DNA of 64,000 nt from Aquimarina algiphila (GTDB lineage: Bacteria; Bacteroidota; Bacteroidia; Flavobacteriales; Flavobacteriaceae). Each line of letters begins with the position of its first letter. The stretch's first letter is position 1. The stretch covers positions 1 through 64,000 of the forward strand of contig NZ_VLNR01000011.1 in NCBI RefSeq assembly GCF_007489275.1, in the 5' to 3' direction. The notes beneath the pieces were generated by a model. It was not told the origin of the DNA and searched no databases. It saw nothing but the letters and a program-made list of their open reading frames with translations. The position numbers and the translations under genes are program-made. This document shows, in pieces, positions 1 to 64,000 of the stretch.

Positions 1-108
1 TTTAAAAATAGAATCTTATCAAAGATCACAGCAATGACCATTATTCAATATATCAATAGGTTTGAATTCAACAGAAATATAAACAACCTAAAAATTAATA
101 TTAACTAA
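1..108 (+). CDS. IS982-like transposase, C-terminal end only
   Basis: The window opens inside a reading frame whose last 35 residues contain ILSKITAMTIIQYINRF and end NNLKININ before a stop. This resembles the C-terminus of IS982-family DDE transposases, which commonly read SKITAxTxxQYxN followed by a basic segment near the end. Only the tail is visible, so the catalytic residues and the integrity of the gene cannot be judged. The stop is immediately followed by a sequence that looks like a terminal inverted repeat, which agrees with the coding end of an insertion sequence. The family assignment rests on recalled motif similarity and is moderately sure. Confidence 0.6.
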   Translation, partial: FKNRILSKITAMTIIQYINRFEFNRNINNLKININ

Positions 109-121
109 ATGCACAACGGGT
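1..121 (+). mobile_element. Right end of an IS982-like insertion sequence (truncated by window)
   Basis: The transposase frame ends at 108. The next bases, TGCACAACGGGT at 110-121, resemble the outer end of IS982-type elements, so the boundary is placed near 121. The left end lies outside the window, so the inverted repeat and target-site duplication cannot be checked here. Confidence 0.45.
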
Positions 122-219
122 TATATATAAATCAATATAATCAACCTAATCTCAAAATCTGGGGAGATGTAGCAAAAGAAGAATGGGAATCGTTAAACTG
201 CGGTTCTTGTCATAACTAA
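109..219 (+). pseudogene. Possible 3' stump of a gene interrupted by the insertion sequence
   Basis: Beyond the putative element end, an open frame runs to a stop at 217-219. It reads as a plausible protein C-terminus (NLKIWGDVAKEEWESL, then NCGSCHN). The ATG at 109 lies within the putative terminal repeat of the element, so it is unlikely to be a real start. The simplest reading is that the element inserted near the 3' end of a gene belonging to the downstream flotillin cluster: the stump ends 13 bp before the next gene, and both end in Cys-Ser-type tails. It could instead be a chance open frame. Confidence 0.4.
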
Positions 220-232
220 AAACTAAATAACA

Positions 233-1297
233 ATGTATTTTGAAGGAATTATAACCATCGATCCGTCTCAAATTACCAAAATAAATTATGTTAAGCCAAC
301 TAAAGCTTTTAGAAAATTTTTACATAGCATAACATTAGGCTCTGTATCTGACAAAGAAGAACGTGAAACATTTACCGCAGTAGCTATTCTTCAACAAATT
401 AATGCTTGCTTTAGAAATATCGGAGTAACTAATGTTATTAAAATTTCTCACGATGAGATTGATTTTTATCATGATAAAGAAGGGAAAGAAAATGATTTAA
501 AACTGGCTTTAGATAAATATGAAATAGAGGTCAATGAAGCGATGTCAACTCATTTTTCTAAGCTTACTTTGGTTTTAGAACATAAAGATGAAACCTTTAA
601 ATATCTTTTTGAAATCAACATTAATAGAGATCATAAAATTGGAGTATATCCAATTGAAATTAAAGTTTCAGGACTTCTTAATAGGTTTGCAAAAAACAAT
701 CCTAAAGACGAAATCCAAAAAGTAGTAGAATATCAAGAAGTATTTGATCTATTTAAAAAACAAAAAAGTGAAGAATTTGAACGTTTTCTTGATGAAATAA
801 AATTCGAACTTAAGCGGCAGATAGAAACAGATGATATTAAAATTTTCACAAAAACAAAATACGTTCTTCCTTCAAAGACAATTAACAAAGAAGGTCCTTT
901 GCCAAAAAATCCAGAAAGAGGGGGTGTTTATGGAGGGTATTATGGTTTTAATGATTATCTATACTACAACTTGATTTGGTCTGATGTAATGCATCACTGC
1001 GGAAGTACAATTACTCATTCTCATTTTGAAAATGAAAACGGAGAGTTTCTAGGATATGCAGAGGAAATCAATGCTCAGGATTCTATTTTCAATAGTGATT
1101 TAAATGATCAAGAATCAGTAAATCAAACGCTTGAAGAAGACCCAATAATAGTAAACGAAGAGCCTGTTGAAGAATCTTCTGGCTGGTTTGATTCAGATAA
1201 CTGGAGTTTTTTTGATTCTGATGATAGTTCCTCTGGTTGTAGTTCTTGTTCTTCTTGTTCTTCTTGTTCGAGTTGTTCTTCATGCGGAGGAGATTAG
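233..1297 (+). CDS. Hypothetical protein with acidic, Cys-rich C-terminal tail
   Basis: A 354-residue soluble-looking protein with no signal peptide or clear membrane segment. I do not recognise the family. Residues 1-210 are mixed alpha/beta, with lysine- and glutamate-rich helices. A Gly/Tyr-rich stretch (GGVYGGYYGFNDYLYYN, about 231-247) precedes a short segment containing MHHCGS and THSHF, whose His and Cys could bind a metal. The last ~55 residues are acidic and end in five SSC repeats after a GC (six cysteines), then GGD. It is the first intact gene of the flotillin cluster and is followed 52 bp later by the OB-fold membrane protein, so it is probably co-transcribed. The function is unknown. 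Confidence 0.8.
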   Translation: MYFEGIITIDPSQITKINYVKPTKAFRKFLHSITLGSVSDKEERETFTAVAILQQINACFRNIGVTNVIKISHDEIDFYHDKEGKENDLKLALDKYEIEVNEAMSTHFSKLTLVLEHKDETFKYLFEININRDHKIGVYPIEIKVSGLLNRFAKNNPKDEIQKVVEYQEVFDLFKKQKSEEFERFLDEIKFELKRQIETDDIKIFTKTKYVLPSKTINKEGPLPKNPERGGVYGGYYGFNDYLYYNLIWSDVMHHCGSTITHSHFENENGEFLGYAEEINAQDSIFNSDLNDQESVNQTLEEDPIIVNEEPVEESSGWFDSDNWSFFDSDDSSSGCSSCSSCSSCSSCSSCGGD

Positions 1298-1349
1298 AAA
1301 ATAGAGTTAAACATTATTTTAATAACAAACATAACTTAAATAGTAACCT

Positions 1350-2072
1350 TTGAAAGAACTTATAGACATAGCATTTTCATCAGTAAACATGGTATTAACC
1401 ATCCTTATGATCTTATTGATCTTATATTGGTTATTCACTATGATTTCGGGAGTTGACTTTGATGTTGACGTGGATGTAGATATAGATATTGACATGGATA
1501 CCGATCTTGACGTAGACACAGATGCAGGTATAGAAGGCGGGAATCTTGATTTTCAAGATATTGCTAATACTGAAGTCAATAAAGAAGATGTGGTAGGGAA
1601 AAAACGAAAACCACTGAAATGGTGGCAAATTGTACTGATCTATTTCAACTTTGTGGGACTTCCTTTTATGTTCACCTTTACATGCTGGATTTTTATATGG
1701 TGGTTGTGTACTGTAATAACTACAAGTCTAACTTCAACTTATAATAACAGTCTTGGTTATATCATTTTCTTGGCTGCAATTTTACCTTCTTTACTACTAA
1801 CAAAGATATTTACAACTCCTTTTAAAGGGTTCTTTAAAAATTTAAATAAAGATGGTGATGCGCCAATTGATTTAATCGGACGAAAAGGAACTTTACAATC
1901 AACCATTTCTGGGAACAAACTTGGTTCTGCAGAAGTTATCGCAGAATCAAACCCACTTTCAATCTATGTTAAATCATTGAATGGAGAACAAATAAATTAT
2001 CATCAAAAAATTCTGATCATAAAACAATCAGAAGATAAAAATTACTATTTCGTACAATCATATAACGATTAA
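1350..2072 (+). CDS. YqiJ/NfeD-like membrane protein with C-terminal OB-fold
   Basis: A 240-residue membrane protein. One N-terminal TM segment is followed by a striking Asp-rich stretch (DVDVDVDIDIDMDTDLD), two further TM segments at about 90-160, and a C-terminal ~65-residue domain (GRKGTLQSTISG...) typical of the OB-fold of NfeD/YqiJ proteins. NfeD-like proteins are encoded beside flotillins and are thought to work with them in membrane microdomains. The flotillin gene starts 13 bp downstream. I use the TTG start at 1350 because the MKELIDIAFSSVN... front matches what I recall of this family; the alternative ATG at 1389 would cut into the first helix. The partnership with the flotillin is inferred from context. 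Confidence 0.75.
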   Translation: MKELIDIAFSSVNMVLTILMILLILYWLFTMISGVDFDVDVDVDIDIDMDTDLDVDTDAGIEGGNLDFQDIANTEVNKEDVVGKKRKPLKWWQIVLIYFNFVGLPFMFTFTCWIFIWWLCTVITTSLTSTYNNSLGYIIFLAAILPSLLLTKIFTTPFKGFFKNLNKDGDAPIDLIGRKGTLQSTISGNKLGSAEVIAESNPLSIYVKSLNGEQINYHQKILIIKQSEDKNYYFVQSYND

Positions 2073-2085
2073 TTAACTTAAAACT

Positions 2086-4152
2086 ATGAATACTATATTA
2101 CCATTTATTGGAATTGGAATAGGCTTAATACTATTCTTGATTATTGTATACTTTGCGATCATCGCAATGTTCTATAAAAAAATCCCTCAAGGACAGGCTC
2201 TTGTAAGAACTGGGTTTAAGGGGACTAAAGTTGCTACAGATAAAGGGCTTTATGTTGTTCCTGTATTTCATAAAGTTGAAATCATGGATATTTCTGTAAA
2301 GAAAATTCAAATCGAAAGATTAGGAAATGACGGGCTTGTATGTAAAGACAACATGAGAGCTGATATCAAAGTAGCTTTCTTTGTAAGAGTAAATAGCGAA
2401 GTTGACTTCATCAAAAAAGTTGCACAAACTATTGGTTGTGAGCGTGCTTCAGATATCTCAACTTTAGAAGATCTTTTTGAAGCCAAATTCTCTGAAGCGT
2501 TAAAAACTGTTGGGAAAAAATTCGAATTTACTGAGCTTTATGAAGCCAGAAGAGAATTTAGAGATGAAATTGTAGATATTATCGGTACTGATCTTAATGG
2601 ATATACATTAGAAGATTGTGCAATTGACTACCTAGAACAAACACCTGTAACATTCTTAAAATCAGATAATATATTAGATGCAGAAGGAATCAAAAAGATT
2701 ACCGAATTAACTGCCGCTCAAAATATGAAATCTAACCTCATCAAACGAGATGAAGAAAAAGTAATTCGCAAACAAGATGTTGAAGCACGTGAAGCTATTT
2801 TAGAATTAGATAAGCAACTTGCTGAAAAAGAGGAGCAACAAAAACGCGAAATTGCCAATATCAAATCTCGTGAAGAGGCAGAAACCCTTAAGGTATCAGA
2901 AGAGGAACGTCTCAAATCTGAAACTGCTCGTATCGCAACTGAAGAAAAAGTAAAAGTTGCAGAAGAAAATATGCAGCGACAAATCATCGTTGCTTCTAAG
3001 AATAAAGAACGTACAGACGCTGTAGAAACAGAAAGAGTAGAAAAAGACAGAATGCTAGAGGCTACAGAACGCGAACGTATTGTAACCTTAGCTCAGATCG
3101 AAAAAGAAAAAGTAGTAGAAGTTGAGAAAAAGAACATCCAGGATGTGATTCGCGATAGAGTAACCCTAGAAAAAGGTGTGGTTGAAGAGCAAGAGAACAT
3201 GAAAGATATTGAGGCTTTCAAAACTGCTGATCGTGAGAAACAAGTAAAAATTACCATTGCAGAAGCAAATGCAGAAGAAGCATTGATTAGAACAATCAAA
3301 GCTGCAGAAGCACAAAAAGAAGCCGCTAAGCAAAAAGCAGAAGAAATTAATATCGAAGCTCAAGCACAGAAAGAAGCTAGTGAAAAAGAAGCAGAAGCTC
3401 GTAAAACATTAGCTGAAGCACAAGCAAAAGAAGAAGCTACATTAGGTATGTCTGAAGCACAAGTAATGCATGCTAAAGCAGATGCGCATGAACGTGAAGG
3501 TCTTGTTGAAGCTACTATTATCGAGAAGAAAGCAAAAGCTGAAGCAGCAGGTATCTTAGCAAAAGCTGAAGCGATAAAAGAAGAAGGGCTAGCAGAAGCA
3601 GATGTAATCAAACAAAAAGCACTTGCAGATGCAGCAGGAATTGAAGAGAAAGCAGAAGCAATGAAGAAACTTGATGGTGTTGGTAAAGAACATGAGGAAT
3701 TCAAGCTGCGTCTGGATAAAGAATTACAAGTTGACTTAGCTCATATCAATATCCAGAAAGAAATTGCCGATGCACAAGCAGAAGTAATAGGAGAAGCGCT
3801 TAAAGCAGCTAATATTGATATCGTTGGTGGTGAAACTATGTTCTTTGATCAGATAGTAGGTCAGATCACAAAAGCTAAAGGAATTGATAGATTGGTTCAG
3901 CATTCTGACAACATTCAGGATGTAAAGGATGCAATCTTAGGAAGCGAAGATGTAAAAGGTAATCTTTTAGAAAAAATAAAAGATTTTGCCACTCAATATG
4001 GAATCTCTTCTGAAGATATTAAAAATCTAACGATCGCCAATATATTAATGGATTTGAAACAAAAAACTACAGATCCATCAGAAAATGATTTATTCACAAA
4101 TCTATTTAACCTTGCTAAAGGATTAGGGTTATCAGACAAAAAATTGAAATAA
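2086..4152 (+). CDS. Flotillin-like SPFH/band 7 protein (YqiK type)
   Basis: A 688-residue flotillin-type protein. An N-terminal TM helix (about 5-30) is followed by an SPFH/band 7 domain (about 30-200, beginning IPQGQALVRTGFKGTKVA). A very long Ala/Glu/Lys heptad region (about 215-570) has repeated EAxAxKE motifs, as in flotillins, and there is a C-terminal helical domain. Flotillins oligomerise on the inner face of the cytoplasmic membrane and organise microdomains. The length and the NfeD-like neighbour fit the YqiJ-YqiK pairing of other bacteria. In this cluster it is the likely membrane platform for the giant ATPase downstream; that role is inference. Confidence 0.88.
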   Translation: MNTILPFIGIGIGLILFLIIVYFAIIAMFYKKIPQGQALVRTGFKGTKVATDKGLYVVPVFHKVEIMDISVKKIQIERLGNDGLVCKDNMRADIKVAFFVRVNSEVDFIKKVAQTIGCERASDISTLEDLFEAKFSEALKTVGKKFEFTELYEARREFRDEIVDIIGTDLNGYTLEDCAIDYLEQTPVTFLKSDNILDAEGIKKITELTAAQNMKSNLIKRDEEKVIRKQDVEAREAILELDKQLAEKEEQQKREIANIKSREEAETLKVSEEERLKSETARIATEEKVKVAEENMQRQIIVASKNKERTDAVETERVEKDRMLEATERERIVTLAQIEKEKVVEVEKKNIQDVIRDRVTLEKGVVEEQENMKDIEAFKTADREKQVKITIAEANAEEALIRTIKAAEAQKEAAKQKAEEINIEAQAQKEASEKEAEARKTLAEAQAKEEATLGMSEAQVMHAKADAHEREGLVEATIIEKKAKAEAAGILAKAEAIKEEGLAEADVIKQKALADAAGIEEKAEAMKKLDGVGKEHEEFKLRLDKELQVDLAHINIQKEIADAQAEVIGEALKAANIDIVGGETMFFDQIVGQITKAKGIDRLVQHSDNIQDVKDAILGSEDVKGNLLEKIKDFATQYGISSEDIKNLTIANILMDLKQKTTDPSENDLFTNLFNLAKGLGLSDKKLK

Positions 4153-4251
4153 AAACTGAATAATACTCCTCCTTCTTTTTAATCAAGAAAGAGGAATTCA
4201 GAAACAATAGAATGAATATCATAACTACATTTTTAAACCCATAAAAGTCTT

Positions 4252-4277
4252 CCCATCCTGGGGAGACCTGGGATGGG
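4252..4277 (+). terminator. Hairpin between flotillin and small-protein genes
   Basis: The arms CCCATCC (4252-4258) and GGATGGG (4271-4277) can pair, and the sequence then runs into ATTTGTTT. A second imperfect hairpin lies at about 4167-4195 (TCCTCCTTCTT against AAGAAAGAGGA). Together they could cause partial termination between the flotillin part and the ATPase part of the cluster. There is no strong T-tract, so read-through is likely. Confidence 0.4.
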
Positions 4278-4305
4278 ATTTGTTTAACTTTTAATACGGT
4301 TTAAT

Positions 4306-4575
4306 ATGGGGTTTGGAGGATCAACAGCTGCGATGATTACATCGCTAAAAAATAATAGTAGAAGGAAAAAACGTGAAGCTTTTGATGGATGGACGAGTTC
4401 TGACAAAGAAAGCCAAGGAATTAAGACAGAACCTGTTTCTCAAGAAACTTTAGCAAAGATTCGTAAAAAGATGAGGAAACAGAATCGAGTGAATACCATA
4501 AAAGGTGTAATCATCATTTCGATAAGTATAGCGATAACAGCTTGGTTGTTTTTTAGGTTAACTTATAGAATGTAA
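4306..4575 (+). CDS. Small single-pass membrane protein (tandem paralogue 1)
   Basis: An 89-residue protein. It opens with a Gly/Ser/Ala stretch (MGFGGSTAAMITSLKNN), continues with a basic RRKKRE segment, an acidic/polar middle (FDGWTSSDKESQGIKTEPVS) and a basic helix, and ends with one C-terminal TM segment. The next gene encodes a clear paralogue with the same order of elements, only 4 bp downstream. Proteins of this look are common and uncharacterised in Flavobacteria. The topology suggests a cytoplasmic N-terminus anchored by a C-terminal helix. Its place between flotillin and ATPase suggests an accessory membrane role, which is inference. Confidence 0.75.
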   Translation: MGFGGSTAAMITSLKNNSRRKKREAFDGWTSSDKESQGIKTEPVSQETLAKIRKKMRKQNRVNTIKGVIIISISIAITAWLFFRLTYRM

Positions 4576-4579
4576 TCTT

Positions 4580-4882
4580 ATGGGAGGATTTGGATCAGCT
4601 CAAGGAATGATTACTGCAATCAAAAACAACAATCGTAGAAAGAAAAGAGAAGCTTATGATGGATGGACTGAAAGTGACAAGGAAAGTCAAGGCATCAAAG
4701 TAGAACCCGTTTCAGAAAAAACTTTATCTGAAATAAGGAAGAAAATGAAAAAACAACAGCAAGTTACATTTATAAAAAATTTTATTATTGCAATAATTGG
4801 ACTCATTGCTTTTTTCTTTTTCATACAATTAGTCTTCTTATATTTTGAAAATGACCCTGGAATTGGATGGAATCCATATTAA
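4580..4882 (+). CDS. Small single-pass membrane protein (tandem paralogue 2)
   Basis: A 100-residue paralogue of the preceding gene, sharing NNxRRKKREAxDGWTxSDKE, SQGIKxEPVS and IRKKMxKQ. It has one C-terminal TM segment and a short tail after it (FENDPGIGWNPY) that its neighbour lacks. Tandem duplication followed by divergence is evident from the protein alignment. The start at 4580 lies 4 bp after the previous stop, indicating translational coupling. The function is unknown. Confidence 0.75.
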   Translation: MGGFGSAQGMITAIKNNNRRKKREAYDGWTESDKESQGIKVEPVSEKTLSEIRKKMKKQQQVTFIKNFIIAIIGLIAFFFFIQLVFLYFENDPGIGWNPY

Positions 4883-4900
4883 CATATTAATCTTAGAAAA

Positions 4901-5263
4901 ATGAATAAAAAATTTATAGGATTACTCACCGTATTATTAATAAGCATCAGTGCACTCGCATTAAATACGCATTTCAAAAAAAAGAAGTTAAATGCTAATG
5001 GCGTAATCGCAACGGCAGTGATCGAGAAGATAACATCAAATAAATACGAGAATGAGATAGGCACTCCTGTAGATAACATTCATATTACGTATAAGTACAT
5101 CGTTCATACCAAAGAAATTGTAAAAACTCAGGAGATTCTTAGACACGAACATGATCAATATTTTGAGACCAATACCGTAGTCGGGGATTCGATTAGTATC
5201 AAATACGATACTAAAAACCCTAGTAATTCAAGGATTGAGAAAATTGCGCAATTATCAAACTAA
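4901..5263 (+). CDS. DUF3592-like membrane-anchored small protein
   Basis: A 120-residue protein with an N-terminal hydrophobic helix (about 5-22) and a beta-rich domain. The domain contains GVIATAVIEKI, ITYKYIVHTKE and GDSISIKYDTKNPSNSRI, the pattern of DUF3592 proteins (a thiol-independent extracytoplasmic beta domain of unknown role). It lies 18 bp after the preceding gene and 21 bp before the giant ATPase gene, so it is part of the same transcription unit. The family call is by motif recall. Confidence 0.65.
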   Translation: MNKKFIGLLTVLLISISALALNTHFKKKKLNANGVIATAVIEKITSNKYENEIGTPVDNIHITYKYIVHTKEIVKTQEILRHEHDQYFETNTVVGDSISIKYDTKNPSNSRIEKIAQLSN

Positions 5264-5284
5264 AAGAAGAATTTTAGTACAACT

Positions 5285-8200
5285 ATGCAAGAAGAAAACG
5301 CAAACAACATACAACTAGACGGGGGAACCTACGAGATTATCCAAAATCGTTTACAAAAACAAAAGGGTGAACTCCAAAATCGTCTAACACAGCTTAATGA
5401 AGCCCGTAAAGAAGTTTTTGGTAATGTAGAAACAAAGCTTATTGCCAATAATCGAATCAATACAGAACATAATTGTATTGCCCGAGACATTGTAACCATT
5501 GGTGAATATTGCCTTTTTGGGTACAATGTACATTTTGGACTTCGTACAGAGATTACGTTAGCAGATGTATTTAGTATATACACGTATACAAATGATCATT
5601 TTACTATTAAACCATTAGATCTCATAAACGATTCGATATTTATAGATGATTTTACTAATCTCTATAAATACTATCGTAATACCATATTTTCAAAATTTGC
5701 TATTGTTGGAAATTACTTGCATATGGTATTTCAACTTAGTGAAAGCGTTTCTGATATTAAAACCTTTAAATGGTTAATCAATGAAGGTAAACTTACCTAT
5801 ATTGATAACCGTAGCGAACATGAGTTTAAATTCCCAAGACAACATGAATTTAATTGGACCGAAGTTACTCGTGACATGCATCGTTATGGTACACATCCAC
5901 ATATCTCCATTCTTGATAAAGTATTCGTCGAAACTGTAGGAGGAGATTTAACCATTAAAATAGAAGACAATACTGATGATGGAAAAGGAATTTTGGATGA
6001 AGCTGTAGAGCATATAGACCAAACACTAGATGATGGTCAGTATCGATTTGCAGATATCGGAAACTTAATCGCTTTAGAAATTAAACCTTTTCAGGAAGCA
6101 CCTCGCTATTTTGTATATAATCACAAAATGCAGGAAGTCAAAAAAATAAGTTGTATCAAAGATGCCTGTGTATTGCTTCCTGATGATCAAGGGATTATTT
6201 ATCCTAATGGATATTACCTACAATCAGGTGAATTTAAATTATTTACTAATGAAGTAAATGATGTAAAATTTCAGGAAAAAATTAGTTCTCCTAATGGTGA
6301 AGATTTTCTTTATGTTTTTTACGAAAGTGAAAAAGGGTTATACACTCTTATGTCATACAATGTAATCGAACAAGAAGTAACAACCCCCATTATATGTAAT
6401 GGTTTTACAATACTAGAACAAGGAGAATTATGCTATTTCAAAACAGAAGATGAACAAACCAAACATCATGTTATTCAGATATGGCAAACGCCTTTTATAA
6501 AAGGTAACACGATACCATCAGAACACACTGACACATTACTTTATAAGATTGGAAACAAAGACATTGTTAAAGCAATGGCAGAGAGCAATGCCCTAATTAC
6601 TCTTCTTAACAAAGAAGATAATTATGATGGTTTGTATGATGATATTTCCAAATTTTCAAATGATATTGTCGACAGCTACTATTGGATTCGTGAGGATGAC
6701 ACGTTTAGGTTAGATATTCCTCTCGAAGAAATTAATGGCGCTGCCAATGCTGCAATTGATGAATTCGAAAAAGTAGTTCAGCTTAGAAGAACTGCAACAA
6801 ATATCACCAAAGAAACTAAAGATAAAGCCGAAGGTATTTTTGGCAAAATCAAAAGCAGTTCTTTTAAATCCATTGATGACTTTGTCCTGGTATTATCACA
6901 ACTACGTACCTTACGTGGCGAAGTAATAGGCTTGAATGACATTCGGTATGTAGATAAAGTATTTATCGAGAAATTAGAAGCTGAAATTGCAGAACAAACT
7001 GAAAAAATTTCACAACGATGCGTTCAGTTTTTACTAGACGATAAAGCACTACTACCCTATCATGCTCGTGTAAAAGAAAAACAGGAGTTATTAGAAAAGA
7101 TTAAAAAAGTAATTGATGCCAAAAAATTAGAAGAAGAGGTAAATCAGATCGCTATCGACCTCGAAATGTTAATTGATATTGTTTCTAATTTACAGATTGA
7201 AGACACCTCCCATTCTACTAAAATTATTGATAACATCTCTTTGATTTTTGCTACAATAAATCAGCTTAAAGCAGGAATCAAAAACAAAATCAAATCTTTG
7301 GGTAGCAAAGAAGCTACTGCAGAATTCGCTGCACAACTCAAATTGGTAGATCAAAGTATTATCAACTATTTGGATATTGCCAATACTCCAGAAAAAACAG
7401 ATGAACTGCTCAATAAAGTATCGGTTCAATTAGAAGATCTCGAAGGACGATTTGCCGATTTTGAAGAATTCATCACCCAGATTATTGAGAAAAGAGAAGA
7501 GGTATATAATGCCTTCGAAGCTCGTAAAAATGGTCTGATCGAAGCTCGAAACAAGAAAGCAGTTGCTTTAGAAAATGCTGCCAATCGAATTCTGAAAGGT
7601 GTAAATAAAAAAGCATTAAGCTTTGGTTCTGTTGTAGACATCAATGGGTATTTTGCATCAGATCTTATGATCAATAAATTGAGAGATATTGTTAATCAAT
7701 TACAAAAACTAGATGATGTAGGTAAAGCAGAAGCTATTGAGACTGCTATAAAAGTAGCCAAAGAAGATGCTACGCGTAAACTTAAGGATAAGCAAGATCT
7801 ATATGAAGATGGTGAGAATATCATCAAACTTGGAAAACATAAATTTGGAGTAAACAAACAACCTCTTGATCTAACTATTGTATATAGAGATGGTAGTTTG
7901 AATTATCATCTTACAGGAACCGATTTTTACCAGGAAATTACAAATGAAATCCTGTTAAAATCAAAAAAATACTGGGATCAGGAACTCATTTCTGAAAACC
8001 AAGAAGTTTACCGCGCTGCTTATCTGGCTTATAAAATATTCAAACATCATAATACTGTAGATTTAAATGCACTTAAATCTATGGACGATGAAGGACTATT
8101 AGCCCTTATAAAATCCGAAAGTAGTAAAAACTATGCAGAAGGGTATGTAAAAGGAGTTCATGATATAGATGCTGCCAAAATACTAAAGGTACTAGTGACC

Positions 8201-10192
8201 AAGGATCATGATTTAGGATTATTACGCTTTACACCCAATACACGAGCTTTTGCACAATATTTCTGGCATAGTTTAGAAACAGAAAAACAAAACTATTGGA
8301 ATGAGACAATCAAAGCCTCTGGTGAAGTCCTGGCTATTTTTCCTGATAGCAATGAATATCATAAAGTACTTTCTCATTTAGAAAAAGAGATCAGAAATTC
8401 ATTTTCTTCTTTTCTCGTTGGAATAGAAGGATATTCAGATAACATCTCTAATAAAGTTGCTGAGTATCTGTTTACAGAATTACAAAACGATCATACGTTC
8501 TGTATTAGTCAAACAGCAAATGAACTTTATGACACTTTTATTGCAGAATTGCAAAAGAAAAAGGGATTTACAAAACTAAAGAAAGCACTTCAGCTGGATA
8601 CTAAACCTCGCTCAAATGGCAATGTGGATTGGAACAACAGAATCAATCTTGCCATACAGTGGGTAGCCTCATATCTAAAAACAAATCATCATACATATAC
8701 GGAGTATAAACATGAGATCGTTTGTATTTTATTATTTAAAAATGAATCTACTTCAGAAGTGATTCATATGAACCCATCACAAACCATTACAGAATTAAAT
8801 GGTAGTCATAGCTTAATTACAGATAATATTTTCGAATTTAATTATCATGATTTTATTTCAAAAATGGAACAATTTACAACTATTGAAGTTCCGGCCTTTG
8901 AAGCGTATAGAGAAGCAAAACACTCCGTTACCGAAATTCTAAAAGACGATCTTAAGCTCAATGAATTCAAACCAAAAGTACTTTCCTCTTTTGTAAGAAA
9001 TAAATTAATTGACCAAGTATACTTACCACTATTTGGAGATAACTTATCCAAACAATTGGGAAGCGTTGGAGACAATAAGCGTACTGATCGAATGGGGATG
9101 TTATTACTAATATCACCTCCAGGATATGGTAAAACAACTTTAATGGAATATATGGCTAATCGACTGGGGTTAGTATTTATGAAAATCAATGGTCCGGCAA
9201 TTGGTCATGAAGTAACTTCTGTAGATCCTATGGCAGCCAATAACGCTTCTGCAAGAGAAGAACTCAAAAAACTCAATCTAGCTTTTGAGATGGGTAATAA
9301 TGTAATGTTATATCTAGATGACATACAGCATTGTAATCCCGAGTTTTTACAGAAGTTTATTTCTCTGGCAGATGGTACCAGAAAAATTGAAGGTGTCTAC
9401 AACGGAAATCCTAAAACTTATGATTTAAGAAGTAAGAAATTTTGTGTCATTATGGCTGGGAATCCATATACAGAAAGTGGAGAAAAATTCCAGATTCCGG
9501 ATATGTTAGCTAACCGAGCAGATATTTATAATCTAGGAGATATCATTGGAGATACAGCAGATCTTTTCAAATTAAGTTTGATAGAAAACGCTATGACTTC
9601 TAACCCTGTTTTACACCAATTAAGTAGTACATATTTTGAGGATATCTATCAATTAATAGAAATTGTTGAAACAGGTTCTCAGGAAGGTATAGAGCTTAAA
9701 GGTAATCATACAAAACAGGAAGTACAAGATTACTTATCTGTATTAGGAAAAGTGGTTACTATACGTAATACAGTGCTAAAAGTGAATGAAACGTATATTA
9801 AATCTGCTGCCATGGAAGATGCATATCGCATAGAACCTTCTTTTAAATTACAAGGATCATATCGTGATATGAGCAAACTTGTTGCCAAGGTAGTCCCAAT
9901 TATGAATGAAAAAGAGCTACAGACTCTACTCCTATCTCATTATGAAAATGAATCTCAGACATTAACCAGTGCTGCAGAAGCCAATTTGTTAAAATATAAA
10001 GAAATGACCAGCACAATTTCTAAAGAAGAAACTACACGTTGGGAAACCATCAAGGAGGCTTTTGTTAAAAATAACAAACTCAAAGGTTTCGGAGATAAAA
10101 ATGAAATGGCTCAGGTACTAGCTCAAATGATGCAATTTAGTGACCATCTAGCGGGGATACAAGAAGTATTAAAAAAGGGATTAGACAAGTAA
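5285..10192 (+). CDS. Giant AAA+ ATPase with DUF3686-like N-terminus ('DNA repair ATPase' family)
   Basis: A 1635-residue protein. Residues 1 to about 450 look like the beta-rich DUF3686 domain of proteins often annotated as 'DNA repair ATPase', a name with little experimental support. Residues about 500-870 are largely coiled coil, followed by a mixed region to about 1230 and one AAA+ module. The AAA+ module has Walker A PGYGKTT (1279-1285), Walker B LYLDD (1342-1346), a sensor-1-like VIMAGNP and a candidate arginine finger in MLANRADIYNLGD. The module resembles MoxR/dynein-like AAA+ domains more than recombination ATPases. Linkage to flotillin and OB-fold proteins points to membrane remodelling or envelope stress. 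That function is inference. Confidence 0.82.
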   Translation: MQEENANNIQLDGGTYEIIQNRLQKQKGELQNRLTQLNEARKEVFGNVETKLIANNRINTEHNCIARDIVTIGEYCLFGYNVHFGLRTEITLADVFSIYTYTNDHFTIKPLDLINDSIFIDDFTNLYKYYRNTIFSKFAIVGNYLHMVFQLSESVSDIKTFKWLINEGKLTYIDNRSEHEFKFPRQHEFNWTEVTRDMHRYGTHPHISILDKVFVETVGGDLTIKIEDNTDDGKGILDEAVEHIDQTLDDGQYRFADIGNLIALEIKPFQEAPRYFVYNHKMQEVKKISCIKDACVLLPDDQGIIYPNGYYLQSGEFKLFTNEVNDVKFQEKISSPNGEDFLYVFYESEKGLYTLMSYNVIEQEVTTPIICNGFTILEQGELCYFKTEDEQTKHHVIQIWQTPFIKGNTIPSEHTDTLLYKIGNKDIVKAMAESNALITLLNKEDNYDGLYDDISKFSNDIVDSYYWIREDDTFRLDIPLEEINGAANAAIDEFEKVVQLRRTATNITKETKDKAEGIFGKIKSSSFKSIDDFVLVLSQLRTLRGEVIGLNDIRYVDKVFIEKLEAEIAEQTEKISQRCVQFLLDDKALLPYHARVKEKQELLEKIKKVIDAKKLEEEVNQIAIDLEMLIDIVSNLQIEDTSHSTKIIDNISLIFATINQLKAGIKNKIKSLGSKEATAEFAAQLKLVDQSIINYLDIANTPEKTDELLNKVSVQLEDLEGRFADFEEFITQIIEKREEVYNAFEARKNGLIEARNKKAVALENAANRILKGVNKKALSFGSVVDINGYFASDLMINKLRDIVNQLQKLDDVGKAEAIETAIKVAKEDATRKLKDKQDLYEDGENIIKLGKHKFGVNKQPLDLTIVYRDGSLNYHLTGTDFYQEITNEILLKSKKYWDQELISENQEVYRAAYLAYKIFKHHNTVDLNALKSMDDEGLLALIKSESSKNYAEGYVKGVHDIDAAKILKVLVTKDHDLGLLRFTPNTRAFAQYFWHSLETEKQNYWNETIKASGEVLAIFPDSNEYHKVLSHLEKEIRNSFSSFLVGIEGYSDNISNKVAEYLFTELQNDHTFCISQTANELYDTFIAELQKKKGFTKLKKALQLDTKPRSNGNVDWNNRINLAIQWVASYLKTNHHTYTEYKHEIVCILLFKNESTSEVIHMNPSQTITELNGSHSLITDNIFEFNYHDFISKMEQFTTIEVPAFEAYREAKHSVTEILKDDLKLNEFKPKVLSSFVRNKLIDQVYLPLFGDNLSKQLGSVGDNKRTDRMGMLLLISPPGYGKTTLMEYMANRLGLVFMKINGPAIGHEVTSVDPMAANNASAREELKKLNLAFEMGNNVMLYLDDIQHCNPEFLQKFISLADGTRKIEGVYNGNPKTYDLRSKKFCVIMAGNPYTESGEKFQIPDMLANRADIYNLGDIIGDTADLFKLSLIENAMTSNPVLHQLSSTYFEDIYQLIEIVETGSQEGIELKGNHTKQEVQDYLSVLGKVVTIRNTVLKVNETYIKSAAMEDAYRIEPSFKLQGSYRDMSKLVAKVVPIMNEKELQTLLLSHYENESQTLTSAAEANLLKYKEMTSTISKEETTRWETIKEAFVKNNKLKGFGDKNEMAQVLAQMMQFSDHLAGIQEVLKKGLDK

Positions 10193-10239
10193 TCCAATTC
10201 ATTATATTCGTTAAAACGCATTCATAAAATCACATTGAA

Positions 10240-10833
10240 ATGAAAAAGAAAATTGATCCTAATCTATTAATAGCTATCGGAGTTCTTATTGCAAGTTTTT
10301 CTGCACTTTTTGTATATATGAGGCAAGCTAGTATTATGAGTAGGCAAACAGAAATTCTTCTAGAACAAACCAAAGCTAACGCCTGGCCCAGATTATCTGT
10401 CAATGCTCATCTAAATTGGTCAGATAAAAAACTAGAAACGTTACAGGTCAAAATCCATAATAAAGGCACAGGGCCTGCTATCATAGAAGGAGTAAGAGTT
10501 TTATATGATGGTAAGTATGTAACACATTGGCAAGATTTATTTTTAAAAACTAAAATTCCAGATTCTATTAGTAAAAGCATTTCGAATAAAAGTGTCAACA
10601 ATTCTGTAATGTCAGCCAACGAAAATTTCTATTGGGTACAGTTTATTAATGATCCAAATCTAGCAAGTTGGATGTACAAAAATCGTCAAAAAATAACAAT
10701 AGAAATTTGTTATAAGTCCGTTTTTAATGACTATTGGCTATTGCGAAAAGAAGGGTTCGATAACGATACGACTATACAAAAATTAGGTACTCAAGAATGT
10801 ACTATACCATCAAATGAAGTTTTCAAAACATAA
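10240..10833 (+). CDS. Hypothetical protein with one N-terminal membrane helix
   Basis: A 197-residue protein. An N-terminal TM helix (about 8-28) is followed by a short helical linker (RQTEILLEQTKANAWPRLS) and a beta-sandwich-like domain with IHNKGTGPAIIEGVRVLYDG. Such TM-linker-sandwich proteins are common and uncharacterised in Bacteroidota. It lies 47 bp after the giant ATPase and is the last gene in that direction before an intergenic gap, so it may close the operon. I assign no function. Confidence 0.7.
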   Translation: MKKKIDPNLLIAIGVLIASFSALFVYMRQASIMSRQTEILLEQTKANAWPRLSVNAHLNWSDKKLETLQVKIHNKGTGPAIIEGVRVLYDGKYVTHWQDLFLKTKIPDSISKSISNKSVNNSVMSANENFYWVQFINDPNLASWMYKNRQKITIEICYKSVFNDYWLLRKEGFDNDTTIQKLGTQECTIPSNEVFKT

Positions 10834-10943
10834 AGTTGTAGAGATTGCTTTACACCTAGTACAAAATTAGGATAATCCTACTCCTCTATTTTTAATATCA
10901 AAAAATATTTTATACTTTTACATAAGCACTTATATAAATACTT

Positions 10944-11435
10944 ATGCAAGATCATTTGCAACAGTTTGGAGAATTAGGTTTAGGATCCAGGTTAAAGCGG
11001 TTAAGTGAATTTATGATGAAAGAGATTCAACTTGTATATACAACCTGTGGTATTGATTTTGACCCATATCTATTCCCTATATTCAAGGTGATTATTGATC
11101 AGGAAGTTGCAACTACAACAGATATTCAGGAAAAACTACAATACACACAACCTGCTATTACACAAGCCTTGAAGAAATTAATTGACAAAAAATTAGTTGA
11201 TTATAAAATTGACTCATCAGATAAGCGAAAAAAGTTTTTTAGATTATCTAAAAAAGGAAAGGAAATGCATCAAAAAATGATTCCGCTATGGGTAGTGATC
11301 GATCAACAGATCAAATGGCTTACTGAAGGAAGTGCAATAAGCTTACTACATCACCTTACCCATCTCGAAAATCAATTACACATAAAATCACTAAGCAAAC
11401 GAATTCTTGAAACGTATCAAAACAATTCTTTATGA
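10944..11435 (+). CDS. MarR-family transcriptional regulator
   Basis: A 163-residue winged-helix protein. The central helix-turn-helix and wing (TDIQEKLQYTQPAITQALKKL, written here split as TDIQEKLQY and TQPAITQALKKL; then DKRKKFFRLSKKGKEM) are typical of MarR. MarR proteins are dimeric repressors released by small ligands. The stop overlaps the start of a GNAT acetyltransferase by 4 bp (ATGA), so the two are translationally coupled, and the regulator probably controls its own operon. Confidence 0.88.
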   Translation: MQDHLQQFGELGLGSRLKRLSEFMMKEIQLVYTTCGIDFDPYLFPIFKVIIDQEVATTTDIQEKLQYTQPAITQALKKLIDKKLVDYKIDSSDKRKKFFRLSKKGKEMHQKMIPLWVVIDQQIKWLTEGSAISLLHHLTHLENQLHIKSLSKRILETYQNNSL

Positions 11436-11905
11436 CTATTATAAAAGACATATCAATAATTCCATTTGACCCAAAATACGCAAAAGACTTTGCTAGTCTT
11501 AATGTAGAATGGCTAGAAAAGTATTTTGTGGTAGAACAACTTGATGTTGAATTATTAGAGCGATGCGAAGAAAACATTATCAATAAGGGCGGATATATTT
11601 TCTTTGCCAAAGTTGAAGAGGAAATTGCAGGAACTTTTTCTCTCATCAAAGTAGAAGATAACATATATGAATTAGGAAAAATGGCAGTCTCCCCAAAGTT
11701 TCAAGGTCATAAAATAGGACAACAACTACTACAATTTTGTATTCGTTTTTCAAAAGATCAGGGATGGTTAAAACTACTTTTATACTCAAACAGGATACTA
11801 GAGAATGCCATTTACATATATATAAAATACGGTTTTAAAGAAATTCCGATAGAAAAAAACCCGCTTTATAAACGAAGTAATATCAAAATGGAACTTACAT
11901 TATAA
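11432..11905 (+). CDS. GNAT-family N-acetyltransferase
   Basis: A 157-residue protein with the GNAT core. Motif A, GKMAVSPKFQGHKIGQQLLQF, carries the acetyl-CoA pyrophosphate-binding Q/R-x-x-G-x-G/A pattern as QGHKIG. Motif B is LLLYSNRILENAIYIYIKYGF. It probably acetylates a small amine or an amino group on a protein; the substrate cannot be told. It is coupled to the MarR gene, an arrangement often seen for small-molecule resistance or self-regulated modification. Confidence 0.87.
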   Translation: MTIIKDISIIPFDPKYAKDFASLNVEWLEKYFVVEQLDVELLERCEENIINKGGYIFFAKVEEEIAGTFSLIKVEDNIYELGKMAVSPKFQGHKIGQQLLQFCIRFSKDQGWLKLLLYSNRILENAIYIYIKYGFKEIPIEKNPLYKRSNIKMELTL

Positions 11906-11908
11906 GTA

Positions 11909-11945
11909 AAGTCCGTTTCATACCATTAAATTATGAAACGGACTT
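11909..11945. terminator. Bidirectional hairpin between convergent genes
   Basis: A perfect 14-bp inverted repeat (AAGTCCGTTTCATA at 11909-11922 and its complement at 11932-11945) has a 9-nt loop. It sits between the GNAT gene and the convergent lipoprotein gene and probably ends transcription from both sides. No long T-tract is present. Confidence 0.7.
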
Positions 11946-11962
11946 AGCAGTAAATCCCCTTT

Positions 11963-12802
11963 TTACCAATTATAAATCTTTTTGGTTACCGTATAATTCT
12001 TCCCATAATTATTATCCCAGTATTCCAGACCATTTACTCGGTAAACTATAGCATACTCAACAGTATCTATTGATTTATCTATTTGTACATTTCCTGTCCA
12101 TCGCTCTATTCCAAAGTTATTTGGACTTTCGACTAGAAACAAGGGCCCATTATTCCAAAATGGTCTATATCCTAGTGAAAAATAACCTTGCGTCTGCCAT
12201 CCGTCGGTAGTATATACAACTCCTACTTCCTTACTTGGCGCAAGATTTCTTATGTCTACGGTAACAAACATTGAATTTTGATCATAATATGGATTATAAG
12301 ATACACTTACATAGTCTTTATCAACACTCACATTAAGATTAGGATCAGCAAAAAAATAACCCTCCTGAATGGACATAGCATAATTTTTTTCTCTATTGTT
12401 ATCCCAATAAGTAGTACCATTTACCTCATATTTGATAACAAATTCATCATCATAAACTTGAGTTGAAGTACTGAGATTTCCAACCCATATCTCATTTTCA
12501 TCATCAATATTGAAATCATAAGATAACTGGATTTCTTCCCAATTCCCATCTGTTTTTTTATGAAATACACTTACAGTTTTATCAAAACCTAGATTGGCTA
12601 CTTTAACTGTAAATTTCTTTGAATATGTAGTAAACCCTCTATAATTACCATAAGCTGTCCATGCTTTGATCAAATGTACTGGGGTAATATCATCTTTTGC
12701 AGATATTCCTGATACTGTTCTCTCTTTATGTTCTATAAAATCATCTTCTGTTGCACAAGAGAAAATGATTAAACTCAGTAGTAAATAAAAATACTTTTTC
12801 AT
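11963..12802 (-). CDS. Lipoprotein with two CBM21-like carbohydrate-binding domains
   Basis: A 279-residue protein with a lipoprotein signal (LLLSLIIFSC; the cysteine is about residue 16). Two beta-sandwich repeats follow, about 35-145 and 150-279. The first has FVIKYEVNGTTYWDNN and the second YAIVYRVNGLEYWDNN, followed by K-N-Y in both. The hydrophobic-Y-x-V-N-G-x-x-Y/F-W-D-N-N-x-x-x-N-Y signature is that of CBM21 (and CBM53) starch- or glycogen-binding modules. No catalytic domain is attached, so it may be a surface or periplasmic glycan-binding protein. The tandem arrangement could increase affinity. There is no SusC/D pair nearby. Confidence 0.75.
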   Translation of the reverse strand: MKKYFYLLLSLIIFSCATEDDFIEHKERTVSGISAKDDITPVHLIKAWTAYGNYRGFTTYSKKFTVKVANLGFDKTVSVFHKKTDGNWEEIQLSYDFNIDDENEIWVGNLSTSTQVYDDEFVIKYEVNGTTYWDNNREKNYAMSIQEGYFFADPNLNVSVDKDYVSVSYNPYYDQNSMFVTVDIRNLAPSKEVGVVYTTDGWQTQGYFSLGYRPFWNNGPLFLVESPNNFGIERWTGNVQIDKSIDTVEYAIVYRVNGLEYWDNNYGKNYTVTKKIYNW

Positions 12803-13430
12803 TTTAAATCGGTTTTTGGTTAATGTGTTTAAGTTTTCGAAAAATTTAGTATTCGATTATAAAGTCAAACTGAAGTACGTTAACAAGACCTTAACACACA
12901 ATTTGCAGTCTGAGATTTAACTTTTTTTTTACCAAAAACGTTTTCGATGGAGTAAAGTTTTAACTCAAAATTAAGCTCAAAAAATAGGAATTATAGCATC
13001 CTTAAAAACATGAGATTATAATTTTTAAAATGATTTTAATAGCGAAATTTTTAGGCATTTGATCACGAAAATTATAGTAGTCATTTTTAATCAAAAATGT
13101 GTTACGAAAAGCTTTTCAGAGGTTTCTTTGAAAACTAAAGGACCTTTTTTTCGTGGATAATGGTATAGATATAAATATTCACAATAGTTTAACACCAATC
13201 TATTATTATAAAAAAAGACTTGTAAAAACAGGCAAATCATTAGAAGTGATCCTTAAAGGCATTAATAAATCTTACTTACTACTTCTTTATCTCTGTAATA
13301 GTTCTAAAATTCAATCGTATTATTTTATGCAGAAAATATTGGACGTTGATTTAATTATTTATGGCATTTAGAAAATCATAAAAAAAGTTAATATGTGTAA
13401 CAAAACAATTGCGATCGACATAAACAAAGT
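12803..13430. promoter_or_regulatory. 628-bp intergenic region with two AT-rich palindromes
   Basis: The region separates divergent genes, the lipoprotein on minus and the AraC regulator on plus. AAAACGTTTT at 12935-12944 and the perfect 12-bp palindrome GAAAAGCTTTTC at 13106-13117 are possible operator sites. LacI-type operators often have a central CG palindrome, which the first resembles. An open frame at 13153-13371 is judged non-coding. No RNA gene is seen. Confidence 0.3.
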
Positions 13431-14219
13431 ATGAACGTAAAAAACCAAGATTCCTCCTTTGTTAAAAAAACAGGCAGTGAAAAATTAGAAGTATTATCAA
13501 TAAAAGGACAATCATTGTCTTTTCCTAAACATTTTCATGAGTCATATTGTATTACGCTTGTACTTCAAGGGATACAATGCACAAAACTAGGGAGTAATAC
13601 TATATTTACATCTCCAAATAATTTATCTATAATTAATCCTTATGAGGTGCATTCGAGTTCTTTTTTGCATCCGAATGCACATTTCTATACCATATACATA
13701 AGCCCTAAAACAATAGAATCTTACTCAAATAACTTGATACAATTTCAAAATGACCCAATATATGATATTGATCTAAACTCAACATTCATTGATATTATAA
13801 AGAAAATAAAAGTTAATGATGTAATCTCTACATCAAAAGTTTTAAATTACTTTATTGAAAATCTAATTAAATATAAAAAAACCATTAATACTAGTCCGAC
13901 ATTTACCATACCATGGCAAAATGTCTCGGATTTTATAAACAACAATCTAGAAAGTTCTATAAAAGTATCAGATCTCGCGACAATAGCAGGTATTAACAAA
14001 TATAATTTTTCAAAACAATTTAAAAATACCTCTGGTATGTCCCCTATGCACTATATCCTAATGAAACGAGTTTTTGAAGCTAAGAAGAAAATTAAACCAT
14101 CGACAAACCTTTCTCAACTCGCTTACGAGTATAATTTTGTAGACATGTCTCATTTCTCCAGGCATTTTAAACGCTTTGTCGGGCTTTCTCCTAAACAATA
14201 CCAAAAAGTATTATTCTAA
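13431..14219 (+). CDS. AraC-family transcriptional regulator with N-terminal cupin
   Basis: A 262-residue protein. Residues about 20-100 form the AraC ligand-binding cupin (FPKHFHESYCITLVLQG, LSIINPYEVHSS). Residues about 165-262 carry the two helix-turn-helix motifs, with VSDLATIAGINKYNFSKQFK and the signature ending FVGLSPKQYQ. It is transcribed toward the RiPP precursor genes and ends 82 bp before the first of them, so it is the obvious candidate for controlling the graspetide cluster. That link rests on position only; the ligand is unknown. Confidence 0.88.
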   Translation: MNVKNQDSSFVKKTGSEKLEVLSIKGQSLSFPKHFHESYCITLVLQGIQCTKLGSNTIFTSPNNLSIINPYEVHSSSFLHPNAHFYTIYISPKTIESYSNNLIQFQNDPIYDIDLNSTFIDIIKKIKVNDVISTSKVLNYFIENLIKYKKTINTSPTFTIPWQNVSDFINNNLESSIKVSDLATIAGINKYNFSKQFKNTSGMSPMHYILMKRVFEAKKKIKPSTNLSQLAYEYNFVDMSHFSRHFKRFVGLSPKQYQKVLF

Positions 14220-14230
14220 CATTACCAAGA

Positions 14231-14263
14231 TTGTACAAGTATTTATTGTTTTTTATAGTTTTC
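14231..14263 (+). promoter_or_regulatory. Candidate promoter of the precursor peptide genes
   Basis: A TTG at 14231-14233 and TAGTTTTC at 14256-14263 are separated by 22 bp. This is one mismatch from the Bacteroidota -7 consensus TAnnTTTG, at an acceptable spacing. Transcription would start about 30 bp before the first precursor ATG. Confidence 0.4.
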
Positions 14264-14301
14264 TTTAAAGAGAATTAGTATTAATTTAAATCATATACAT
14301 C

Positions 14302-14469
14302 ATGAAAAAACAAAAATCGATGGACTCGCTACTAAGCAGTCTAGAAAATCAAAAAGAAGCAGTTGTGCTAAATGAAGAAGGAAAATCTATACAATACTGG
14401 TGTGGTGTAGGGGCATATGCGGGTGATGAATTTGGAGGACATCCACCACAAGTACTTCCAAACCCTTAA
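14302..14469 (+). CDS. Grasp-with-spasm-type RiPP precursor peptide 1
   Basis: A 55-residue peptide. The leader-like part (MKKQKSMDSLLSSLENQKEA...) is helical and Lys/Glu-rich. The C-terminal part, from about WCGVGAYAGDEF, ends GGHPPQVLPNP. It is followed by a near-identical copy and then by ATP-grasp and SPASM maturase genes and a C39 exporter, so it is almost certainly the substrate of that system. ATP-grasp enzymes of this type join Asp/Glu side chains to Ser, Thr or Lys. The GDEF acidic pair and the KS before the core are candidate partners, but the exact bonds are unknown. Cleavage after GG would release a nine-residue peptide. Confidence 0.85.
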   Translation: MKKQKSMDSLLSSLENQKEAVVLNEEGKSIQYWCGVGAYAGDEFGGHPPQVLPNP

Positions 14470-14632
14470 TCCTAATATTGTTTAATTTTTAAATCATACA
14501 AATTATGAAAAAACAAAAATCGATGGACTCGCTACTAAGCAGTCTAGAAAATCAAAAAGAAGCAGTTGTGCTAAATGAAGAAGGAAAATCTATACAATAT
14601 TGGTGTGGTGTAGGGGCATATGCGGGTGATGA
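14302..14632 (+). repeat. 128-bp direct duplication of the precursor gene
   Basis: Bases 14302-14429 and 14505-14632 are identical except for one silent change (TAC/TAT). The identity stops sharply inside the Asp/Glu codon after the shared GAYAGD segment, which points to a recent duplication or gene conversion with divergence limited to the 3' end. Confidence 0.95.
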
Positions 14633-14675
14633 CCTAGGAGGTTCTCCTCCTTATGTAATTGATCCAATCGGATAG
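14505..14675 (+). CDS. Grasp-with-spasm-type RiPP precursor peptide 2
   Basis: A 56-residue peptide whose first 41 residues are identical to those of precursor 1. It then diverges to GDDLGGSPPYVIDPIG. The divergence starts exactly at the acidic pair (DE to DD), suggesting that only the last ~15 residues carry product diversity. The shared leader and core start are what the maturases would recognise. The GG-[HS]-PP element is kept in both copies. Probably co-transcribed with precursor 1, 35 bp apart. Confidence 0.85.
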   Translation: MKKQKSMDSLLSSLENQKEAVVLNEEGKSIQYWCGVGAYAGDDLGGSPPYVIDPIG

Positions 14676-14699
14676 ATTTATTTATAAAAGTATAAAAAT

Positions 14700-14733
14700 A
14701 AAAGCTGTTACTTAACTTAGTGTAACAGCTTTT
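14700..14733 (+). terminator. Hairpin between precursor peptides and maturase genes
   Basis: A perfect 12-bp stem (AAAAGCTGTTAC at 14700-14711 with its complement at 14722-14733) encloses a 10-nt loop and ends in TTTT. It sits between the second precursor and the ATP-grasp gene. It would let precursor mRNA accumulate well above maturase mRNA by partial termination or by protecting the 3' end. Confidence 0.75.
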
Positions 14734-14756
14734 ACCATTCACCACAAATTCAATCA

Positions 14757-15776
14757 ATGCATCTCATTTTTTCTGAACACCTAGACTTTTCTGTAAATAG
14801 AGTCATAGATTGGTTATCCTACTATAACCAACAGTATGATAAATACATAGGGCATTCAACTGTAGATGATCATTTTGCTTTTAATGACAAAATGATTACT
14901 ATGAGTTTTGGTGGTACCGATAAAAAAGAATCATTTATTGTTAAAAATGACAACCAAGAAATTGATTTCGATTCTATATGGTTTAGAAGGCCTAGTAGTG
15001 ATATCAGTCCATTTTTATTAGATTTTGAGCATAAAGCAACCTATCCCAAAGATTTTCTAGAATACACTATACAAAAAAGAATTAAGGTCTTTTGGGATTT
15101 TCTTGGATACAAATTAAAAGAAAAACTACATCAAGGTTCTTTTAATACCACAGGATTAAACAAGCCCATTGTTCTACAAGAAGCTCAAAATCTAGGACTA
15201 ACCATACCCAAAACATTACTTACTAATGATAAAGAAGAACTCAAGAAATTCTTTGAGCAATGCAACAAAAAAATCATTACCAAATCAATAGATGGATTGA
15301 TCCCACAGCATAAAGAAAAAATTACAGACAACAACAAACACCTGTTAGCCTATCAACTGACTACTCTTATAGACAATATAGAAAATACTCCTGCAACCTT
15401 TGCTCCATCTCTATTTCAGGAATGTATTGATAAAGAGTATGAGATCAGGACCATATTTCTTAATGGTACATTATATTCTGCTTGTATATTTAGCCAGCTT
15501 AATGAGCAAACCAAAATAGACATGCGTAACAGGGATGCAAACCACCCTACCCGATATATACCTTATCAATTAGATAACAAAATAGAAACCAGTATAATCA
15601 AACTCATGAATACCTTAAATCTTGATTATGGTGCCATTGATATTATAAAAGGGTTGGATGGACACTACTATTTTTTAGAAATTAATCCCGTGGGGCAATA
15701 TGGGGACGTATCTTTACAATGCAATTACTATCTCAATAAAAAAATTGCAGAACACTTAATTAATGTGCAGCCTTGA
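14757..15776 (+). CDS. gwsG: Grasp-with-spasm ATP-grasp peptide maturase
   Basis: A 339-residue ATP-grasp enzyme of the graspetide ligase group. The N-terminal pre-grasp domain contains VIDWLSYYN and SIWFRRPSSD. The ATP-binding part has KIITKSIDG and FQECIDKEYEIRTIF, and the metal-binding end is DYGAIDIIKGLDGHYYFLEINPVGQY, where E and N of LEIN are the usual Mg ligands. It phosphorylates side-chain carboxylates of the precursor and forms ester or amide crosslinks. Its setting between precursors and a SPASM protein identifies it as the GwsG type. The stop is followed 1 bp later by a small unknown gene. Motifs look complete. Confidence 0.9.
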   Translation: MHLIFSEHLDFSVNRVIDWLSYYNQQYDKYIGHSTVDDHFAFNDKMITMSFGGTDKKESFIVKNDNQEIDFDSIWFRRPSSDISPFLLDFEHKATYPKDFLEYTIQKRIKVFWDFLGYKLKEKLHQGSFNTTGLNKPIVLQEAQNLGLTIPKTLLTNDKEELKKFFEQCNKKIITKSIDGLIPQHKEKITDNNKHLLAYQLTTLIDNIENTPATFAPSLFQECIDKEYEIRTIFLNGTLYSACIFSQLNEQTKIDMRNRDANHPTRYIPYQLDNKIETSIIKLMNTLNLDYGAIDIIKGLDGHYYFLEINPVGQYGDVSLQCNYYLNKKIAEHLINVQP

Positions 15777-15777
15777 T

Positions 15778-15984
15778 ATGAAAGACGAATCAAAGAAACA
15801 TAAAGACTTTTTTAATATTCCAGAACATACCTCTATTCCTTTTGACTTACACTATATCTGTGTGTCTGAAAAAGAAAACACAGACGATATTAAAAAGTTT
15901 CATTACATGAAAAAATACAAATCAAAAGGTGTTATATTGGATTTTTATAAAAAAAACTCTAATATTCTAGAGATTGATATATGA
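15778..15984 (+). CDS. Small hypothetical protein between gwsG and gwsS
   Basis: A 68-residue protein starting MKDESKKHKDFF. I choose the ATG at 15778 because it starts just after the gwsG stop, while the upstream ATG at 15763 would overlap that gene. It is Lys/Asp-rich with FDLHYICVSEK and HYMKKYKSKGVILDFYKK. No domain is recognised and there is no membrane segment. It overlaps gwsS by 4 bp (ATGA), so it is made with the maturases. It could be a leader-binding or scaffold subunit, which is speculation. Confidence 0.7.
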   Translation: MKDESKKHKDFFNIPEHTSIPFDLHYICVSEKENTDDIKKFHYMKKYKSKGVILDFYKKNSNILEIDI

Positions 15985-17000
15985 GTACACAAGAAACTAA
16001 TTTATTTTTTCTATTATTTCCTGCATGTATACCGATAAAAGGTGATCAATCCAGTATCATCATGGATCTTGATAGAGCATCTTATTTAGAAATTCCAAAT
16101 TTATTATTTGACATACTCTCTAACGATCTTCAGAAAAAAGAGGTTAAAGAAATTAAGAGAATATATAAAAATGAGTATGATGACGGTATCGACAAATATT
16201 TTAACTTTTTGGCAGATAACGAATATGGTTTTTTCACCAAAACCCCTTCTCCTTTTAGAAAACCGAGTACCGAGTTTTATTCACCATATAAAATAATCTC
16301 ATCAATACTAGAAATCGATAAAGATTCTAATTATAATATGTCAGAAGTTTTTAGGCAACTTGATACCCTATCATGTCAACTAATCCAAATCAGGATATAC
16401 GATAGCTGCAATTTAGAAGAACTAGCTGTACATGTAGCAGTATTAAATGAAAGTTCTGTAAGAACAATTGAAATCTACATTCCTTATAATGATGACATTT
16501 TAGAAAAAGATCTGTTACATTTTATTCATCAATTTGATCGTGTACATCTTATCATCTATTCTTCTAAGATAAACAAGAAAGTTAAGATTTCGAGAAATTC
16601 AACACAAAAAATCATTTACACCTCAAATAAATTAACAAAACAATCTAAAGAGATATATGCTTTAAAATCATTTACTATTAGTCATCAAATGTATTATGAA
16701 TCTTTACATTATAATACTGGATTATTTAGAAAAACATGTATCGACAGCAAAGGTAATATCAAGAACTATCTTTCTCATCAGGAAATATTCGGAAATGTAG
16801 CTCAAAATACTATTGAAGAAGTTGTTACCAAAGAGGTTTTTCAAGAAAAATATATACTACATAATGACCTAATCGAAAAATGTAAAGATTGCCAGTTTAG
16901 GCATATGTGTCTAAGCAATTCTGACATAAAATTTGACAATAATAAATATTACAAAGTAGACACTTGTGGTTTTGATCCATATACTAATTCCTGGAACTAA
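15981..17000 (+). CDS. gwsS: Grasp-with-spasm SPASM-domain peptide maturase
   Basis: A 339-residue protein. The C-terminus carries a SPASM-type cysteine set C301-x2-C304-x5-C310 and C329, in CKDCQFRHMC and DTCGFDP. The radical-SAM CxxxCxxC motif is absent from the N-terminal and middle parts, as I recall for this family. The middle has a Rossmann-like half-barrel rhythm (VHVAVLNESSVRTIEIYIPY, FDRVHLIIYSSKI). It is expected to help GwsG recognise or modify the precursor. Its exact chemistry is not established. Confidence 0.88.
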   Translation: MSTQETNLFFLLFPACIPIKGDQSSIIMDLDRASYLEIPNLLFDILSNDLQKKEVKEIKRIYKNEYDDGIDKYFNFLADNEYGFFTKTPSPFRKPSTEFYSPYKIISSILEIDKDSNYNMSEVFRQLDTLSCQLIQIRIYDSCNLEELAVHVAVLNESSVRTIEIYIPYNDDILEKDLLHFIHQFDRVHLIIYSSKINKKVKISRNSTQKIIYTSNKLTKQSKEIYALKSFTISHQMYYESLHYNTGLFRKTCIDSKGNIKNYLSHQEIFGNVAQNTIEEVVTKEVFQEKYILHNDLIEKCKDCQFRHMCLSNSDIKFDNNKYYKVDTCGFDPYTNSWN

Positions 17001-17008
17001 TCTAGTAC

Positions 17009-19204
17009 ATGTCAAAAAAGTTCAAACATTACAGACAATTAAACATGATGGATTGCGGTGCCACGTGCATACGTATGATTGCAAAACATTATGGAAAGAA
17101 TATTTCAATTAAAAAATTGCATGAGTTTACTGACACAACGAGAGTAGGTGTTAATATGCCCATGCTAGCAGAAGCAGCAGATAAAATCGGTTTTAGAACC
17201 ATTGGTGTTAAAATAGACGCTGTGACTTTTTTTAATGAAGTACCTTTACCTTGCATAACATACTGGAACAAAGATCATTTTGTAGTAGTTTATAAGGTGA
17301 CCAAACATTCAATTTATGTTGCAAACCCAGCCTCTACAACCATTCGTTATAGCAAAAAAGAATTTATCCAACATTGGATTGGTATTGATGCCAACGAAAA
17401 AACAAAAGAAGGATTAGCACTTATATTTCAGCCAACTCCAAGACTACATGAGACAGAAGAAGATATTGAGGATAACAAACAAAACTTCAGGTATCTATTT
17501 AAATACTTATTTGTACACAAAAAGTTTTTAGCACAATTAGTAATAGGAGTTATTACAGGAAGTGTAATTAGTCTTATTTTACCATTTTTAACCCAAAGTA
17601 TTGTCGATATTGGGATTCGAAATCAAAATATAAATTTTATATATCTTGTATTATTAGCTCAAATATCTCTATTCATTGGTAAAATAAGTATCGAGATTAT
17701 CAGGGGATGGATTTTATTGCACCTAAGTACCAGAATTAGCATATCCCTTATTTCTGATTTTTTCATAAAATTGATGAATCTTCCTATATACTTTTTTGAC
17801 ACCAAACAAACGGGAGACATTTTAGAACGCGTAAGTGATCATAAAAGAATTGAGAATTTGTTAACCAATTCACCATTATCTGCGCTCCTTGCCATTATTA
17901 ATATTGTTGTTTTTGGGTCTATTCTGGCATATTATAGTCTAACTATATTTGGTGTTTTCTTTATTGGCAGTATATTATATTTTTTATGGATCTTACTTTT
18001 TTTCAAAAAAAGAAAAATCATAGATACCAGACATTTCTATTTAATGAGTCATGAAAATGAAAAAATCATAGAACTTATTAATGGAATGCAGGAAATTAAA
18101 CTACATAATGCAGAAAGAGTAAAACGTTGGGGATGGGAGTTTATAAAAGTAAAGTTATTTAAAGTTGCTATTAAACGACTTTCACTCGAACAACTTATCA
18201 ATATCGGCACCTCCCTAATTAATGAACTTAAAAATATAATCGTTGTATTTGTATCAGCAAAATTAGTGATTCAAGGTGATATTACTCTGGGGATGATGCT
18301 GTCTATAATGTATATAATAGGGCAACTTAATGGCCCATTACAAGAAATGCTAAAGAACAGTTATTCTGTACAAGATGCCAAAATAGCTTTAGAACGATTA
18401 TATGAAATTCATAAACAACAGGATGAAATAAACATTAATCAAGAAAAAATAGATGTTACAGATATTAATCATGATTTACAAATTGAAAATTTATCTTTTA
18501 CATATCCCGGTAAAAAAGAGCCAGTTCTCAAAAACATAAACCTTACTATCCCGACCAATAAAACCACTGCAATTGTTGGGGTAAGCGGAAGTGGAAAAAC
18601 AACCTTAATAAAATTATTATTAAAATTTTATAATCCAAAAACCGGAAGAATATTATTAAAAGAGCAAAGTTTGGATCATATTTCTCAAAATTCCTGGAGA
18701 GATAAGTGCGGCGTAGTCATGCAAGATGGTTATATTTTTAATGATACCATTGCCAAAAACATTGCTATAGGACAGCAAGATATAGATAAGAAAAAACTAG
18801 CTCAGGCTGTTGAGATCGCAAATATCAAAAAATTCATAGAACAACTACCACAAACGTATAACACAAAAATCGGTAATGATGGAGTTGGATTAAGTGGTGG
18901 AGAAAAGCAGAGAATCTTAATCGCAAGAGCAGTATACAAAAATCCTGATCTTATGTTTTTTGATGAGGCGACCAGTGCCCTAGACACTAACAATGAACGT
19001 GTTATCGTAAAAAATTTGAATCTTTTTTTCCAAAACAAAACAGTTGTCATTATTGCACATCGGTTAAGCACTGTGAAAAATGCTGATCAAATTATCGTCC
19101 TGGATAAAGGGGAAGTAGCAGAAATTGGAAATCATGAACAACTCACCAAAATGAGAGGAAAATATTATAACTTGGTAAAAAACCAATTAGAACTTGGAGT
19201 CTAG
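17009..19204 (+). CDS. Peptidase C39-containing ABC exporter
   Basis: A 731-residue bacteriocin-type exporter. Residues 1-140 are a C39 peptidase with Q10 and C16 (QLNMMDCGATC), H90 (KDHFVVVY) and N106 (VANPAS) where Asp is usual. Residues about 165-450 hold the six-helix membrane domain, and about 480-731 the ATPase with Walker A GVSGSGKTT, signature LSGGEKQR and Walker B LMFFDEATSALD. It removes leaders and exports the mature peptide across the inner membrane. It is 8 bp after gwsS and is the last gene of the RiPP operon. No HlyD-type or outer membrane partner is adjacent. Confidence 0.93.
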   Translation: MSKKFKHYRQLNMMDCGATCIRMIAKHYGKNISIKKLHEFTDTTRVGVNMPMLAEAADKIGFRTIGVKIDAVTFFNEVPLPCITYWNKDHFVVVYKVTKHSIYVANPASTTIRYSKKEFIQHWIGIDANEKTKEGLALIFQPTPRLHETEEDIEDNKQNFRYLFKYLFVHKKFLAQLVIGVITGSVISLILPFLTQSIVDIGIRNQNINFIYLVLLAQISLFIGKISIEIIRGWILLHLSTRISISLISDFFIKLMNLPIYFFDTKQTGDILERVSDHKRIENLLTNSPLSALLAIINIVVFGSILAYYSLTIFGVFFIGSILYFLWILLFFKKRKIIDTRHFYLMSHENEKIIELINGMQEIKLHNAERVKRWGWEFIKVKLFKVAIKRLSLEQLINIGTSLINELKNIIVVFVSAKLVIQGDITLGMMLSIMYIIGQLNGPLQEMLKNSYSVQDAKIALERLYEIHKQQDEININQEKIDVTDINHDLQIENLSFTYPGKKEPVLKNINLTIPTNKTTAIVGVSGSGKTTLIKLLLKFYNPKTGRILLKEQSLDHISQNSWRDKCGVVMQDGYIFNDTIAKNIAIGQQDIDKKKLAQAVEIANIKKFIEQLPQTYNTKIGNDGVGLSGGEKQRILIARAVYKNPDLMFFDEATSALDTNNERVIVKNLNLFFQNKTVVIIAHRLSTVKNADQIIVLDKGEVAEIGNHEQLTKMRGKYYNLVKNQLELGV

Positions 19205-19644
19205 TACAATTCTTTAATCTAGCTAAACAAATAGAGTAACTGCAACACAACAGTCAAATCCCTTTTTTAAAAAGGGGCAAAAACCCCTTTTTTCATGCAT
19301 TCAAACTTACCCTTTATCATATCAAAAACCCGTTAAACATGTTTATTACCAGCCACTTGCGCTTATGTGGTTTTAACAAAATGCGTGTTTACTTTTTTAA
19401 AACTACAGAATAATAGTATTTTTATTTGCAGATAATACTTCTAAATGCATACGGGAGATATCAAAAAATTATCATTTTAGTAAAAATTGGAATTTAATAA
19501 AACTCTTTTATCTATACTAAACCAGTCAAAGTGTTGAACTGTGAATAAAGACGAAAACAAAAAAAGTAAACTATAATCAAAACAACCCTAATCAAATTTC
19601 TGGTAACTACCAGAGTCACGTAAACATCTTAAAACAACTAAAAA
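19205..19644. other. 440-bp intergenic region after the RiPP operon
   Basis: Apart from the strong terminator at 19269-19293, I see no gene, RNA or repeat here. The 3' half presumably holds the promoter of the following membrane protein and sensor genes, but no convincing TAnnTTTG element was found. Confidence 0.6.
19269..19293 (+). terminator. Rho-independent terminator of the RiPP operon
   Basis: The arms AAAAAGGGG (19269-19277) and CCCCTTTTT (19284-19292) with a 6-nt loop end in a T run. It lies 65 bp after the C39 exporter stop and cleanly closes the graspetide operon. Confidence 0.85.
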
Positions 19645-20343
19645 ATGGACAGAAAAACCAATTCAATCGGATACCTTCCTGTAATCATTATCACAGCGAT
19701 CATTACGGCAATCATTATGTATATCATATTATGTAAACTGAAGCCCGATCCACCAATTGTTGAAAAACCAGAAGAGATCATTTCTATTAAAGATGCTGTA
19801 GAACTTCATCTGAGTTATAGAAAAAATCGTTCTTGTATTATTAAAGCTTACGAAGGTCAAGACAGTACAATAACATCACTTTGTTCGACAAGAAGAAAAC
19901 CTGACCCAAATTTTGTTCCTTCTTTAGCTTTTGATCTGGATAAAAAATTTCTGGAGCAATATATTGCATATGTTAATCAGATTACCCCCGATACTACTGA
20001 TATTACAGGATATCGTTTGTATATTGGTAATTATCCTGATTCGACATACTTTAGAGACGGTAAACCAATACCAGACCGAAGAAGAAATACATTTTTTATC
20101 GCACCGACAACCTTAGTTGAAAACGAAACAAGAGGATTTACTTTTGTAGACAGAAACAACGATGGAGAACAAGAAATCCTTTTCCTGGAGGATGAACTTG
20201 AGTTAAGAACATCAACACCAAGTCAAAATCCTCCTAAAGCAAAGGTTAATACGGCAAGTTTCTTTTCGTTCACCAGTCAAGGTGGCGGTGATCAGAGTAC
20301 TTTAGCAAATGAAATTGGAGGACATCCACCTAACGCACAATAA
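19645..20343 (+). CDS. Membrane-anchored hypothetical protein ending in a GGHPP motif
   Basis: A 232-residue protein with one N-terminal TM helix (about 10-30) and a short periplasmic domain. It has Tyr/Arg-rich parts and an acidic loop, FVDRNNDGEQEILFLED, that resembles an EF-hand/dockerin-like calcium loop. The last residues read NEIGGHPPNAQ. This repeats the DEFGGHPP end of RiPP precursor 1, and the DNA agrees at 21 of 22 bases in the same frame. It is followed 16 bp later by a 7-TM protein, then a kinase and a regulator. The function is unknown; the tail may be a target of the graspetide enzymes or a chance match. Confidence 0.75.
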   Translation: MDRKTNSIGYLPVIIITAIITAIIMYIILCKLKPDPPIVEKPEEIISIKDAVELHLSYRKNRSCIIKAYEGQDSTITSLCSTRRKPDPNFVPSLAFDLDKKFLEQYIAYVNQITPDTTDITGYRLYIGNYPDSTYFRDGKPIPDRRRNTFFIAPTTLVENETRGFTFVDRNNDGEQEILFLEDELELRTSTPSQNPPKAKVNTASFFSFTSQGGGDQSTLANEIGGHPPNAQ

Positions 20344-20359
20344 TACGTCTAACATTATT

Positions 20360-21007
20360 ATGAGCTACCTATTAGAATTAAGTATATTTATTTTATTTTT
20401 TCAATTAATTACAGCTTTAGTTGGGTCTATATACTTTTATAAATATAAAAAAACCTTTTTAAAATATTTTTTAATTTTCCTTTGGTATGTAGCTATTAAT
20501 GACATAATCGGTTATATTTTAAATAATAATTCAATTGAAGTAGCTTGGCTATATAATATATACTATTTGATAGTTTTCAATTATCTAATGTTCCTTTTCA
20601 GGAATTATTTATCAAGTAATAAACATAAAAAATGGATAATAGTTCTAATTATTTTATACAACTTATCCATTTTGATAAATAGTTTTTTTGAAAACTATAT
20701 TAACGAATATGCAACAATGCCATATATCATTGGCGCTAGTTTTGTAATCATTAGTATTATTTTTTATTATATAGATATCTTAAATTCAGAAAAAGTATTA
20801 TATGTCCATAAAAACATCCTTTTTTGGATCAGTATTGGATTATTAATCTATTATTCAGGGAATATTCCTTTTAGAATTGTACGTAATTATGCTGGAGAAC
20901 TTTTGAATGCCAAAGTTCAATTTTTAGTTCTTTGTATTTTATCTATAGTAATGAATCTTTGTTATATTAGAGGTTTTATATGGAGCAGCAAGAAACGGCA
21001 ATATTAA
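20360..21007 (+). CDS. Seven-helix membrane protein beside histidine kinase
   Basis: A 215-residue, very hydrophobic protein with about seven predicted helices and few charged loops. I choose the ATG at 20360; an upstream ATG at 20309 overlaps the preceding gene's end and adds only a polar 17-residue extension. Its stop lies 28 bp inside the next gene, which encodes a one-TM histidine kinase. It probably serves as the membrane sensor or a partner of that kinase, which is inference from overlap and order. Confidence 0.75.
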   Translation: MSYLLELSIFILFFQLITALVGSIYFYKYKKTFLKYFLIFLWYVAINDIIGYILNNNSIEVAWLYNIYYLIVFNYLMFLFRNYLSSNKHKKWIIVLIILYNLSILINSFFENYINEYATMPYIIGASFVIISIIFYYIDILNSEKVLYVHKNILFWISIGLLIYYSGNIPFRIVRNYAGELLNAKVQFLVLCILSIVMNLCYIRGFIWSSKKRQY

Positions 21008-21774
21008 TAGCGAGTATTGTTCTTGTCGTAATCATTATTTTATTGATTGCATTATTTAGCATTTTTCAAAAAAGGAAGAATAGCTTGCTATTACAACAAA
21101 AAGAGGCTGAGAAAAAATTTGAGACCGCTATAGCAGAGACTCAAATCGAGATCAGAGAAGAAACCCTGCGAAACATTAGCTGGGAGTTACATGATAATAT
21201 TGGCCAGCTACTCACGCTGGCCAAAATACAAGTAAATATAGCTCAGGATGATCCAGGCAAATTAGAAGAAGTTACCGAGACCATTACCAAAAGTCTCACC
21301 GAGTTACGGTCATTGTCAAAATTAATTAATCCAGATGCACTAAAAAGTCTTAGCCTCACAGAGGCCATAACGTTAGAAATAGAACGATTTAATCGCCTCC
21401 AGTTTATAAAAGCAACTATTACCAGCAATGAAGAAGTAGAGATTTTAGATGATAAAGTAGAGATTATTATTTTTAGAATCTTACAAGAGTTTTTTACCAA
21501 TACGATAAAACATTCTAAAGCCTCTACCCTAGATGTTAACGTGAATTATGATGAGGAAAAAATAATTATACATGCAAAGGATGATGGCGTTGGTTTTGAT
21601 AGTACAGATATGACCACCAGACAGGGCATTGGCCTATCTAATATGCAAAACCGAGGAAAATTAATAGACGCTAATGTTGCCTTAACTTCTGAAAAAAGAA
21701 AAGGAACAGCAATCACATTGACCTATCATTATAAAAAAGAAAGTTCGGCTACATTAGATGATGAAGTTGATTAA
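20980..21774 (+). CDS. Histidine kinase of the NarL-partner (HisKA_3) type
   Basis: A 264-residue kinase with one TM helix (about 7-28) and a coiled linker. The dimerisation/phosphoacceptor helix has H71 in SWELHDNIGQLLTLAK. The ATPase domain has EFFTNTIKHSKAST (N-box), DDGVGFD and GIGLSNM. It has no extracytoplasmic sensor of its own, so the preceding membrane protein may supply one. The partner response regulator follows 179 bp downstream, after a repeat element. Confidence 0.88.
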   Translation: MEQQETAILIASIVLVVIIILLIALFSIFQKRKNSLLLQQKEAEKKFETAIAETQIEIREETLRNISWELHDNIGQLLTLAKIQVNIAQDDPGKLEEVTETITKSLTELRSLSKLINPDALKSLSLTEAITLEIERFNRLQFIKATITSNEEVEILDDKVEIIIFRILQEFFTNTIKHSKASTLDVNVNYDEEKIIIHAKDDGVGFDSTDMTTRQGIGLSNMQNRGKLIDANVALTSEKRKGTAITLTYHYKKESSATLDDEVD

Positions 21775-21796
21775 CTTTGTAACAACAACAAATTGG

Positions 21797-21884
21797 TGTC
21801 ATGCTGAACTTGTTTCAGCATCTCATAATGTGTTTCAAAATACTATTTTGTAGTTTGAGATCCTGAAACAAGTCCAGGGTGACA
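21797..21884. repeat. Imperfect inverted repeat, flavobacterial interspersed type
   Basis: The left arm 21797-21825 (GTCATGCTGAACTTGTTTCAG...) and right arm 21856-21884 (...CTGAAACAAGTCCAGGGTGAC) pair over ~28 bp with a few mismatches around a ~30-nt loop. I recall similar 'TGAACTTGTTTCAG' hairpins scattered through Flavobacteriaceae genomes. It lies between the kinase and regulator genes and could form a strong mRNA hairpin. Confidence 0.75.
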
Positions 21885-21953
21885 AGCAAATTATTATGTT
21901 TGCAGTAATTTGATTATTAAAATAATATAGAGCAAAGCAATACAACACAAGTC

Positions 21954-22592
21954 ATGAAATACTCAGTAGTTATAGTAGAAGATCATATCTTACTATCTCA
22001 GGCACTATCTGGTTTAGTAAACGGATTTGCAAAATTTAAAATTTTATATATCTGTAAAAATGGGAAAGAACTTTTAACAAGGTTCAAAGATCCAAAAAAC
22101 ATTCCTGATATCGTTCTTATGGATATTAATATGCCCATTATGAATGGGATTGAAACTACAGCTGCCTTAAAAGAGCAATACCCACAAGTTAAGGTACTAG
22201 CTCTATCTGTAGAAGAAGATGAAAAAACCATTCTTAAAATGCTGAGAGCAGGAGCTAAAGGATACCTTTTAAAAGACACTGAAAAAAGCATCCTCGAAAA
22301 TGCACTTGTCGAAGTACAAGAAACAGGATTCTACCACACCAAAGATGTTACTAATTTGTTATTGGGTTCACTAAATCCAAAAAAAGAAAATACTGTTGTA
22401 CTTAAAGATCGAGAAGTAGAATTCATTAAGCATGCGTGTACAGAAAAAACATATAAAGAAATCGCAAATGATATGTGCTTAAGTCCTAAAACCATTGAAG
22501 GTTACCGAGATTCTATTTTTGAAAAACTAAACCTTAAAAACAGAACAGGTCTGGTTATTTATGCTATTAAAAGTAAATTATTTATTCCTTAG
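21954..22592 (+). CDS. Response regulator, NarL/LuxR type
   Basis: A 212-residue protein. The receiver domain (about 1-120) has the acidic pair ED (9-10), phosphoacceptor D57 in VLMDINMP and a conserved lysine in GYLLKD. The C-terminal LuxR HTH (about 148-212) has LKDREVEFIKHACTEKTYKEIA and SPKTIEGYRDSIFEKL. It is the partner of the kinase upstream. Targets are not evident; the RiPP and tail-motif genes upstream are candidates by position only. Confidence 0.9.
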   Translation: MKYSVVIVEDHILLSQALSGLVNGFAKFKILYICKNGKELLTRFKDPKNIPDIVLMDINMPIMNGIETTAALKEQYPQVKVLALSVEEDEKTILKMLRAGAKGYLLKDTEKSILENALVEVQETGFYHTKDVTNLLLGSLNPKKENTVVLKDREVEFIKHACTEKTYKEIANDMCLSPKTIEGYRDSIFEKLNLKNRTGLVIYAIKSKLFIP

Positions 22593-23128
22593 CATTTTCT
22601 TTTCACTCTACTTTATTGCCCCAACTCTTCGATTATGTGTGTATTGAACTTACCGAAGTGCTCAGGATCAAATAAAAGCTGGGGTTTACCATAATCATGA
22701 TCTTGTATTGCAAGTTTTTTATTCAGTAGAAATCACCAAAAACAAGGCTATAAATAAACTATCTAAATATTTTTAGCACAATCCTATTCTATTTTATAAG
22801 GATTTGTAAATACAAAAAACTACCTTTATACATATTATAATTACTTTTGGCGCGTTTATTGATGAAAGCAAAAAAACAAACAGGAAAGCCAGAAAATTAA
22901 TTCCTATAAGACCATAGTGCAAATAGCTACTGAACCTAATTTTCTGACGCTCTTGCTTATACCTTTTGTTGTTTGAATTTACTGGAAAAGAAAATTAAGA
23001 TTTTTTACTTAAGTAAACTCAGAAGGCAAAGGGTGTCAATAGCTTTTTAAACGAACTAACCATCTTGTACTTCAATAAAAACAGTATACTTGTTTATTTT
23101 TGTAAGTATAAGAATATTGATATTTTTT
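22593..23128. other. 536-bp intergenic region before rpoN
   Basis: No convincing open frame, RNA gene or repeat is seen. The only clear element is the promoter-like TATTTTTG at 23095-23102 near its end. Confidence 0.55.
23095..23102 (+). promoter_or_regulatory. Candidate -7 element for rpoN
   Basis: TATTTTTG matches the Bacteroidota -7 consensus TAnnTTTG and lies 26 bp before the ATG at 23129. Its location argues against the upstream in-frame TTG at 23090 as the start. No well-spaced -33 TTG is present. Confidence 0.5.
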
Positions 23129-24589
23129 ATGCTAAAACAACAACTAAATTTTAAATTATCTCAGAAACTTTCTCCACAACAAATTCAGTTGATGAAGTTA
23201 ATTCAACTTCCTACTCAAGCATTCGAACAACGTTTGAAGCAGGAAATGGAAGAAAACCCCGCTCTGGATGATAGTAAAGAAAAAGCAGATGAATATGAAG
23301 ACACATTTAGCAATGAAAGTACGGGAGATGATGACTATGGTACCGAAAAAATTGAAGCAGAGATCAATGTAGATGAATACCTTAGTGATGATGAAATTCC
23401 AAGCTATAGACTAAGTACCAACAACTATAGCACAGATGATGAAGAAAAAAGTGTACCCTATGCTTCTGGAACATCTTTTCACCAACATCTTATTAATCAA
23501 TTAAACACCTATAGATTTGATAATGAAGAAAGAGAAATAGCAGAATTTCTGGTAGGTAGCATAGACGAAAGTGGTTATATCAGAAGATCTTTATCTGATA
23601 TCCTGGATGATCTTGCGTTTACACAAAATGTATATACAACTGAGGAAAAAATAGAAAGCATCTTACAAATTGTACATCAATTAGACCCTGCAGGAGTTGG
23701 TGCTCGTAATTTACAAGAATGCCTTTGGCTTCAGTTGGACAGAAAAGAAACAACTATACCTATAAAACTTGCGTCGAATATACTTAAAAAGGCATTTGAT
23801 CATTTTAGCAAGAAACATTATGATAAACTTTTGGTGAAATTTGATATCACCGAAGATGATTTAAAAGATGCAATTGAAGAAATTGAACATCTCAATCCCA
23901 AGCCAGGAGGAGCATATGCAGGCAATAATCGCCTAATTGAACACGTAGTCCCTGATTTTACTATTAGAATTGTAGAAGGAGAATTAGAACTTACTTTAAA
24001 TGGTCGTAATGCTCCAGAATTACATGTCTCAAGAGAGTACAACAACATGCTTCAAGGCTACAAAGCGAGTAAAGAAAAATCAAAATCACAAAAAGACGCA
24101 GTACTATTTATCAAACAAAAATTAGATGCTGCAAAATGGTTTATTGAGGCTGTAAAACAGAGGCAACAAACACTTTTTATTACCATGAGTGCAATAATGC
24201 ACTATCAAAAAAGTTATTTCCTTAGTGGAGACGAACGAAATCTTAAGCCGATGATCTTAAAAGACATCGCAGATGAGATCGATATGGACGTAAGTACCGT
24301 TTCTAGAGTGGCAAACAGCAAATATGTTGATACCCCATATGGAACAAAACTTATCAAAGAATTCTTTTCTGAATCAATGACCAATGATCAAGGAGAAGAA
24401 GTCTCTACCAGAGAAATTAAAAAAATACTGGAAATAACTATAGGCGACGAAGACAAGAAAAAACCATTAACGGATGAAAAACTTGCCAAGATACTTAAGG
24501 AAAAGGGATATCCTATAGCCAGAAGAACTGTAGCTAAATACAGGGAGCAATTAGACATTCCCGTTGCCAGGCTAAGAAAGAAAATTTAA
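23129..24589 (+). CDS. rpoN: RNA polymerase sigma-54 factor
   Basis: A 486-residue sigma-54. The Gln/Leu-rich region I (MLKQQLNFKLSQKLSPQQIQ, written to twenty residues) binds activators. An acidic region II follows (about 45-95), then the core-binding domain (about 105-300) and the DNA-binding domain with an HTH (DIADEIDMDVSTVSRVANSK). The RpoN box ARRTVAKYRE is at the C-terminus. I choose the ATG at 23129 over an upstream TTG because family members begin at this point and the promoter overlaps the longer version. It overlaps the next gene by 1 bp. Confidence 0.95.
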   Translation: MLKQQLNFKLSQKLSPQQIQLMKLIQLPTQAFEQRLKQEMEENPALDDSKEKADEYEDTFSNESTGDDDYGTEKIEAEINVDEYLSDDEIPSYRLSTNNYSTDDEEKSVPYASGTSFHQHLINQLNTYRFDNEEREIAEFLVGSIDESGYIRRSLSDILDDLAFTQNVYTTEEKIESILQIVHQLDPAGVGARNLQECLWLQLDRKETTIPIKLASNILKKAFDHFSKKHYDKLLVKFDITEDDLKDAIEEIEHLNPKPGGAYAGNNRLIEHVVPDFTIRIVEGELELTLNGRNAPELHVSREYNNMLQGYKASKEKSKSQKDAVLFIKQKLDAAKWFIEAVKQRQQTLFITMSAIMHYQKSYFLSGDERNLKPMILKDIADEIDMDVSTVSRVANSKYVDTPYGTKLIKEFFSESMTNDQGEEVSTREIKKILEITIGDEDKKKPLTDEKLAKILKEKGYPIARRTVAKYREQLDIPVARLRKKI

Positions 24590-25194
24590 TGAACTTTTTT
24601 CTAAGAAGCGTTTCATACATTTTACACCCATTATTGATGCCTCTAGTAGGCGCAATAATTTATTTTAAAACAGCTCCAAGGTTTTTTCCAGATGAGATTA
24701 TTCGAGCCAAAGTCTTTGGTTTAGTCGTTCTTACGATCTTAATACCAATTGTATTATACTTTTTATTAAAAAGCCTAGGCACTATTAGCTCTATACATCT
24801 TGAAAATGTAAAACAACGTAAAATACCATTATTACTGCAATCTATTTTATTGATTGTAGTAATCAAAATGATCATTGATATTTACCACTATCCAGAACTG
24901 TATTTTTTCTTTTTGGGAATTTTGTTTTCGTCTTTAAGTGCTGTTTTTATGGTACTGTTCAACATTAAAGCAAGTTTACACATGATCGGAATAAGTGGAA
25001 TTACTATGTTTACGATTACATTAAGTATTCATTTTGGAGTTAACTTAACACTACTCATTGCTGCTTTAATGATTTCTAATGGACTGGTTGCTACATCAAG
25101 GTTACACTGCAAAGCACACAGCAATCTAGAACTCATTCTAGGGTTTTTGATTGGTGTAATCCCTCAGCTCACTTTAGCCAACTTCTGGTTATAA
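24589..25194 (+). CDS. PAP2-like integral membrane protein
   Basis: A 201-residue protein with about six TM helices. Degenerate PAP2 phosphatase motifs can be read in order: VKQRKIPLL (the KxxxxxxRP-like element), SLHMIGISG (in place of PSGH) and SRLHCKAHSNLE (matching SRx5Hx3D/E). It could be a lipid phosphatase of undecaprenyl or phospholipid type, or an inactive relative, since the PSGH element is altered. The start overlaps the rpoN stop by 1 bp. Its 3' end overlaps the convergent PorT-like gene by 6 bp. Confidence 0.65.
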   Translation: MNFFLRSVSYILHPLLMPLVGAIIYFKTAPRFFPDEIIRAKVFGLVVLTILIPIVLYFLLKSLGTISSIHLENVKQRKIPLLLQSILLIVVIKMIIDIYHYPELYFFFLGILFSSLSAVFMVLFNIKASLHMIGISGITMFTITLSIHFGVNLTLLIAALMISNGLVATSRLHCKAHSNLELILGFLIGVIPQLTLANFWL

Positions 25195-25896
25195 AATATA
25201 AAACATCAAACCTATTTTAGCCGTATTGAACCCAACAGATTCTCCATTAACTACCGCATCATCATTAAACAATGTGTTTATACTGTAATAGAAGTGAAAA
25301 TTGAAAGTATTCCATCCAAAAGTAAAAGTAGCTCCAATTCTCCATCGGTTTAACTCTTCAACTTTTGTTTGCTTTACCTCTCCAATAGCTCCCTTAAACC
25401 TTGATTGAAAAGAATACAAATATCCCATTCTAATGCCCGTATAAATTCTATAAAACTTGTGCGTTTCTGGCGTTGAAGTACGCCACCTAAACTCTAAAGG
25501 AGCTTCAACTAAATGTGTTGTAAATCTATTGGTACTAAAATCGATATCGTCCAGACTACTAAAAACACCTCGCTCTGTTTCCTCTTCTTCTCCTATAAAT
25601 AAATCTTGATTATAAACATTTAACGAATACCCTAAACCCAAGCCAATTGCAATATTTCGTCTTTTATTTATTGGCATATCTCTGATAAATCCCAAATGAA
25701 GACCTCCTGAAAAACCTGACTGACTAATACCTCTGGGCTTATTTAACAGTAAATTATAAGTTACTCCTACGTAAAACTGATCTTCTCGATATAAGGAGTC
25801 TATTTCTATTTCTTGATCAGTATCCTGTTCTGTTTCTTGTCCTAAAGAAACAAACATACACGAGAAACAAATGACAAATACAAGTAATCTTTTCAT
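25189..25896 (-). CDS. PorT-like outer membrane protein (type IX secretion)
   Basis: A 235-residue protein with a signal peptide (MKRLLVFVICFSCMFVSLG) and an eight-strand-type outer membrane beta-barrel ending in an aromatic-hydrophobic strand (GLMFYIL). The order PorT, ExbD pairs, ExbB fits what I recall for Flavobacteria. PorT is needed for type IX secretion and gliding. The barrel is clear; the specific PorT assignment is by length, motifs such as GGLHLGFIRDMPINKRRNIA, and context. Confidence 0.75.
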   Translation of the reverse strand: MKRLLVFVICFSCMFVSLGQETEQDTDQEIEIDSLYREDQFYVGVTYNLLLNKPRGISQSGFSGGLHLGFIRDMPINKRRNIAIGLGLGYSLNVYNQDLFIGEEEETERGVFSSLDDIDFSTNRFTTHLVEAPLEFRWRTSTPETHKFYRIYTGIRMGYLYSFQSRFKGAIGEVKQTKVEELNRWRIGATFTFGWNTFNFHFYYSINTLFNDDAVVNGESVGFNTAKIGLMFYIL

Positions 25897-25970
25897 AGAG
25901 TTTACTAAAATAAATCTATTTCTTTAAAAATTAGACAAACTTGATAAAAACAAGATCTAAATTATAAAAA

Positions 25971-25990
25971 ACCCTGCCCAAAGACAGGGT
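25971..25990 (-). terminator. Terminator of the downstream ExbD pair
   Basis: ACCCTG (25971-25976) pairs with CAGGGT (25985-25990). On the minus strand it is followed by a TTTTTTATAAT run. It ends the transcript of the ExbD pair at 26020-27127 and separates it from the PorT-like gene. Confidence 0.75.
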
Positions 25991-26019
25991 TTTATTTTAA
26001 ATTGAATACACTTCTTGTT

Positions 26020-26499
26020 TTATCGATTAAAATTATCTTTAGCTTCTCCTCTATTGGTAGTATAATTAATCTTAAGCGCCTGCACTTCTCTTAATTCCTT
26101 TTTTATATCCCCAACGAGTCCCATCTTTGTTTCTTTATCCACTTTTAAGGAGGTGATAAGAAAAGGAACCTCTCCTGGTCTTTTAAGAGCTCTTTCAGCC
26201 AAGATAAAAGCTTTTATATCCTTTATGTCGGCAAACTTGTCATTAAGCTGAATTCTTGCCTCAGACCCCATATCTCTATATCTTGAATTAGGCTTCCCTG
26301 CATAAATATTCATAATGAGCTTAGTATCCAATTTTTCAACTTGATCTGCGTAGGGTAACATATTTTGTATCATTAAAGTGTCATTGCGCATTACCGTTGC
26401 TACCATAAAGAAAAAGAGTAGCATAAAAACGATATCTGGTAATGAAGCTGTTGAAATTTCTGGTAATTGAGTGTTTTTCTTATTTTTAAATTTAGACAT
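26020..26499 (-). CDS. ExbD/TolR-family protein (pair 2, short type)
   Basis: A 159-residue ExbD-like protein with a cytoplasmic N-terminus (KKNTQLPEIST), one TM helix carrying the proton-path Asp in SLPDIVFMLLFFFMV, and a periplasmic domain ending with the NYTTNRGEA tail. ExbD works with ExbB to harvest the proton motive force for TonB-type or related machines. It is a clear paralogue of the 27466-27948 product. It lies 19 bp after its partner. Confidence 0.9.
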   Translation of the reverse strand: MSKFKNKKNTQLPEISTASLPDIVFMLLFFFMVATVMRNDTLMIQNMLPYADQVEKLDTKLIMNIYAGKPNSRYRDMGSEARIQLNDKFADIKDIKAFILAERALKRPGEVPFLITSLKVDKETKMGLVGDIKKELREVQALKINYTTNRGEAKDNFNR

Positions 26500-26518
26500 A
26501 ACTATAAAAATTAGGTTA

Positions 26519-27127
26519 TTACTGATTTCTTGGTTCTGCTTCAGAAAGTTTCTCTGGAAACATCGATTGAATCTTTTTAACCCGATCCCTTAATTCTTCC
26601 TTATTCCCAACATAACGTCCATCTTTTAAATTTTCTTCCATCTCTATAAATGAAACACCATACAATCGCTCTGCTTCTCGATTACGTAATTCTGTATAGG
26701 CGGATACTAATTCATTTTGTACCGCTATATAAGTCTCATAATTAGTTTCACGGCTATTAATAAGAGATATAATTGCTTTACTTGGGTGATCAGAAGATTC
26801 TATATCCTTATCCCCTTTACAATAGTCACATGCTAGGTCACCTGACCCACCTCCATTATCCAAAAATGCAATCGCTGCCTTCTTAAGGTCTTGAATTTCC
26901 ATCAAATTACCTTCTACTGATAGTTGATTAAGTTGATTTAATTCAACTTGAAAAAGATTCTTTTTTTTGAATACAACTTCTGGAGAATCTTCGATCAAAG
27001 GAGGTAATTTTCTCATTATTCCATAATCTGTTTCTATAGTGGTAGAAACCAAAAAAAAGATGAGTAATAAAAATGCGATATCTGCCATAGATCCCGCATT
27101 AACACTAGGTGCTAATCTTCTTGCCAT
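26519..27127 (-). CDS. ExbD/TolR-family protein (pair 2, long type)
   Basis: A 202-residue ExbD-like protein. The N-terminal MARRLAPSVNAGSMADIAFLL contains the TM helix with its Asp (MADIAFLLLIFFLV). The periplasmic domain includes an inserted loop with C-x2-C (LACDYCKGD), also present in the 27971-28579 paralogue as CTFC. A disulfide or metal site there is possible. It forms an ExbD pair with the gene downstream, in a unit separate from the exbB-proximal pair. Confidence 0.9.
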   Translation of the reverse strand: MARRLAPSVNAGSMADIAFLLLIFFLVSTTIETDYGIMRKLPPLIEDSPEVVFKKKNLFQVELNQLNQLSVEGNLMEIQDLKKAAIAFLDNGGGSGDLACDYCKGDKDIESSDHPSKAIISLINSRETNYETYIAVQNELVSAYTELRNREAERLYGVSFIEMEENLKDGRYVGNKEELRDRVKKIQSMFPEKLSEAEPRNQ

Positions 27128-27465
27128 AATAAAAAATATTTAATTAATAATTACTTACAAAATCAGCAAACGGTGATTATAAGCGACAAGAAGTATGTAG
27201 AAGAAAAATGTAATCGAGCTGCAACTCTTTTATCTAAATATTCAATATCGCTTTTGGAAGGTTAGATATCGATTTTTATAAAAATTAAATCACAGTTATC
27301 ACAAAATTTGGATCAATTGTCATGCCAACATTTTAGTAAGACTAAAAAAAGAAATATGGATTTATATATTTTTAAAGGACAAATATTAAGAAAAGCTTAT
27401 AAACTAAAAAATCCCGCCAAAAGGCAGGATTTTTTTATCTAATTAGAATATTTTCTATAGCGCTT
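27128..27465. other. 338-bp intergenic region between the two ExbD pairs
   Basis: It holds the terminator of the upstream pair near 27411-27430 and otherwise no gene or RNA that I can support. Its presence shows that the two ExbD pairs are separate transcription units. Confidence 0.6.
27411..27430 (-). terminator. Terminator of the exbB-proximal ExbD operon
   Basis: ATCCCGCC pairs with GGCAGGAT (one mismatch) around AAAA, with a run of T on both sides in the sense of each strand. It ends the minus-strand operon 29985-27466. Confidence 0.75.
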
Positions 27466-27948
27466 TTACCTTAGATTATCCGTTGCTTCACCAGTTCTGG
27501 TAGTGTAGTTAATCTTAAGTGCCTGAACATCTCTTAATTCGCTTTTGATATCTCCAACAAGTCCCATATTGGTCTCACCGTCAACTTTTAAAGCTGTTGT
27601 TAAAAAGGGAACTAATTCCTCTCTTTTTGATGCTCTTTCTGCCAAAATAAATGCTTTTATATCAGCTACTTCAGCAAATTTATCATTAAGCTGAATTCTT
27701 GCCTGAGTACCTGCACTTGCAGCATATCTCGAACTAGGCTTTCCAGCATAAATATACATTACCAAATCTTTTTTATCTAATTTTTCAATTTGATCTGCAA
27801 CAGGTAATCTATTTTCTATCATCAATGTATTTTGACGCATTACCGTTGCAACCATAAAGAAAAATAATAACATAAATACAATATCTGGTAACGAAGCCGT
27901 AGAAATTGCAGGTAATTCACCGCCGCTTTTCTTTTTAAACTTAGACAT
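27466..27948 (-). CDS. ExbD/TolR-family protein (pair 1, short type)
   Basis: A 160-residue ExbD-like protein, closely similar to the 26020-26499 product: shared STASLPDIVFMLLFFFMVATV helix with its Asp, and the KINYTTRTGEA end. It is the last gene of the exbB operon, 22 bp after the long-type ExbD. The close copy downstream indicates duplication of the pair. Confidence 0.9.
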   Translation of the reverse strand: MSKFKKKSGGELPAISTASLPDIVFMLLFFFMVATVMRQNTLMIENRLPVADQIEKLDKKDLVMYIYAGKPSSRYAASAGTQARIQLNDKFAEVADIKAFILAERASKREELVPFLTTALKVDGETNMGLVGDIKSELRDVQALKINYTTRTGEATDNLR

Positions 27949-27970
27949 AAGAATTTTGTTTTACGTTATA

Positions 27971-28579
27971 TTATTTTTTTGGTTCTGCTTCTGAAAGTTT
28001 TTCAGGAAACATAAATTGTATCTTCTTGATATCTTCCTTTAACGTTTCTTTACTTCCAGTATAATTAACATCTTTTACATCTTTTTCCATTTGAACAAAA
28101 GATTTACCAAAAAGACGTTGAGCTTCTCTATTACGTAACGTTGTATATGCCGCTACCAATTCATTTTGAACTGCAATATATGTGGCATAGTTAGTTTCTC
28201 TATTATTACGCAATGAAATTACTGCTTTTGTTGGATTATCTGACGATGATGGATTTTTAGCTCCTTGACAGAATGTACATCCATCGGCTCCTTTTCCTCC
28301 ACCATTATCCAAAAATGCAATTGCTGCTTCTCTAAGATCCTTCAACTCCATAGGAGCTTCCTCAACCAATAAGTCATTATTCTTATTCAATTCTACAACA
28401 AAAATATTTTTTTCCTTTAGAATTGGTGGCTCCACATTATCCTCTTGTGGAGGCGGAAGTTTACGGCTAATACCACTATCAGTTTCGATAGTTGTAGTAA
28501 CCAGGAAGAATATAAGAAGTAAGAATGCAATATCTGCCATAGATCCTGCATTTACCTCTGGTGCTGCTCTTCTTGCCAT
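27971..28579 (-). CDS. ExbD/TolR-family protein (pair 1, long type)
   Basis: A 202-residue ExbD-like protein, the paralogue of the 26519-27127 product, with MADIAFLLLIFFLVTTTIET as TM helix and Asp. The periplasmic loop carries GCTFCQGAK, a C-x2-C. It is 2 bp after the 157-residue membrane protein gene in the exbB operon. Confidence 0.9.
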   Translation of the reverse strand: MARRAAPEVNAGSMADIAFLLLIFFLVTTTIETDSGISRKLPPPQEDNVEPPILKEKNIFVVELNKNNDLLVEEAPMELKDLREAAIAFLDNGGGKGADGCTFCQGAKNPSSSDNPTKAVISLRNNRETNYATYIAVQNELVAAYTTLRNREAQRLFGKSFVQMEKDVKDVNYTGSKETLKEDIKKIQFMFPEKLSEAEPKK

Positions 28580-28581
28580 AA

Positions 28582-29055
28582 TTATTTACCTATTAATTTT
28601 TTAACACCCGAAAGAAACATTAATCCAACTGCAATCGCAGCCAAGAAATAAAATGTATACAATCCGGTTCCTACCCACTTAGATCCACTTGCAGAAAGTA
28701 TTTCTCCATCTTTTAGCGGGGTTTCAACGCCATCAGCCAATACAAAACCAATTATTGCAATGACAACAAAAGCGACAATTCCTATTGCAGTATTTTTAAG
28801 ACTTGATGGATTTTTGGCCATAGTCGAAAACACAGCAATTAAAGTAGCTATAATAGTGATAACAAAAACCACCAAAGTAAGCATATATAATGGAGTTACC
28901 GAAGGTGCTGCTATTTCTAAAGGAAGTTCTCTAGCTTCAGAAACACCATTTTCGTCCATTAAGGTGCCTATTGAACTACTCATAAGATACCAAAGGATTA
29001 TCCCTAAGACTCCTACTCCTAGCACAACATATGATAATATTTTAGAAATTTTCAT
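28582..29055 (-). CDS. Four-helix membrane protein of the ExbB-ExbD operon
   Basis: A 157-residue membrane protein with about four TM helices and no recognised family. It sits between exbB and the ExbD pair, a position that I recall as common in Flavobacteria. It may be a structural accessory of the proton channel, which is inference. The C-terminus (LSGVKKLIGK) is cytoplasmic-type basic. Confidence 0.7.
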   Translation of the reverse strand: MKISKILSYVVLGVGVLGIILWYLMSSSIGTLMDENGVSEARELPLEIAAPSVTPLYMLTLVVFVITIIATLIAVFSTMAKNPSSLKNTAIGIVAFVVIAIIGFVLADGVETPLKDGEILSASGSKWVGTGLYTFYFLAAIAVGLMFLSGVKKLIGK

Positions 29056-29181
29056 GTGTCTGTTTTTTTAAATTTAGAATACATATCATTAGTATTCCGT
29101 TAAACAATAATAATATATAAATAGATGTATAAAATCAATCCTTATACATAGAAGTTTTACACTCCTATTTCTATTATCTTA

Positions 29182-29985
29182 TTATTTCTTGTTTTTGTAA
29201 GCTACTAGCATATCGATTAAAGTAATCGAAGCATCTTCCATATCATTTACTATTCTATCAATCTTAGCTACGATGTAGTTATAAAATATCTGAAGAATAA
29301 TTGCCACAATAAGACCAAATACTGTTGTAAGAAGTGCTACTTTAATACCACCTGCTACAAGAGAAGGCTGCATATCACCAGCTGCTTCAATCTTATCAAA
29401 GGCTTGGATCATACCAATTACCGTTCCCATAAACCCAAGCATCGGAGCAAGAGCGATAAATAATGATACCCAAGATACGTTTTTCTCTAATTGTCCCATT
29501 TGAACACCACCATAAGCAACAACTGCTTTCTCTGCCGCATCAATACTTTCGTCTGCTCTATCAAGACCTTGATAGTAAATCGATGCAACAGGTCCTTTTG
29601 TATTTCTACAAACTTCTTTTGCTGCTTCAACACCACCACTATGTAATGCATCTTCTACATTTTGTTGTAATTTCTTAGTATTCGTTGTAGAAAGATTTAA
29701 AAAGATAATTCTTTCAATTGCTATCGCAAGACCTAAGATCAAACATAGAAGTACGATACCCATAAATCCTGGTCCACCTTCTATAAAACGCTTTTTAAGC
29801 TCTTGATGGAAGGATAATTCTTCAGCATCAGCAGATTCAGGTGCTTCTTGAATTGTTGTCGTAGTAAGAGGAGCAATTAATAATTGCACATTTGCCGTTA
29901 ATAACTGGGCTGGTGCAGTAGAAGCTTGTAAGTTTCCAAAAGTCATAACTGCTGCGATTGCCAGAATAGAAAATAATCTTTTCAT
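29182..29985 (-). CDS. exbB: ExbB/MotA/TolQ proton channel protein
   Basis: A 267-residue protein with a hydrophobic signal-like N-terminus (MKRLFSILAIAAVMTFGN) and then the MotA/TolQ/ExbB core. TM1 contains FMGIVLLCLILGLAIAIERI. TM2 and TM3 contain SWVSLFIALAPMLGFMGTVIGMI and ALLTTVFGLIVAIILQIF, with the conserved Gly-Thr-Val-Gly and Thr residues. It powers TonB-dependent uptake or a related gliding/secretion motor. It is the first gene of the operon with the ExbD genes. Confidence 0.93.
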   Translation of the reverse strand: MKRLFSILAIAAVMTFGNLQASTAPAQLLTANVQLLIAPLTTTTIQEAPESADAEELSFHQELKKRFIEGGPGFMGIVLLCLILGLAIAIERIIFLNLSTTNTKKLQQNVEDALHSGGVEAAKEVCRNTKGPVASIYYQGLDRADESIDAAEKAVVAYGGVQMGQLEKNVSWVSLFIALAPMLGFMGTVIGMIQAFDKIEAAGDMQPSLVAGGIKVALLTTVFGLIVAIILQIFYNYIVAKIDRIVNDMEDASITLIDMLVAYKNKK

Positions 29986-30019
29986 TGCGCTTATTCTTAA
30001 TTTTAATTAGTTAAAGGGT

Positions 30020-30051
30020 TAAAGATATAAAAATAATATAAAATCTATCAA
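30020..30051 (-). promoter_or_regulatory. Candidate promoter of the exbB operon
   Basis: On the minus strand a TTG (30051-30049) and TATCTTTA (30027-30020) are separated by 21 bp. This is one mismatch from TAnnTTTG at typical spacing, about 35 bp before the exbB ATG. Confidence 0.5.
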
Positions 30052-30067
30052 AAAATTAAATATATTG

Positions 30068-30155
30068 CAGAGAGGAAGGGATTCGAACCCTCGATACGCT
30101 TTTGACGTATACACACTTTCCAGGCGTGCGCCTTCGACCACTCGGCCACCTCTCT
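30068..30155 (-). tRNA. tRNA-Ser (anticodon GGA)
   Basis: Read on the minus strand it begins AGAGAGGTGGCCGAGTGG and folds as a type II tRNA. The acceptor AGAGAGG pairs with CCTCTCT, the anticodon loop is CTGGAAA (GGA), there is a long variable arm GTATACGTCAAAAGCGTAT, and the T-arm carries GTTCGAAT. No encoded CCA. Length 88 nt with discriminator G. Confidence 0.95.
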
Positions 30156-30222
30156 CTGGTTTCCCCTAAAATTAGGGATCGGCAAATAACAAAAAAAATG
30201 TTAACTACTAAAATTTGAGGCG

Positions 30223-31257
30223 TTAATTTTCAGACATTTCACCTCGTAGCGAAGTTTCATAAATGGTTTTGAGCACTTTAAGTGGTAATTTTTCTCCTAA
30301 CAAATACATTAATTTTGCTACTGCAGCCTCTGTAGTAATGTCTTTTCCTGATATTACTCCGGCTTTTTTAAGCGCAACACTGGTATCATATTTCCCCATT
30401 TCAACACTTCCTCCTGCACATTGAGTAACATTAACTATCGGAACACCTCTTTTAATTGTTTCAGAAATAAGATGTATAAACCACTTTTTTGTAGTTGTAT
30501 TTCCTGCTCCATACGTCTCTATAATTATCCCTTTTATGGTTTCTGAAGAAAAAATATCTTCAAGAATTCGTTCATTAATTCCTGGAAACATTTTTAGAAT
30601 TAGAATATCATTATCAAAATGAGTGTGATACACCATTTTTTTTCGTCTGTTTACCGTTCTTAAAAAAGTAGTATTGACTTTAAGATGAACACCAGATTCT
30701 ACCAACGCGGGATAGTTCATAGATTGAAAAGCTTCAAAATGCTCTGCATTTATCTTTGTAGTTCTATTAGCTCTAAGTAATTTATATTCGAAATAAAGTC
30801 CTACTTCTGTTATCACAGGTTTTCCTTTTTTCTGTAATGCAGAAATCTGAACCGCTGTGATCAGGTTCTCTTTAGCATCTGTTCTTAAATCTCCAATAGG
30901 CAATTGAGAACCTGTGAAAATAATTGGTTTTGTAAGGTTTTCAAACATAAAACTAATAGCAGAAGCTGTGTACGACATGGTATCACTACCATGAAGCACT
31001 ACAAATCCATCATAGTTTTCATAATTCTCATTAATGACATCTCCAAGTTCTTTCCATCTATCAACATTCATATCAGATGAGTCAATAGGAGTAGAAAAAC
31101 TAACGGTATCTATATTACAATCCAATTGCTTAAGCTCAGGGATGTTTAACAACAATTCATCAAAATCAAAAGCAATTAAAGCCCCTGTCTCGAAGTCCTT
31201 TATCATTCCGATAGTTCCTCCGGTATAAATAAGTAATATATTCGGTGACGTATTCAT
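30223..31257 (-). CDS. ansA: Type I L-asparaginase
   Basis: A 344-residue enzyme from the MNTSPNILLIYTGG start, which I prefer to an ATG five codons upstream because the family begins there. Active-site elements: T of YTGGTIGM, the HGSDTMSYTA motif with Thr and Asp, and K of TDAKENL. There is no signal peptide, so it is the cytoplasmic type I enzyme, hydrolysing asparagine to aspartate and ammonia. The TatD gene lies 40 bp upstream on the same strand, so they may be co-transcribed. Confidence 0.93.
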   Translation of the reverse strand: MNTSPNILLIYTGGTIGMIKDFETGALIAFDFDELLLNIPELKQLDCNIDTVSFSTPIDSSDMNVDRWKELGDVINENYENYDGFVVLHGSDTMSYTASAISFMFENLTKPIIFTGSQLPIGDLRTDAKENLITAVQISALQKKGKPVITEVGLYFEYKLLRANRTTKINAEHFEAFQSMNYPALVESGVHLKVNTTFLRTVNRRKKMVYHTHFDNDILILKMFPGINERILEDIFSSETIKGIIIETYGAGNTTTKKWFIHLISETIKRGVPIVNVTQCAGGSVEMGKYDTSVALKKAGVISGKDITTEAAVAKLMYLLGEKLPLKVLKTIYETSLRGEMSEN

Positions 31258-31297
31258 ATAGCAAATGAACAAAATTTTTGATGATATTTAAATTTAT

Positions 31298-32086
31298 CTA
31301 AACTCCAAATACATCTTTAGAATTTTTGGTAGTAATCTCTGCTATTTCTATGACAGGCTTCTCATATATACTCTGGAGTTTTTCGAGGACATTAATTATA
31401 TAGGAACTCTCATTTCGTTTACCTCTATAAGGAGTAGGCGCCAAATATGGTGCATCAGTTTCTAATACGATATGATCCAAAGAGATCTGATTTAAAAATG
31501 TATCAATTTTACCATTTTTAAAAGTGACCACGCCTCCTATGCCTAATTTCATATTATACTCAATAGCACGACGAGCATCTTCTAAAGTTCCTGTAAAACA
31601 ATGAAAAATCCCAAATAGATCATCCGATTTTTCTAACTCTAGTACTTCAAAAACTTCTTCAAATGCTTCTCTGCAATGTATAACGATGGGTAACTTATGC
31701 TTTTTTGCTAATTGGATTTGATATCTGAAGGCCTCTTGTTGCTCAGTTAAAAAGCTTTTATCCCAATACAAATCTATTCCTATCTCCCCTATTGCATAAA
31801 ACTTTTTACCTTCTTTATTACTCAAACGGCTTTCAAGTTCTTTCTCAACATGTGCAAGCTCTTCTTTGTAACTCTCTTTTACATGAGTAGGATGTAAACC
31901 TGTCATTAGAAAAACATATTCTGGATATTTCTCTTCGACAGCATACATTGCTTTGGTATATGTAGAATCAATAGCGGGCACAAAGAAACGAGTCACTCCA
32001 TTTCTTATGGCTCGTTGCATCATTTCATCTTGATCTTCATCAAAGGCTTCGCTATAAATATGTGTATGGGTATCGGTTAGTATCAT
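31298..32086 (-). CDS. TatD-family metal-dependent hydrolase (DNase)
   Basis: A 262-residue TIM-barrel hydrolase starting MILTDTHTHIY. The start at 32086 is preferred over an in-frame ATG 30 bp upstream, because the promoter element lies just before it and family members start at this point. Metal ligands: HTH near the start, E of EIGIDLYW, H of VIHCREAF and HCFTG, D of LETDAPYL. TatD proteins are 3'-5' exonucleases for single-stranded or damaged DNA. Confidence 0.92.
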   Translation of the reverse strand: MILTDTHTHIYSEAFDEDQDEMMQRAIRNGVTRFFVPAIDSTYTKAMYAVEEKYPEYVFLMTGLHPTHVKESYKEELAHVEKELESRLSNKEGKKFYAIGEIGIDLYWDKSFLTEQQEAFRYQIQLAKKHKLPIVIHCREAFEEVFEVLELEKSDDLFGIFHCFTGTLEDARRAIEYNMKLGIGGVVTFKNGKIDTFLNQISLDHIVLETDAPYLAPTPYRGKRNESSYIINVLEKLQSIYEKPVIEIAEITTKNSKDVFGV

Positions 32087-32090
32087 GCGG

Positions 32091-32098
32091 CAAAAATA
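32091..32098 (-). promoter_or_regulatory. Candidate -7 element just before tatD
   Basis: The plus-strand CAAAAATA reads TATTTTTG on the minus strand, a perfect match to TAnnTTTG, ending 5 bp before the ATG at 32086. The transcript would have almost no leader. No -33 TTG is at the right spacing, so support is moderate. Confidence 0.45.
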
Positions 32099-32168
32099 AT
32101 TAAATTTTATGCGCATTAATTATTCTTTTTAGAATATTAATTGCTAATATCTAACCTACGAATATTTC

Positions 32169-32456
32169 TTAGTTCACACTAATAATACGCTCTAAAGGAA
32201 TAACTGTAGATTGTTTCAGGATAACCGATTTTTCAGTTATTCCCCATACGGTAGTTTCTACTGCTTTAGAACCTTGGTCATCTGCAAAAATGATTTTTAC
32301 TTTTTGGTGTTCTAGATTACCTAGACTCATTGCTCTTTTCAATTTATAACGTCGATCTTGTTTTTCTCTTTTACCCTTTAATACTTCTTCATGCGGGAAA
32401 TGTAAAAATTGTATTTGCTCTTTTTCTATAGCTTGTATTTTATTATGCATTCTCAT
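32169..32456 (-). CDS. Small conserved-looking hypothetical protein
   Basis: A 95-residue basic protein. The N-terminal half is helical and Lys/Arg-rich (EEVLKGKREKQDRRYKLKRA). The C-terminal half is a small beta fold (HQKVKIIFADDQGSKAVETT, then TEKSVILKQSTVIPLERII). An alternative start is the ATG at 32450. It may be a nucleic-acid-binding or SH3-like protein, but no family is recognised. Confidence 0.7.
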   Translation of the reverse strand: MRMHNKIQAIEKEQIQFLHFPHEEVLKGKREKQDRRYKLKRAMSLGNLEHQKVKIIFADDQGSKAVETTVWGITEKSVILKQSTVIPLERIISVN

Positions 32457-32808
32457 GACATGTGCTCTTTAAATTATTCTAAAAGTTTAGTAGCATTTTC
32501 TCAATAAAAATTACACTTCAGCACGTTACCAGTCCCAAAACACCATATAATTAACAAACTTTATGATATTTCAATAAAAACACAACACCTAGTAAAGAAA
32601 CAAAAACCAGAAAACCTTATCTCAAACTGGCAAAACTTTAATCTAAATAAAATCACTTCACAGCTTTAGCATTTATTTTAAGCCTAAAATAATATCTCTA
32701 TTATCTATAGTACAAGAATCTACATAAGTTCTAAACCAGCCATTTCCAGAGTTAACCTTATTTCTATTAATTATACTATTTTTACGGCAAGTTTCTTCAA
32801 AACAAAAC
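32457..32808. other. 352-bp divergent intergenic region
   Basis: It lies between the small hypothetical gene on minus and the aspartic protease on plus. No promoter-class motif, repeat or RNA gene can be supported. Confidence 0.55.
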
Positions 32809-33246
32809 ATGAGTACACTCCGAAAATTTTTAACGCAAAAAGCATATCAACGAATCAAACTTGTTTTTACAAAAACAAATCATTTTGAAGTTAAAGCGAT
32901 CCTAAATGGTATTGAAGGAAATTTCATAGTAGATACAGGAGCCTCTAATTCTTGTGTTGGATTTGAAGCTGTCGAGAAATTTAATCTTTTTGCTCAAGAC
33001 AGCGATGTAAGAGCAGCTGGAGCTGGAGCTACAGACATGCTCACTCAACTTTCTCAAAAAAACTCAATACAAATAGGAAGTTGGTCCAAAAAAAGAGTAT
33101 CTCTTGTTCTCTTTGATCTTAACCATGTCAATGCTGCACTTATAGCACATCATGCAGAACCGGTAGACGGTATTATCGGAGCAGATATTCTAAAAAGGGG
33201 TAAAGCTATTATTGATTACGAAAGAACTTGCATGTATTTGAAGTAA
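32809..33246 (+). CDS. Retropepsin-like aspartic protease
   Basis: A 145-residue single-domain clan AA protein. The catalytic motif is FIVDTGASNSCVG (D of DTGAS). The second hydrophobic motif is GIIGADILKRGKAIIDYE, as in retroviral-type proteases. It has no signal peptide or membrane segment, and would act as a dimer. Substrates are unknown. It is monocistronic by its setting. Confidence 0.88.
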   Translation: MSTLRKFLTQKAYQRIKLVFTKTNHFEVKAILNGIEGNFIVDTGASNSCVGFEAVEKFNLFAQDSDVRAAGAGATDMLTQLSQKNSIQIGSWSKKRVSLVLFDLNHVNAALIAHHAEPVDGIIGADILKRGKAIIDYERTCMYLK

Positions 33247-33665
33247 AAAACTAACATTATCATGTAATATATTTTATCAAATTTTCCTCTTCAAAAAATA
33301 TAGTTGCAAAAAAACTCTGAGATTTCGGGTTTTAAACAAATATTACTTAAATTTAATAAATCAGATCTTGTTATTTCTAATGATAATAAGCAATTCATTT
33401 ATATAATGAAATATGATGAAATATTTCTTAGCGTATTTCATCATTAAGTTTACTTACAGAAGTACCATTAGAAAATCAACTTACCCCAGAGATCTAAATT
33501 GAAGTTTTAATATTACTTATTACCAACACATCTGTCAAGACATACATGATACCTCAAATTTATTCTTTGTTAACTTTTGTCACGTTTTATAGAACAATAA
33601 ACCGAAGTTAAAAGAATACAATCGTATCATATTCTAATGAATTATTAATTAAAACAATTAAAATT
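33247..33665. other. 419-bp intergenic region with an 11-bp inverted repeat
   Basis: ATGATGAAATA (33413-33423) and its exact complement (33434-33444) form a hairpin with a 10-nt loop. It has no T-tract, so its role as a terminator is doubtful. Nothing else is supported in this stretch. Confidence 0.5.
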
Positions 33666-34259
33666 ATGGAATTTTACCTTTCTCAGATCGTGTATTGGGC
33701 GTGCAATTTTGCGCCTAGAGCTTGGGCTTTTTGTGCTGGTGCACTACTCCCCATATCCAGCAACACCGCATTATTTTCACTTATAGGAACAACTTATGGC
33801 GGGGATGGCAGAACAACTTTTGCCTTACCTGATTTAAGAGGGCGAGCGCCTATTGGTTTTGGCAATGGGCCTGGCTTATCTGATTATCGATTAGGATCAA
33901 AAGGTGGTCAAGAAGTAGTAACCTTAAATATATTACAAATACCATCACATAATCATATTATCGATACTTCTGATCTGAATATTGCTGTACAAATGAGTGT
34001 AAATAGTGGTCAGGCAGATACACATACTCCTACTAGTGGCGTATCAATAGCCGCTCCTTATGATGCTAGTAATTTAGCTGAAATTTCGGGATATAATTCA
34101 ACAACTCCAGATATACCCATAGCAGGTGCTATAGGTGCAATTACCGGAAATGCAACGACTCTAAATACGGGAGGAAGTCAATATCACGAAAACAGAATGC
34201 CATATCTAACATTGAATCCTTGTATTTGTATTCAAGGCCTTTTTCCTTCTAGAAGTTAA
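33666..34259 (+). CDS. Phage tail collar-domain protein (microcystin-dependent-protein type)
   Basis: A 197-residue protein starting with the collar-like pattern NFAPRAWAFCAGALLPISSN, followed by ALFSLIGTTYGGDG and FALPDLRGRAPIGFG. The C-terminal Gly/Asn/Thr-rich part ends MPYLTLNPCICIQG. These stand-alone 'tail collar' proteins occur in many bacteria outside prophages, with unclear function. No other phage gene is nearby, so I do not call a prophage. The next gene in the set is a broken substrate-binding protein. Confidence 0.88.
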   Translation: MEFYLSQIVYWACNFAPRAWAFCAGALLPISSNTALFSLIGTTYGGDGRTTFALPDLRGRAPIGFGNGPGLSDYRLGSKGGQEVVTLNILQIPSHNHIIDTSDLNIAVQMSVNSGQADTHTPTSGVSIAAPYDASNLAEISGYNSTTPDIPIAGAIGAITGNATTLNTGGSQYHENRMPYLTLNPCICIQGLFPSRS

Positions 34260-34374
34260 GCATTCGTATGAAAAGCAAGGTCTATTCCATTTCAGATAAG
34301 AACTTGTATTGCATATCACCTAGTGTGTTGTTTGAAAAAATAATCAAACAACATACTTTTTATCTTAAAAAATT

Positions 34375-35552
34375 ATGAATCCTATCAAAATTGGTTTTCT
34401 AACTCCATACTCTAGCATTTATCCCAATTTCTTTCCTCATCTTGCTACAGGGTTCTATCTTGGTCTTGATCAAAAACCAGGAAGAAGAGCAGATATAGAA
34501 TTAATACCTGAATTTGCAGGTTCGGGAGGAATACCTTCTGTAGTAGAGGCTACCAAGAAACTACTCAACTTTAGTAATGTTGATATCATTTCAGGAATGA
34601 TTAGCTATCGATCTCTTCCCGACCTAATTCCACTTATTGATAGCAGAAAAAACGCTATAGGTTTCTTTTTTGACATGGGAGAAATGTTGCCTACTTTTGA
34701 CTATCATAGCCCGAACATATTTTTTAACTCTCACCAATTATATCAAAGTCAATATGCATTAGGCTATTGGGCTCAAAAAGAATATAAAGCACCTGGATTT
34801 ATAATTACACCTATATACAATTCGGGATACCAACTACACACCTCTTTTCAAGCAGGTGTTCGGGATGCTGGAGGTAACACTATTTTACAAGCTGTTATTC
34901 CTTATGACAACAACAATCCTCATCATCTTAATATTGAAGATATCTTAATATTGAAGATATCTTAGAAAAGATAAGAAAAGAAGCACCAGCATACGTACAC
35001 GCACTCTTTGTTGGCCCTCAAGGCAACGAATTTCTGAACCTATGGAAATCAAAATCATGGACAAAAGATATCCCACTACTTGTTGCTGAAAACATGTTGT
35101 ATCCCGATATGTTAGATGATGTAAAACATTTAGGATTAAATCTATATGGAGCCATGTTATGGAACCCGGATATAGAATATAAAATAAATAAACAATTCGT
35201 AAAAAAATTCAAACAAAACTCTGGTCAATCTCCTAATCTTTATGCACTACAAGGGTATGAAGCGGGACTTATGTTTAGAGAATTATTACATCCTCTAAAA
35301 AAACGACATTGGGATATTGTAAAGGAAAAATTACAAAACACAAATATTGAAGGGCCTAGGGGTGTCAAAAACTTCTGTTCCAAAAGAGGGTTCTTAACAC
35401 CAGATATTGATATTGTAAAAACAAGAACAGATAGCTCAGGAATTTATAATACCGTCATCGCTATTGGAAAAAAAATGAACAGCAATGTAACAACAACTCT
35501 TCTTCAGGAAGAGATAGATTCTGGATGGGTAAATCCATATTTATGTATTTAG
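34375..35552 (+). pseudogene. Periplasmic-binding-type (type 1 fold) protein gene, frameshifted by a 17-bp duplication
   Basis: The first frame (34375-34965) encodes a ligand-binding protein of the branched-chain amino-acid/urea type (MNPIKIGFLTPYSSIYPNFF..., FSNVDIISGMISYRSLPDL, ...). It stops at NIEDILILKIS. The rest of the same protein lies in a second frame, with PAYVHALFVGPQGNEF, IPLLVAENMLYPDMLDDV and YALQGYEAG. Removing one 17-bp unit restores one 386-residue frame ending at 35552. No signal peptide is evident at the N-terminus. It could be a true pseudogene, a reversible switch or an assembly error. Confidence 0.85.
34925..34964 (+). repeat. Tandem 17-bp repeat causing a frameshift
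   Basis: Bases 34928-34944 and 34945-34961 are identical (TTAATATTGAAGATATC). The period-17 tract covers 34925-34964, about 2.35 copies. Two copies change the frame; one copy keeps the coding sequence intact as NIEDILEKIRKEAP. Confidence 0.95.
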
Positions 35553-35640
35553 AATTAAAACAATGTTATAACACTATGAAATTTATCCAACACAAACTAA
35601 TAACATAGTCTATACATATCGTCATTAAAACCTTTACCTA

Positions 35641-38600
35641 ATGAAAAGAATAATACTTTTATGCTTCATATCCTTTAGCTTCTTTAATGTAGTTATAGCT
35701 TATGCACATAGTAAAAAAAATACGTTATCTATAAAAGAGACGAATCACACTACAGCTTTTGTTTCTGATTTTTTCTCAACATTAGATTTTGGAGCTGATC
35801 CAATAGATGCGTATACCATCACAAAAAAAATAAACGAGCTAAGTTACTATGTACCGACAACTCCTAGTACTCCAGGTACAGCAACTACATTTACAGGAAC
35901 AGATTTTTTTCTAGAACCCTCTGCAGTAGCACTAAGCAACACTCAATTTGTAATAGCGTATAGGTCCTCTGCTTCTGGCACGCCTGGAGAAGCCATTGTA
36001 GGAACACTTTCTGGAAATGCGATCAGCTTTGGGAACAGAACACAATTTGCTAGTACCGTAGGCGCTACACATACTGCTATTTCTGCTATAAGTGCCACAC
36101 AATTTATCGTTGCTTTTGAAGATGAACGCGGAGTTGCTGACGTAGGAGAAATGAGAATAGGCACGGTATCTGGTAATACTATTTCTTTTGGTAGCTCATT
36201 TGATTTTGCACCCGGAGATGTTGATGCAATAGAGATGGAGGCTTTATCTTCAAGCAGTCATATAGTAGTCTATCGAGATGTCGAGGATAGTAATCGCGGA
36301 AAAGCAAAAATAATTACAGTAAGTGGAGCAACGCTATCCTTTGGAACAGCAGCAACTTTTTTAACAGACGCAACGATCTGGACCGGTCTGGATGTATTGT
36401 CTCCTAGCACTTTTGTAGTTGTTTATCAGGCAACTACTGCTGGTTCTGAAGGAGGAGCCGTTATAGGGTCAGTCAGTGGATCAACCATTATTTTAGGTAG
36501 TGCAAACATTTTCGAAAGTAATTGTAGACAAGTTGATGTAGTAGCTATTTCATCCAATAAGTTTGTAGTTTCTTATGACGACGACGATGATGGAAATGGT
36601 TATGTACAGGTAGGATCCGTTAGTGGGACAACAATAACAGGATATGGAACACGCCAGCAATTAGTCACAACCGTGGGAGGAGTACGATTAGCTCCTTCCT
36701 CTTCTGATAAATTTATAGCTATGTATACTCCTACAAGCGGTACTGATCCAACATATGCTAAGGAAGGTGAAGTTATAGGAACAGATATTACATTAAGTGC
36801 TCAAGCAACTATACATAGCGGCAATAGCGACATTCAAGCTATGGAAGTTGTCCAACTTGATAATGGGAAACATATCTATATCTATCAAGATGAATCTAAT
36901 GGTAGTGTAGGAAAAGCTATTTATGGCGAAGCTTCTTCACCTACTCCTACCCCAAATCTTACAGCTACCCTCACAGATGCTTTACTAATTGATAACATAT
37001 CTAATGGATTAGTAAATCCAGGAGAGACACTAAGATATACCACAACTATTACAAATAGTGATGCAGATGCAACTGGAGTCAACTATACGATTTCTACAGA
37101 TGCGTTAACTACATTGGTAGTTGGGTCTGTCACCACCACGCAAGGCACTGTGACTACAGGAAATACAGCAGGAGATACTTCTACCGCAATAAACATAGGC
37201 ACTATTACAGATGGATCATCAGTAACCATAACATTTGACGTTATCGTAGAAACTCCCGTAGCAAGCCCAGCAACGATAAGCTTGCAAGGAACTATAAGTG
37301 GAACTAACTTCACAACATTTGACACTAATGATCCTGCTACCGTAGCTGCAGCAGACGCCACAGAGATTTCTTTTGATGGAGTTGCACCAACAGGATATTC
37401 GGTATCTATTAATCAAAGTCCAATCAATGCCGGAAACACCAATGCAGTGAGTTACACTTTCTCTGCTGCAGAAGTAGGGGCAACATACAACTACACCTTT
37501 AGTAGTTCTGGGGGAGCAGGAACAGTAACGGGATCAGGAACTGTGGCGAGTGCAACAGCAACAATATCAGGAATTAACCTAAGCGGCTTAGCAGACGGAA
37601 CAATAACACTAAGTGTAACACTAACCGATGTAAATGGTAATACCGGTAGTGCTGCAACTGACACAGAAACTAAAGACACTCAAGCACCAACAGGATATAC
37701 TGTAGTAATTGACCAAAGTCCTATCAATTCTGGAAATACCAATGCAGTGAGTTATACATTCTCTGCTGCAGAAGTAGGCGCAACATACAACTATACCTTT
37801 AGTAGTTCTGGGGGAGCAGGAACAGTAACAGGTTCAGGAACTGTGGCAAGTGCAGCAGCAACAATATCAGGAATTAACCTAAGCGGCTTAACAGACGGAA
37901 CAATAACGCTAAGTGTAACACTAACCGATGTAAATGGAAATACTGGTAGTGCTGCAACTGACACAGAAACTAAAGAAACTGTAGCTCCAACAGGATATTC
38001 GGTATCTATTAATCAAAGTCCAATCAATGCCGGAAACACCAATGCAGTGAGTTACACTTTCTCTGCTGCAGAAGTAGGGGCAACATACAACTATACCTTT
38101 AGTAGTTCTGGGGGAGCAGGAACAGTAACAGGATCAGGAACTGTAGCAAGTGCAACAGCAACAATATCAGGAATTAACCTAAGTGGTTTAGCAGACGGAA
38201 CAATAACACTAAGTGTAACACTAACCGATGTAAATGGAAATACTGGTAGTGCTGCAACTGACACAGAAACCAAAGAAACTGTAGCTCCAACGGGATATAC
38301 CGTAGTAATTGATCAAAGTCCAATCAATTCTGGAAATACCAATGCAGTGAGTTATACATTTTCTGCTGCAGAAGTAGGCGCAACATACAACTACACCTTT
38401 AGCAGTTCTGGGGGAGCAGGAACAGTAACAGGTTCAGGAACTGTGGCAAGTGCAACAGCAACAATATCAGGAATTAACCTAAGCGGCTTAGCAGACGGAA
38501 CAATAACATTAAGTGTAACACTAACCGATGTAAATGGAAATACTGGTAGTGCTGCAACTGATACAGAAACTAAAGAAACCGTAGCTCCAACGGGATATAG

Positions 38601-40395
38601 TGTAGCAATCGATCAAAGTCCAATCAATGCCGGAAATACCAATGCAGTGAGTTATACATTTTCCTCGGCAGAAGTAGGGGCAACATACAACTATACCTTT
38701 AGTAGTTCTGGGGGAGCAGGAACAGTAACAGGTTCAGGAACTGTGGCAAGTGCAACAGCAACAATATCAGGAATTAACCTAAGCGGCTTAGCAGACGGAA
38801 CAATAACATTAAGCGTAACACTAACCGATGTAAATGGAAATACTGGTAGTGCTGCAACCGATACAGAAACCAAAGAAGCCCAACCACCATCTGGATATAG
38901 TGTAGCAATTGATCAAAGTCCAATCAATGCTGGAAACACCAATGCAGTGAGTTATACATTTTCTTCTGCAGAAGTAGGAGCAACATATAACTATACCTTT
39001 AGTAGTTCTGGGGGAGCAGGAACAGTAACAGGTTCAGGAACCGTAGCAAGTGCAACAGCAACAATATCAGGAATTAACCTAAGCAGCTTAGCAGATGGAA
39101 CAATAACATTAAGCGTAACACTAACTGATGTAAGTGGTAATACTGGTAGCGCAGCTACTGATACAGAAACCAAAGATACCCAAGCACCAACAGGATATAC
39201 TGTAGCAATCGACCAAAATCCTATCAATTTTGGAAATACCAATGCAGTGAGCTATACATTTGCCTCGGCAGAAGTAGGCACTACTTACGACTATACTTTT
39301 AGTACGTCGGGTGGAATAGAAACAATTACTGGATCTGGGACTATTGTTACAACCACTGATCAAATCACCGGTATAGATCTAAGCGGATTAAGCGATGGTA
39401 CAGTTACTCTATTAGTTACACTCACAGACCCTGCAGGAAATGAAGGTCTGGAAACTATGGATACTGTAAACAAAAATGCTTTACCTCCAGCAGCTAGTAT
39501 CGTCATAAGTGATACCGCACTAACCATAGGCGAAACCGCTATAATTACCATCACCTTTTCTGAGGCTGTGACAGGGTTCGACAATACAGATTTAGCTGCA
39601 CCTAATGGAACACTTACTACAGTAACCTCTTCTGATGGAAATATTACATTTACAGCAACCTATACCCCCACAAGCGATATTGAAGATGATACTAACATCA
39701 TTGTTCTCGATAATACCGGAGTAACTGATAGTGCTGGTAATACCGGAACAGGAACAACAGATTCTCTTAACTTTAGTATTGATCTAATACAACCTACAGT
39801 AACAGTAGAAATTGATAACAATCAATTAATGACAGGTGAGACTGCTACTGTAACCATTACTTTTTCTGAGGCAGTAACAGGCTTTGATAATACAGACTTA
39901 ACAATACAAAATGGAGTTCTTACTGATGTAAGCTCTTTTGATGGTGACATTACTTTTACCGCAATTTTCACTCCAACTCAAGATATTCAAGATGACACCA
40001 ATATCATTACTATTGATAACACAGGGTTTACAGATATAGCTGGAAATTCTGGCATAGGGACTACAGACTCAGTAATTTTTAGCATCAATACCTTGGCCCC
40101 ACCAGCAACTACCTTAACTTTTAACAATGGGTTTTCACCTAATGGTGATGGAATAAATGATACTTGGGTCATCGAGGGATTAGAAAATTTCCCAAGTCAT
40201 AAAATTCAACTTTTTAATAGGTCTGGAAATCGAATTTTTGAAGCAGTAGATTATCAAAACGATTGGAACGGGGAAGCCAAAGTTAGTTCATCATTTGGAA
40301 ACGGAAGACTTCCTGCAGGTTCATATTATTATATTATTGAAACAGGTACAGCAGAAGTAGCTCCATTCACTGGTTGGATATACATCAATTACTAA
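35641..40395 (+). CDS. Giant Ig-repeat surface protein with T9SS gliding-type C-terminus
   Basis: A 1584-residue secreted protein with a signal peptide (MKRIILLCFISFSFFNVVIA). An N-terminal region to about 430 has repeated VSGxTISFG strands, perhaps a propeller. A DUF11-like domain follows, then seven ~100-residue Ig-like repeats (about 581-1280) and two bacterial Ig domains with FSEAVTGFDNTDL. The end is a gliding-motility-associated C-terminal domain (NGFSPNGDGINDTWVIEG, then the LPAGSYYYIIE part). This C-terminal type is the type IX secretion signal class that depends on PorP/SprF partners. The PorP/SprF gene follows directly. It is probably an adhesin. Confidence 0.92.
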   Translation: MKRIILLCFISFSFFNVVIAYAHSKKNTLSIKETNHTTAFVSDFFSTLDFGADPIDAYTITKKINELSYYVPTTPSTPGTATTFTGTDFFLEPSAVALSNTQFVIAYRSSASGTPGEAIVGTLSGNAISFGNRTQFASTVGATHTAISAISATQFIVAFEDERGVADVGEMRIGTVSGNTISFGSSFDFAPGDVDAIEMEALSSSSHIVVYRDVEDSNRGKAKIITVSGATLSFGTAATFLTDATIWTGLDVLSPSTFVVVYQATTAGSEGGAVIGSVSGSTIILGSANIFESNCRQVDVVAISSNKFVVSYDDDDDGNGYVQVGSVSGTTITGYGTRQQLVTTVGGVRLAPSSSDKFIAMYTPTSGTDPTYAKEGEVIGTDITLSAQATIHSGNSDIQAMEVVQLDNGKHIYIYQDESNGSVGKAIYGEASSPTPTPNLTATLTDALLIDNISNGLVNPGETLRYTTTITNSDADATGVNYTISTDALTTLVVGSVTTTQGTVTTGNTAGDTSTAINIGTITDGSSVTITFDVIVETPVASPATISLQGTISGTNFTTFDTNDPATVAAADATEISFDGVAPTGYSVSINQSPINAGNTNAVSYTFSAAEVGATYNYTFSSSGGAGTVTGSGTVASATATISGINLSGLADGTITLSVTLTDVNGNTGSAATDTETKDTQAPTGYTVVIDQSPINSGNTNAVSYTFSAAEVGATYNYTFSSSGGAGTVTGSGTVASAAATISGINLSGLTDGTITLSVTLTDVNGNTGSAATDTETKETVAPTGYSVSINQSPINAGNTNAVSYTFSAAEVGATYNYTFSSSGGAGTVTGSGTVASATATISGINLSGLADGTITLSVTLTDVNGNTGSAATDTETKETVAPTGYTVVIDQSPINSGNTNAVSYTFSAAEVGATYNYTFSSSGGAGTVTGSGTVASATATISGINLSGLADGTITLSVTLTDVNGNTGSAATDTETKETVAPTGYSVAIDQSPINAGNTNAVSYTFSSAEVGATYNYTFSSSGGAGTVTGSGTVASATATISGINLSGLADGTITLSVTLTDVNGNTGSAATDTETKEAQPPSGYSVAIDQSPINAGNTNAVSYTFSSAEVGATYNYTFSSSGGAGTVTGSGTVASATATISGINLSSLADGTITLSVTLTDVSGNTGSAATDTETKDTQAPTGYTVAIDQNPINFGNTNAVSYTFASAEVGTTYDYTFSTSGGIETITGSGTIVTTTDQITGIDLSGLSDGTVTLLVTLTDPAGNEGLETMDTVNKNALPPAASIVISDTALTIGETAIITITFSEAVTGFDNTDLAAPNGTLTTVTSSDGNITFTATYTPTSDIEDDTNIIVLDNTGVTDSAGNTGTGTTDSLNFSIDLIQPTVTVEIDNNQLMTGETATVTITFSEAVTGFDNTDLTIQNGVLTDVSSFDGDITFTAIFTPTQDIQDDTNIITIDNTGFTDIAGNSGIGTTDSVIFSINTLAPPATTLTFNNGFSPNGDGINDTWVIEGLENFPSHKIQLFNRSGNRIFEAVDYQNDWNGEAKVSSSFGNGRLPAGSYYYIIETGTAEVAPFTGWIYINY
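37381..39480 (+). repeat. Seven tandem 300-bp Ig-like coding repeats
   Basis: Units start at 37381, 37681, 37981, 38281, 38581, 38881 and 39181, exactly 300 bp apart. The first six are nearly identical at the DNA level and the seventh has diverged. Each encodes NTNAVSYTF and GTITLSVTLTDVNGNTGSA-type strands. They differ mainly in the linker (KDTQAP, KETVAP, KEAQPP). The high identity points to recent expansion or gene conversion. Confidence 0.95.
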
Positions 40396-40454
40396 CTCTA
40401 TTTAGGCTTGGAAAAAGTTCCAGCTTCCAACTATTAACTATAAAAGAAGGATCA

Positions 40455-41339
40455 ATGAAAGATTTCAAATACAAATACATTTTAATACTACTACTATTCA
40501 CTTCAATTTTGGGTTATACACAGCAAGACCCTCATTTTAGCTTATATAGATACAATATGAATATAATTACTCCTGCATATGCTGGTTCGAATGAGCATCT
40601 TGAAGCAGTTTTCTCAGTACGAAGTCAATGGATTGGAGTACAAGATGCTCCACAAACATTTAACTTTAATGTAAATTCTCCTATAGGTAAAAACGTTGGT
40701 GTTGGATTAACAATTGTAAATGATCGGGTTTTTGTATTAGATGAAACACATGTATATGCAGATTTTTCATATAAACTTAAAATAGCAGATAAATTAGACC
40801 TATATTCTGGTATAAAAGCAGGCGGATCTTTCTTAAAAATAGATCTCAATAAAGTCGGTATCACCGATGATCCATTATTTAGTGAAAATGTAAATACGTT
40901 TAACCCCAATGTTGGAGTAGGCTTTTACCTTAAAGGAGAAAAATATTATGTAACCCTTTCTGCTCCTGGAATCCTATCAAATGACAGGTTTGAAAAAGAT
41001 GGTGTTAATCCAGTATCCGCTAGTGATGATCAGCAGTTTTTCTTAGGCGGAGGCTATACTTTTAATCTTACTAACGATTTTAAATTACAACCTTCTGTAT
41101 TAACCAGAGCAGTAACAGGAGTTCCTCTTACTATTGACATGACCGCTTCTGCCTGGTATAAAGAAAGAATAGAACTAGGTACAAACTATAGAATAGACGA
41201 AAGTGTTACTATATTTTTAACCACCACTTTTATTGATAAAGCATTACAATTTGGATATGCTTATGAACATACTACAGCGAACACAGGATCCTTTAATAAT
41301 GGAAGTCATGAAGTAATGCTAAAAGTTAGTTTGAACTAA
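40455..41339 (+). CDS. PorP/SprF-family type IX secretion protein
   Basis: A 294-residue outer membrane barrel protein with a signal peptide (ILILLLFTSILGYTQ). It starts at the ATG at 40455, not at the longer frame that overlaps the adhesin gene. The PorP/SprF signature follows: QQDPHFSLYRYNMNIITPAYA and VFSVRSQWIGVQDAPQTFNF. It helps secrete or attach gliding-type substrates such as the adhesin just upstream, 59 bp away. This pairing is common in Flavobacteria. Confidence 0.93.
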   Translation: MKDFKYKYILILLLFTSILGYTQQDPHFSLYRYNMNIITPAYAGSNEHLEAVFSVRSQWIGVQDAPQTFNFNVNSPIGKNVGVGLTIVNDRVFVLDETHVYADFSYKLKIADKLDLYSGIKAGGSFLKIDLNKVGITDDPLFSENVNTFNPNVGVGFYLKGEKYYVTLSAPGILSNDRFEKDGVNPVSASDDQQFFLGGGYTFNLTNDFKLQPSVLTRAVTGVPLTIDMTASAWYKERIELGTNYRIDESVTIFLTTTFIDKALQFGYAYEHTTANTGSFNNGSHEVMLKVSLN

Positions 41340-41471
41340 AACAAATACTCCCAAGTCTTTATTGTTTAAAGAAATCAAAACAATATAATCATCGATCTAA
41401 ATTCTCTTAAGTTTTAAAAGCTTTATGAGGATTTATAAGTACCCGGAAATCAAAAGTCATTTTATCAAAAA

Positions 41472-42725
41472 TTACATCCCAGTTCTAATAGCTTCAACAG
41501 GATCTAGTTTTGAAGCAGATATCGCTGGTAAAATCCCAGCAACTAAACCAATCATGGTAGAAGAAAACATTCCCCAAAACACATTGGAGCCAGAAAGAAT
41601 AAATTCAAAATCACCTGTAAATTGAGATGCAAAAATAGAAATCAACCACACCAACACAAGCCCTATTAAACCACCAAAAATAGCTAAAATAACAGCTTCA
41701 AATAAAAACTGAAATAGTATAAATCTTCTCTTAGCACCAAGTGCTTTTTGAATCCCTATAAGATTGGTACGTTCTTTTACACTCACAAACATAATATTCG
41801 CAATTCCAAACCCACCAACCAATAATGAAAACATCCCTATAAAACCTCCAATCTGGGACATTGTACCGGTGATATTATCTATAAAATCAGTAAATCCCTG
41901 TAGTTGATTTACAAAAAAGTTATCGATCTCATCAGGTTTCAATCCACGATATGTCCTCATTTTTTGTTTTAACCCTGCAACAAATTCGGGAACATCAATA
42001 CCAGACTCTGGCTTAATAATAATTGCGGGGAAAGCAGATTTATTATTATCTCCATAGACTCTTCTTACCAAGTTGACCGGGAGAATAACCATAGTATCTT
42101 TACTATTCCCAAAAAGTCCCATTCCTTCTTTTTTTAGCACTCCGATTATAGTTATTTTTCTTCCGTATAGACGTACTTTCTTACCAATAGGATCTCCAGA
42201 ACCAAATAAATTATTAGCAATTTCGTCTCCTATAACTGCCACAGGAGCACCAGATGCAGATTCTTGTTCATTATAAAATCTTCCTTTCACCACCTGTAAT
42301 TCTTCTATTTCATAATAGTCACTTGTAACGGGTACAATTTCTACATTGCTAACATTATTATCTTCATATTTTACGGTCTCAGGAGCAACATTTAAAATAA
42401 AACTAGCTGCTTTCATGTCAGGTAAAGACCTATTTATATATTGATATTCTTCGAATGTTACATCAGGAAATTGTTCTCGTTTCCACTGCGGTATATCTGT
42501 TGGACCAAATGAGAAACGCATGAGGTAAATTGTACTATTATCCAGAGAGCTAATACTTCCTTTTATTTCCTGCTTCAAAGAATCTACTGCTGCTAACACT
42601 CCTATTATAGAAAATATCCCAATAGTTACACCCAACAACGAAAGAAATGTGCGTAACTTATTGTTTATAAGCGCACTAATAGCAAAATTAAAACTTTCTT
42701 TTAGTACTCTAAGGTAGATTAACAT
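41472..42725 (-). CDS. MacB/FtsX-like ABC transporter permease
   Basis: A 417-residue permease with an N-terminal TM helix (about 20-45), a MacB-type periplasmic core domain (about 50-260, with VEIVPVTSDYYEIEELQVVK and GRFYNEQESASGAPVAVIGD split across it), and three C-terminal TM helices of FtsX type (FGIANIMFVSVKERTNLIGI). It exports substrates or acts as a mechanotransmitter with a separate ATPase that is not in this window. The gene is alone, convergent with the PorP/SprF gene. Confidence 0.9.
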   Translation of the reverse strand: MLIYLRVLKESFNFAISALINNKLRTFLSLLGVTIGIFSIIGVLAAVDSLKQEIKGSISSLDNSTIYLMRFSFGPTDIPQWKREQFPDVTFEEYQYINRSLPDMKAASFILNVAPETVKYEDNNVSNVEIVPVTSDYYEIEELQVVKGRFYNEQESASGAPVAVIGDEIANNLFGSGDPIGKKVRLYGRKITIIGVLKKEGMGLFGNSKDTMVILPVNLVRRVYGDNNKSAFPAIIIKPESGIDVPEFVAGLKQKMRTYRGLKPDEIDNFFVNQLQGFTDFIDNITGTMSQIGGFIGMFSLLVGGFGIANIMFVSVKERTNLIGIQKALGAKRRFILFQFLFEAVILAIFGGLIGLVLVWLISIFASQFTGDFEFILSGSNVFWGMFSSTMIGLVAGILPAISASKLDPVEAIRTGM

Positions 42726-42821
42726 GCTCTATTTTTTGAACTAGATTTTAAATTATTTAAAGATAGGACGTTTTCCTTATATTTTTGTTACAATTTCTTT
42801 CAAACAATTACACATAATTGG

Positions 42822-42853
42822 TTGTCTAATTGATTACTAAATTGCTACTTTTG
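42822..42853 (+). promoter_or_regulatory. Promoter of purH
   Basis: A TTG at 42822-42824 and a perfect TACTTTTG at 42846-42853, 21 bp apart, match the Bacteroidota -33/-7 class. The purH ATG follows 23 bp after the -7 element. Confidence 0.7.
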
Positions 42854-42876
42854 CGTTTTACTAACTAAATTTTCTC

Positions 42877-44409
42877 ATGAGCAACACAAAAACTGCTAAA
42901 TCTGCTTTGATTTCTGTATTCAGTAAAGATGGATTAGCACCTATCGTAAAAAAATTAGATGAACTTAATATTACCATTTATTCTACTGGTGGAACAGAAA
43001 AATTCATTAGAGATTTAGGAGTTAATGTTATACCTGTCGAGGATGTTACTTCGTACCCTTCTATTCTTGGGGGGAGAGTTAAAACGCTTCATCCAAAAGT
43101 TTTTGGAGGAATTCTTAATCGTCAAAATAACGATAGTGATGTTGCAGAACTGGAACAATATGAGATTCCTCAAATTGATATTGTTATCGTAGACTTATAT
43201 CCTTTTGAAAAGACCGTAGCTTCTGGAGCTCCAGAACAAGATATTATTGAGAAAATAGATATTGGAGGAATTTCTCTAATTAGAGCAGCTGCCAAAAATT
43301 TTGCTGATGTTACTTGTGTTGCTTCTGTTGATGATTATTCAGAATTTTTGTCTGTTATTTCAGAAGGAAACGGAAATATTTCTATAGAAGATCGTAAACG
43401 TTTTGCTGCCAAAGCTTTTAATGTATCTTCTCACTATGACTCTGCAATATTTAATTATTTTAATAGTGATCATGAAATAGCTTCTCTTAAAATAAGTGAA
43501 ACCAAAGGAAAAGTATTACGATATGGTGAAAACCCACATCAAAAAGGATTTTTCTTTGGGGATTTTGAAGCTATGTTCGACAAAGTACATGGTAAAGAAT
43601 TATCGTATAACAACTTACTTGATGTAGACGCTGCAGTAAATCTAATGAATGAATTCAAAAATGACGCACCTACATTTGCAATATTAAAACATAATAATGC
43701 CTGTGGTTTAGCACAAAGAGAAACTATTCTTCAAGCTTATATTGATGCATTAGCAGGCGATCCTGTTTCTGCTTTTGGAGGAATCCTAATTAGTAATACC
43801 GAGATCGATAAAAACACTGCTGACGAAATTCATAAACTTTTCTGTGAAGTGGTGATCGCTCCTTCTTTTAGTGATGAAGCTATAGAAATACTTAAAGGAA
43901 AGAAAAATAGAATCATTTTAGTACAAAAAGAAATCGATTTACCAAAAATGCAAGTACGATCTTGTCTTAATGGTGCTTTGCTTCAAGACAAGGATCTTAA
44001 AACGGATGCCAAATCAGATTTGAGTACTGTAACAAAGACCGCTCCTACTTCTGATCAAATCGAAGATCTTCTTTTTGCCTCAAAAATCTGTAAACATACT
44101 AAATCAAATACTATAGTTTTTACTAAGGGTAAACAATTATTAGCAAGCGGAACAGGACAAACTTCTAGAGTTGATGCACTTAAGCAATCTATAGAAAAAG
44201 CAAAATCATTTAATTTTGATCTTAATGGTGCGGTAATGGCTAGTGATGCATTTTTCCCATTCCCTGATTGTGTAGAGATAGCAGACCATGCAGGCATAAA
44301 AGCTGTGATTCAACCAGGTGGTTCTATAAAGGATCAATTGAGCATTGAATACTGTGATCAAAACGGAATTGCAATGGTTATGACCGGAACACGCCATTTT
44401 AAACATTAA
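42877..44409 (+). CDS. purH: Bifunctional AICAR transformylase/IMP cyclohydrolase
   Basis: A 510-residue enzyme for the last two steps of purine synthesis. The N-terminal MGS-like IMP cyclohydrolase domain contains SVFSKDGLAPIVKKL and GGRVKTLHPKVFGGIL. The C-terminal AICARFT domain has the KHNNACGLA motif and ASDAFFPFPDCVEIADHAG. The end is the usual GTRHFKH. A strong class promoter precedes it. It is followed 44 bp later by mreB, an order that I recall from other Flavobacteria. Confidence 0.97.
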   Translation: MSNTKTAKSALISVFSKDGLAPIVKKLDELNITIYSTGGTEKFIRDLGVNVIPVEDVTSYPSILGGRVKTLHPKVFGGILNRQNNDSDVAELEQYEIPQIDIVIVDLYPFEKTVASGAPEQDIIEKIDIGGISLIRAAAKNFADVTCVASVDDYSEFLSVISEGNGNISIEDRKRFAAKAFNVSSHYDSAIFNYFNSDHEIASLKISETKGKVLRYGENPHQKGFFFGDFEAMFDKVHGKELSYNNLLDVDAAVNLMNEFKNDAPTFAILKHNNACGLAQRETILQAYIDALAGDPVSAFGGILISNTEIDKNTADEIHKLFCEVVIAPSFSDEAIEILKGKKNRIILVQKEIDLPKMQVRSCLNGALLQDKDLKTDAKSDLSTVTKTAPTSDQIEDLLFASKICKHTKSNTIVFTKGKQLLASGTGQTSRVDALKQSIEKAKSFNFDLNGAVMASDAFFPFPDCVEIADHAGIKAVIQPGGSIKDQLSIEYCDQNGIAMVMTGTRHFKH

Positions 44410-44453
44410 TTTTATTACATTTACTGAATTTTAACCCCTTTTTTTGACTTTTT

Positions 44454-45482
44454 ATGGGATTTTTTGACTTCTTTACCGAAGAGATTGCAATAGATTTAGG
44501 TACCGCTAACACATTAGTAATTCATAATGACAAAGTCGTAGTGGATAGTCCCTCTATTGTAGCCAGAGATATTATGACTGGTAAAATTATTGCTGCTGGA
44601 AAAGAGGCGGCTATGATGCAAGGAAAAACTCATGAGAATATCAAAACTATCCGACCATTAAAAGATGGAGTAATCGCAGATTTTGATGCCAGTGAGAAAA
44701 TGATAAGTATGTTTATCAAAGATATCCCGGCATTAAAGAAAAAACTCTTTGCTCCTGCTCTGCGTATGGTAATCTGTATTCCTTCTGGGATTACTGAAGT
44801 AGAAATGCGAGCCGTAAAAGAAAGTGCAGAACGCGTAAATGGTAAAGAAGTATATCTTATTCATGAACCTATGGCTGCCGCAATTGGTATAGGAGTTGAC
44901 ATTATGCAACCTAAAGGAAATATGATTGTAGATATAGGAGGAGGTACAACAGAAATTGCTGTTATTGCTCTAGGAGGAATTGTTTGTGATAAATCTGTAA
45001 AGATTGCAGGGGATGTATTTACTAATGATATTATATATTACATGCGTACACAACATAATTTATATGTTGGGGAACGTACTGCTGAAAAAATAAAAATACA
45101 AATTGGTGCTGCTACAGAAGATCTTGAGTTACCACCAGAAGAAATGAATGTCCAAGGACGTGATCTACTCACAGGAAAACCAAAACAAGTTCAAATTTCT
45201 TTTAGAGAAATGGCTAAGGCACTAGATAAATCTATTTTACGAATCGAAGATGCAGTAATGGAAACTTTATCACAAACACCGCCAGAACTTGCAGCAGACA
45301 TATACAATACAGGAATATATCTTGCCGGAGGAGGTTCTATGCTTCGAGGGCTGGATAAACGTTTATCACAAAAAACTGATTTACCTGTTTATATAGCAGA
45401 AGACCCATTAAGAGCAGTTGTAAGAGGAACAGGAATTACACTTAAAAATCTAAACAGGTATAAAAGTGTACTTATCAAATAG
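44454..45482 (+). CDS. mreB: Rod-shape actin-like protein MreB
   Basis: A 342-residue actin homologue with phosphate-1 (IDLGTANTLV), phosphate-2 (VDIGGGTTEIAVIALGG) and adenosine (YLAGGGSMLRGLD) motifs. It polymerises under the membrane and guides cell-wall synthesis with MreC, MreD, RodA and PBP2, all encoded next. Probably co-transcribed with purH or from its own promoter. Confidence 0.97.
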   Translation: MGFFDFFTEEIAIDLGTANTLVIHNDKVVVDSPSIVARDIMTGKIIAAGKEAAMMQGKTHENIKTIRPLKDGVIADFDASEKMISMFIKDIPALKKKLFAPALRMVICIPSGITEVEMRAVKESAERVNGKEVYLIHEPMAAAIGIGVDIMQPKGNMIVDIGGGTTEIAVIALGGIVCDKSVKIAGDVFTNDIIYYMRTQHNLYVGERTAEKIKIQIGAATEDLELPPEEMNVQGRDLLTGKPKQVQISFREMAKALDKSILRIEDAVMETLSQTPPELAADIYNTGIYLAGGGSMLRGLDKRLSQKTDLPVYIAEDPLRAVVRGTGITLKNLNRYKSVLIK

Positions 45483-45617
45483 TATTTTTAAAAAAATATG
45501 ACCTGAAATATACCTAAATTTCTGATTTTACGTTATCCTGCTTTAATATTTATTAAGTAAAGGCAAAAGCCACTTATAACAGTACGTTTAACTAAAGAGA
45601 TTATCACACGCTAAAGT

Positions 45618-46430
45618 ATGCAGCAGATTATTAATTTTTTAATAAAGAATAAACATTCTCTGCTATTTCTTTTGTTATTATTTTTATCCTTAGTCCTGAC
45701 AATTCAATCTCATTCTTATCACAAAAGTAAGTTCGTAAGCTCTACGAATTTTTTAAGTGGAGGGTTATATGGCTGGCAACATTCGATAACTAATTATTTT
45801 GGACTAAAACAGGAAAACAAAAGATTACTAGAAGAAAATGAATGGCTACATAACCAGCTTAGTGCATTAGGTGTAGATTCTATTGTAAAACGAGAGATAG
45901 ATACAATATCATTTGATAAACCTTATACGTATACCAAAGCCAGAGTAATCAAAAATGATTATAGTAAGATTGATAATTATATTCTTATTGATAAAGGAGA
46001 AAAAGATAGCATTTTTCCTGATATGGGAATAATAACAGATAAAGGTATCATAGGGATTGTAGAAAATACTTCAAAAAACTATAGTAGAGTCATCTCTATT
46101 CTTAATAGTAATTCCCGAATTAATGCTGGCTTAAAAAAATCTAATCAATATGGTTCTTTAACCTGGAATGGAAAAGATCCAAATATTGTACAATTAGAGA
46201 CTATTCCGAGGCAAGCTATTTTTAAAGAAGGAGATACTATTATTACACATGGTCGTTCGACCATTTTCCCTAAAGGAATCGGAATTGGAACAATTTCAAA
46301 CTACAAGTTAAATCAAAACAAAAGCTACTACTTAATCGATGTTAAACTATTTAATGACATGAGTAATATTGGTTTTGTATATGCCATAAAAAGTAGAGAT
46401 ATAGAAGAAATTAAAAGTTTAGAAAACTAA
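45618..46430 (+). CDS. mreC: Rod-shape determining protein MreC
   Basis: A 270-residue protein with one N-terminal TM helix (about 12-30), a coiled coil (NKRLLEENEWLHNQL) and the MreC beta domain with GIITDKGIIGIVENTSKNYS and SLTWNGKDPNIVQLETIPRQ. It links MreB to PBP2 in the periplasm. It lies 4 bp before mreD. Confidence 0.94.
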   Translation: MQQIINFLIKNKHSLLFLLLLFLSLVLTIQSHSYHKSKFVSSTNFLSGGLYGWQHSITNYFGLKQENKRLLEENEWLHNQLSALGVDSIVKREIDTISFDKPYTYTKARVIKNDYSKIDNYILIDKGEKDSIFPDMGIITDKGIIGIVENTSKNYSRVISILNSNSRINAGLKKSNQYGSLTWNGKDPNIVQLETIPRQAIFKEGDTIITHGRSTIFPKGIGIGTISNYKLNQNKSYYLIDVKLFNDMSNIGFVYAIKSRDIEEIKSLEN

Positions 46431-46434
46431 ATTT

Positions 46435-46941
46435 ATGAATAGGGATACACTATTACATATTGTGAGGTTTATAGTTTTAGTTTTGGTTCAGGTAACGATT
46501 CTAAACCATATTAATTTCTTAGGGTTCCTTAACCCTTATATTTATATTATTTTCATACTCCTTGCTCCTATAAACATCAACAAAAGTCTTTTCCTCGTTA
46601 TAAGTTTCATATTAGGGTTAATCATAGATATGTTTGGAGATTCTGGAGGTGTACATGCAGCCGCTTGCCTTGTCATTGCATTTTTTAGACCAGTAGCATT
46701 GCGATCTGTTTTTGGGCTTAGTTACGAGTTCCAAACAGTAAAACTAAGTCAAGTTGGATTCGGAGAACGATTTGCCTATGTGATCCTGATGGTTTTAACA
46801 CATCATATTGTACTTTTTTCATTAGAAATTTTTAACTTCTCTCACATACTATTGATCGTAAAAAAAACGTTATTCTCTAGTTTATTCACAATAGTGATTA
46901 CCATGCTAGTTCTGGTGTTGTTTAGAAGAAATGATTCATGA
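46435..46941 (+). CDS. mreD: Rod-shape determining protein MreD
   Basis: A 168-residue protein with about five TM helices, including FLVISFILGLIIDMFGDSGG, typical of MreD. It is 4 bp from mreC and overlaps the PBP2 gene by 4 bp (ATGA), so translation is coupled. It is a membrane subunit of the elongasome. Confidence 0.9.
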   Translation: MNRDTLLHIVRFIVLVLVQVTILNHINFLGFLNPYIYIIFILLAPININKSLFLVISFILGLIIDMFGDSGGVHAAACLVIAFFRPVALRSVFGLSYEFQTVKLSQVGFGERFAYVILMVLTHHIVLFSLEIFNFSHILLIVKKTLFSSLFTIVITMLVLVLFRRNDS

Positions 46942-48809
46942 GAAAGTTATTACTATACCTTATAATTGTAACTACCGGTGTTGTATTTATTGCAAGGCTT
47001 TTTTACTTGCAGATTTATAATACTTCGTTTGCTTCATTATCAGAAGATAATGCAATTAAAGTAATTTACGATTACCCTCAAAGAGGAGCAATCTATGACA
47101 GAAACGGAAGGTTACTTGTAACTAACCAACCATCATATGATGTAATGGTTATACCAAGAGAGTTAAAACCTTTTGACACATTAGAGTTTTGTTCTATTCT
47201 TAATATCAGTAAAGACAAGCTTATAAAAAGTCTTAAAAAAGCAAGAGTTTATTCTCCAAGGGTACCCTCAATAATTGTCCCTCAATTAACAAAAGATGAA
47301 TATGCTTATCTGCAGGAAAAAATGCGGAAATTTGAAGGTTTTTATATTCAAAAACGTTCATTGCGAGATTACCAAACCGAAGATGCTGCAAATGTATTGG
47401 GTTATATAGGAGAGGTGAATGAAGCATTGATTCAGAAAAACCCTTATTATCTCTCAGGTGATCTTATAGGTATTGATGGTGTAGAAAAACAGTATGAAAA
47501 TTATCTTAGAGGAGTTAAAGGAGTAAAGCGTATCCAAAAAGATAGGTTCAACAGAGATATGGGAGCTTACAAAGAAGGAAAATTTGATACCTTACCCGTA
47601 AACGGAAAAGATCTTACGGTTACTCTTGACACAAAACTTCAGGCATATGGGCGCTTGCTTATGAAAAATAAACGAGGAGGTATTGTGGCTCTCGAACCAT
47701 CGACAGGAGAAATATTAGCTCTTGTTACAGCTCCAAGTTATAAACCTGAACTACTTGTAGGAAGAAAAAGATCTCCAAATTTTACTAAATTAGTGTATGA
47801 CACTATTGCCATTCCTTTATTTGATAGAGGACTAAAAGCAGAATATCCACCTGGTTCACCATTCAAAACCATAAATGCATTAATAGGATTACAGGAAGAT
47901 GTAATTGACACTAGAGAAAGTGTTTCTTGCAGAATGGGATATTATTATGGAAAAAGAGGTCAAAAACTAGGGTGTCATTCTCACAGGAGCCCTTTAAGCA
48001 TGATTCCCGGAATTTCAAATTCTTGTAATGCGTATTTTGCTACAGTGTATAGAAGAATTATCGAAAAATATGACACCCCGCAGGAAGGTATAGATAATTG
48101 GAAAAAACATGTGCAAAGTTTTGGGTTAGGAAATTATCTGGGAAACGATTTACCAGCTGGGAGACCCGGTAAAGTACCTTCTTCTGAATATTATAATAAA
48201 ATCTATCAATATCCAACTTATAAATGGTATGCTTCAGCAACATTATCTAATGCCATAGGACAGGGAGAAGTATTAGCAACTCCAATCCAGTTGGCTAATA
48301 TGACTGCTGCAATTGCCAATAGAGGTTATTATTTCACTCCTCACATTATAAAAGCAATAGATGGTAAGCCCATAGAAAATGAAAACTATACTGTACCAAA
48401 AATTACAACAATTGACAAAGAGCATTTTGAACCTGTAATTGAAGGAATGTATCAAGTATATACTCAAGGTACTGCAAGTTCTTTACAAGTAGAAGGAATA
48501 GAAATTTGTGGAAAAACTGGTACTGCCGAAAATTTTACCAAAATAGACGGAAAAAAAACACAACTTACAGATCACTCTGTATTTATTGCATTCGCCCCTA
48601 AAAACAATCCTAAAATTGCAATTGCAGTCTTTGTAGAGAATGGATATTGGGGTGCTAGATATGCAGGAAAAATAGCTTCTTTAATGATAGAACAGCATAT
48701 AAATGGTAGTATTACCAGAACTGATTTAGAAAAATGGCTTCTCACTCATAGTCTCGAAGAGGAATATGCAAAACCTTATAGTGGCGAACCTTTTAAAATT
48801 AATCAATAA
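46938..48809 (+). CDS. mrdA: Penicillin-binding protein 2 (elongasome transpeptidase)
   Basis: A 623-residue class B PBP with an N-terminal TM anchor, the pedestal domain (YPQRGAIYDRNGRLLVTNQP, YIGEVNEA) and the transpeptidase domain. Active-site motifs: SPFK with catalytic Ser near residue 306, SCN (ISNSCNAYF) and KTG (CGKTGTAENF). It crosslinks peptidoglycan during elongation. It overlaps rodA by 1 bp, the usual pairing. Confidence 0.96.
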   Translation: MRKLLLYLIIVTTGVVFIARLFYLQIYNTSFASLSEDNAIKVIYDYPQRGAIYDRNGRLLVTNQPSYDVMVIPRELKPFDTLEFCSILNISKDKLIKSLKKARVYSPRVPSIIVPQLTKDEYAYLQEKMRKFEGFYIQKRSLRDYQTEDAANVLGYIGEVNEALIQKNPYYLSGDLIGIDGVEKQYENYLRGVKGVKRIQKDRFNRDMGAYKEGKFDTLPVNGKDLTVTLDTKLQAYGRLLMKNKRGGIVALEPSTGEILALVTAPSYKPELLVGRKRSPNFTKLVYDTIAIPLFDRGLKAEYPPGSPFKTINALIGLQEDVIDTRESVSCRMGYYYGKRGQKLGCHSHRSPLSMIPGISNSCNAYFATVYRRIIEKYDTPQEGIDNWKKHVQSFGLGNYLGNDLPAGRPGKVPSSEYYNKIYQYPTYKWYASATLSNAIGQGEVLATPIQLANMTAAIANRGYYFTPHIIKAIDGKPIENENYTVPKITTIDKEHFEPVIEGMYQVYTQGTASSLQVEGIEICGKTGTAENFTKIDGKKTQLTDHSVFIAFAPKNNPKIAIAVFVENGYWGARYAGKIASLMIEQHINGSITRTDLEKWLLTHSLEEEYAKPYSGEPFKINQ

Positions 48810-50062
48810 TGGCAAAATCCAGTGTAGCTGCTATAGATTGGATAACGGTCCTATTATTTTTACTTCTAGTTGGGTTTGGATGGGGAAATATCTATTCTGC
48901 ATCTTATGAAAATGAAGCGTTCTCTTTTACAGATTTTTCTGAAGTATATGTAAAACAAGGGTATTGGATTTTACTTAGTATAGTTTTGATTGTTATTACT
49001 CAAGCGGTAGAAGTAAAATTTTATGAACGATTCGCCGGATTAATTTATGTAATATCCTTGCTCTCTCTTTTAGGTCTTTTTGTACTCGGTAAAAACATAA
49101 ACGGCGCTACATCCTGGTATGCTTTTGGACCAGTTGGATTACAGCCTTCAGAATTTGCAAAGTCATGCACTGCTTTGGCATTAGCCAAATATTTAAGTGA
49201 CATGCAAACCAATATTAATCTACTTGGACACCAGGTAAGAGCATTTTTGATTATAGCAATACCCGCTGTAATTATTATACCTCAACCTGACCCCGGAAGT
49301 GCATTAATATACGCTGCCTTTTTCTTTCCTTTATACAGAGAAGGGTTAGCTGCAATATATCTTATTGTAGGAGCTTCTGCTGCCGCATTATTCATTCTAA
49401 CTCTGCTTTTTAATCCTATTTGGGTAGTGCTTGCTATCGCCACAGTTATGCTATTGATATTAATTAAAAATAGAAAACAAAAACCCAAATACTCAAGGTA
49501 TCTCCTTACAATTATCGTAGTAACTGGCTTCTGTTTTTCTGTAAACTATATTTTCAATAATGTATTCGAACAACGACATAGAGATCGATTTAATATTGTA
49601 TTAGGTAAGGAAGTAGATACAAAAGGAATTGGATATAACACCAACCAAAGTGAAATCGCAATAGGTAGTGGTGGCTGGGTTGGCAAAGGATGGAAAGAAG
49701 GAACGCAAACCAAAGGTGGTTTTGTACCAGAACAGCATACAGATTATATATTTAGCACGGTTGGAGAAGAATGGGGTTTCCTTGGAGCAACTTTGGTTAT
49801 CATTTTGTTTATTTCATTATTAATTAGACTTATTCATTTAGCAGAAAGGCAAAAAACACAATTTAGCCGTGTGTACGGCTATAGTGTTATTGGTATCTTA
49901 TTTATTCACTTTGCTATTAATGTTGGTATGGTTACAGGACTAATGCCAACCATTGGAATTCCCCTTCCATTTTTTAGCTATGGAGGATCGGGATTATGGG
50001 GATTCACCATTTTACTTTTTATTTTTATTAAACTAGACTCCAATAGAGTTAATGAGTGGTAA
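48809..50062 (+). CDS. rodA: Rod-shape peptidoglycan polymerase RodA
   Basis: A 417-residue SEDS-family membrane glycosyltransferase with about ten TM helices. Family motifs: GATSWYAFGPVGLQPSEFAK, PQPDPGSALIYAAFFF, HTDYIFSTVGEEWGFLG and PFFSYGGSG. Together with PBP2 it polymerises and crosslinks the lateral wall. It ends directly against the convergent nuclease gene, with no gap. Confidence 0.96.
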   Translation: MAKSSVAAIDWITVLLFLLLVGFGWGNIYSASYENEAFSFTDFSEVYVKQGYWILLSIVLIVITQAVEVKFYERFAGLIYVISLLSLLGLFVLGKNINGATSWYAFGPVGLQPSEFAKSCTALALAKYLSDMQTNINLLGHQVRAFLIIAIPAVIIIPQPDPGSALIYAAFFFPLYREGLAAIYLIVGASAAALFILTLLFNPIWVVLAIATVMLLILIKNRKQKPKYSRYLLTIIVVTGFCFSVNYIFNNVFEQRHRDRFNIVLGKEVDTKGIGYNTNQSEIAIGSGGWVGKGWKEGTQTKGGFVPEQHTDYIFSTVGEEWGFLGATLVIILFISLLIRLIHLAERQKTQFSRVYGYSVIGILFIHFAINVGMVTGLMPTIGIPLPFFSYGGSGLWGFTILLFIFIKLDSNRVNEW

Positions 50063-50857
50063 TTAAAATTTCCAACCTTTTGTACCCGAAGAAGCTTCTA
50101 ATTGATTTTCTATTTTATCATCTAACTGTGGAAAAAAATCTATTCCGGTTAGCTTTTCGATTTTATCAACCGGTACAACAAATTGCTTCAAAGATGTATT
50201 AGACTTCTTGTGAGGCATTAAAAAAGCAATCATTTTGGAGTTTTTTGCATTTTCCTTTAATATAACTTTGTAAAAATATCTTGGTACAGATACAGCTTCA
50301 TAACCAATATCATCCAGATCATCAGATAACACTCCCCCAGTAACCACGTAGACTCCATCATATAGTTGCGCCCAATATCTAGTTTTTTGTTCTAAGGCAT
50401 TCCATATACCGCTATTAAATTCACGATTCTGTGGACTCACATTTGAAGTAAAAAATGTTTCCTCAAAAGCTTCATAAGTAAATCTCCTGTCTCCTGCGGG
50501 GCATAAGTGCCCTCTTTCATAGCCAGATTTTTTATAATTACGCCAATCTGCAGAAGATGATCTCACTTTTTTATCCTGTTTGAAATATGGTCGTTTAAAA
50601 TTGTTATCTGACAAATGTTCTTTTTTTAATTCGTAAGCAACCCACTCCGCCTGTTCGTGCTTTTCAGAATACGATAATGAATAGTGATCATGAGTTATTA
50701 TAGCCCCTGTAGTAGATGTCGGTAAGTAAAAAAAACCATACTCAGATACACCATCTCCATTTTGTTCTGTCGTATACTCTCCTTCATACTGCTCGACGTA
50801 GTAAAATCCAATAGTAACAATAATAATTAATATAGGGTAAAGATATTTTCTTTTCAA
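50063..50857 (-). CDS. DNA/RNA non-specific endonuclease (NucA type)
   Basis: A 264-residue protein with an N-terminal TM/signal helix (YLYPILIIIVTIGFYY) and a beta-beta-alpha-metal nuclease domain. The catalytic motif YERGHLCPAGDR has the general-base His, with the Mg-binding Asn in SNVSPQNREFNSGIWNALE. It is likely anchored to or exported across the inner membrane and degrades nucleic acids. Convergent with rodA. Confidence 0.92.
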   Translation of the reverse strand: MKRKYLYPILIIIVTIGFYYVEQYEGEYTTEQNGDGVSEYGFFYLPTSTTGAIITHDHYSLSYSEKHEQAEWVAYELKKEHLSDNNFKRPYFKQDKKVRSSSADWRNYKKSGYERGHLCPAGDRRFTYEAFEETFFTSNVSPQNREFNSGIWNALEQKTRYWAQLYDGVYVVTGGVLSDDLDDIGYEAVSVPRYFYKVILKENAKNSKMIAFLMPHKKSNTSLKQFVVPVDKIEKLTGIDFFPQLDDKIENQLEASSGTKGWKF

Positions 50858-51315
50858 TGTTTTATTTTTTAAGAAGACAAAAATAGTAAAATGATTATGT
50901 CATGTCTTTTAATTACTTCTAAAAGTAGATTACACAATTACAATCAATACTATATTTATCTATTTTCCATAATATTAAAAGAATATTTCTTTTTTTATTG
51001 AAAACTTTAACACTAATGTTCTTCTTTTTTAATTAAGTCATAAAAAAACCAATTCAACCCTGATTTACAGATAGATAACCCAACGAATCAACCCTAAAAC
51101 TATCCAAATTACGGATATACCATTGTATTTTTGAGCTATATACATATTGACATACCGTTTTTAAAGTTTTATTTTAGTGAAGTTAACTTTTGGAGGTCAA
51201 CACCCAACGGAAATTAAATTATACCTAAATCAAACAGTTACCATTTCTAGTAATCAGATAACCTTCAGTAAATTAATTTTTTACAGTTCTTAAACAAATC
51301 ATTTTTAAAAAGTCT
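50858..51315. other. 458-bp intergenic region before the second peptide locus
   Basis: No gene, RNA or repeat is supported. A TATTTTTG at 51126-51133 matches the -7 class, but a -33 element at correct spacing is missing and it lies ~180 bp before the next start. Confidence 0.45.
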
Positions 51316-52905
51316 ATGAAAAATAATATCGAAAAAATTGTTGAAACCGTTTTGGTTCAAAATCGAATAGGCAACTATGAAAAAAAAGACTTAGAACTTC
51401 AGTTACAAATACACCCTAATTACCCAAGTTTTCAATCGATTACTGATACTCTAGATTATTTTGATATCGATAATATTGCGGTAGAAGTTCCTCTAGATGC
51501 TTTGGATCAACTACCAAAAAGTTTTGTAACTCTGGTTAAAACGGCAGAATCTTCTGAAGAAATTGTCACTGCTATTAAAAAAAATCAAAATATAGAAATT
51601 AAGCACAGTAGCTTAAAGAAAAAGAAATTTACTCTTGAAGAATTTAAAGAAATTTGGATTCCCAAGGTTATTGCTGTAGAATACAATTCAAAACAAAGTC
51701 TTTTATCCAATGGGTCGTTTCTTCAGAATCTTCTTGCAATAACATTAATCGCCGGTTTAGTTTTATTAGCTATCAGTAGAGTCTGGACAATTGATCAAAT
51801 TCTTTTTCTGATTGTATCTCTTGTAGGTGTGACCTTTAGTTTTTTTGCACTTCGCGAAAGTTTAGGTATTCAATCTCAAACCATTCATCAGTTTTGTACT
51901 TCTGTTGGGAACACAAATTGTGGAGATGTCATAAATAATAACAGTGGTAAGCTCTTCAAGAATTTTTCACTTGCTGATGCTGGCATTGTATTTTTTAGCG
52001 CACTTACACTATATCAAATTTTTTATGGTTTCACCAGTGTATTGCTTATTCCAGCACTTGCAGGAATTCCATTTGTATTATATTCTATCTATTCTCAAGC
52101 TTTTATTATAAAAAAATGGTGTGCAATATGCCTTGCTATGGTAGCTGTTTCTATTGGATTAACAATAATAGCATTACGAAGCCTTCAGTTTGATATTGAT
52201 ATTTCTCAAATCTCAGGGTTTTTAATTGTTACTACATTATTTACTTCAATTTATTTATTTGCAAAGGAAAAAATGGTGGAAAACAAGACTTTTAAAGGTG
52301 ACAATTTAAAGTTAAATCACTTCAAAAGAGATAGTCAGATTTTTAACCACTTACTCAGTCTTTCAGAAAAAATAGAAGATAATTCGACTATAGAAAACGA
52401 AATCGTATTAGGTAATCCAAATGCTCCATTTAAAATCATTAGTCTTACCAACCCTATGTGTGGATATTGTAAAGATGCGTTCGAAGCTTACACTCGTACT
52501 TTAAAGGCTATGGGAGATCAATTGCAGATCATTATTCGTTTAAATGTAAAAACTGATGATCTAGAAAATAAAGCAACGCAAATAGCCTTGATTCTTTTTG
52601 ACATCTACCAAAACAAAGGAGCTGATGAATTTATAATAGCATACAACAATTGGTTTGCCGACAGAACACATAGCAAATGGATAAAAAAATATGGTCTTCC
52701 TGCAAAGAATCCAGGCTATATATCAGTTTTAGACAAACAATCAGAATGGGCAGAAAAAAACAACCTTTACTATACTCCCGCTTCACTAATAAATGACACA
52801 ATTTATCCTAAAAAGTATAGCTATTCAGAGTTTTTTCATTTTATGAATATTATGATCGAAAATCATAATGATGTTATCGAAAACCAAGAACCTGTTGAAA
52901 TTTAA
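51316..52905 (+). CDS. C39-like/VKOR/thioredoxin fusion protein
   Basis: A 529-residue membrane protein in three parts. Residues 1-135 resemble a C39 peptidase-like domain (LQIHPNYPSFQSITDTLDYF) without the catalytic Cys. Residues 140-320 are a vitamin K epoxide reductase-type domain with the loop cysteines C194 and C202 and the redox motif W268-C-A-I-C272. Residues about 350-529 form a DsbA-like thioredoxin domain with C382-G-Y-C385. It would oxidise cysteines in the periplasm and pass electrons to quinone. Three Cys-rich peptides with GG-type leaders follow at once, so it probably folds them. The substrate link is inference from adjacency. Confidence 0.85.
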   Translation: MKNNIEKIVETVLVQNRIGNYEKKDLELQLQIHPNYPSFQSITDTLDYFDIDNIAVEVPLDALDQLPKSFVTLVKTAESSEEIVTAIKKNQNIEIKHSSLKKKKFTLEEFKEIWIPKVIAVEYNSKQSLLSNGSFLQNLLAITLIAGLVLLAISRVWTIDQILFLIVSLVGVTFSFFALRESLGIQSQTIHQFCTSVGNTNCGDVINNNSGKLFKNFSLADAGIVFFSALTLYQIFYGFTSVLLIPALAGIPFVLYSIYSQAFIIKKWCAICLAMVAVSIGLTIIALRSLQFDIDISQISGFLIVTTLFTSIYLFAKEKMVENKTFKGDNLKLNHFKRDSQIFNHLLSLSEKIEDNSTIENEIVLGNPNAPFKIISLTNPMCGYCKDAFEAYTRTLKAMGDQLQIIIRLNVKTDDLENKATQIALILFDIYQNKGADEFIIAYNNWFADRTHSKWIKKYGLPAKNPGYISVLDKQSEWAEKNNLYYTPASLINDTIYPKKYSYSEFFHFMNIMIENHNDVIENQEPVEI

Positions 52906-52953
52906 TATTTAATGTAGTGTATTCAATATAGTTTAACTTAAAATCAATATAAT

Positions 52954-53160
52954 ATGTTACCAAAAATTTTGAGATTAAAAAATGTTAGACAACTTAATAA
53001 AAACCAACAACGTACCATTAAAGGAGGATTCACCCTTCCTGGATCAGATGATTGTGGATGTATTGTAATGGGACCCAGAGGTTTCTTAGAAATTATAGCT
53101 GTATCATGCAGTAGCACTTGCCCAGACGGGACCGATCCCATTGGAGGATTAGGTTTTTGA
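52954..53160 (+). CDS. Cys-containing peptide with double-glycine leader (P1)
   Basis: A 68-residue peptide. The leader MLPKILRLKNVRQLNKNQQR runs to TIKGG (residues 1-25), of the bacteriocin/ComC type with conserved Leu, basic residues and GG. The core has CGC and two further Cys (SCSSTC), and a Gly-rich end (GGLGF). It is the first of three peptide genes after the VKOR fusion. It is expected to be exported, cleaved after GG and disulfide-bonded. No modification enzyme is nearby. Confidence 0.8.
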   Translation: MLPKILRLKNVRQLNKNQQRTIKGGFTLPGSDDCGCIVMGPRGFLEIIAVSCSSTCPDGTDPIGGLGF

Positions 53161-53262
53161 CCAAAACCAAATAAGATATTGTAAGATGAACCATAGCATG
53201 TCATTTTGAATATGATGATGATTGAATTTTGATAAATATGTTAATTCTTAAAACCTAAAATT

Positions 53263-53430
53263 ATGAAAAGAATCAAAAAATTACATGGAGCCAAAGTGCT
53301 TTCAAAAAAAGATCAAAGTACTATTATTGGCAATGGTCTTGTTATCTGCTTGGTATTCTGCCCTACATATTGTGTATGTATAGGTGATCGATGTGAATAT
53401 CGCGATGGAAGAAATTGCTCTGCTCTATAA
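53263..53430 (+). CDS. Cys-rich peptide with GG-like leader (P2)
   Basis: A 55-residue peptide too short for usual gene callers. The leader KLHGAKVLSKKDQSTIIGNG is like those of its neighbours, but the cleavage pair is NG instead of GG. The core is 30 residues with six Cys (29, 33, 37, 39, 44, 52), which could form three disulfides. Its position between P1 and P3, and the shared KKDQ leader motif with P3, support it as a real gene. Confidence 0.78.
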   Translation: MKRIKKLHGAKVLSKKDQSTIIGNGLVICLVFCPTYCVCIGDRCEYRDGRNCSAL

Positions 53431-53468
53431 AATTATTAGTTGAATCATAATCTTAAAACCAAAAACAG

Positions 53469-53672
53469 ATGCTAAAGAAAATTTTAAATTTAACAGATAC
53501 CAAGAAAATTGAAAAAAAAGATCAAAAATCAATTTCTGGAGGCCGGATTCCTACATTAAACAAATGTTATCCAAGTAGTGATCCAGAATGTTGTGGAACT
53601 GCTCAGTGGCAATGTGGTATTGGACCTCACAGTGGTGGGTTATTCAACGGTTATTCTTGTGACTGTTTTTAG
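53469..53672 (+). CDS. Cys-rich peptide with double-glycine leader (P3)
   Basis: A 67-residue peptide with leader MLKKILNLTDTKKIEKKDQK then SISGG (residues 1-25) and a 42-residue core with six Cys (KC, ECC, QC, SC, DC). The core has YPSSDPECCGTAQWQCGIG, a knottin- or defensin-like spacing. A strong terminator follows 19 bp after the stop, which closes the peptide operon. Confidence 0.82.
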   Translation: MLKKILNLTDTKKIEKKDQKSISGGRIPTLNKCYPSSDPECCGTAQWQCGIGPHSGGLFNGYSCDCF

Positions 53673-53690
53673 AACTAAATTAAAATTAAA

Positions 53691-53727
53691 AAAGTCCAAC
53701 TCTTATTCTTATTAAAGTTGGACTTTT
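53691..53727 (+). terminator. Rho-independent terminator of the second peptide operon
   Basis: AAAGTCCAACT (53691-53701) pairs with AGTTGGACTTT (53716-53726) and is followed by TTTTTT. It lies directly after P3. Confidence 0.88.
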
Positions 53728-53750
53728 TTTATAGTTAACGACGCTGTACT

Positions 53751-53912
53751 TTAGAGAATAGCTTCAAGCCAGCAAGGTATACTAGATCTTACAGGTTTTG
53801 TATCAGTTATTGTAGGACAACTTTTAGTGAACTCTTCTCCTCCCTTAATTGATGACATGTTATTTAATTTTGTTACCCTAAATTTTTCAATTCCTAATTT
53901 TGATTTTTTCAT
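53751..53912 (-). CDS. Orphan precursor-like peptide, class I lanthipeptide-type leader
   Basis: A 53-residue peptide on the opposite strand. It starts MKKSKLGIEKFRVTKLNNMS and reaches SIKGG at residue 25. The K-x-FxxxKLNNMxxIxGG leader is the pattern of Bacteroidota lanthipeptide-type natural product precursors. The core (EEFTKSCPTITDTKPVRSSI, then PCWLEAIL) has two Cys and several Ser/Thr that could be dehydrated, but no LanB/LanC is in this window. It may be an orphan substrate for enzymes elsewhere or a remnant. Confidence 0.6.
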   Translation of the reverse strand: MKKSKLGIEKFRVTKLNNMSSIKGGEEFTKSCPTITDTKPVRSSIPCWLEAIL

Positions 53913-54023
53913 GTTGAGTTCTTTTTATAATTATATCATTTTAAAAGTACATAATTATTAAAAATGATAGATTACAAAAATCCAAAAGACTCTACGTTTT
54001 CAGGAATTCGTATCAAAAAACAA

Positions 54024-55724
54024 CTACATTTCTTCATTAGTCATTTCTCCTATTTTCTTAACAAAATAAGAGGGATGAATTCCTGTGCTTTTATAAAAAG
54101 CTTTAGAAAAAGCTTGAGTAGTATTAAACCCAACTTCTGAACCTATTGCTTTAACAGTATAATTTCTAAATTTCCGATCCAATTTGAGTTTCTCTACAAC
54201 ACAATTGATTCTTAAATCATTAATATAATTGCTAAAGTTTTTATTTTTATATGTATTTATAATCTTGGATAGGTATTTAGAATTGGTATCAAACTGTTTT
54301 GACAGGTCATTAATAGTAATGCTTGGATTCAAAAACGCATCACTATTTTCAAATTGCTCCAATCGTTGTAAGACATCATTAACAATATCACTAGATATAC
54401 CAATAGCCCCCGAATTTGCTGTAGTTTTCTCAGAATTATGTTCAATTTTCGAATTCATTACTTCATTAAATCGACGCTTTAATGTTTTTTGTCTTCTATA
54501 ATAATAGATCAATCCCAATAGACTTACTCCCAAAAGTATTGAAACCAACATTAACTGATTAGAGACTTTTACATTCTTATTCTCTAATCCAGATATTACT
54601 CTTTCTTTTTCTTTTAACAACTTAGGCGTATCATATTCTCTTGCTAGCTTTTTACTTAGATATTTATAATTACTATATAGTATACTATCAACTTTTAGGA
54701 GTCTTTCAATATATAATAACTGATTTTTATCATCATTTTTAGATTTATAATAATTAATCAAAAACTCATAAGTTTCCCTAGATTTAGGATGAATATCGTT
54801 TGTGATATTAAATAAAGAATCTACTTTCTTAAAATTTACTATTGCACTGTCTATTTCTTCTTTTTCTAATAATGTTTTTGCATAATAATAGTAAGCCAAT
54901 ATTAAGTTCGGCCTATCTATTTTCATTCTAAAGTTTTTAATAACTTTAGAAATACTATCATATGAAACATCATATTTTTTTAGGTAATATTTATTAATCC
55001 CTTCATTTAATACAAAATCATAGTATTTTACATTATTTCCTGAAAACAGTGATTCTTCTATCCCTAATCTATTATAAAACGTGGCTGAATCATTCTTACC
55101 AACTTTAACATAACCATCTGCTAACGAAAGTAAAGTGATTAAATAATTGTTATTATCTTTTTCTTTAAAATTTCTTTCATTAGCATACATCCAACTTTTT
55201 TTAAAAATTTCAAGAGCTTCTTGATATTCTCCTACTCTACTTTTTAATAAACCTATACTGTATTCCGTTATATAATTAAGTCTAGGCAAACTATCTACAT
55301 ATAGTTTGGCTGTTAAAAAATTATCCAAAGATTTATCAAATTCTCTCTTTTCATAAAAATAAACACCTTTGTTTAAGAAACTCATTCCCAAAAATCTAGA
55401 GTTATTTATCTTCTTAGAAATTTTAATTATACTATCAGAATAAGAAAGAACATTATCATTATTCTCGTTAATAGTTGATAAAAAGAAAAAGCCATTTAAA
55501 ATTTGAATTGTGTCTCTTTCTTTTTTGCCTTTTTTCAAGATAGCTATAGCATAAGAAGTAGACTTAATAGAATCTTGTATATTCTTTATTAGTGAATTTT
55601 GAAGTTGTTTGTATGTTTTATTACTTAAAGAATCTGACTCAACTTCTTTTTGAATTTCTTGTTTAGCATAAGACTGTAATCCAAGACACAATACAGCGAT
55701 TATAATGGTAATCTCTTGTTTCAT
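54024..55724 (-). CDS. Membrane-anchored TPR regulator with AraC-type DNA-binding domain
   Basis: A 566-residue protein with a signal peptide (ITIIIAVLCLGLQSYAK), a periplasmic helical TPR-like region (about 30-390), one TM helix (LMLVSILLGVSLLGLIYYY) and a cytoplasmic AraC HTH domain (about 455-566, with VKAIGSEVGFNTTQAFSKAF and STGIHPSYFVKK). This layout, common in Bacteroidota, lets an extracytoplasmic signal act on transcription. It lies beside several peptide genes and may sense or control them, which is inference. Confidence 0.88.
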   Translation of the reverse strand: MKQEITIIIAVLCLGLQSYAKQEIQKEVESDSLSNKTYKQLQNSLIKNIQDSIKSTSYAIAILKKGKKERDTIQILNGFFFLSTINENNDNVLSYSDSIIKISKKINNSRFLGMSFLNKGVYFYEKREFDKSLDNFLTAKLYVDSLPRLNYITEYSIGLLKSRVGEYQEALEIFKKSWMYANERNFKEKDNNNYLITLLSLADGYVKVGKNDSATFYNRLGIEESLFSGNNVKYYDFVLNEGINKYYLKKYDVSYDSISKVIKNFRMKIDRPNLILAYYYYAKTLLEKEEIDSAIVNFKKVDSLFNITNDIHPKSRETYEFLINYYKSKNDDKNQLLYIERLLKVDSILYSNYKYLSKKLAREYDTPKLLKEKERVISGLENKNVKVSNQLMLVSILLGVSLLGLIYYYRRQKTLKRRFNEVMNSKIEHNSEKTTANSGAIGISSDIVNDVLQRLEQFENSDAFLNPSITINDLSKQFDTNSKYLSKIINTYKNKNFSNYINDLRINCVVEKLKLDRKFRNYTVKAIGSEVGFNTTQAFSKAFYKSTGIHPSYFVKKIGEMTNEEM

Positions 55725-56026
55725 AAGCTAATCTTACATTGAATTTGAACTAGTAAACATGAATTAAAAAACCAACCTAGCTTATAGTCCTGAATTTGTG
55801 CAATTGTATAGAATATAAATATAATATTTTTTGATGTTAGGCTTCTTCAAAAAACAAAAATTACACCTTCATTATAAGCCAGAGTTTTATCACATAATAT
55901 ACTCATACGGATTCGCGGAATTCATAGTACGTTTTCATGAATGCTTATTTACTTCCTTTGTTTTACCCTTATCTGCTGATCTATATTTGAGTTGAAAAAT
56001 TAATCTAAAAACAAAATTTTATCATT
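55725..56026. other. 302-bp intergenic region with divergent promoters
   Basis: It separates the TPR-AraC gene on minus and the small peptide gene on plus, so both promoters should be here. No consensus element was clear and no RNA gene is seen. Confidence 0.5.
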
Positions 56027-56194
56027 ATGAAAAATTCAAGTTTAGAAAGCCTTAGGTCTTTTGAAATGTCAAGAAGTGTAGCAATAACTGTAAATGGAGG
56101 CGGTCCTAGAAGAAAATGTATTAGAACTGCTAGGTTAAACGGAAACCAATTTTTAATACCACTTTGTAAAGAGTTACCAAAAGGAAATTACTAA
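56027..56194 (+). CDS. Small peptide with GGG leader boundary (candidate secreted peptide)
   Basis: A 55-residue peptide. The leader-like part is LESLRSFEMSRSVAITVNGG (6-25), followed by G-P-R-R-K-C and a 30-residue basic core with two Cys (31, 47). It stands alone and is closed by its own terminator at 56220-56263, which supports a real gene. The leader differs from P1-P3, so it may use another protease or be a different family. The likely fate is export after cleavage at the GG, which is inference. Confidence 0.68.
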   Translation: MKNSSLESLRSFEMSRSVAITVNGGGPRRKCIRTARLNGNQFLIPLCKELPKGNY

Positions 56195-56219
56195 TTTCCG
56201 AAAAGTTCGTAATTAAAAT

Positions 56220-56263
56220 CTTCTGGAGAATTATATCAAAGTATGCATTCAGAAGGTTTTTTT
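56220..56263 (+). terminator. Rho-independent terminator of the small peptide gene
   Basis: CTTCTGGA (56220-56227) pairs with TTCAGAAG (56248-56255), with one G-T pair, and is followed by GTTTTTTT. It is 25 bp after the stop of the peptide gene. Confidence 0.75.
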
Positions 56264-56366
56264 ATTAACCATAATTACGCCCGCTAATAATGGATTTCAA
56301 TACATCTAGACTACACTCTATGTGATAGATTAAAAATATTAGCCCTTTTCAGGATCATCTTAAACC

Positions 56367-57479
56367 TTAATTTTTCACATCCAAGGCATCCCTAAGTGCA
56401 TTTCCTATTAACATAAAGGCCATCACCAAACTCATAATGCCTAAACCCGGTATAATAGCGAGATAAGCTTTACCCAAAATAATATAAGAATAATGATCCT
56501 TGATCATAGCACCCCAACTCGGCATTGGAGGCTGAGCTCCTATCCCCAAGAAACTGAGTCCGCTCTCGATAAGTATTGCGCCTGCAAAGTTAGCCGCAGA
56601 AATCACAATTACAGGAGCTAAACTATTAGGTAATATATGTCGCGTTATGATTCTAAAGTTTGTAAATCCAAGCGCTTTGGCCGCTGTTACATACTGCATT
56701 TGTTTTACACCTAATACCTGTCCTCTAACTACACGAGCTACTTCTACCCACATGGTTAAACCAACAGCAATAAAAACTTGCCAAAATCCTTTTCCTAATG
56801 CCAAAGTAATAGCGATTACAAGTAGCAAAGTGGGAATTGACCAAGTAACATTTATCAACCACATAATCATAGCATCTATTTTACCTCCAAAATAACCAGC
56901 AATTGCTCCAAGTGATATTCCTAAAATCAAAGAAATCAATACCGCAACAAAACCTATTGAAAACGAAATACGAATACCGATCAACATTCTACTTAACAAA
57001 TCTCTCCCGTATTTGTCGGTACCTAATATAAACCTTTGGTCTGCAATATATTCTTTAACTATTTCTTCTTGTGTCAAGCCTTCTGGAAAACGCCCTAATT
57101 TGATGTCTTTTGATAATTCTATCACTTCTCCTTCACTATATGGAGAAATCTTTAATACATCATCTTCAAAACTATATCGTTCTATAGGGAGCTCTGTATC
57201 TGAGTTTTTTTCTCCAAAAAAAACTTTATCCAAAAATGATTGATCAGAGACATCCTGAGAAGGAATAGTAAGCATTTTAACCTTAAACCCTGGAGGTTTT
57301 GAATGAATCGATAAGTGCATCTGATTAGCATATTGCGAATCATCAGGAGCAAAAACATAAGCAAAGACAGCTATAATAGCACAAAAAACAATAAAGTAAA
57401 AACTCAAAACGCCCCAAAAATTCTTTTTGAATTTCTGGAGCGCTAGTGTACTTAAAGAGTTTGACTTTGCTTTGGGCAT
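56367..57479 (-). CDS. OppC/DppC-like ABC transporter permease
   Basis: A 370-residue permease. The N-terminus has the OppC-type basic segment and TM1 (about 18-38). A ~90-residue extracytoplasmic insert follows, then the permease domain with DKYGRDLLSRMLIGIRISFS and the EAA loop EVARVVRGQVLGVKQMQYVT, next to AAKALGFTNF. It imports di- or oligopeptides with partners that are not in this window. It starts 7 bp after the Prc gene, so they share a transcript. Confidence 0.9.
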   Translation of the reverse strand: MPKAKSNSLSTLALQKFKKNFWGVLSFYFIVFCAIIAVFAYVFAPDDSQYANQMHLSIHSKPPGFKVKMLTIPSQDVSDQSFLDKVFFGEKNSDTELPIERYSFEDDVLKISPYSEGEVIELSKDIKLGRFPEGLTQEEIVKEYIADQRFILGTDKYGRDLLSRMLIGIRISFSIGFVAVLISLILGISLGAIAGYFGGKIDAMIMWLINVTWSIPTLLLVIAITLALGKGFWQVFIAVGLTMWVEVARVVRGQVLGVKQMQYVTAAKALGFTNFRIITRHILPNSLAPVIVISAANFAGAILIESGLSFLGIGAQPPMPSWGAMIKDHYSYIILGKAYLAIIPGLGIMSLVMAFMLIGNALRDALDVKN

Positions 57480-57486
57480 TAATACA

Positions 57487-59622
57487 TTAATTCTTTACCG
57501 TAAGTGGGTTTTTAGATCTTCTAATATTATTGATCTTTAAATCCTCAAGTACGCTAATTGCCTCTTCTACATAAACATCTTTACTAAGGCTCTGATGCCA
57601 TCTTTTTCTCTTCTCTGCCAAAACAGAATCTGCACTCATTAGATTCTTTTCATAAGGTAAAGATTCAAAAGTAAGATTAGTTTTATAATCATTTATCTTA
57701 TCAAACCGTTCTGCTTGTTTCTCATTAAGAGCTATGTTTAATTTATACTTACTGTATTGTAAAGAATAATTGTTTATATCTCTTTTTTGACTCACCCATT
57801 TTGCGTTTTCGTCTATCAACTTTAATTGATCATTCTTTGACATACGTTCTTTACTATTATTGATCGTTTGATCAAAATCAATATAGCCATCCCAAATTGA
57901 GTAATCAGCTGCTGCTATTTTATCCCAAGGAAGTGGATTCTCCTGATCTTTTTCACCAATATCAATATAACTATAACGATCTGGAACTACTACATCACTT
58001 TTTACTCCCTCTAGTTGCGTTGATCCTCCATTAACTCTATAAAATTTCTGAGTAGTAAGTTTTAACGCTCCAAGATCTCCAAAATCATTGCTTCGCATCC
58101 AACGGTTAAGATCCATTACATTTTGAACAGTTCCTTTACCATAAGTTTGCTTACTCCCAATAATAATGGCTCTTTTATAGTCCTGCATTGCTGCTGCCAA
58201 AATCTCTGAAGCAGAAGCTGACAATTCATTTACCAAAATTACTAATGGACCATCCCAAAGAATATTCCTATCCTTATCACTTAACACTTCTGGAGATTCT
58301 CCTTTTGTTCGTACTTGAACTATTGGTCCTTTTTCTATAAATAAACCTGCAATATCGACAACAGTCTGTAATGACCCTCCCCCATTATCACGCAAATCAA
58401 TCACCAAACCATCCATGTCTTGTTCTTTAAGACGGATAATCTCTTGTTTTACATCTTTGGCAGCATTACGTTGATTATAATCTTGCATATTAAAATAGAA
58501 CTTAGGAAGATTAACAATTCCATAAGTTTTATCATTTTTCTTTACTACAGATGATTTTGCATAGGTCTCTTCCAGTTCTACAACATCTCTAACAATATCT
58601 ATAATTTCAGTAGTACCGTCTACTTTCTTTACTGTTAATGTTACTTTTGTTCCTTTAGGTCCTTTTATTAGACTAACTGCATCATCAAGGCGCATTCCAA
58701 CAATGCTTACTGGCTCTTCTTCTTCTTCCTGCTTTACTTTCATAATAAGATCTCCCACTTCAACTTCATTACCTCTCCATGCCGGACCTCCAGAAATAAT
58801 TTCTACAATCTTAACATTATCATTTTTTTTCTGAAGTCTTGCTCCTATACCTTCTAATTTTCCAGACATCGCGATATCGAACCTATCTTTATCTTGAGGA
58901 GCAAAATAAAACGTATGCGGATCAAATTCTTCTACAATAGAATTTATATAAATAGAAAACCAATCTTTTCTTTCCAGGTCATCAGCAAACTCAAAATATT
59001 CCTTCAAAGAAGTTTTGGTAATTTCTCGAGCCTCACTTTCTAAAACAATAGATGTTTTACGATTGTAATCACTGTTTTTGGTAACAGAATCTATTTGTTC
59101 TTCTACTTTATCATAATAGCTGGATAACGCATTAAATTTAAGTTGCAGCCTCCATCGATCTTTCATTTGATCTTTAGTTTCTACATAAGGTAGATTTTCA
59201 TAATCTGTATTGATTTCTTCATCTTTTTCAAAATTGAAAGGATGTTCCAAAATCTCCTTATGCAATCTTCTTGCATCAGCCATTCTGTCTTGCAAACGAT
59301 CATATGTCAGATTAAAGAAAGTAATTTCCTTATTTCTAATTTCATCATCAATCAATTTTTCATATTTCTTAAACTCTTCAATATCACTCTTAAAGAAATA
59401 ACGCTTTAAAGGATCTAAAGCATCAATATAATCAGTGAAGACTTCTTTAGAAAAATCATCATTTATATCTTTTGCATCATAATGCCCTTTACCTAAGACA
59501 TAACTTATTAAATCAATTAGTAATTTGTCTTTATCCGGATCGTTTTCAACCTTAGAAGTAAAACTACAAGAAGCCGCCGAAACGATTACGGTAAGCATCA
59601 AAATCAAAAAACTCTTTTTCAT
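57487..59622 (-). CDS. prc: Carboxy-terminal processing protease (Prc/tail-specific, S41)
   Basis: A 711-residue periplasmic protease. The signal has a probable lipobox (MLTVIVSAASC). The N-terminal helical region is followed by a PDZ domain (GIGARLQKKNDNVKIVEIIS) and the S41 catalytic domain with Ser and Lys of NELSASASEILAAAMQ and YGKGTVQ. It has a DUF3340-type C-terminal part. It degrades envelope proteins or trims their C-termini. The permease gene downstream and surE divergent upstream match common flavobacterial order. Confidence 0.93.
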   Translation of the reverse strand: MKKSFLILMLTVIVSAASCSFTSKVENDPDKDKLLIDLISYVLGKGHYDAKDINDDFSKEVFTDYIDALDPLKRYFFKSDIEEFKKYEKLIDDEIRNKEITFFNLTYDRLQDRMADARRLHKEILEHPFNFEKDEEINTDYENLPYVETKDQMKDRWRLQLKFNALSSYYDKVEEQIDSVTKNSDYNRKTSIVLESEAREITKTSLKEYFEFADDLERKDWFSIYINSIVEEFDPHTFYFAPQDKDRFDIAMSGKLEGIGARLQKKNDNVKIVEIISGGPAWRGNEVEVGDLIMKVKQEEEEEPVSIVGMRLDDAVSLIKGPKGTKVTLTVKKVDGTTEIIDIVRDVVELEETYAKSSVVKKNDKTYGIVNLPKFYFNMQDYNQRNAAKDVKQEIIRLKEQDMDGLVIDLRDNGGGSLQTVVDIAGLFIEKGPIVQVRTKGESPEVLSDKDRNILWDGPLVILVNELSASASEILAAAMQDYKRAIIIGSKQTYGKGTVQNVMDLNRWMRSNDFGDLGALKLTTQKFYRVNGGSTQLEGVKSDVVVPDRYSYIDIGEKDQENPLPWDKIAAADYSIWDGYIDFDQTINNSKERMSKNDQLKLIDENAKWVSQKRDINNYSLQYSKYKLNIALNEKQAERFDKINDYKTNLTFESLPYEKNLMSADSVLAEKRKRWHQSLSKDVYVEEAISVLEDLKINNIRRSKNPLTVKN

Positions 59623-59883
59623 ACGCTCATTTAATTTAGGGATTCAAGGCAAAATACATTAAAAATCGTGCCAATAACTCGTAATATTACTAAATTTTTC
59701 TTAAATGAACTAATATTATTTCTCTCTCTTCAATCCCTTACTGTTTCATTGATTTATCCATATCAATTTTATAAGGATTAAATCAAATTTGTTAATTCTC
59801 ATTTTATGCACCCCGAACTTTACTAAACTATCTTATTTCATATAAAAAAGTGTATTTTTACCAGTACAAAAAAGACCTTTTCT

Positions 59884-60666
59884 ATGACTCAAAAAAGACC
59901 CTTGATCTTAGTAACTAATGATGATGGAATTAATGCCCCAGGGATACGAGCATTAATACAAGTGATGAATGAAATTGGAGAGGTGGTCGTTGTCGCACCG
60001 GATAGTCCACAAAGTGGAATGGGGCATGCCATTACTATAAACAGCACCTTATATTGTGATCCTGTTATTGTTAATAAAAATTCACCACAAAAAGAATATA
60101 GCTGTTCTGGAACTCCAGTAGATTGTGTAAAAATGGCAGCTCGCCAAATTCTTGATAGAAAACCAGACTTATGTGTCAGTGGTATCAATCATGGTTCAAA
60201 CTCTGCTATTAATGTCATTTATTCTGGGACAATGAGTGCTGCTGTTGAAGCTGGTATCGAAGGGATTCCTGCTATTGGTTTTTCTTTACTTAACTATGCA
60301 ATGGATGCCGATTTTGAACCTTCAAAGAAATATGTGAAAACTATTGTAGAAAATGTACTCAAAAATGGGTTACCAAAGGGAGTAGTCCTTAATGTTAATA
60401 TTCCTAAATTATCCAAAAACGAAATAAAAGGAATCAAAATATGTCGACAAGCAAATGCACATTGGGTTGAAGAATTTGACAAGAGAACAAATCCTATGGG
60501 ACGAGAATACTACTGGCTTTCTGGTAAATTTATTAATGAAGACGAAGGTGAAGATACTGACGAATGGGCACTAGGACAAGGATATGTTTCTGTAGTACCT
60601 ACACAATTTGACCTTACTGCGCATCAATTTATAAAAGAACTAAACAATTGGCCATTACATGATTAA
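59884..60666 (+). CDS. surE: 5'/3'-nucleotidase SurE
   Basis: A 260-residue survival protein E. The metal-binding N-terminus is LVTNDDGINAPGI (both Asp), with the Asn of SGINHGSNSA and the acid-phosphatase-like GTMSAAVEAGIEG. It dephosphorylates nucleoside monophosphates. It overlaps the next small gene by 8 bp. The promoter is in the 261-bp gap shared with prc. Confidence 0.95.
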   Translation: MTQKRPLILVTNDDGINAPGIRALIQVMNEIGEVVVVAPDSPQSGMGHAITINSTLYCDPVIVNKNSPQKEYSCSGTPVDCVKMAARQILDRKPDLCVSGINHGSNSAINVIYSGTMSAAVEAGIEGIPAIGFSLLNYAMDADFEPSKKYVKTIVENVLKNGLPKGVVLNVNIPKLSKNEIKGIKICRQANAHWVEEFDKRTNPMGREYYWLSGKFINEDEGEDTDEWALGQGYVSVVPTQFDLTAHQFIKELNNWPLHD

Positions 60667-60955
60667 AAAAGAAATTCTTATCGGTGTTCTTACCGGTTTA
60701 TTTGCTAATAGTATAGGGTTTATCTTATGCGTATTTATTTTTTCTGCATTAAGCGCCCAAACATTATCATTTTCTGAAACTATAAAAGCTTCACTACAAA
60801 ATGACTCCTTTGGAAGTTTGATTGTTCTTGGAGCAATCCCAAACCTGGTTCTTTTCTTTCTATTTTTAAGAAAAAACAGAATATATCGATCTCGTGGCGT
60901 GCTTCTTGCTACACTTATTGCAGCTATTTGTATTGCAATTAGTAAATTTGGTTAA
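60659..60955 (+). CDS. Small membrane protein between surE and lpxB
   Basis: A 98-residue protein with about three TM helices (GVLTGLFANSIGFILCVFIF, SLIVLGAIPNLVLFFLFL and a C-terminal one) and few loops. It overlaps surE by 8 bp and precedes lpxB by 89 bp. The function is unknown; a role in the outer membrane pathway is only suggested by position. Confidence 0.72.
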   Translation: MIKKEILIGVLTGLFANSIGFILCVFIFSALSAQTLSFSETIKASLQNDSFGSLIVLGAIPNLVLFFLFLRKNRIYRSRGVLLATLIAAICIAISKFG

Positions 60956-61044
60956 TCTTAAAAAAACACAATAACAATTTACATAAGACCTAATGCATAT
61001 TAACCCATTACATCTGATCATTAAAAAAGAAAAAATATAACCAG

Positions 61045-62157
61045 ATGAAATACTATATTATAGCAGGAGAAGCATCTGGTGACTTACACGGTGCAAATCT
61101 CATGAAATCTATTCTTAAAGAAGACCCAAAAGCAGAATTTAGGTTTTGGGGTGGTGATCTCATGCAGGCTGTTGGCGGATCAATGGTAAAGCATTACAGA
61201 GATCTTGCATTTATGGGTTTTATAGAAGTTCTTCTTAACTTATTTACTATCCTAAAAAACATAAAACTTTGCAAAAGAGATATTCTCGAATATCAACCAG
61301 ATGTCATTGTTTTTATTGACTATCCCGGTTTCAATTTACGAATTGCAGAATGGGCAAAAGAAAAAGGGTTTAGAACACACTATTATATTTCTCCTCAGAT
61401 ATGGGCATGGAAAGAAGGTAGGATAAAAAGCATCAAAAGATGTGTGGATATGATGTATGTAATTCTTCCTTTTGAAAAATCTTTTTATGAAGACAAACAC
61501 GAATTTCCCGTCCAATTTGTAGGACACCCATTGATTGATGCAATTGCAGATCACAAACAAATCCTACCCGAAGTTTTTAAAAAGAAGCATAACTTAGATG
61601 ATCGACCAATCATTGCTATATTACCGGGAAGCAGAAAGCAAGAAATTAGAAAAATGCTTGAAGTAATGCTAACTGTGGTAGATGATTTTCCTGATCATCA
61701 ATTTGTAATTGCCGGAGCTCCCAGTCAGGATGCATCTTTCTATTCTCCTTTTATTAAACAACAAGGAGTTCATCTTATCATGAATCAAACTTATGATCTG
61801 TTAAGTTTAAGTAATGCCGCTTTGGTGACCTCGGGAACAGCTACCCTGGAGACTGCTTTGTTTAAAGTACCTGAAGTGGTGTGCTATAAAGGAAGTTATA
61901 TTTCATATCAAATTGCAAAACGAGTAATTAACTTAGATTATATATCTTTAGTAAATCTCATTATGGATAAACCTGTAGTAACAGAACTTATACAGGATGA
62001 TTTTAACACTAAACGTCTAAAAGAAGAGCTTAGCATCATTATTGATGATTATAAAAGAGCTGTTATGTTTTTAGATTATTATGATTTGGAAAAGAAACTT
62101 GGAGGAAGAGGTGCAAATGACAAAACCGCCAAGTTAATTGTCGAGTCTATACAATAA
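61045..62157 (+). CDS. lpxB: Lipid-A-disaccharide synthase
   Basis: A 370-residue glycosyltransferase family 19 enzyme, joining UDP-2,3-diacylglucosamine and lipid X in lipid A synthesis. Motifs: YIIAGEASGDLHGANLMKS at the start, VFIDYPGFNLRIAEWAK, HYYISPQIWAWKEGRIKSIK, VGHPL, LPGSRKQEI and SGTATLETALFKVP. The length is typical. The stop is 11 bp before the lipoprotein start, consistent with co-transcription. Confidence 0.96.
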   Translation: MKYYIIAGEASGDLHGANLMKSILKEDPKAEFRFWGGDLMQAVGGSMVKHYRDLAFMGFIEVLLNLFTILKNIKLCKRDILEYQPDVIVFIDYPGFNLRIAEWAKEKGFRTHYYISPQIWAWKEGRIKSIKRCVDMMYVILPFEKSFYEDKHEFPVQFVGHPLIDAIADHKQILPEVFKKKHNLDDRPIIAILPGSRKQEIRKMLEVMLTVVDDFPDHQFVIAGAPSQDASFYSPFIKQQGVHLIMNQTYDLLSLSNAALVTSGTATLETALFKVPEVVCYKGSYISYQIAKRVINLDYISLVNLIMDKPVVTELIQDDFNTKRLKEELSIIIDDYKRAVMFLDYYDLEKKLGGRGANDKTAKLIVESIQ

Positions 62158-62167
62158 AACACCCCAA

Positions 62168-62752
62168 ATGAAAAAGACATTCTACTACCTACTAGTTTGC
62201 TTAAGTTTTATACTGTATTCTTGCGGAAGTTCATCTGGAAGAAGTTCATCAAAAAACAAAGTTGTTATCTCTGGAAAAACAAAAAGTACTTCCAAAACCA
62301 GAACAACTAGTAATCCAAATGAAAAAACAAAAAACACTTCTAAAACCAGAGTAACCGGAAGTTCCAGCAATAAGAAGATTAAAAGCATTATTAAACATGC
62401 CAAAACCTTTAGCGGAACCCGTTATAAATATGGGGGAACTACAAAAAAAGGGATGGATTGTTCTGGTTTGGTATATACTTCTTTTAAAAAAGAAAACGTT
62501 GTCCTTCCCAGAACTTCAAGAACTATGGCAACACAAGGTAAAGCCGTTTCGTTAAAAAAAGTTGTTGTTGGAGATTTATTGTTTTTTAAAACCAACAAAA
62601 GAAAAAATGTAATATCTCATGTTGGACTAGTTGTTGAGACTAAAGGAGCTATTAAATTTATTCATGCTTCTACTTCGAGAGGTGTTATTATATCAAGTCT
62701 GAATGAAAAATACTGGAATAAGTCTTTTGCCTGGGCAAGAAGGGTATTATAA
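62168..62752 (+). CDS. NlpC/P60-family lipoprotein (peptidoglycan endopeptidase)
   Basis: A 194-residue lipoprotein. The start at 62168 (MKKTFYYLLVCLSFILYSCG) gives a lipobox, whereas the longer frame from 62138 would overlap lpxB. A Ser/Lys/Thr-rich linker (about 20-75) precedes the C40 domain with catalytic Cys in GMDCSGLVYTSF, His in ISHVGLVVE and the third site at FIHASTSRG. It hydrolyses cell-wall peptide bonds. Confidence 0.92.
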   Translation: MKKTFYYLLVCLSFILYSCGSSSGRSSSKNKVVISGKTKSTSKTRTTSNPNEKTKNTSKTRVTGSSSNKKIKSIIKHAKTFSGTRYKYGGTTKKGMDCSGLVYTSFKKENVVLPRTSRTMATQGKAVSLKKVVVGDLLFFKTNKRKNVISHVGLVVETKGAIKFIHASTSRGVIISSLNEKYWNKSFAWARRVL

Positions 62753-62764
62753 ATAAAAACAAAT

Positions 62765-63826
62765 CTAAAATGAGTTTAGATGCTCTAATTCATGATTTAT
62801 AAGCCATTGTTTTCTTTCTATTCCACCTCCATAACCCATTAACTTTCCGTCTTTACCAATCACTCGATGACAAGGAATAAGTATGGAAATCTTATTAAAA
62901 CCATTTGCTAATGCTACTGCTCTAATTGCTTTTGGATAATCAATTTTATTCGCTTGTTGCTGATAGGTAACTGTTTCTCCGTATGGGATATGTTTTAAAG
63001 TATCCCAAACTAAATTTTGAAAACTAGTTCCCGGAGTATGAAGTTGTACTTCAAAGCATTTTCGACTTCCGTCAAAATATTGGGTAATCTCATTCTTTGC
63101 TTGTTTTATATGCTTGTTTTCTCCAAGAATAATCTTAGCATCCAGTCGTTTTTGCAAATCTTTGAATTCTGTTTCCAACATTTTTCTATCTACAAACTCT
63201 AGTAAGCAAACTCCTTTATCTGTTGCGCAAATAAACATAGGTCCCAGAGGTGTTGTTAATCTGTCAATCAAAATTATATTTTTGTTCATACTCTTCTGAG
63301 GAGAATCACCTAAGAGTTTTTTAAATGTATACCCAAACCCACTTAATGACTCGTAACCCGTATCAAAAGCAGTAGCTGTGGTGTTTTTGCCGTTTTTTAA
63401 TTCTTGGAAAGCATTATTGATACGATACATTCTTTGATAAGCATGAAAAGTCATTCCATAATTTTTATTGAACCATCTACGAACTATTTCAGGACTAATC
63501 TGATGTTGGCGAAGAACAAAATCTGTTACTTTTTCTTTTGGATTGTTTTTCACCATTTTAATCGCAACTTCCACTTGTTGTGGAGCTTTAGAAGTATTTT
63601 CTGTTGGTTTACAAATTTTACAAGGTCTATACCCATGGTCTAAGGCTTCCTTAAACGTAGTATAGAACTCCACATTTTCCCGTTTAGGTTTTCTTGCTCG
63701 ACAAGTGGCAATGCAAAAAACCAATGTTGTTTTTACCCCGACATAAAATATTCCCACAAAACTTTGTTCTCTATTTAATAGGGCTTTATAAAAAATATCT
63801 ATTTTTTTCTTTTCTGTAATCAACAT
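62765..63826 (-). CDS. ada: Ada: AdaA-type regulator fused to O6-methylguanine-DNA methyltransferase
   Basis: A 353-residue fusion. Residues 30-75 form the Ada zinc/methyl-acceptor domain with C38, C42, C69 and C72. Residues about 85-180 are an AraC HTH (PEIVRRWFNKNYGMTFHAYQ). The C-terminal Ogt domain has the methyl-acceptor C319 in ILIPCHRVIG. It repairs O6-methylguanine and methyl phosphotriesters, and methylation of the N-terminal domain turns it into an activator of alkylation response genes. Its start is 1 bp after the preceding gene's stop. Confidence 0.94.
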   Translation of the reverse strand: MLITEKKKIDIFYKALLNREQSFVGIFYVGVKTTLVFCIATCRARKPKRENVEFYTTFKEALDHGYRPCKICKPTENTSKAPQQVEVAIKMVKNNPKEKVTDFVLRQHQISPEIVRRWFNKNYGMTFHAYQRMYRINNAFQELKNGKNTTATAFDTGYESLSGFGYTFKKLLGDSPQKSMNKNIILIDRLTTPLGPMFICATDKGVCLLEFVDRKMLETEFKDLQKRLDAKIILGENKHIKQAKNEITQYFDGSRKCFEVQLHTPGTSFQNLVWDTLKHIPYGETVTYQQQANKIDYPKAIRAVALANGFNKISILIPCHRVIGKDGKLMGYGGGIERKQWLINHELEHLNSF

Positions 63827-63827
63827 A

Positions 63828-64000
63828 TTAAAAAATGGATTTAAAGGATTTTTGAGCTTTTATCAAAGCTATCATCTTTTCATAATTTGTATACATTTCA
63901 TCAAATAGGAAATTCCCCATACTTATACGCTTCACTCCCAGCATTTTTAAAGTTTCAAAATCTGAAAGATTAGGCATACACATAACATTAACAGGCAATC
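63828..64000 (-). CDS. PEP mutase/isocitrate lyase-family protein, C-terminal part
   Basis: The partial frame runs off the window end. It reads LPVNVMCMPNLSDFETLKML, then GVKRISMGNFLFDEMYTNYE and ends QKSFKSIF. This matches what I recall for the C-terminus of isocitrate lyase/PEP mutase family proteins in Flavobacteria, where VKRISxGN lines the TIM-barrel site. The catalytic Lys/Cys region is outside the window. It is on the same strand as ada and directly upstream, so ada may be its operon partner. Confidence 0.8.
   Translation of the reverse strand, partial: LPVNVMCMPNLSDFETLKMLGVKRISMGNFLFDEMYTNYEKMIALIKAQKSFKSIF

Follow-up and report, generated by a model that had tools for sequence, protein, structure and literature searches.

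The forward strand of the window, a 64,000-nt stretch of an Aquimarina algiphila contig that was analysed as a whole, carries a fusion of a C39-like domain, a VKOR domain and a thioredoxin domain, followed by small Cys-rich peptides. This arrangement raises the question whether the oxidase is dedicated to peptides of this kind and, if so, how leaders, oxidase and exporter would be brought together. The features of the locus are collected in Table 1.

Table 1. Features of the fusion and peptide locus, in window coordinates
Feature	Position	Strand	Remarks
C39-like/VKOR/DsbA-like fusion	51316..52905	+	529 aa; no other VKOR (PF07884) found in the genome
C39-like domain, residues 20-124	51373..51687	+	catalytic Cys and His absent; H-P-x-Y-P-S conserved at residues 33-38
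Extra transmembrane segment A, residues 136-155, ahead of first VKOR helix	51721..51780	+	hydropathy; AlphaFold2
VKOR domain with Cys194/Cys202 and Cys269/Cys272	51802..52173	+	
DsbA/ScsC-like thioredoxin domain with Cys382/Cys385	52393..52833	+	
Precursor peptide 1	52954..53160	+	leader ends KGG; 4 Cys in core; core cluster has 6 members
Precursor peptide 2	53263..53430	+	leader ends IIGN; 6 Cys; homologue in L011
Precursor peptide 3	53469..53672	+	leader ends SGG; 6 Cys; homologues in L016 and L017
Terminator-like hairpin and T run	53690..53727	+	stems 53690-53700 / 53717-53727, read from sequence
Fourth GG-leader peptide, other leader type, 2 Cys	53751..53912	-	membership in the system uncertain

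Profile searches bear out the domain make-up proposed by the sequence-only reading, namely a C39-like domain joined to a quinone-coupled oxidase and a thioredoxin. The Pfam VKOR match scores 57.4 bits against a cut-off of 27.5 and includes the four redox Cys, placing the fusion in PF07884, and the Thioredoxin_4 match scores 29.0 bits (cut-off 23.2). The Peptidase_C39 match (PF03412, residues 20-124) is borderline, with 20.8 bits slightly below the cut-off of 22 and 23.3 bits, above that cut-off, in the genome-level search; related fusions reach 42.7 bits. All six Cys of the fusion, including Cys194, Cys202, Cys269 and Cys272 of the VKOR domain, are invariant among the aligned family members (61/61). 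The protein resembles the Synechococcus VKOR-DsbA fusion (4nv2/4nv5) in combining VKOR with a thioredoxin-fold domain and in having four VKOR Cys and a CxxC motif, whereas the additional transmembrane helix and the C39-like domain in front of VKOR set it apart. The additional helix, segment A, emerges from hydropathy over 61 sequences and from the AlphaFold2 model (helix at 135-154), and solved VKOR structures align only from fusion residues 155-158 onward.

The C39-like domain has lost its protease residues, as the sequence-only reading had claimed for the catalytic Cys. The catalytic position holds no Cys in any of the 60 fusions counted (60 of the 61 aligned, with the truncated L098 left out; one of the 60 has a gap here), and the catalytic His is kept in two of them. 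Among the fusions sampled across the phylum, 26 of 27 have no Cys at this position (11 gaps) and two of 27 keep the His. In the fusion at the 52-kb locus (51316-52905), residues 1-193 contain no Cys at all, and with both catalytic residues missing it does not belong to the active C39 peptidases. The AlphaFold2 model is weak in the C39-like half (mean pLDDT 37-46 for residues 1-50; pTM 0.44), a C39 chain is absent among the best 50 matches listed in each of the fold searches, and no C39 structure occurs among the PDB sequence-search matches of the fusion. A human chromatin protein and a transcription factor that came up in the PDB sequence searches were regarded as chance matches. According to PMC6363468, the C39-like domain (CLD) of HlyB likewise has a C39 fold without protease activity and is thought to bind substrate, with the difference that it forms part of an ABC exporter, whereas the C39-like domain described here is fused to an oxidase. 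We infer that this domain may bind leaders.

Hydropathy and the AlphaFold2 model both give the fusion six transmembrane helices, with ~135 residues ahead of the first one. Lys and Arg occupy the same membrane side as the redox sites in all fusions counted (87/87), that is, in 60/60 of the Aquimarina set and in 27/27 of the phylum, the latter from 29 loci (L102-L130) of which 27 yielded a fusion ORF of >480 aa. Unfused VKORs display the opposite pattern in 18 of 20 cases (29 loci, L131-L159, minus four fused and five with unclear starts), which predicts an opposite orientation of the fusions; the Synechococcus protein lies outside this set. Because of the six membrane helices and the reversed Lys/Arg pattern, the C39-like domain, the oxidase sites and the DsbA domain are predicted to share one membrane face, the cytoplasmic one; the positive-inside rule predicts topology and does not prove it.

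Downstream of the fusion, three Cys-rich peptides with leaders ending in GG or NG and 4-6 Cys had been proposed. The three ORFs and their Cys numbers (4, 6 and 6) hold, but the supposed NG of peptide 2 reads better as ..I-I-G-N, because of the register [IV]xG[GASN] of the sibling leaders. The GG peptide on the opposite strand at 53751-53912 had been overlooked; minus-strand peptides resembling it adjoin the fusion in L041 and L047. The region as delimited earlier ends at 53727, where the terminator-like hairpin ends. None of the tested peptides (four from the window, then sets of 10 and 7) reaches a Pfam or NCBIfam cut-off, and the NCBIfam model leader_Chryseo (NF047798) gives 13.5-14.0 bits, below its cut-off of 23.5, in three of 14 peptides scanned, the others having no listed match. 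Conotoxin-type matches of L229 (16.6 bits vs 25.1) are sub-threshold and were treated as common Cys spacing, not homology. A leader profile built from 26 seeds, including the three window peptides, matches peptides 1-3 and nothing else in the window (at least 8 bits); 20 control stretches of Aquimarina (400 kb) contain four leader matches, all within two stretches.

The window peptides represent only part of a system spread over the genome, which had escaped the sequence-only reading. The same genome contains 31 leader matches on 21 contigs, with the leader pattern L(-12)..K(-10)..Q(-7)..[IV](-4)-x-G-G, and up to 58 matches are found in one genome. The number of Cys is even in 28 of the 29 readable cores of the A. 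algiphila genome (30 leader loci were read, one fewer than the 31 matches because one match had no locus, and L215 gave no readable peptide), and in 59 of 64 core clusters, the other five being odd (p 9e-13). The knottin spacing C-C-CC-C-C is present in peptide L228 of this genome and in the 6-Cys arrays that precede the fusion in L008, L010, L012, L013, L014 and L020, and absent from the three window peptides; the AlphaFold2 model of one array peptide (mean pLDDT 59.9) is too poor to use for the knottin fold. A pseudoknot-like element lies upstream of many leader genes elsewhere, but not upstream of those in the window. Rfam returned no match at the upstream elements in seven loci up to E 5, and only far sub-threshold matches at one element.

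The link between fusion and leaders becomes clearer when whole genomes are compared. Within Aquimarina, the leader is present in 44/44 genomes with the fusion and in 0/8 without it (Fisher 1.3e-9, which, like the other Fisher test on these genomes, overstates independence, because the eight fusion-less genomes may be kin and three of them are <90% complete, the other five being at least 90% complete). Across the phylum, where 33 of 296 sampled genomes have the fusion, the counts are 17/33 with and 0/263 without it (Fisher 6e-19), from searches that scored part of the first candidates, four per genome in one and up to 28 in the other. In the remaining 16 of the 33 fusion-bearing genomes, leaders were perhaps missed through divergence. 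The presence of exporters is not enough to account for the link, because four fusion-less Aquimarina genomes (G005, G007, G035 and G036) have C39 peptidase matches yet no leader match. The reading that the fusion may serve these leaders is much strengthened, because neither genome set yielded the leader class in a genome lacking the fusion.

Conservation of the peptides beside the fusion, which had been put forward as a check, is seen in 23 of 41 orthologous loci, with a leader match downstream on the same strand and the first peptide starting 24-319 nt after the fusion. One locus (L046) has a leader match upstream only, and the fetched flanks of 17/41 contain none, so adjacency of the peptides to the fusion is not required. 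Paralogous fusions have a leader match 91-127 nt downstream in nine of 19 loci. Because the profile seeds came from the orthologous loci and the window, the leader density of these loci (at 10 bits, 80 matches in 545 kb) involves some circularity, which affects neither the paralog loci (21 matches in 268 kb) nor the control stretches or the genome-wide co-occurrence. We rejected adjacency as the main proof, as it is weaker than it appears in view of both the 17 loci and the circularity.

No exporter lies next to the fusion among the ORFs of the window. The C39 exporter at 17009, or one elsewhere, had been suggested to be shared; we abandon the one at 17009: that gene belongs to a grasp-with-spasm cluster (14757-19204), lies 32 kb from the fusion and encodes a protein 60% identical to the exporter on contig C202, which tracks the fusion. 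The ATP-grasp and SPASM maturases of such clusters do not accompany the fusion peptides, which places these outside the grasp-with-spasm type. Copies of the C202 exporter with at least 83% identity occur in 41/44 fusion-bearing vs 0/8 fusion-less Aquimarina genomes (Fisher 2e-7), at a cut-off set once the break between 83% and 74% had become apparent. More distant copies are found in two fusion-less genomes (G007 with 74% and 71%, G005 with 68% fragments), and three fusion-bearing genomes are without a close copy (G003 73%, G013 71%, G046 none). In eight genomes, a fusion paralog lies within ~50 nt of a C202-type exporter on the same strand. The exporter on contig C202 thus appears the better candidate.

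We hypothesize, with a probability of about 0.58, that the fusion is a dedicated, leader-addressed disulfide maker, which would catch leaders and cross-link the peptides in the cytoplasm before export via C202. The inactive C39-like domain would recognise the leader of many dispersed precursors, the DsbA-like domain would oxidise the Cys of the leader-bound peptide, and the VKOR domain would re-oxidise the DsbA-like domain and pass the electrons to quinone. The C39 exporter and its HlyD-like partner on contig C202 would then cut the leader and export the product. Cross-linking would precede export because the functional parts all lie on the predicted cytoplasmic face. A cytoplasmic disulfide must survive the reducing cytosol, which counts against this model. 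Hibender et al. are said to have reported in 2017 that the VKOR of Aeropyrum pernix forms disulfides in two compartments. That enzyme would offer a precedent for VKOR action in a second compartment. To our knowledge, it has neither a C39-like domain nor dedicated peptide substrates.

Several other explanations share part of this evidence. Instead of binding leaders, the C39-like domain might serve to dock the oxidase to the exporter, in which case peptides would be oxidised in passage and the leader-fusion link would be indirect. Docking would suit the eight genomes in which a paralogous fusion adjoins the exporter orthologue, as well as the case of HlyB, whose dead C39-like domain is required for secretion although it performs no proteolysis (PMC6363468). 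Yet among the genomes sampled, C39 peptidase matches are found in some that lack the fusion but the leader class only in those that have it, and we consider docking somewhat unlikely. Alternatively, all three domains could be periplasmic and oxidise exported peptides, with uncleaved leaders or the exporter as their points of contact on that side. Ordinary bacterial VKORs and DsbA proteins act in the periplasm. The solved structures closest to the C-terminal domain include ScsC/DsbA proteins, one of them titled periplasmic, but the loop charges are opposite to those of 18/20 unfused VKORs and the ~135-residue N-terminal domain would have to cross the membrane before the first helix. Leader cleavage, moreover, normally takes place on the cytoplasmic side, and a periplasmic fusion strikes us as unlikely. 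A role as general cellular disulfide oxidase, with peptides nearby by chance or for another purpose, would fit the only VKOR found in the genome and a slot near rodA that is kept even without an adjoining leader peptide; since the fusion is missing from 8/52 Aquimarina genomes (5 at least 90% complete), exactly those without the leader, and the C39-like domain would be left unexplained, this is very improbable. Least credible of all is that the Cys bind metal or are modified otherwise, with the fusion reducing or protecting them, as metal sites also favour several Cys but the even counts and the VKOR/DsbA-type relay point to pairing.

The dedicated disulfide maker favoured here combines traits of known peptide systems. 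In the bacteroidetocins (class IIf, Bacteroidales; PMC6671954), a single region encodes the peptide, a five-TM protein, an oxidoreductase and the exporter. Common to both systems are the double-glycine leader, the Cys-containing core, a peptidase/ABC exporter and a thiol oxidoreductase, the last being present in most bacteroidetocin regions (PMC6671954). Here, by contrast, the precursor genes are scattered over the genome, the probable exporter gene lies away from the fusion and an inactive C39-like domain is joined to the oxidase; with no exporter beside the fusion in the window, the locus is not of class IIf. For Prochlorococcus MIT9313, PMC6363468 gives 30 double-glycine RiPP substrates. 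In the genome of A. algiphila, likewise, some 30 precursors combine a single leader type with diverse cores. The MIT9313 substrates are prochlorosin-type with lanthionine chemistry, whereas the product predicted here is disulfide-bonded and the enzyme a membrane oxidase. Literature searches, which can miss papers, found no description of this fusion with peptides. It is a tentative suggestion that a new maturation route is represented here, in which a leader-addressed, cytoplasm-facing VKOR/DsbA relay makes disulfides as the only modification of dozens of unlinked, hypervariable, partly knottin-like precursors that share a C39 exporter and are partly under a 5' small RNA pseudoknot.

If the proposed mechanism is true, bacteria would possess a dedicated enzyme that reads a leader and forms disulfides intracellularly in small Cys-rich peptides, whereas such bonds are usually made in the envelope. 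The fusion, present in 33 of the 296 phylum genomes sampled, would thereby gain a function, and a large store of hypervariable mini-proteins would be opened up. The mechanism would also suggest a route to disulfide-rich peptides in the bacterial cytoplasm.

The three peptide genes that follow the fusion in the window are themselves followed by a terminator-like hairpin (table). The gene upstream, which we take from its sequence to be rodA, is accompanied by a non-specific endonuclease gene on the opposite strand. Beyond the hairpin, on the other strand, lies a fourth GG peptide whose leader is of a different type, and minus-strand GG peptides of this type also stand directly after the same fusion in two related loci (L041 and L047). 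A protein with a Cys-rich repeat at its end (..SSGCSSCSSCSSCSSCSSCGGD; window 233-1297) shows no apparent connection to the system.

Coordinates of the features discussed, in the window unless another locus is named
Feature	Location	Coordinates	Strand
C39-like + VKOR + DsbA-type thioredoxin fusion, 529 aa	window	51316-52905	+
Peptide gene 1, 3' of fusion	window	52954-53160	
Peptide gene 2, 3' of fusion	window	53263-53430	
Peptide gene 3, 3' of fusion	window	53469-53672	
Terminator-like hairpin after the three peptide genes	window	end at 53727	
Fourth GG peptide, lysine-rich leader ending ..SIKGG or SIRGG	window	53751-53912	-
CTTAAAACCT box, 16-17 nt before ATG	window	53247-53256 and 53452-53461	
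Grasp-with-spasm peptide cluster (ATP-grasp maturase, SPASM maturase, C39 exporter at 17009)	window	14757-19204	
Pseudoknot-like element (alignment A4)	L211	1436-1477	
Pseudoknot-like element (alignment A4)	L223	1438-1479	
Pseudoknot-like element (alignment A4)	L048	3458-3499	
Pseudoknot-like element (alignment A4)	L104	3339-3380	

The leader profile A2, built from 26 sequences and applied at E up to 0.05, gives 31 matches on 21 contigs of the 7.0 Mb A. algiphila genome, in which the fusion is the single VKOR family match. Twenty-nine of these matches are readable as peptides, forming 28 core clusters, and their cores hold 2, 4, 6 or 8 Cys in all but one peptide, which has 5. Across own, orthologous and paralogous loci the Cys count is even in 59 of 64 core clusters and odd in 5 (p 9e-13). 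Among the 92 of 95 leaders that could be anchored, the anchor itself fixing positions -4 and -2, position -12 is always L or I, position -10 is K or R in 91, position -7 is Q in 87, and position -1 is G, A, S or N. In LahT, Val, Leu and Leu occupy leader positions -4, -7 and -12 and pack into a groove (PMC6363468); Gln at -7, in place of Leu, therefore sets the present class apart. A role in antagonism or signalling is suggested by the combination of one constant leader with hypervariable cores.

The fusion and the leader occur together. The fusion or a paralog is present in 44 of 52 Aquimarina genomes, and leader matches occur in exactly these 44 and in none of the eight fusion-less ones (Fisher p 1.3e-9; restricting the set to the 46 genomes with completeness of at least 90%, 41 with and 5 without the fusion, gives p 7e-7). 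C39 peptidase matches are present in four of the eight fusion-less genomes. In the phylum set of 296 genomes, all 17 leader-bearing genomes fall among the 33 fusion-bearing ones (p 6e-19); these co-occurrence p-values are rough and optimistic, because the genomes share ancestry and only some of the candidates were scored in the phylum searches.

A scan of genome contigs returned 44 fusion loci, three at about 30% identity and 41 at 48-92%, the latter with titles nearly all Aquimarina or Flavobacteriaceae. Throughout the 18 loci compared, the fusion keeps one chromosomal slot, presumably with rodA on one flank in most cases and, in many, a permease, a protease and surE on the opposite flank, and the variable part is the cassette 3' of the fusion. 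The sequence-only reading proposed to look in other genomes for the fusion beside Cys-rich peptides; in 23 of the 41 closer loci (L007-L047) one to seven leader genes follow it on the same strand within 3.5 kb. One locus has a leader gene solely upstream, and 17 have none near the fusion. Among these 17, L021 retains a truncated leader remnant, so that cassettes are apparently gained and lost. Upstream of the fusion, six loci hold between one and four 6-Cys peptides, whose leaders are almost identical and whose variable cores have the spacing C-C-CC-C-C. Tandem Cys-less small peptides (leader ..TQQKIVxGG; one to four copies) lie within the cassette of L010, L012, L013 and L014, ~480-1130 nt after the fusion, and L012 has two DUF805b RNAs (RF02914) above the gathering score, 4-4.6 kb past the fusion (11662-11697 and 12135-12171).

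None of the six Cys in the VKOR and thioredoxin parts varies across 61/61 sequences. An alignment that includes five exporters shows the protease Cys to be missing in 60/60 fusions (one being a gap) and in 26/27 further phylum fusions (11 gaps), while the protease His is kept in two of each set. Residues 1-193 of the window fusion are free of Cys, in agreement with the original description of a C39-like domain without a catalytic Cys. Six TM helices are indicated both by hydropathy and by an AlphaFold2 model; solved VKORs align only from residues 155-158, and the first helix is therefore extra. A six-helix layout is predicted to put the VKOR Cys loop and the CxxC on the same membrane side as the C39-like and DsbA-like domains. 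On this redox side, the stretch preceding helix A averages 2.2 K+R in the 60 fusions, the Cys loop 3.0, the segment leading to the CxxC 2.0 and the region past the last helix 5.1, versus 0.78, 0.05 and 0.32 per loop on the other side. For 20 unfused VKORs the means are 1.75 (Cys loop), 0.25 (before the CxxC) and 0.90 (after the last helix), with 3.05 and 1.15 in the two other-side loops. By the positive-inside rule, the active site of the fusion is predicted to be cytoplasmic: the four-loop K+R balance per protein places it there in 60/60 and 27/27 fusions, and on the opposite side in 18/20 unfused VKORs (exceptions L145 and L158). In Aeropyrum pernix, a VKOR is reported to act in two compartments.

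The C39 exporter at 17009, earlier considered as a shared exporter, does not hold up as the candidate: its neighbours are an ATP-grasp maturase (TIGR04192, 236 bits versus a cut-off of 230) and a SPASM maturase (TIGR04193, 193 versus 175; both equivalog models), and another exporter tracks the fusion instead. This is one of three further C39 exporters found in the genome and lies on contig C202 beside an HlyD-like gene. Its counterparts at ≥83% identity, a cut-off chosen once the list had been seen, occur in 41/44 fusion-bearing versus 0/8 fusion-less genomes (p 2e-7). More distant copies exist in fusion-less G007 (74%, 71%) and G005 (68% fragments), and a close copy is absent from fusion-bearing G003, G013 and G046. 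In eight genomes (G006, G008, G014, G017, G023, G029, G037 and G047) a paralogous fusion lies within ~50 nt of a C202-type exporter on the same strand, as judged from coordinates in all eight and gene maps in two. Directly 5' of such a pair, a DUF6734 protein is found in L089 (7947-9230, family match) and one similar by eye in L090 (8439-9719).

A pseudoknot-like element in the order AGACA, 5' arm, TGTCT, A-rich stretch, 3' arm precedes eight leader genes of the A. algiphila genome and many of those in related loci. The distance from TGTCT to the ATG is 40-52 nt in most cases. Pairing of the two arms interleaves with that of AGACA and TGTCT, as in an H-type pseudoknot. Within alignment A4 (the four tabulated examples plus 59 other places), 93.9% of cells pair versus 85.9% in shuffles, a count biased because members were selected for the arm stem. 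With this stem not required, the exact core occurs at -38 to -56 in 21 upstream regions; five or more of the 6 arm pairs form in 19 of them, a number that averages 9.8 and peaks at 16 in 1000 trials with arms exchanged among genes, and all 5 AGACA/TGTCT-type pairs form in 16 of the 21. A looser core (8 of 9 letters) is found in 97/200 regions versus 48 on average in shuffled ones, so that for this form only the pairing tests count (arms 65 versus a mean of 36; AGACA/TGTCT-type pair 65 versus 5). With 150 of 4585 candidates scored, a covariance model hits 11 places in the A. algiphila genome at E up to 1, eight of them coinciding with leader genes and three with no leader gene read after them. 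The elements tested have no Rfam family match. GG peptides of yet other leader types adjoin fusion paralogs in L095, L097 and L098, with the same element 5' of them. All three window peptide genes lack the element; two carry a CTTAAAACC box immediately in front of the ATG. The CTTAAAACCT box, matched at 9 or all 10 letters, stands 16-17 nt before the ATG in 8/29 leader genes of the A. algiphila genome (shuffles, mean 0.085).

We hypothesize that the C39-like domain would hold leaders in the cytoplasm, the DsbA-like domain would oxidise Cys pairs of the peptide, and the VKOR would hand the electrons on to quinone. Leader removal and export of the product would then fall to the C202 exporter. 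The initial idea of leader capture by the dead C39 domain fits this scheme, and is altered in that the fusion would act in trans on about thirty genes, with the disulfide step probably preceding export.

Nearest in make-up among known systems are the bacteroidetocin regions, which combine a Cys-containing GG-leader peptide with a peptidase/ABC exporter and, in most cases, a thiol oxidoreductase (PMC6671954). The main text of a VKOR phylogeny paper (PMC4555120) contains neither 'C39' nor 'fusion', and our literature searches found no paper describing a C39-like/VKOR/DsbA fusion together with peptides. A cytoplasmic, leader-guided disulfide step, if proven, would be a new kind of system.
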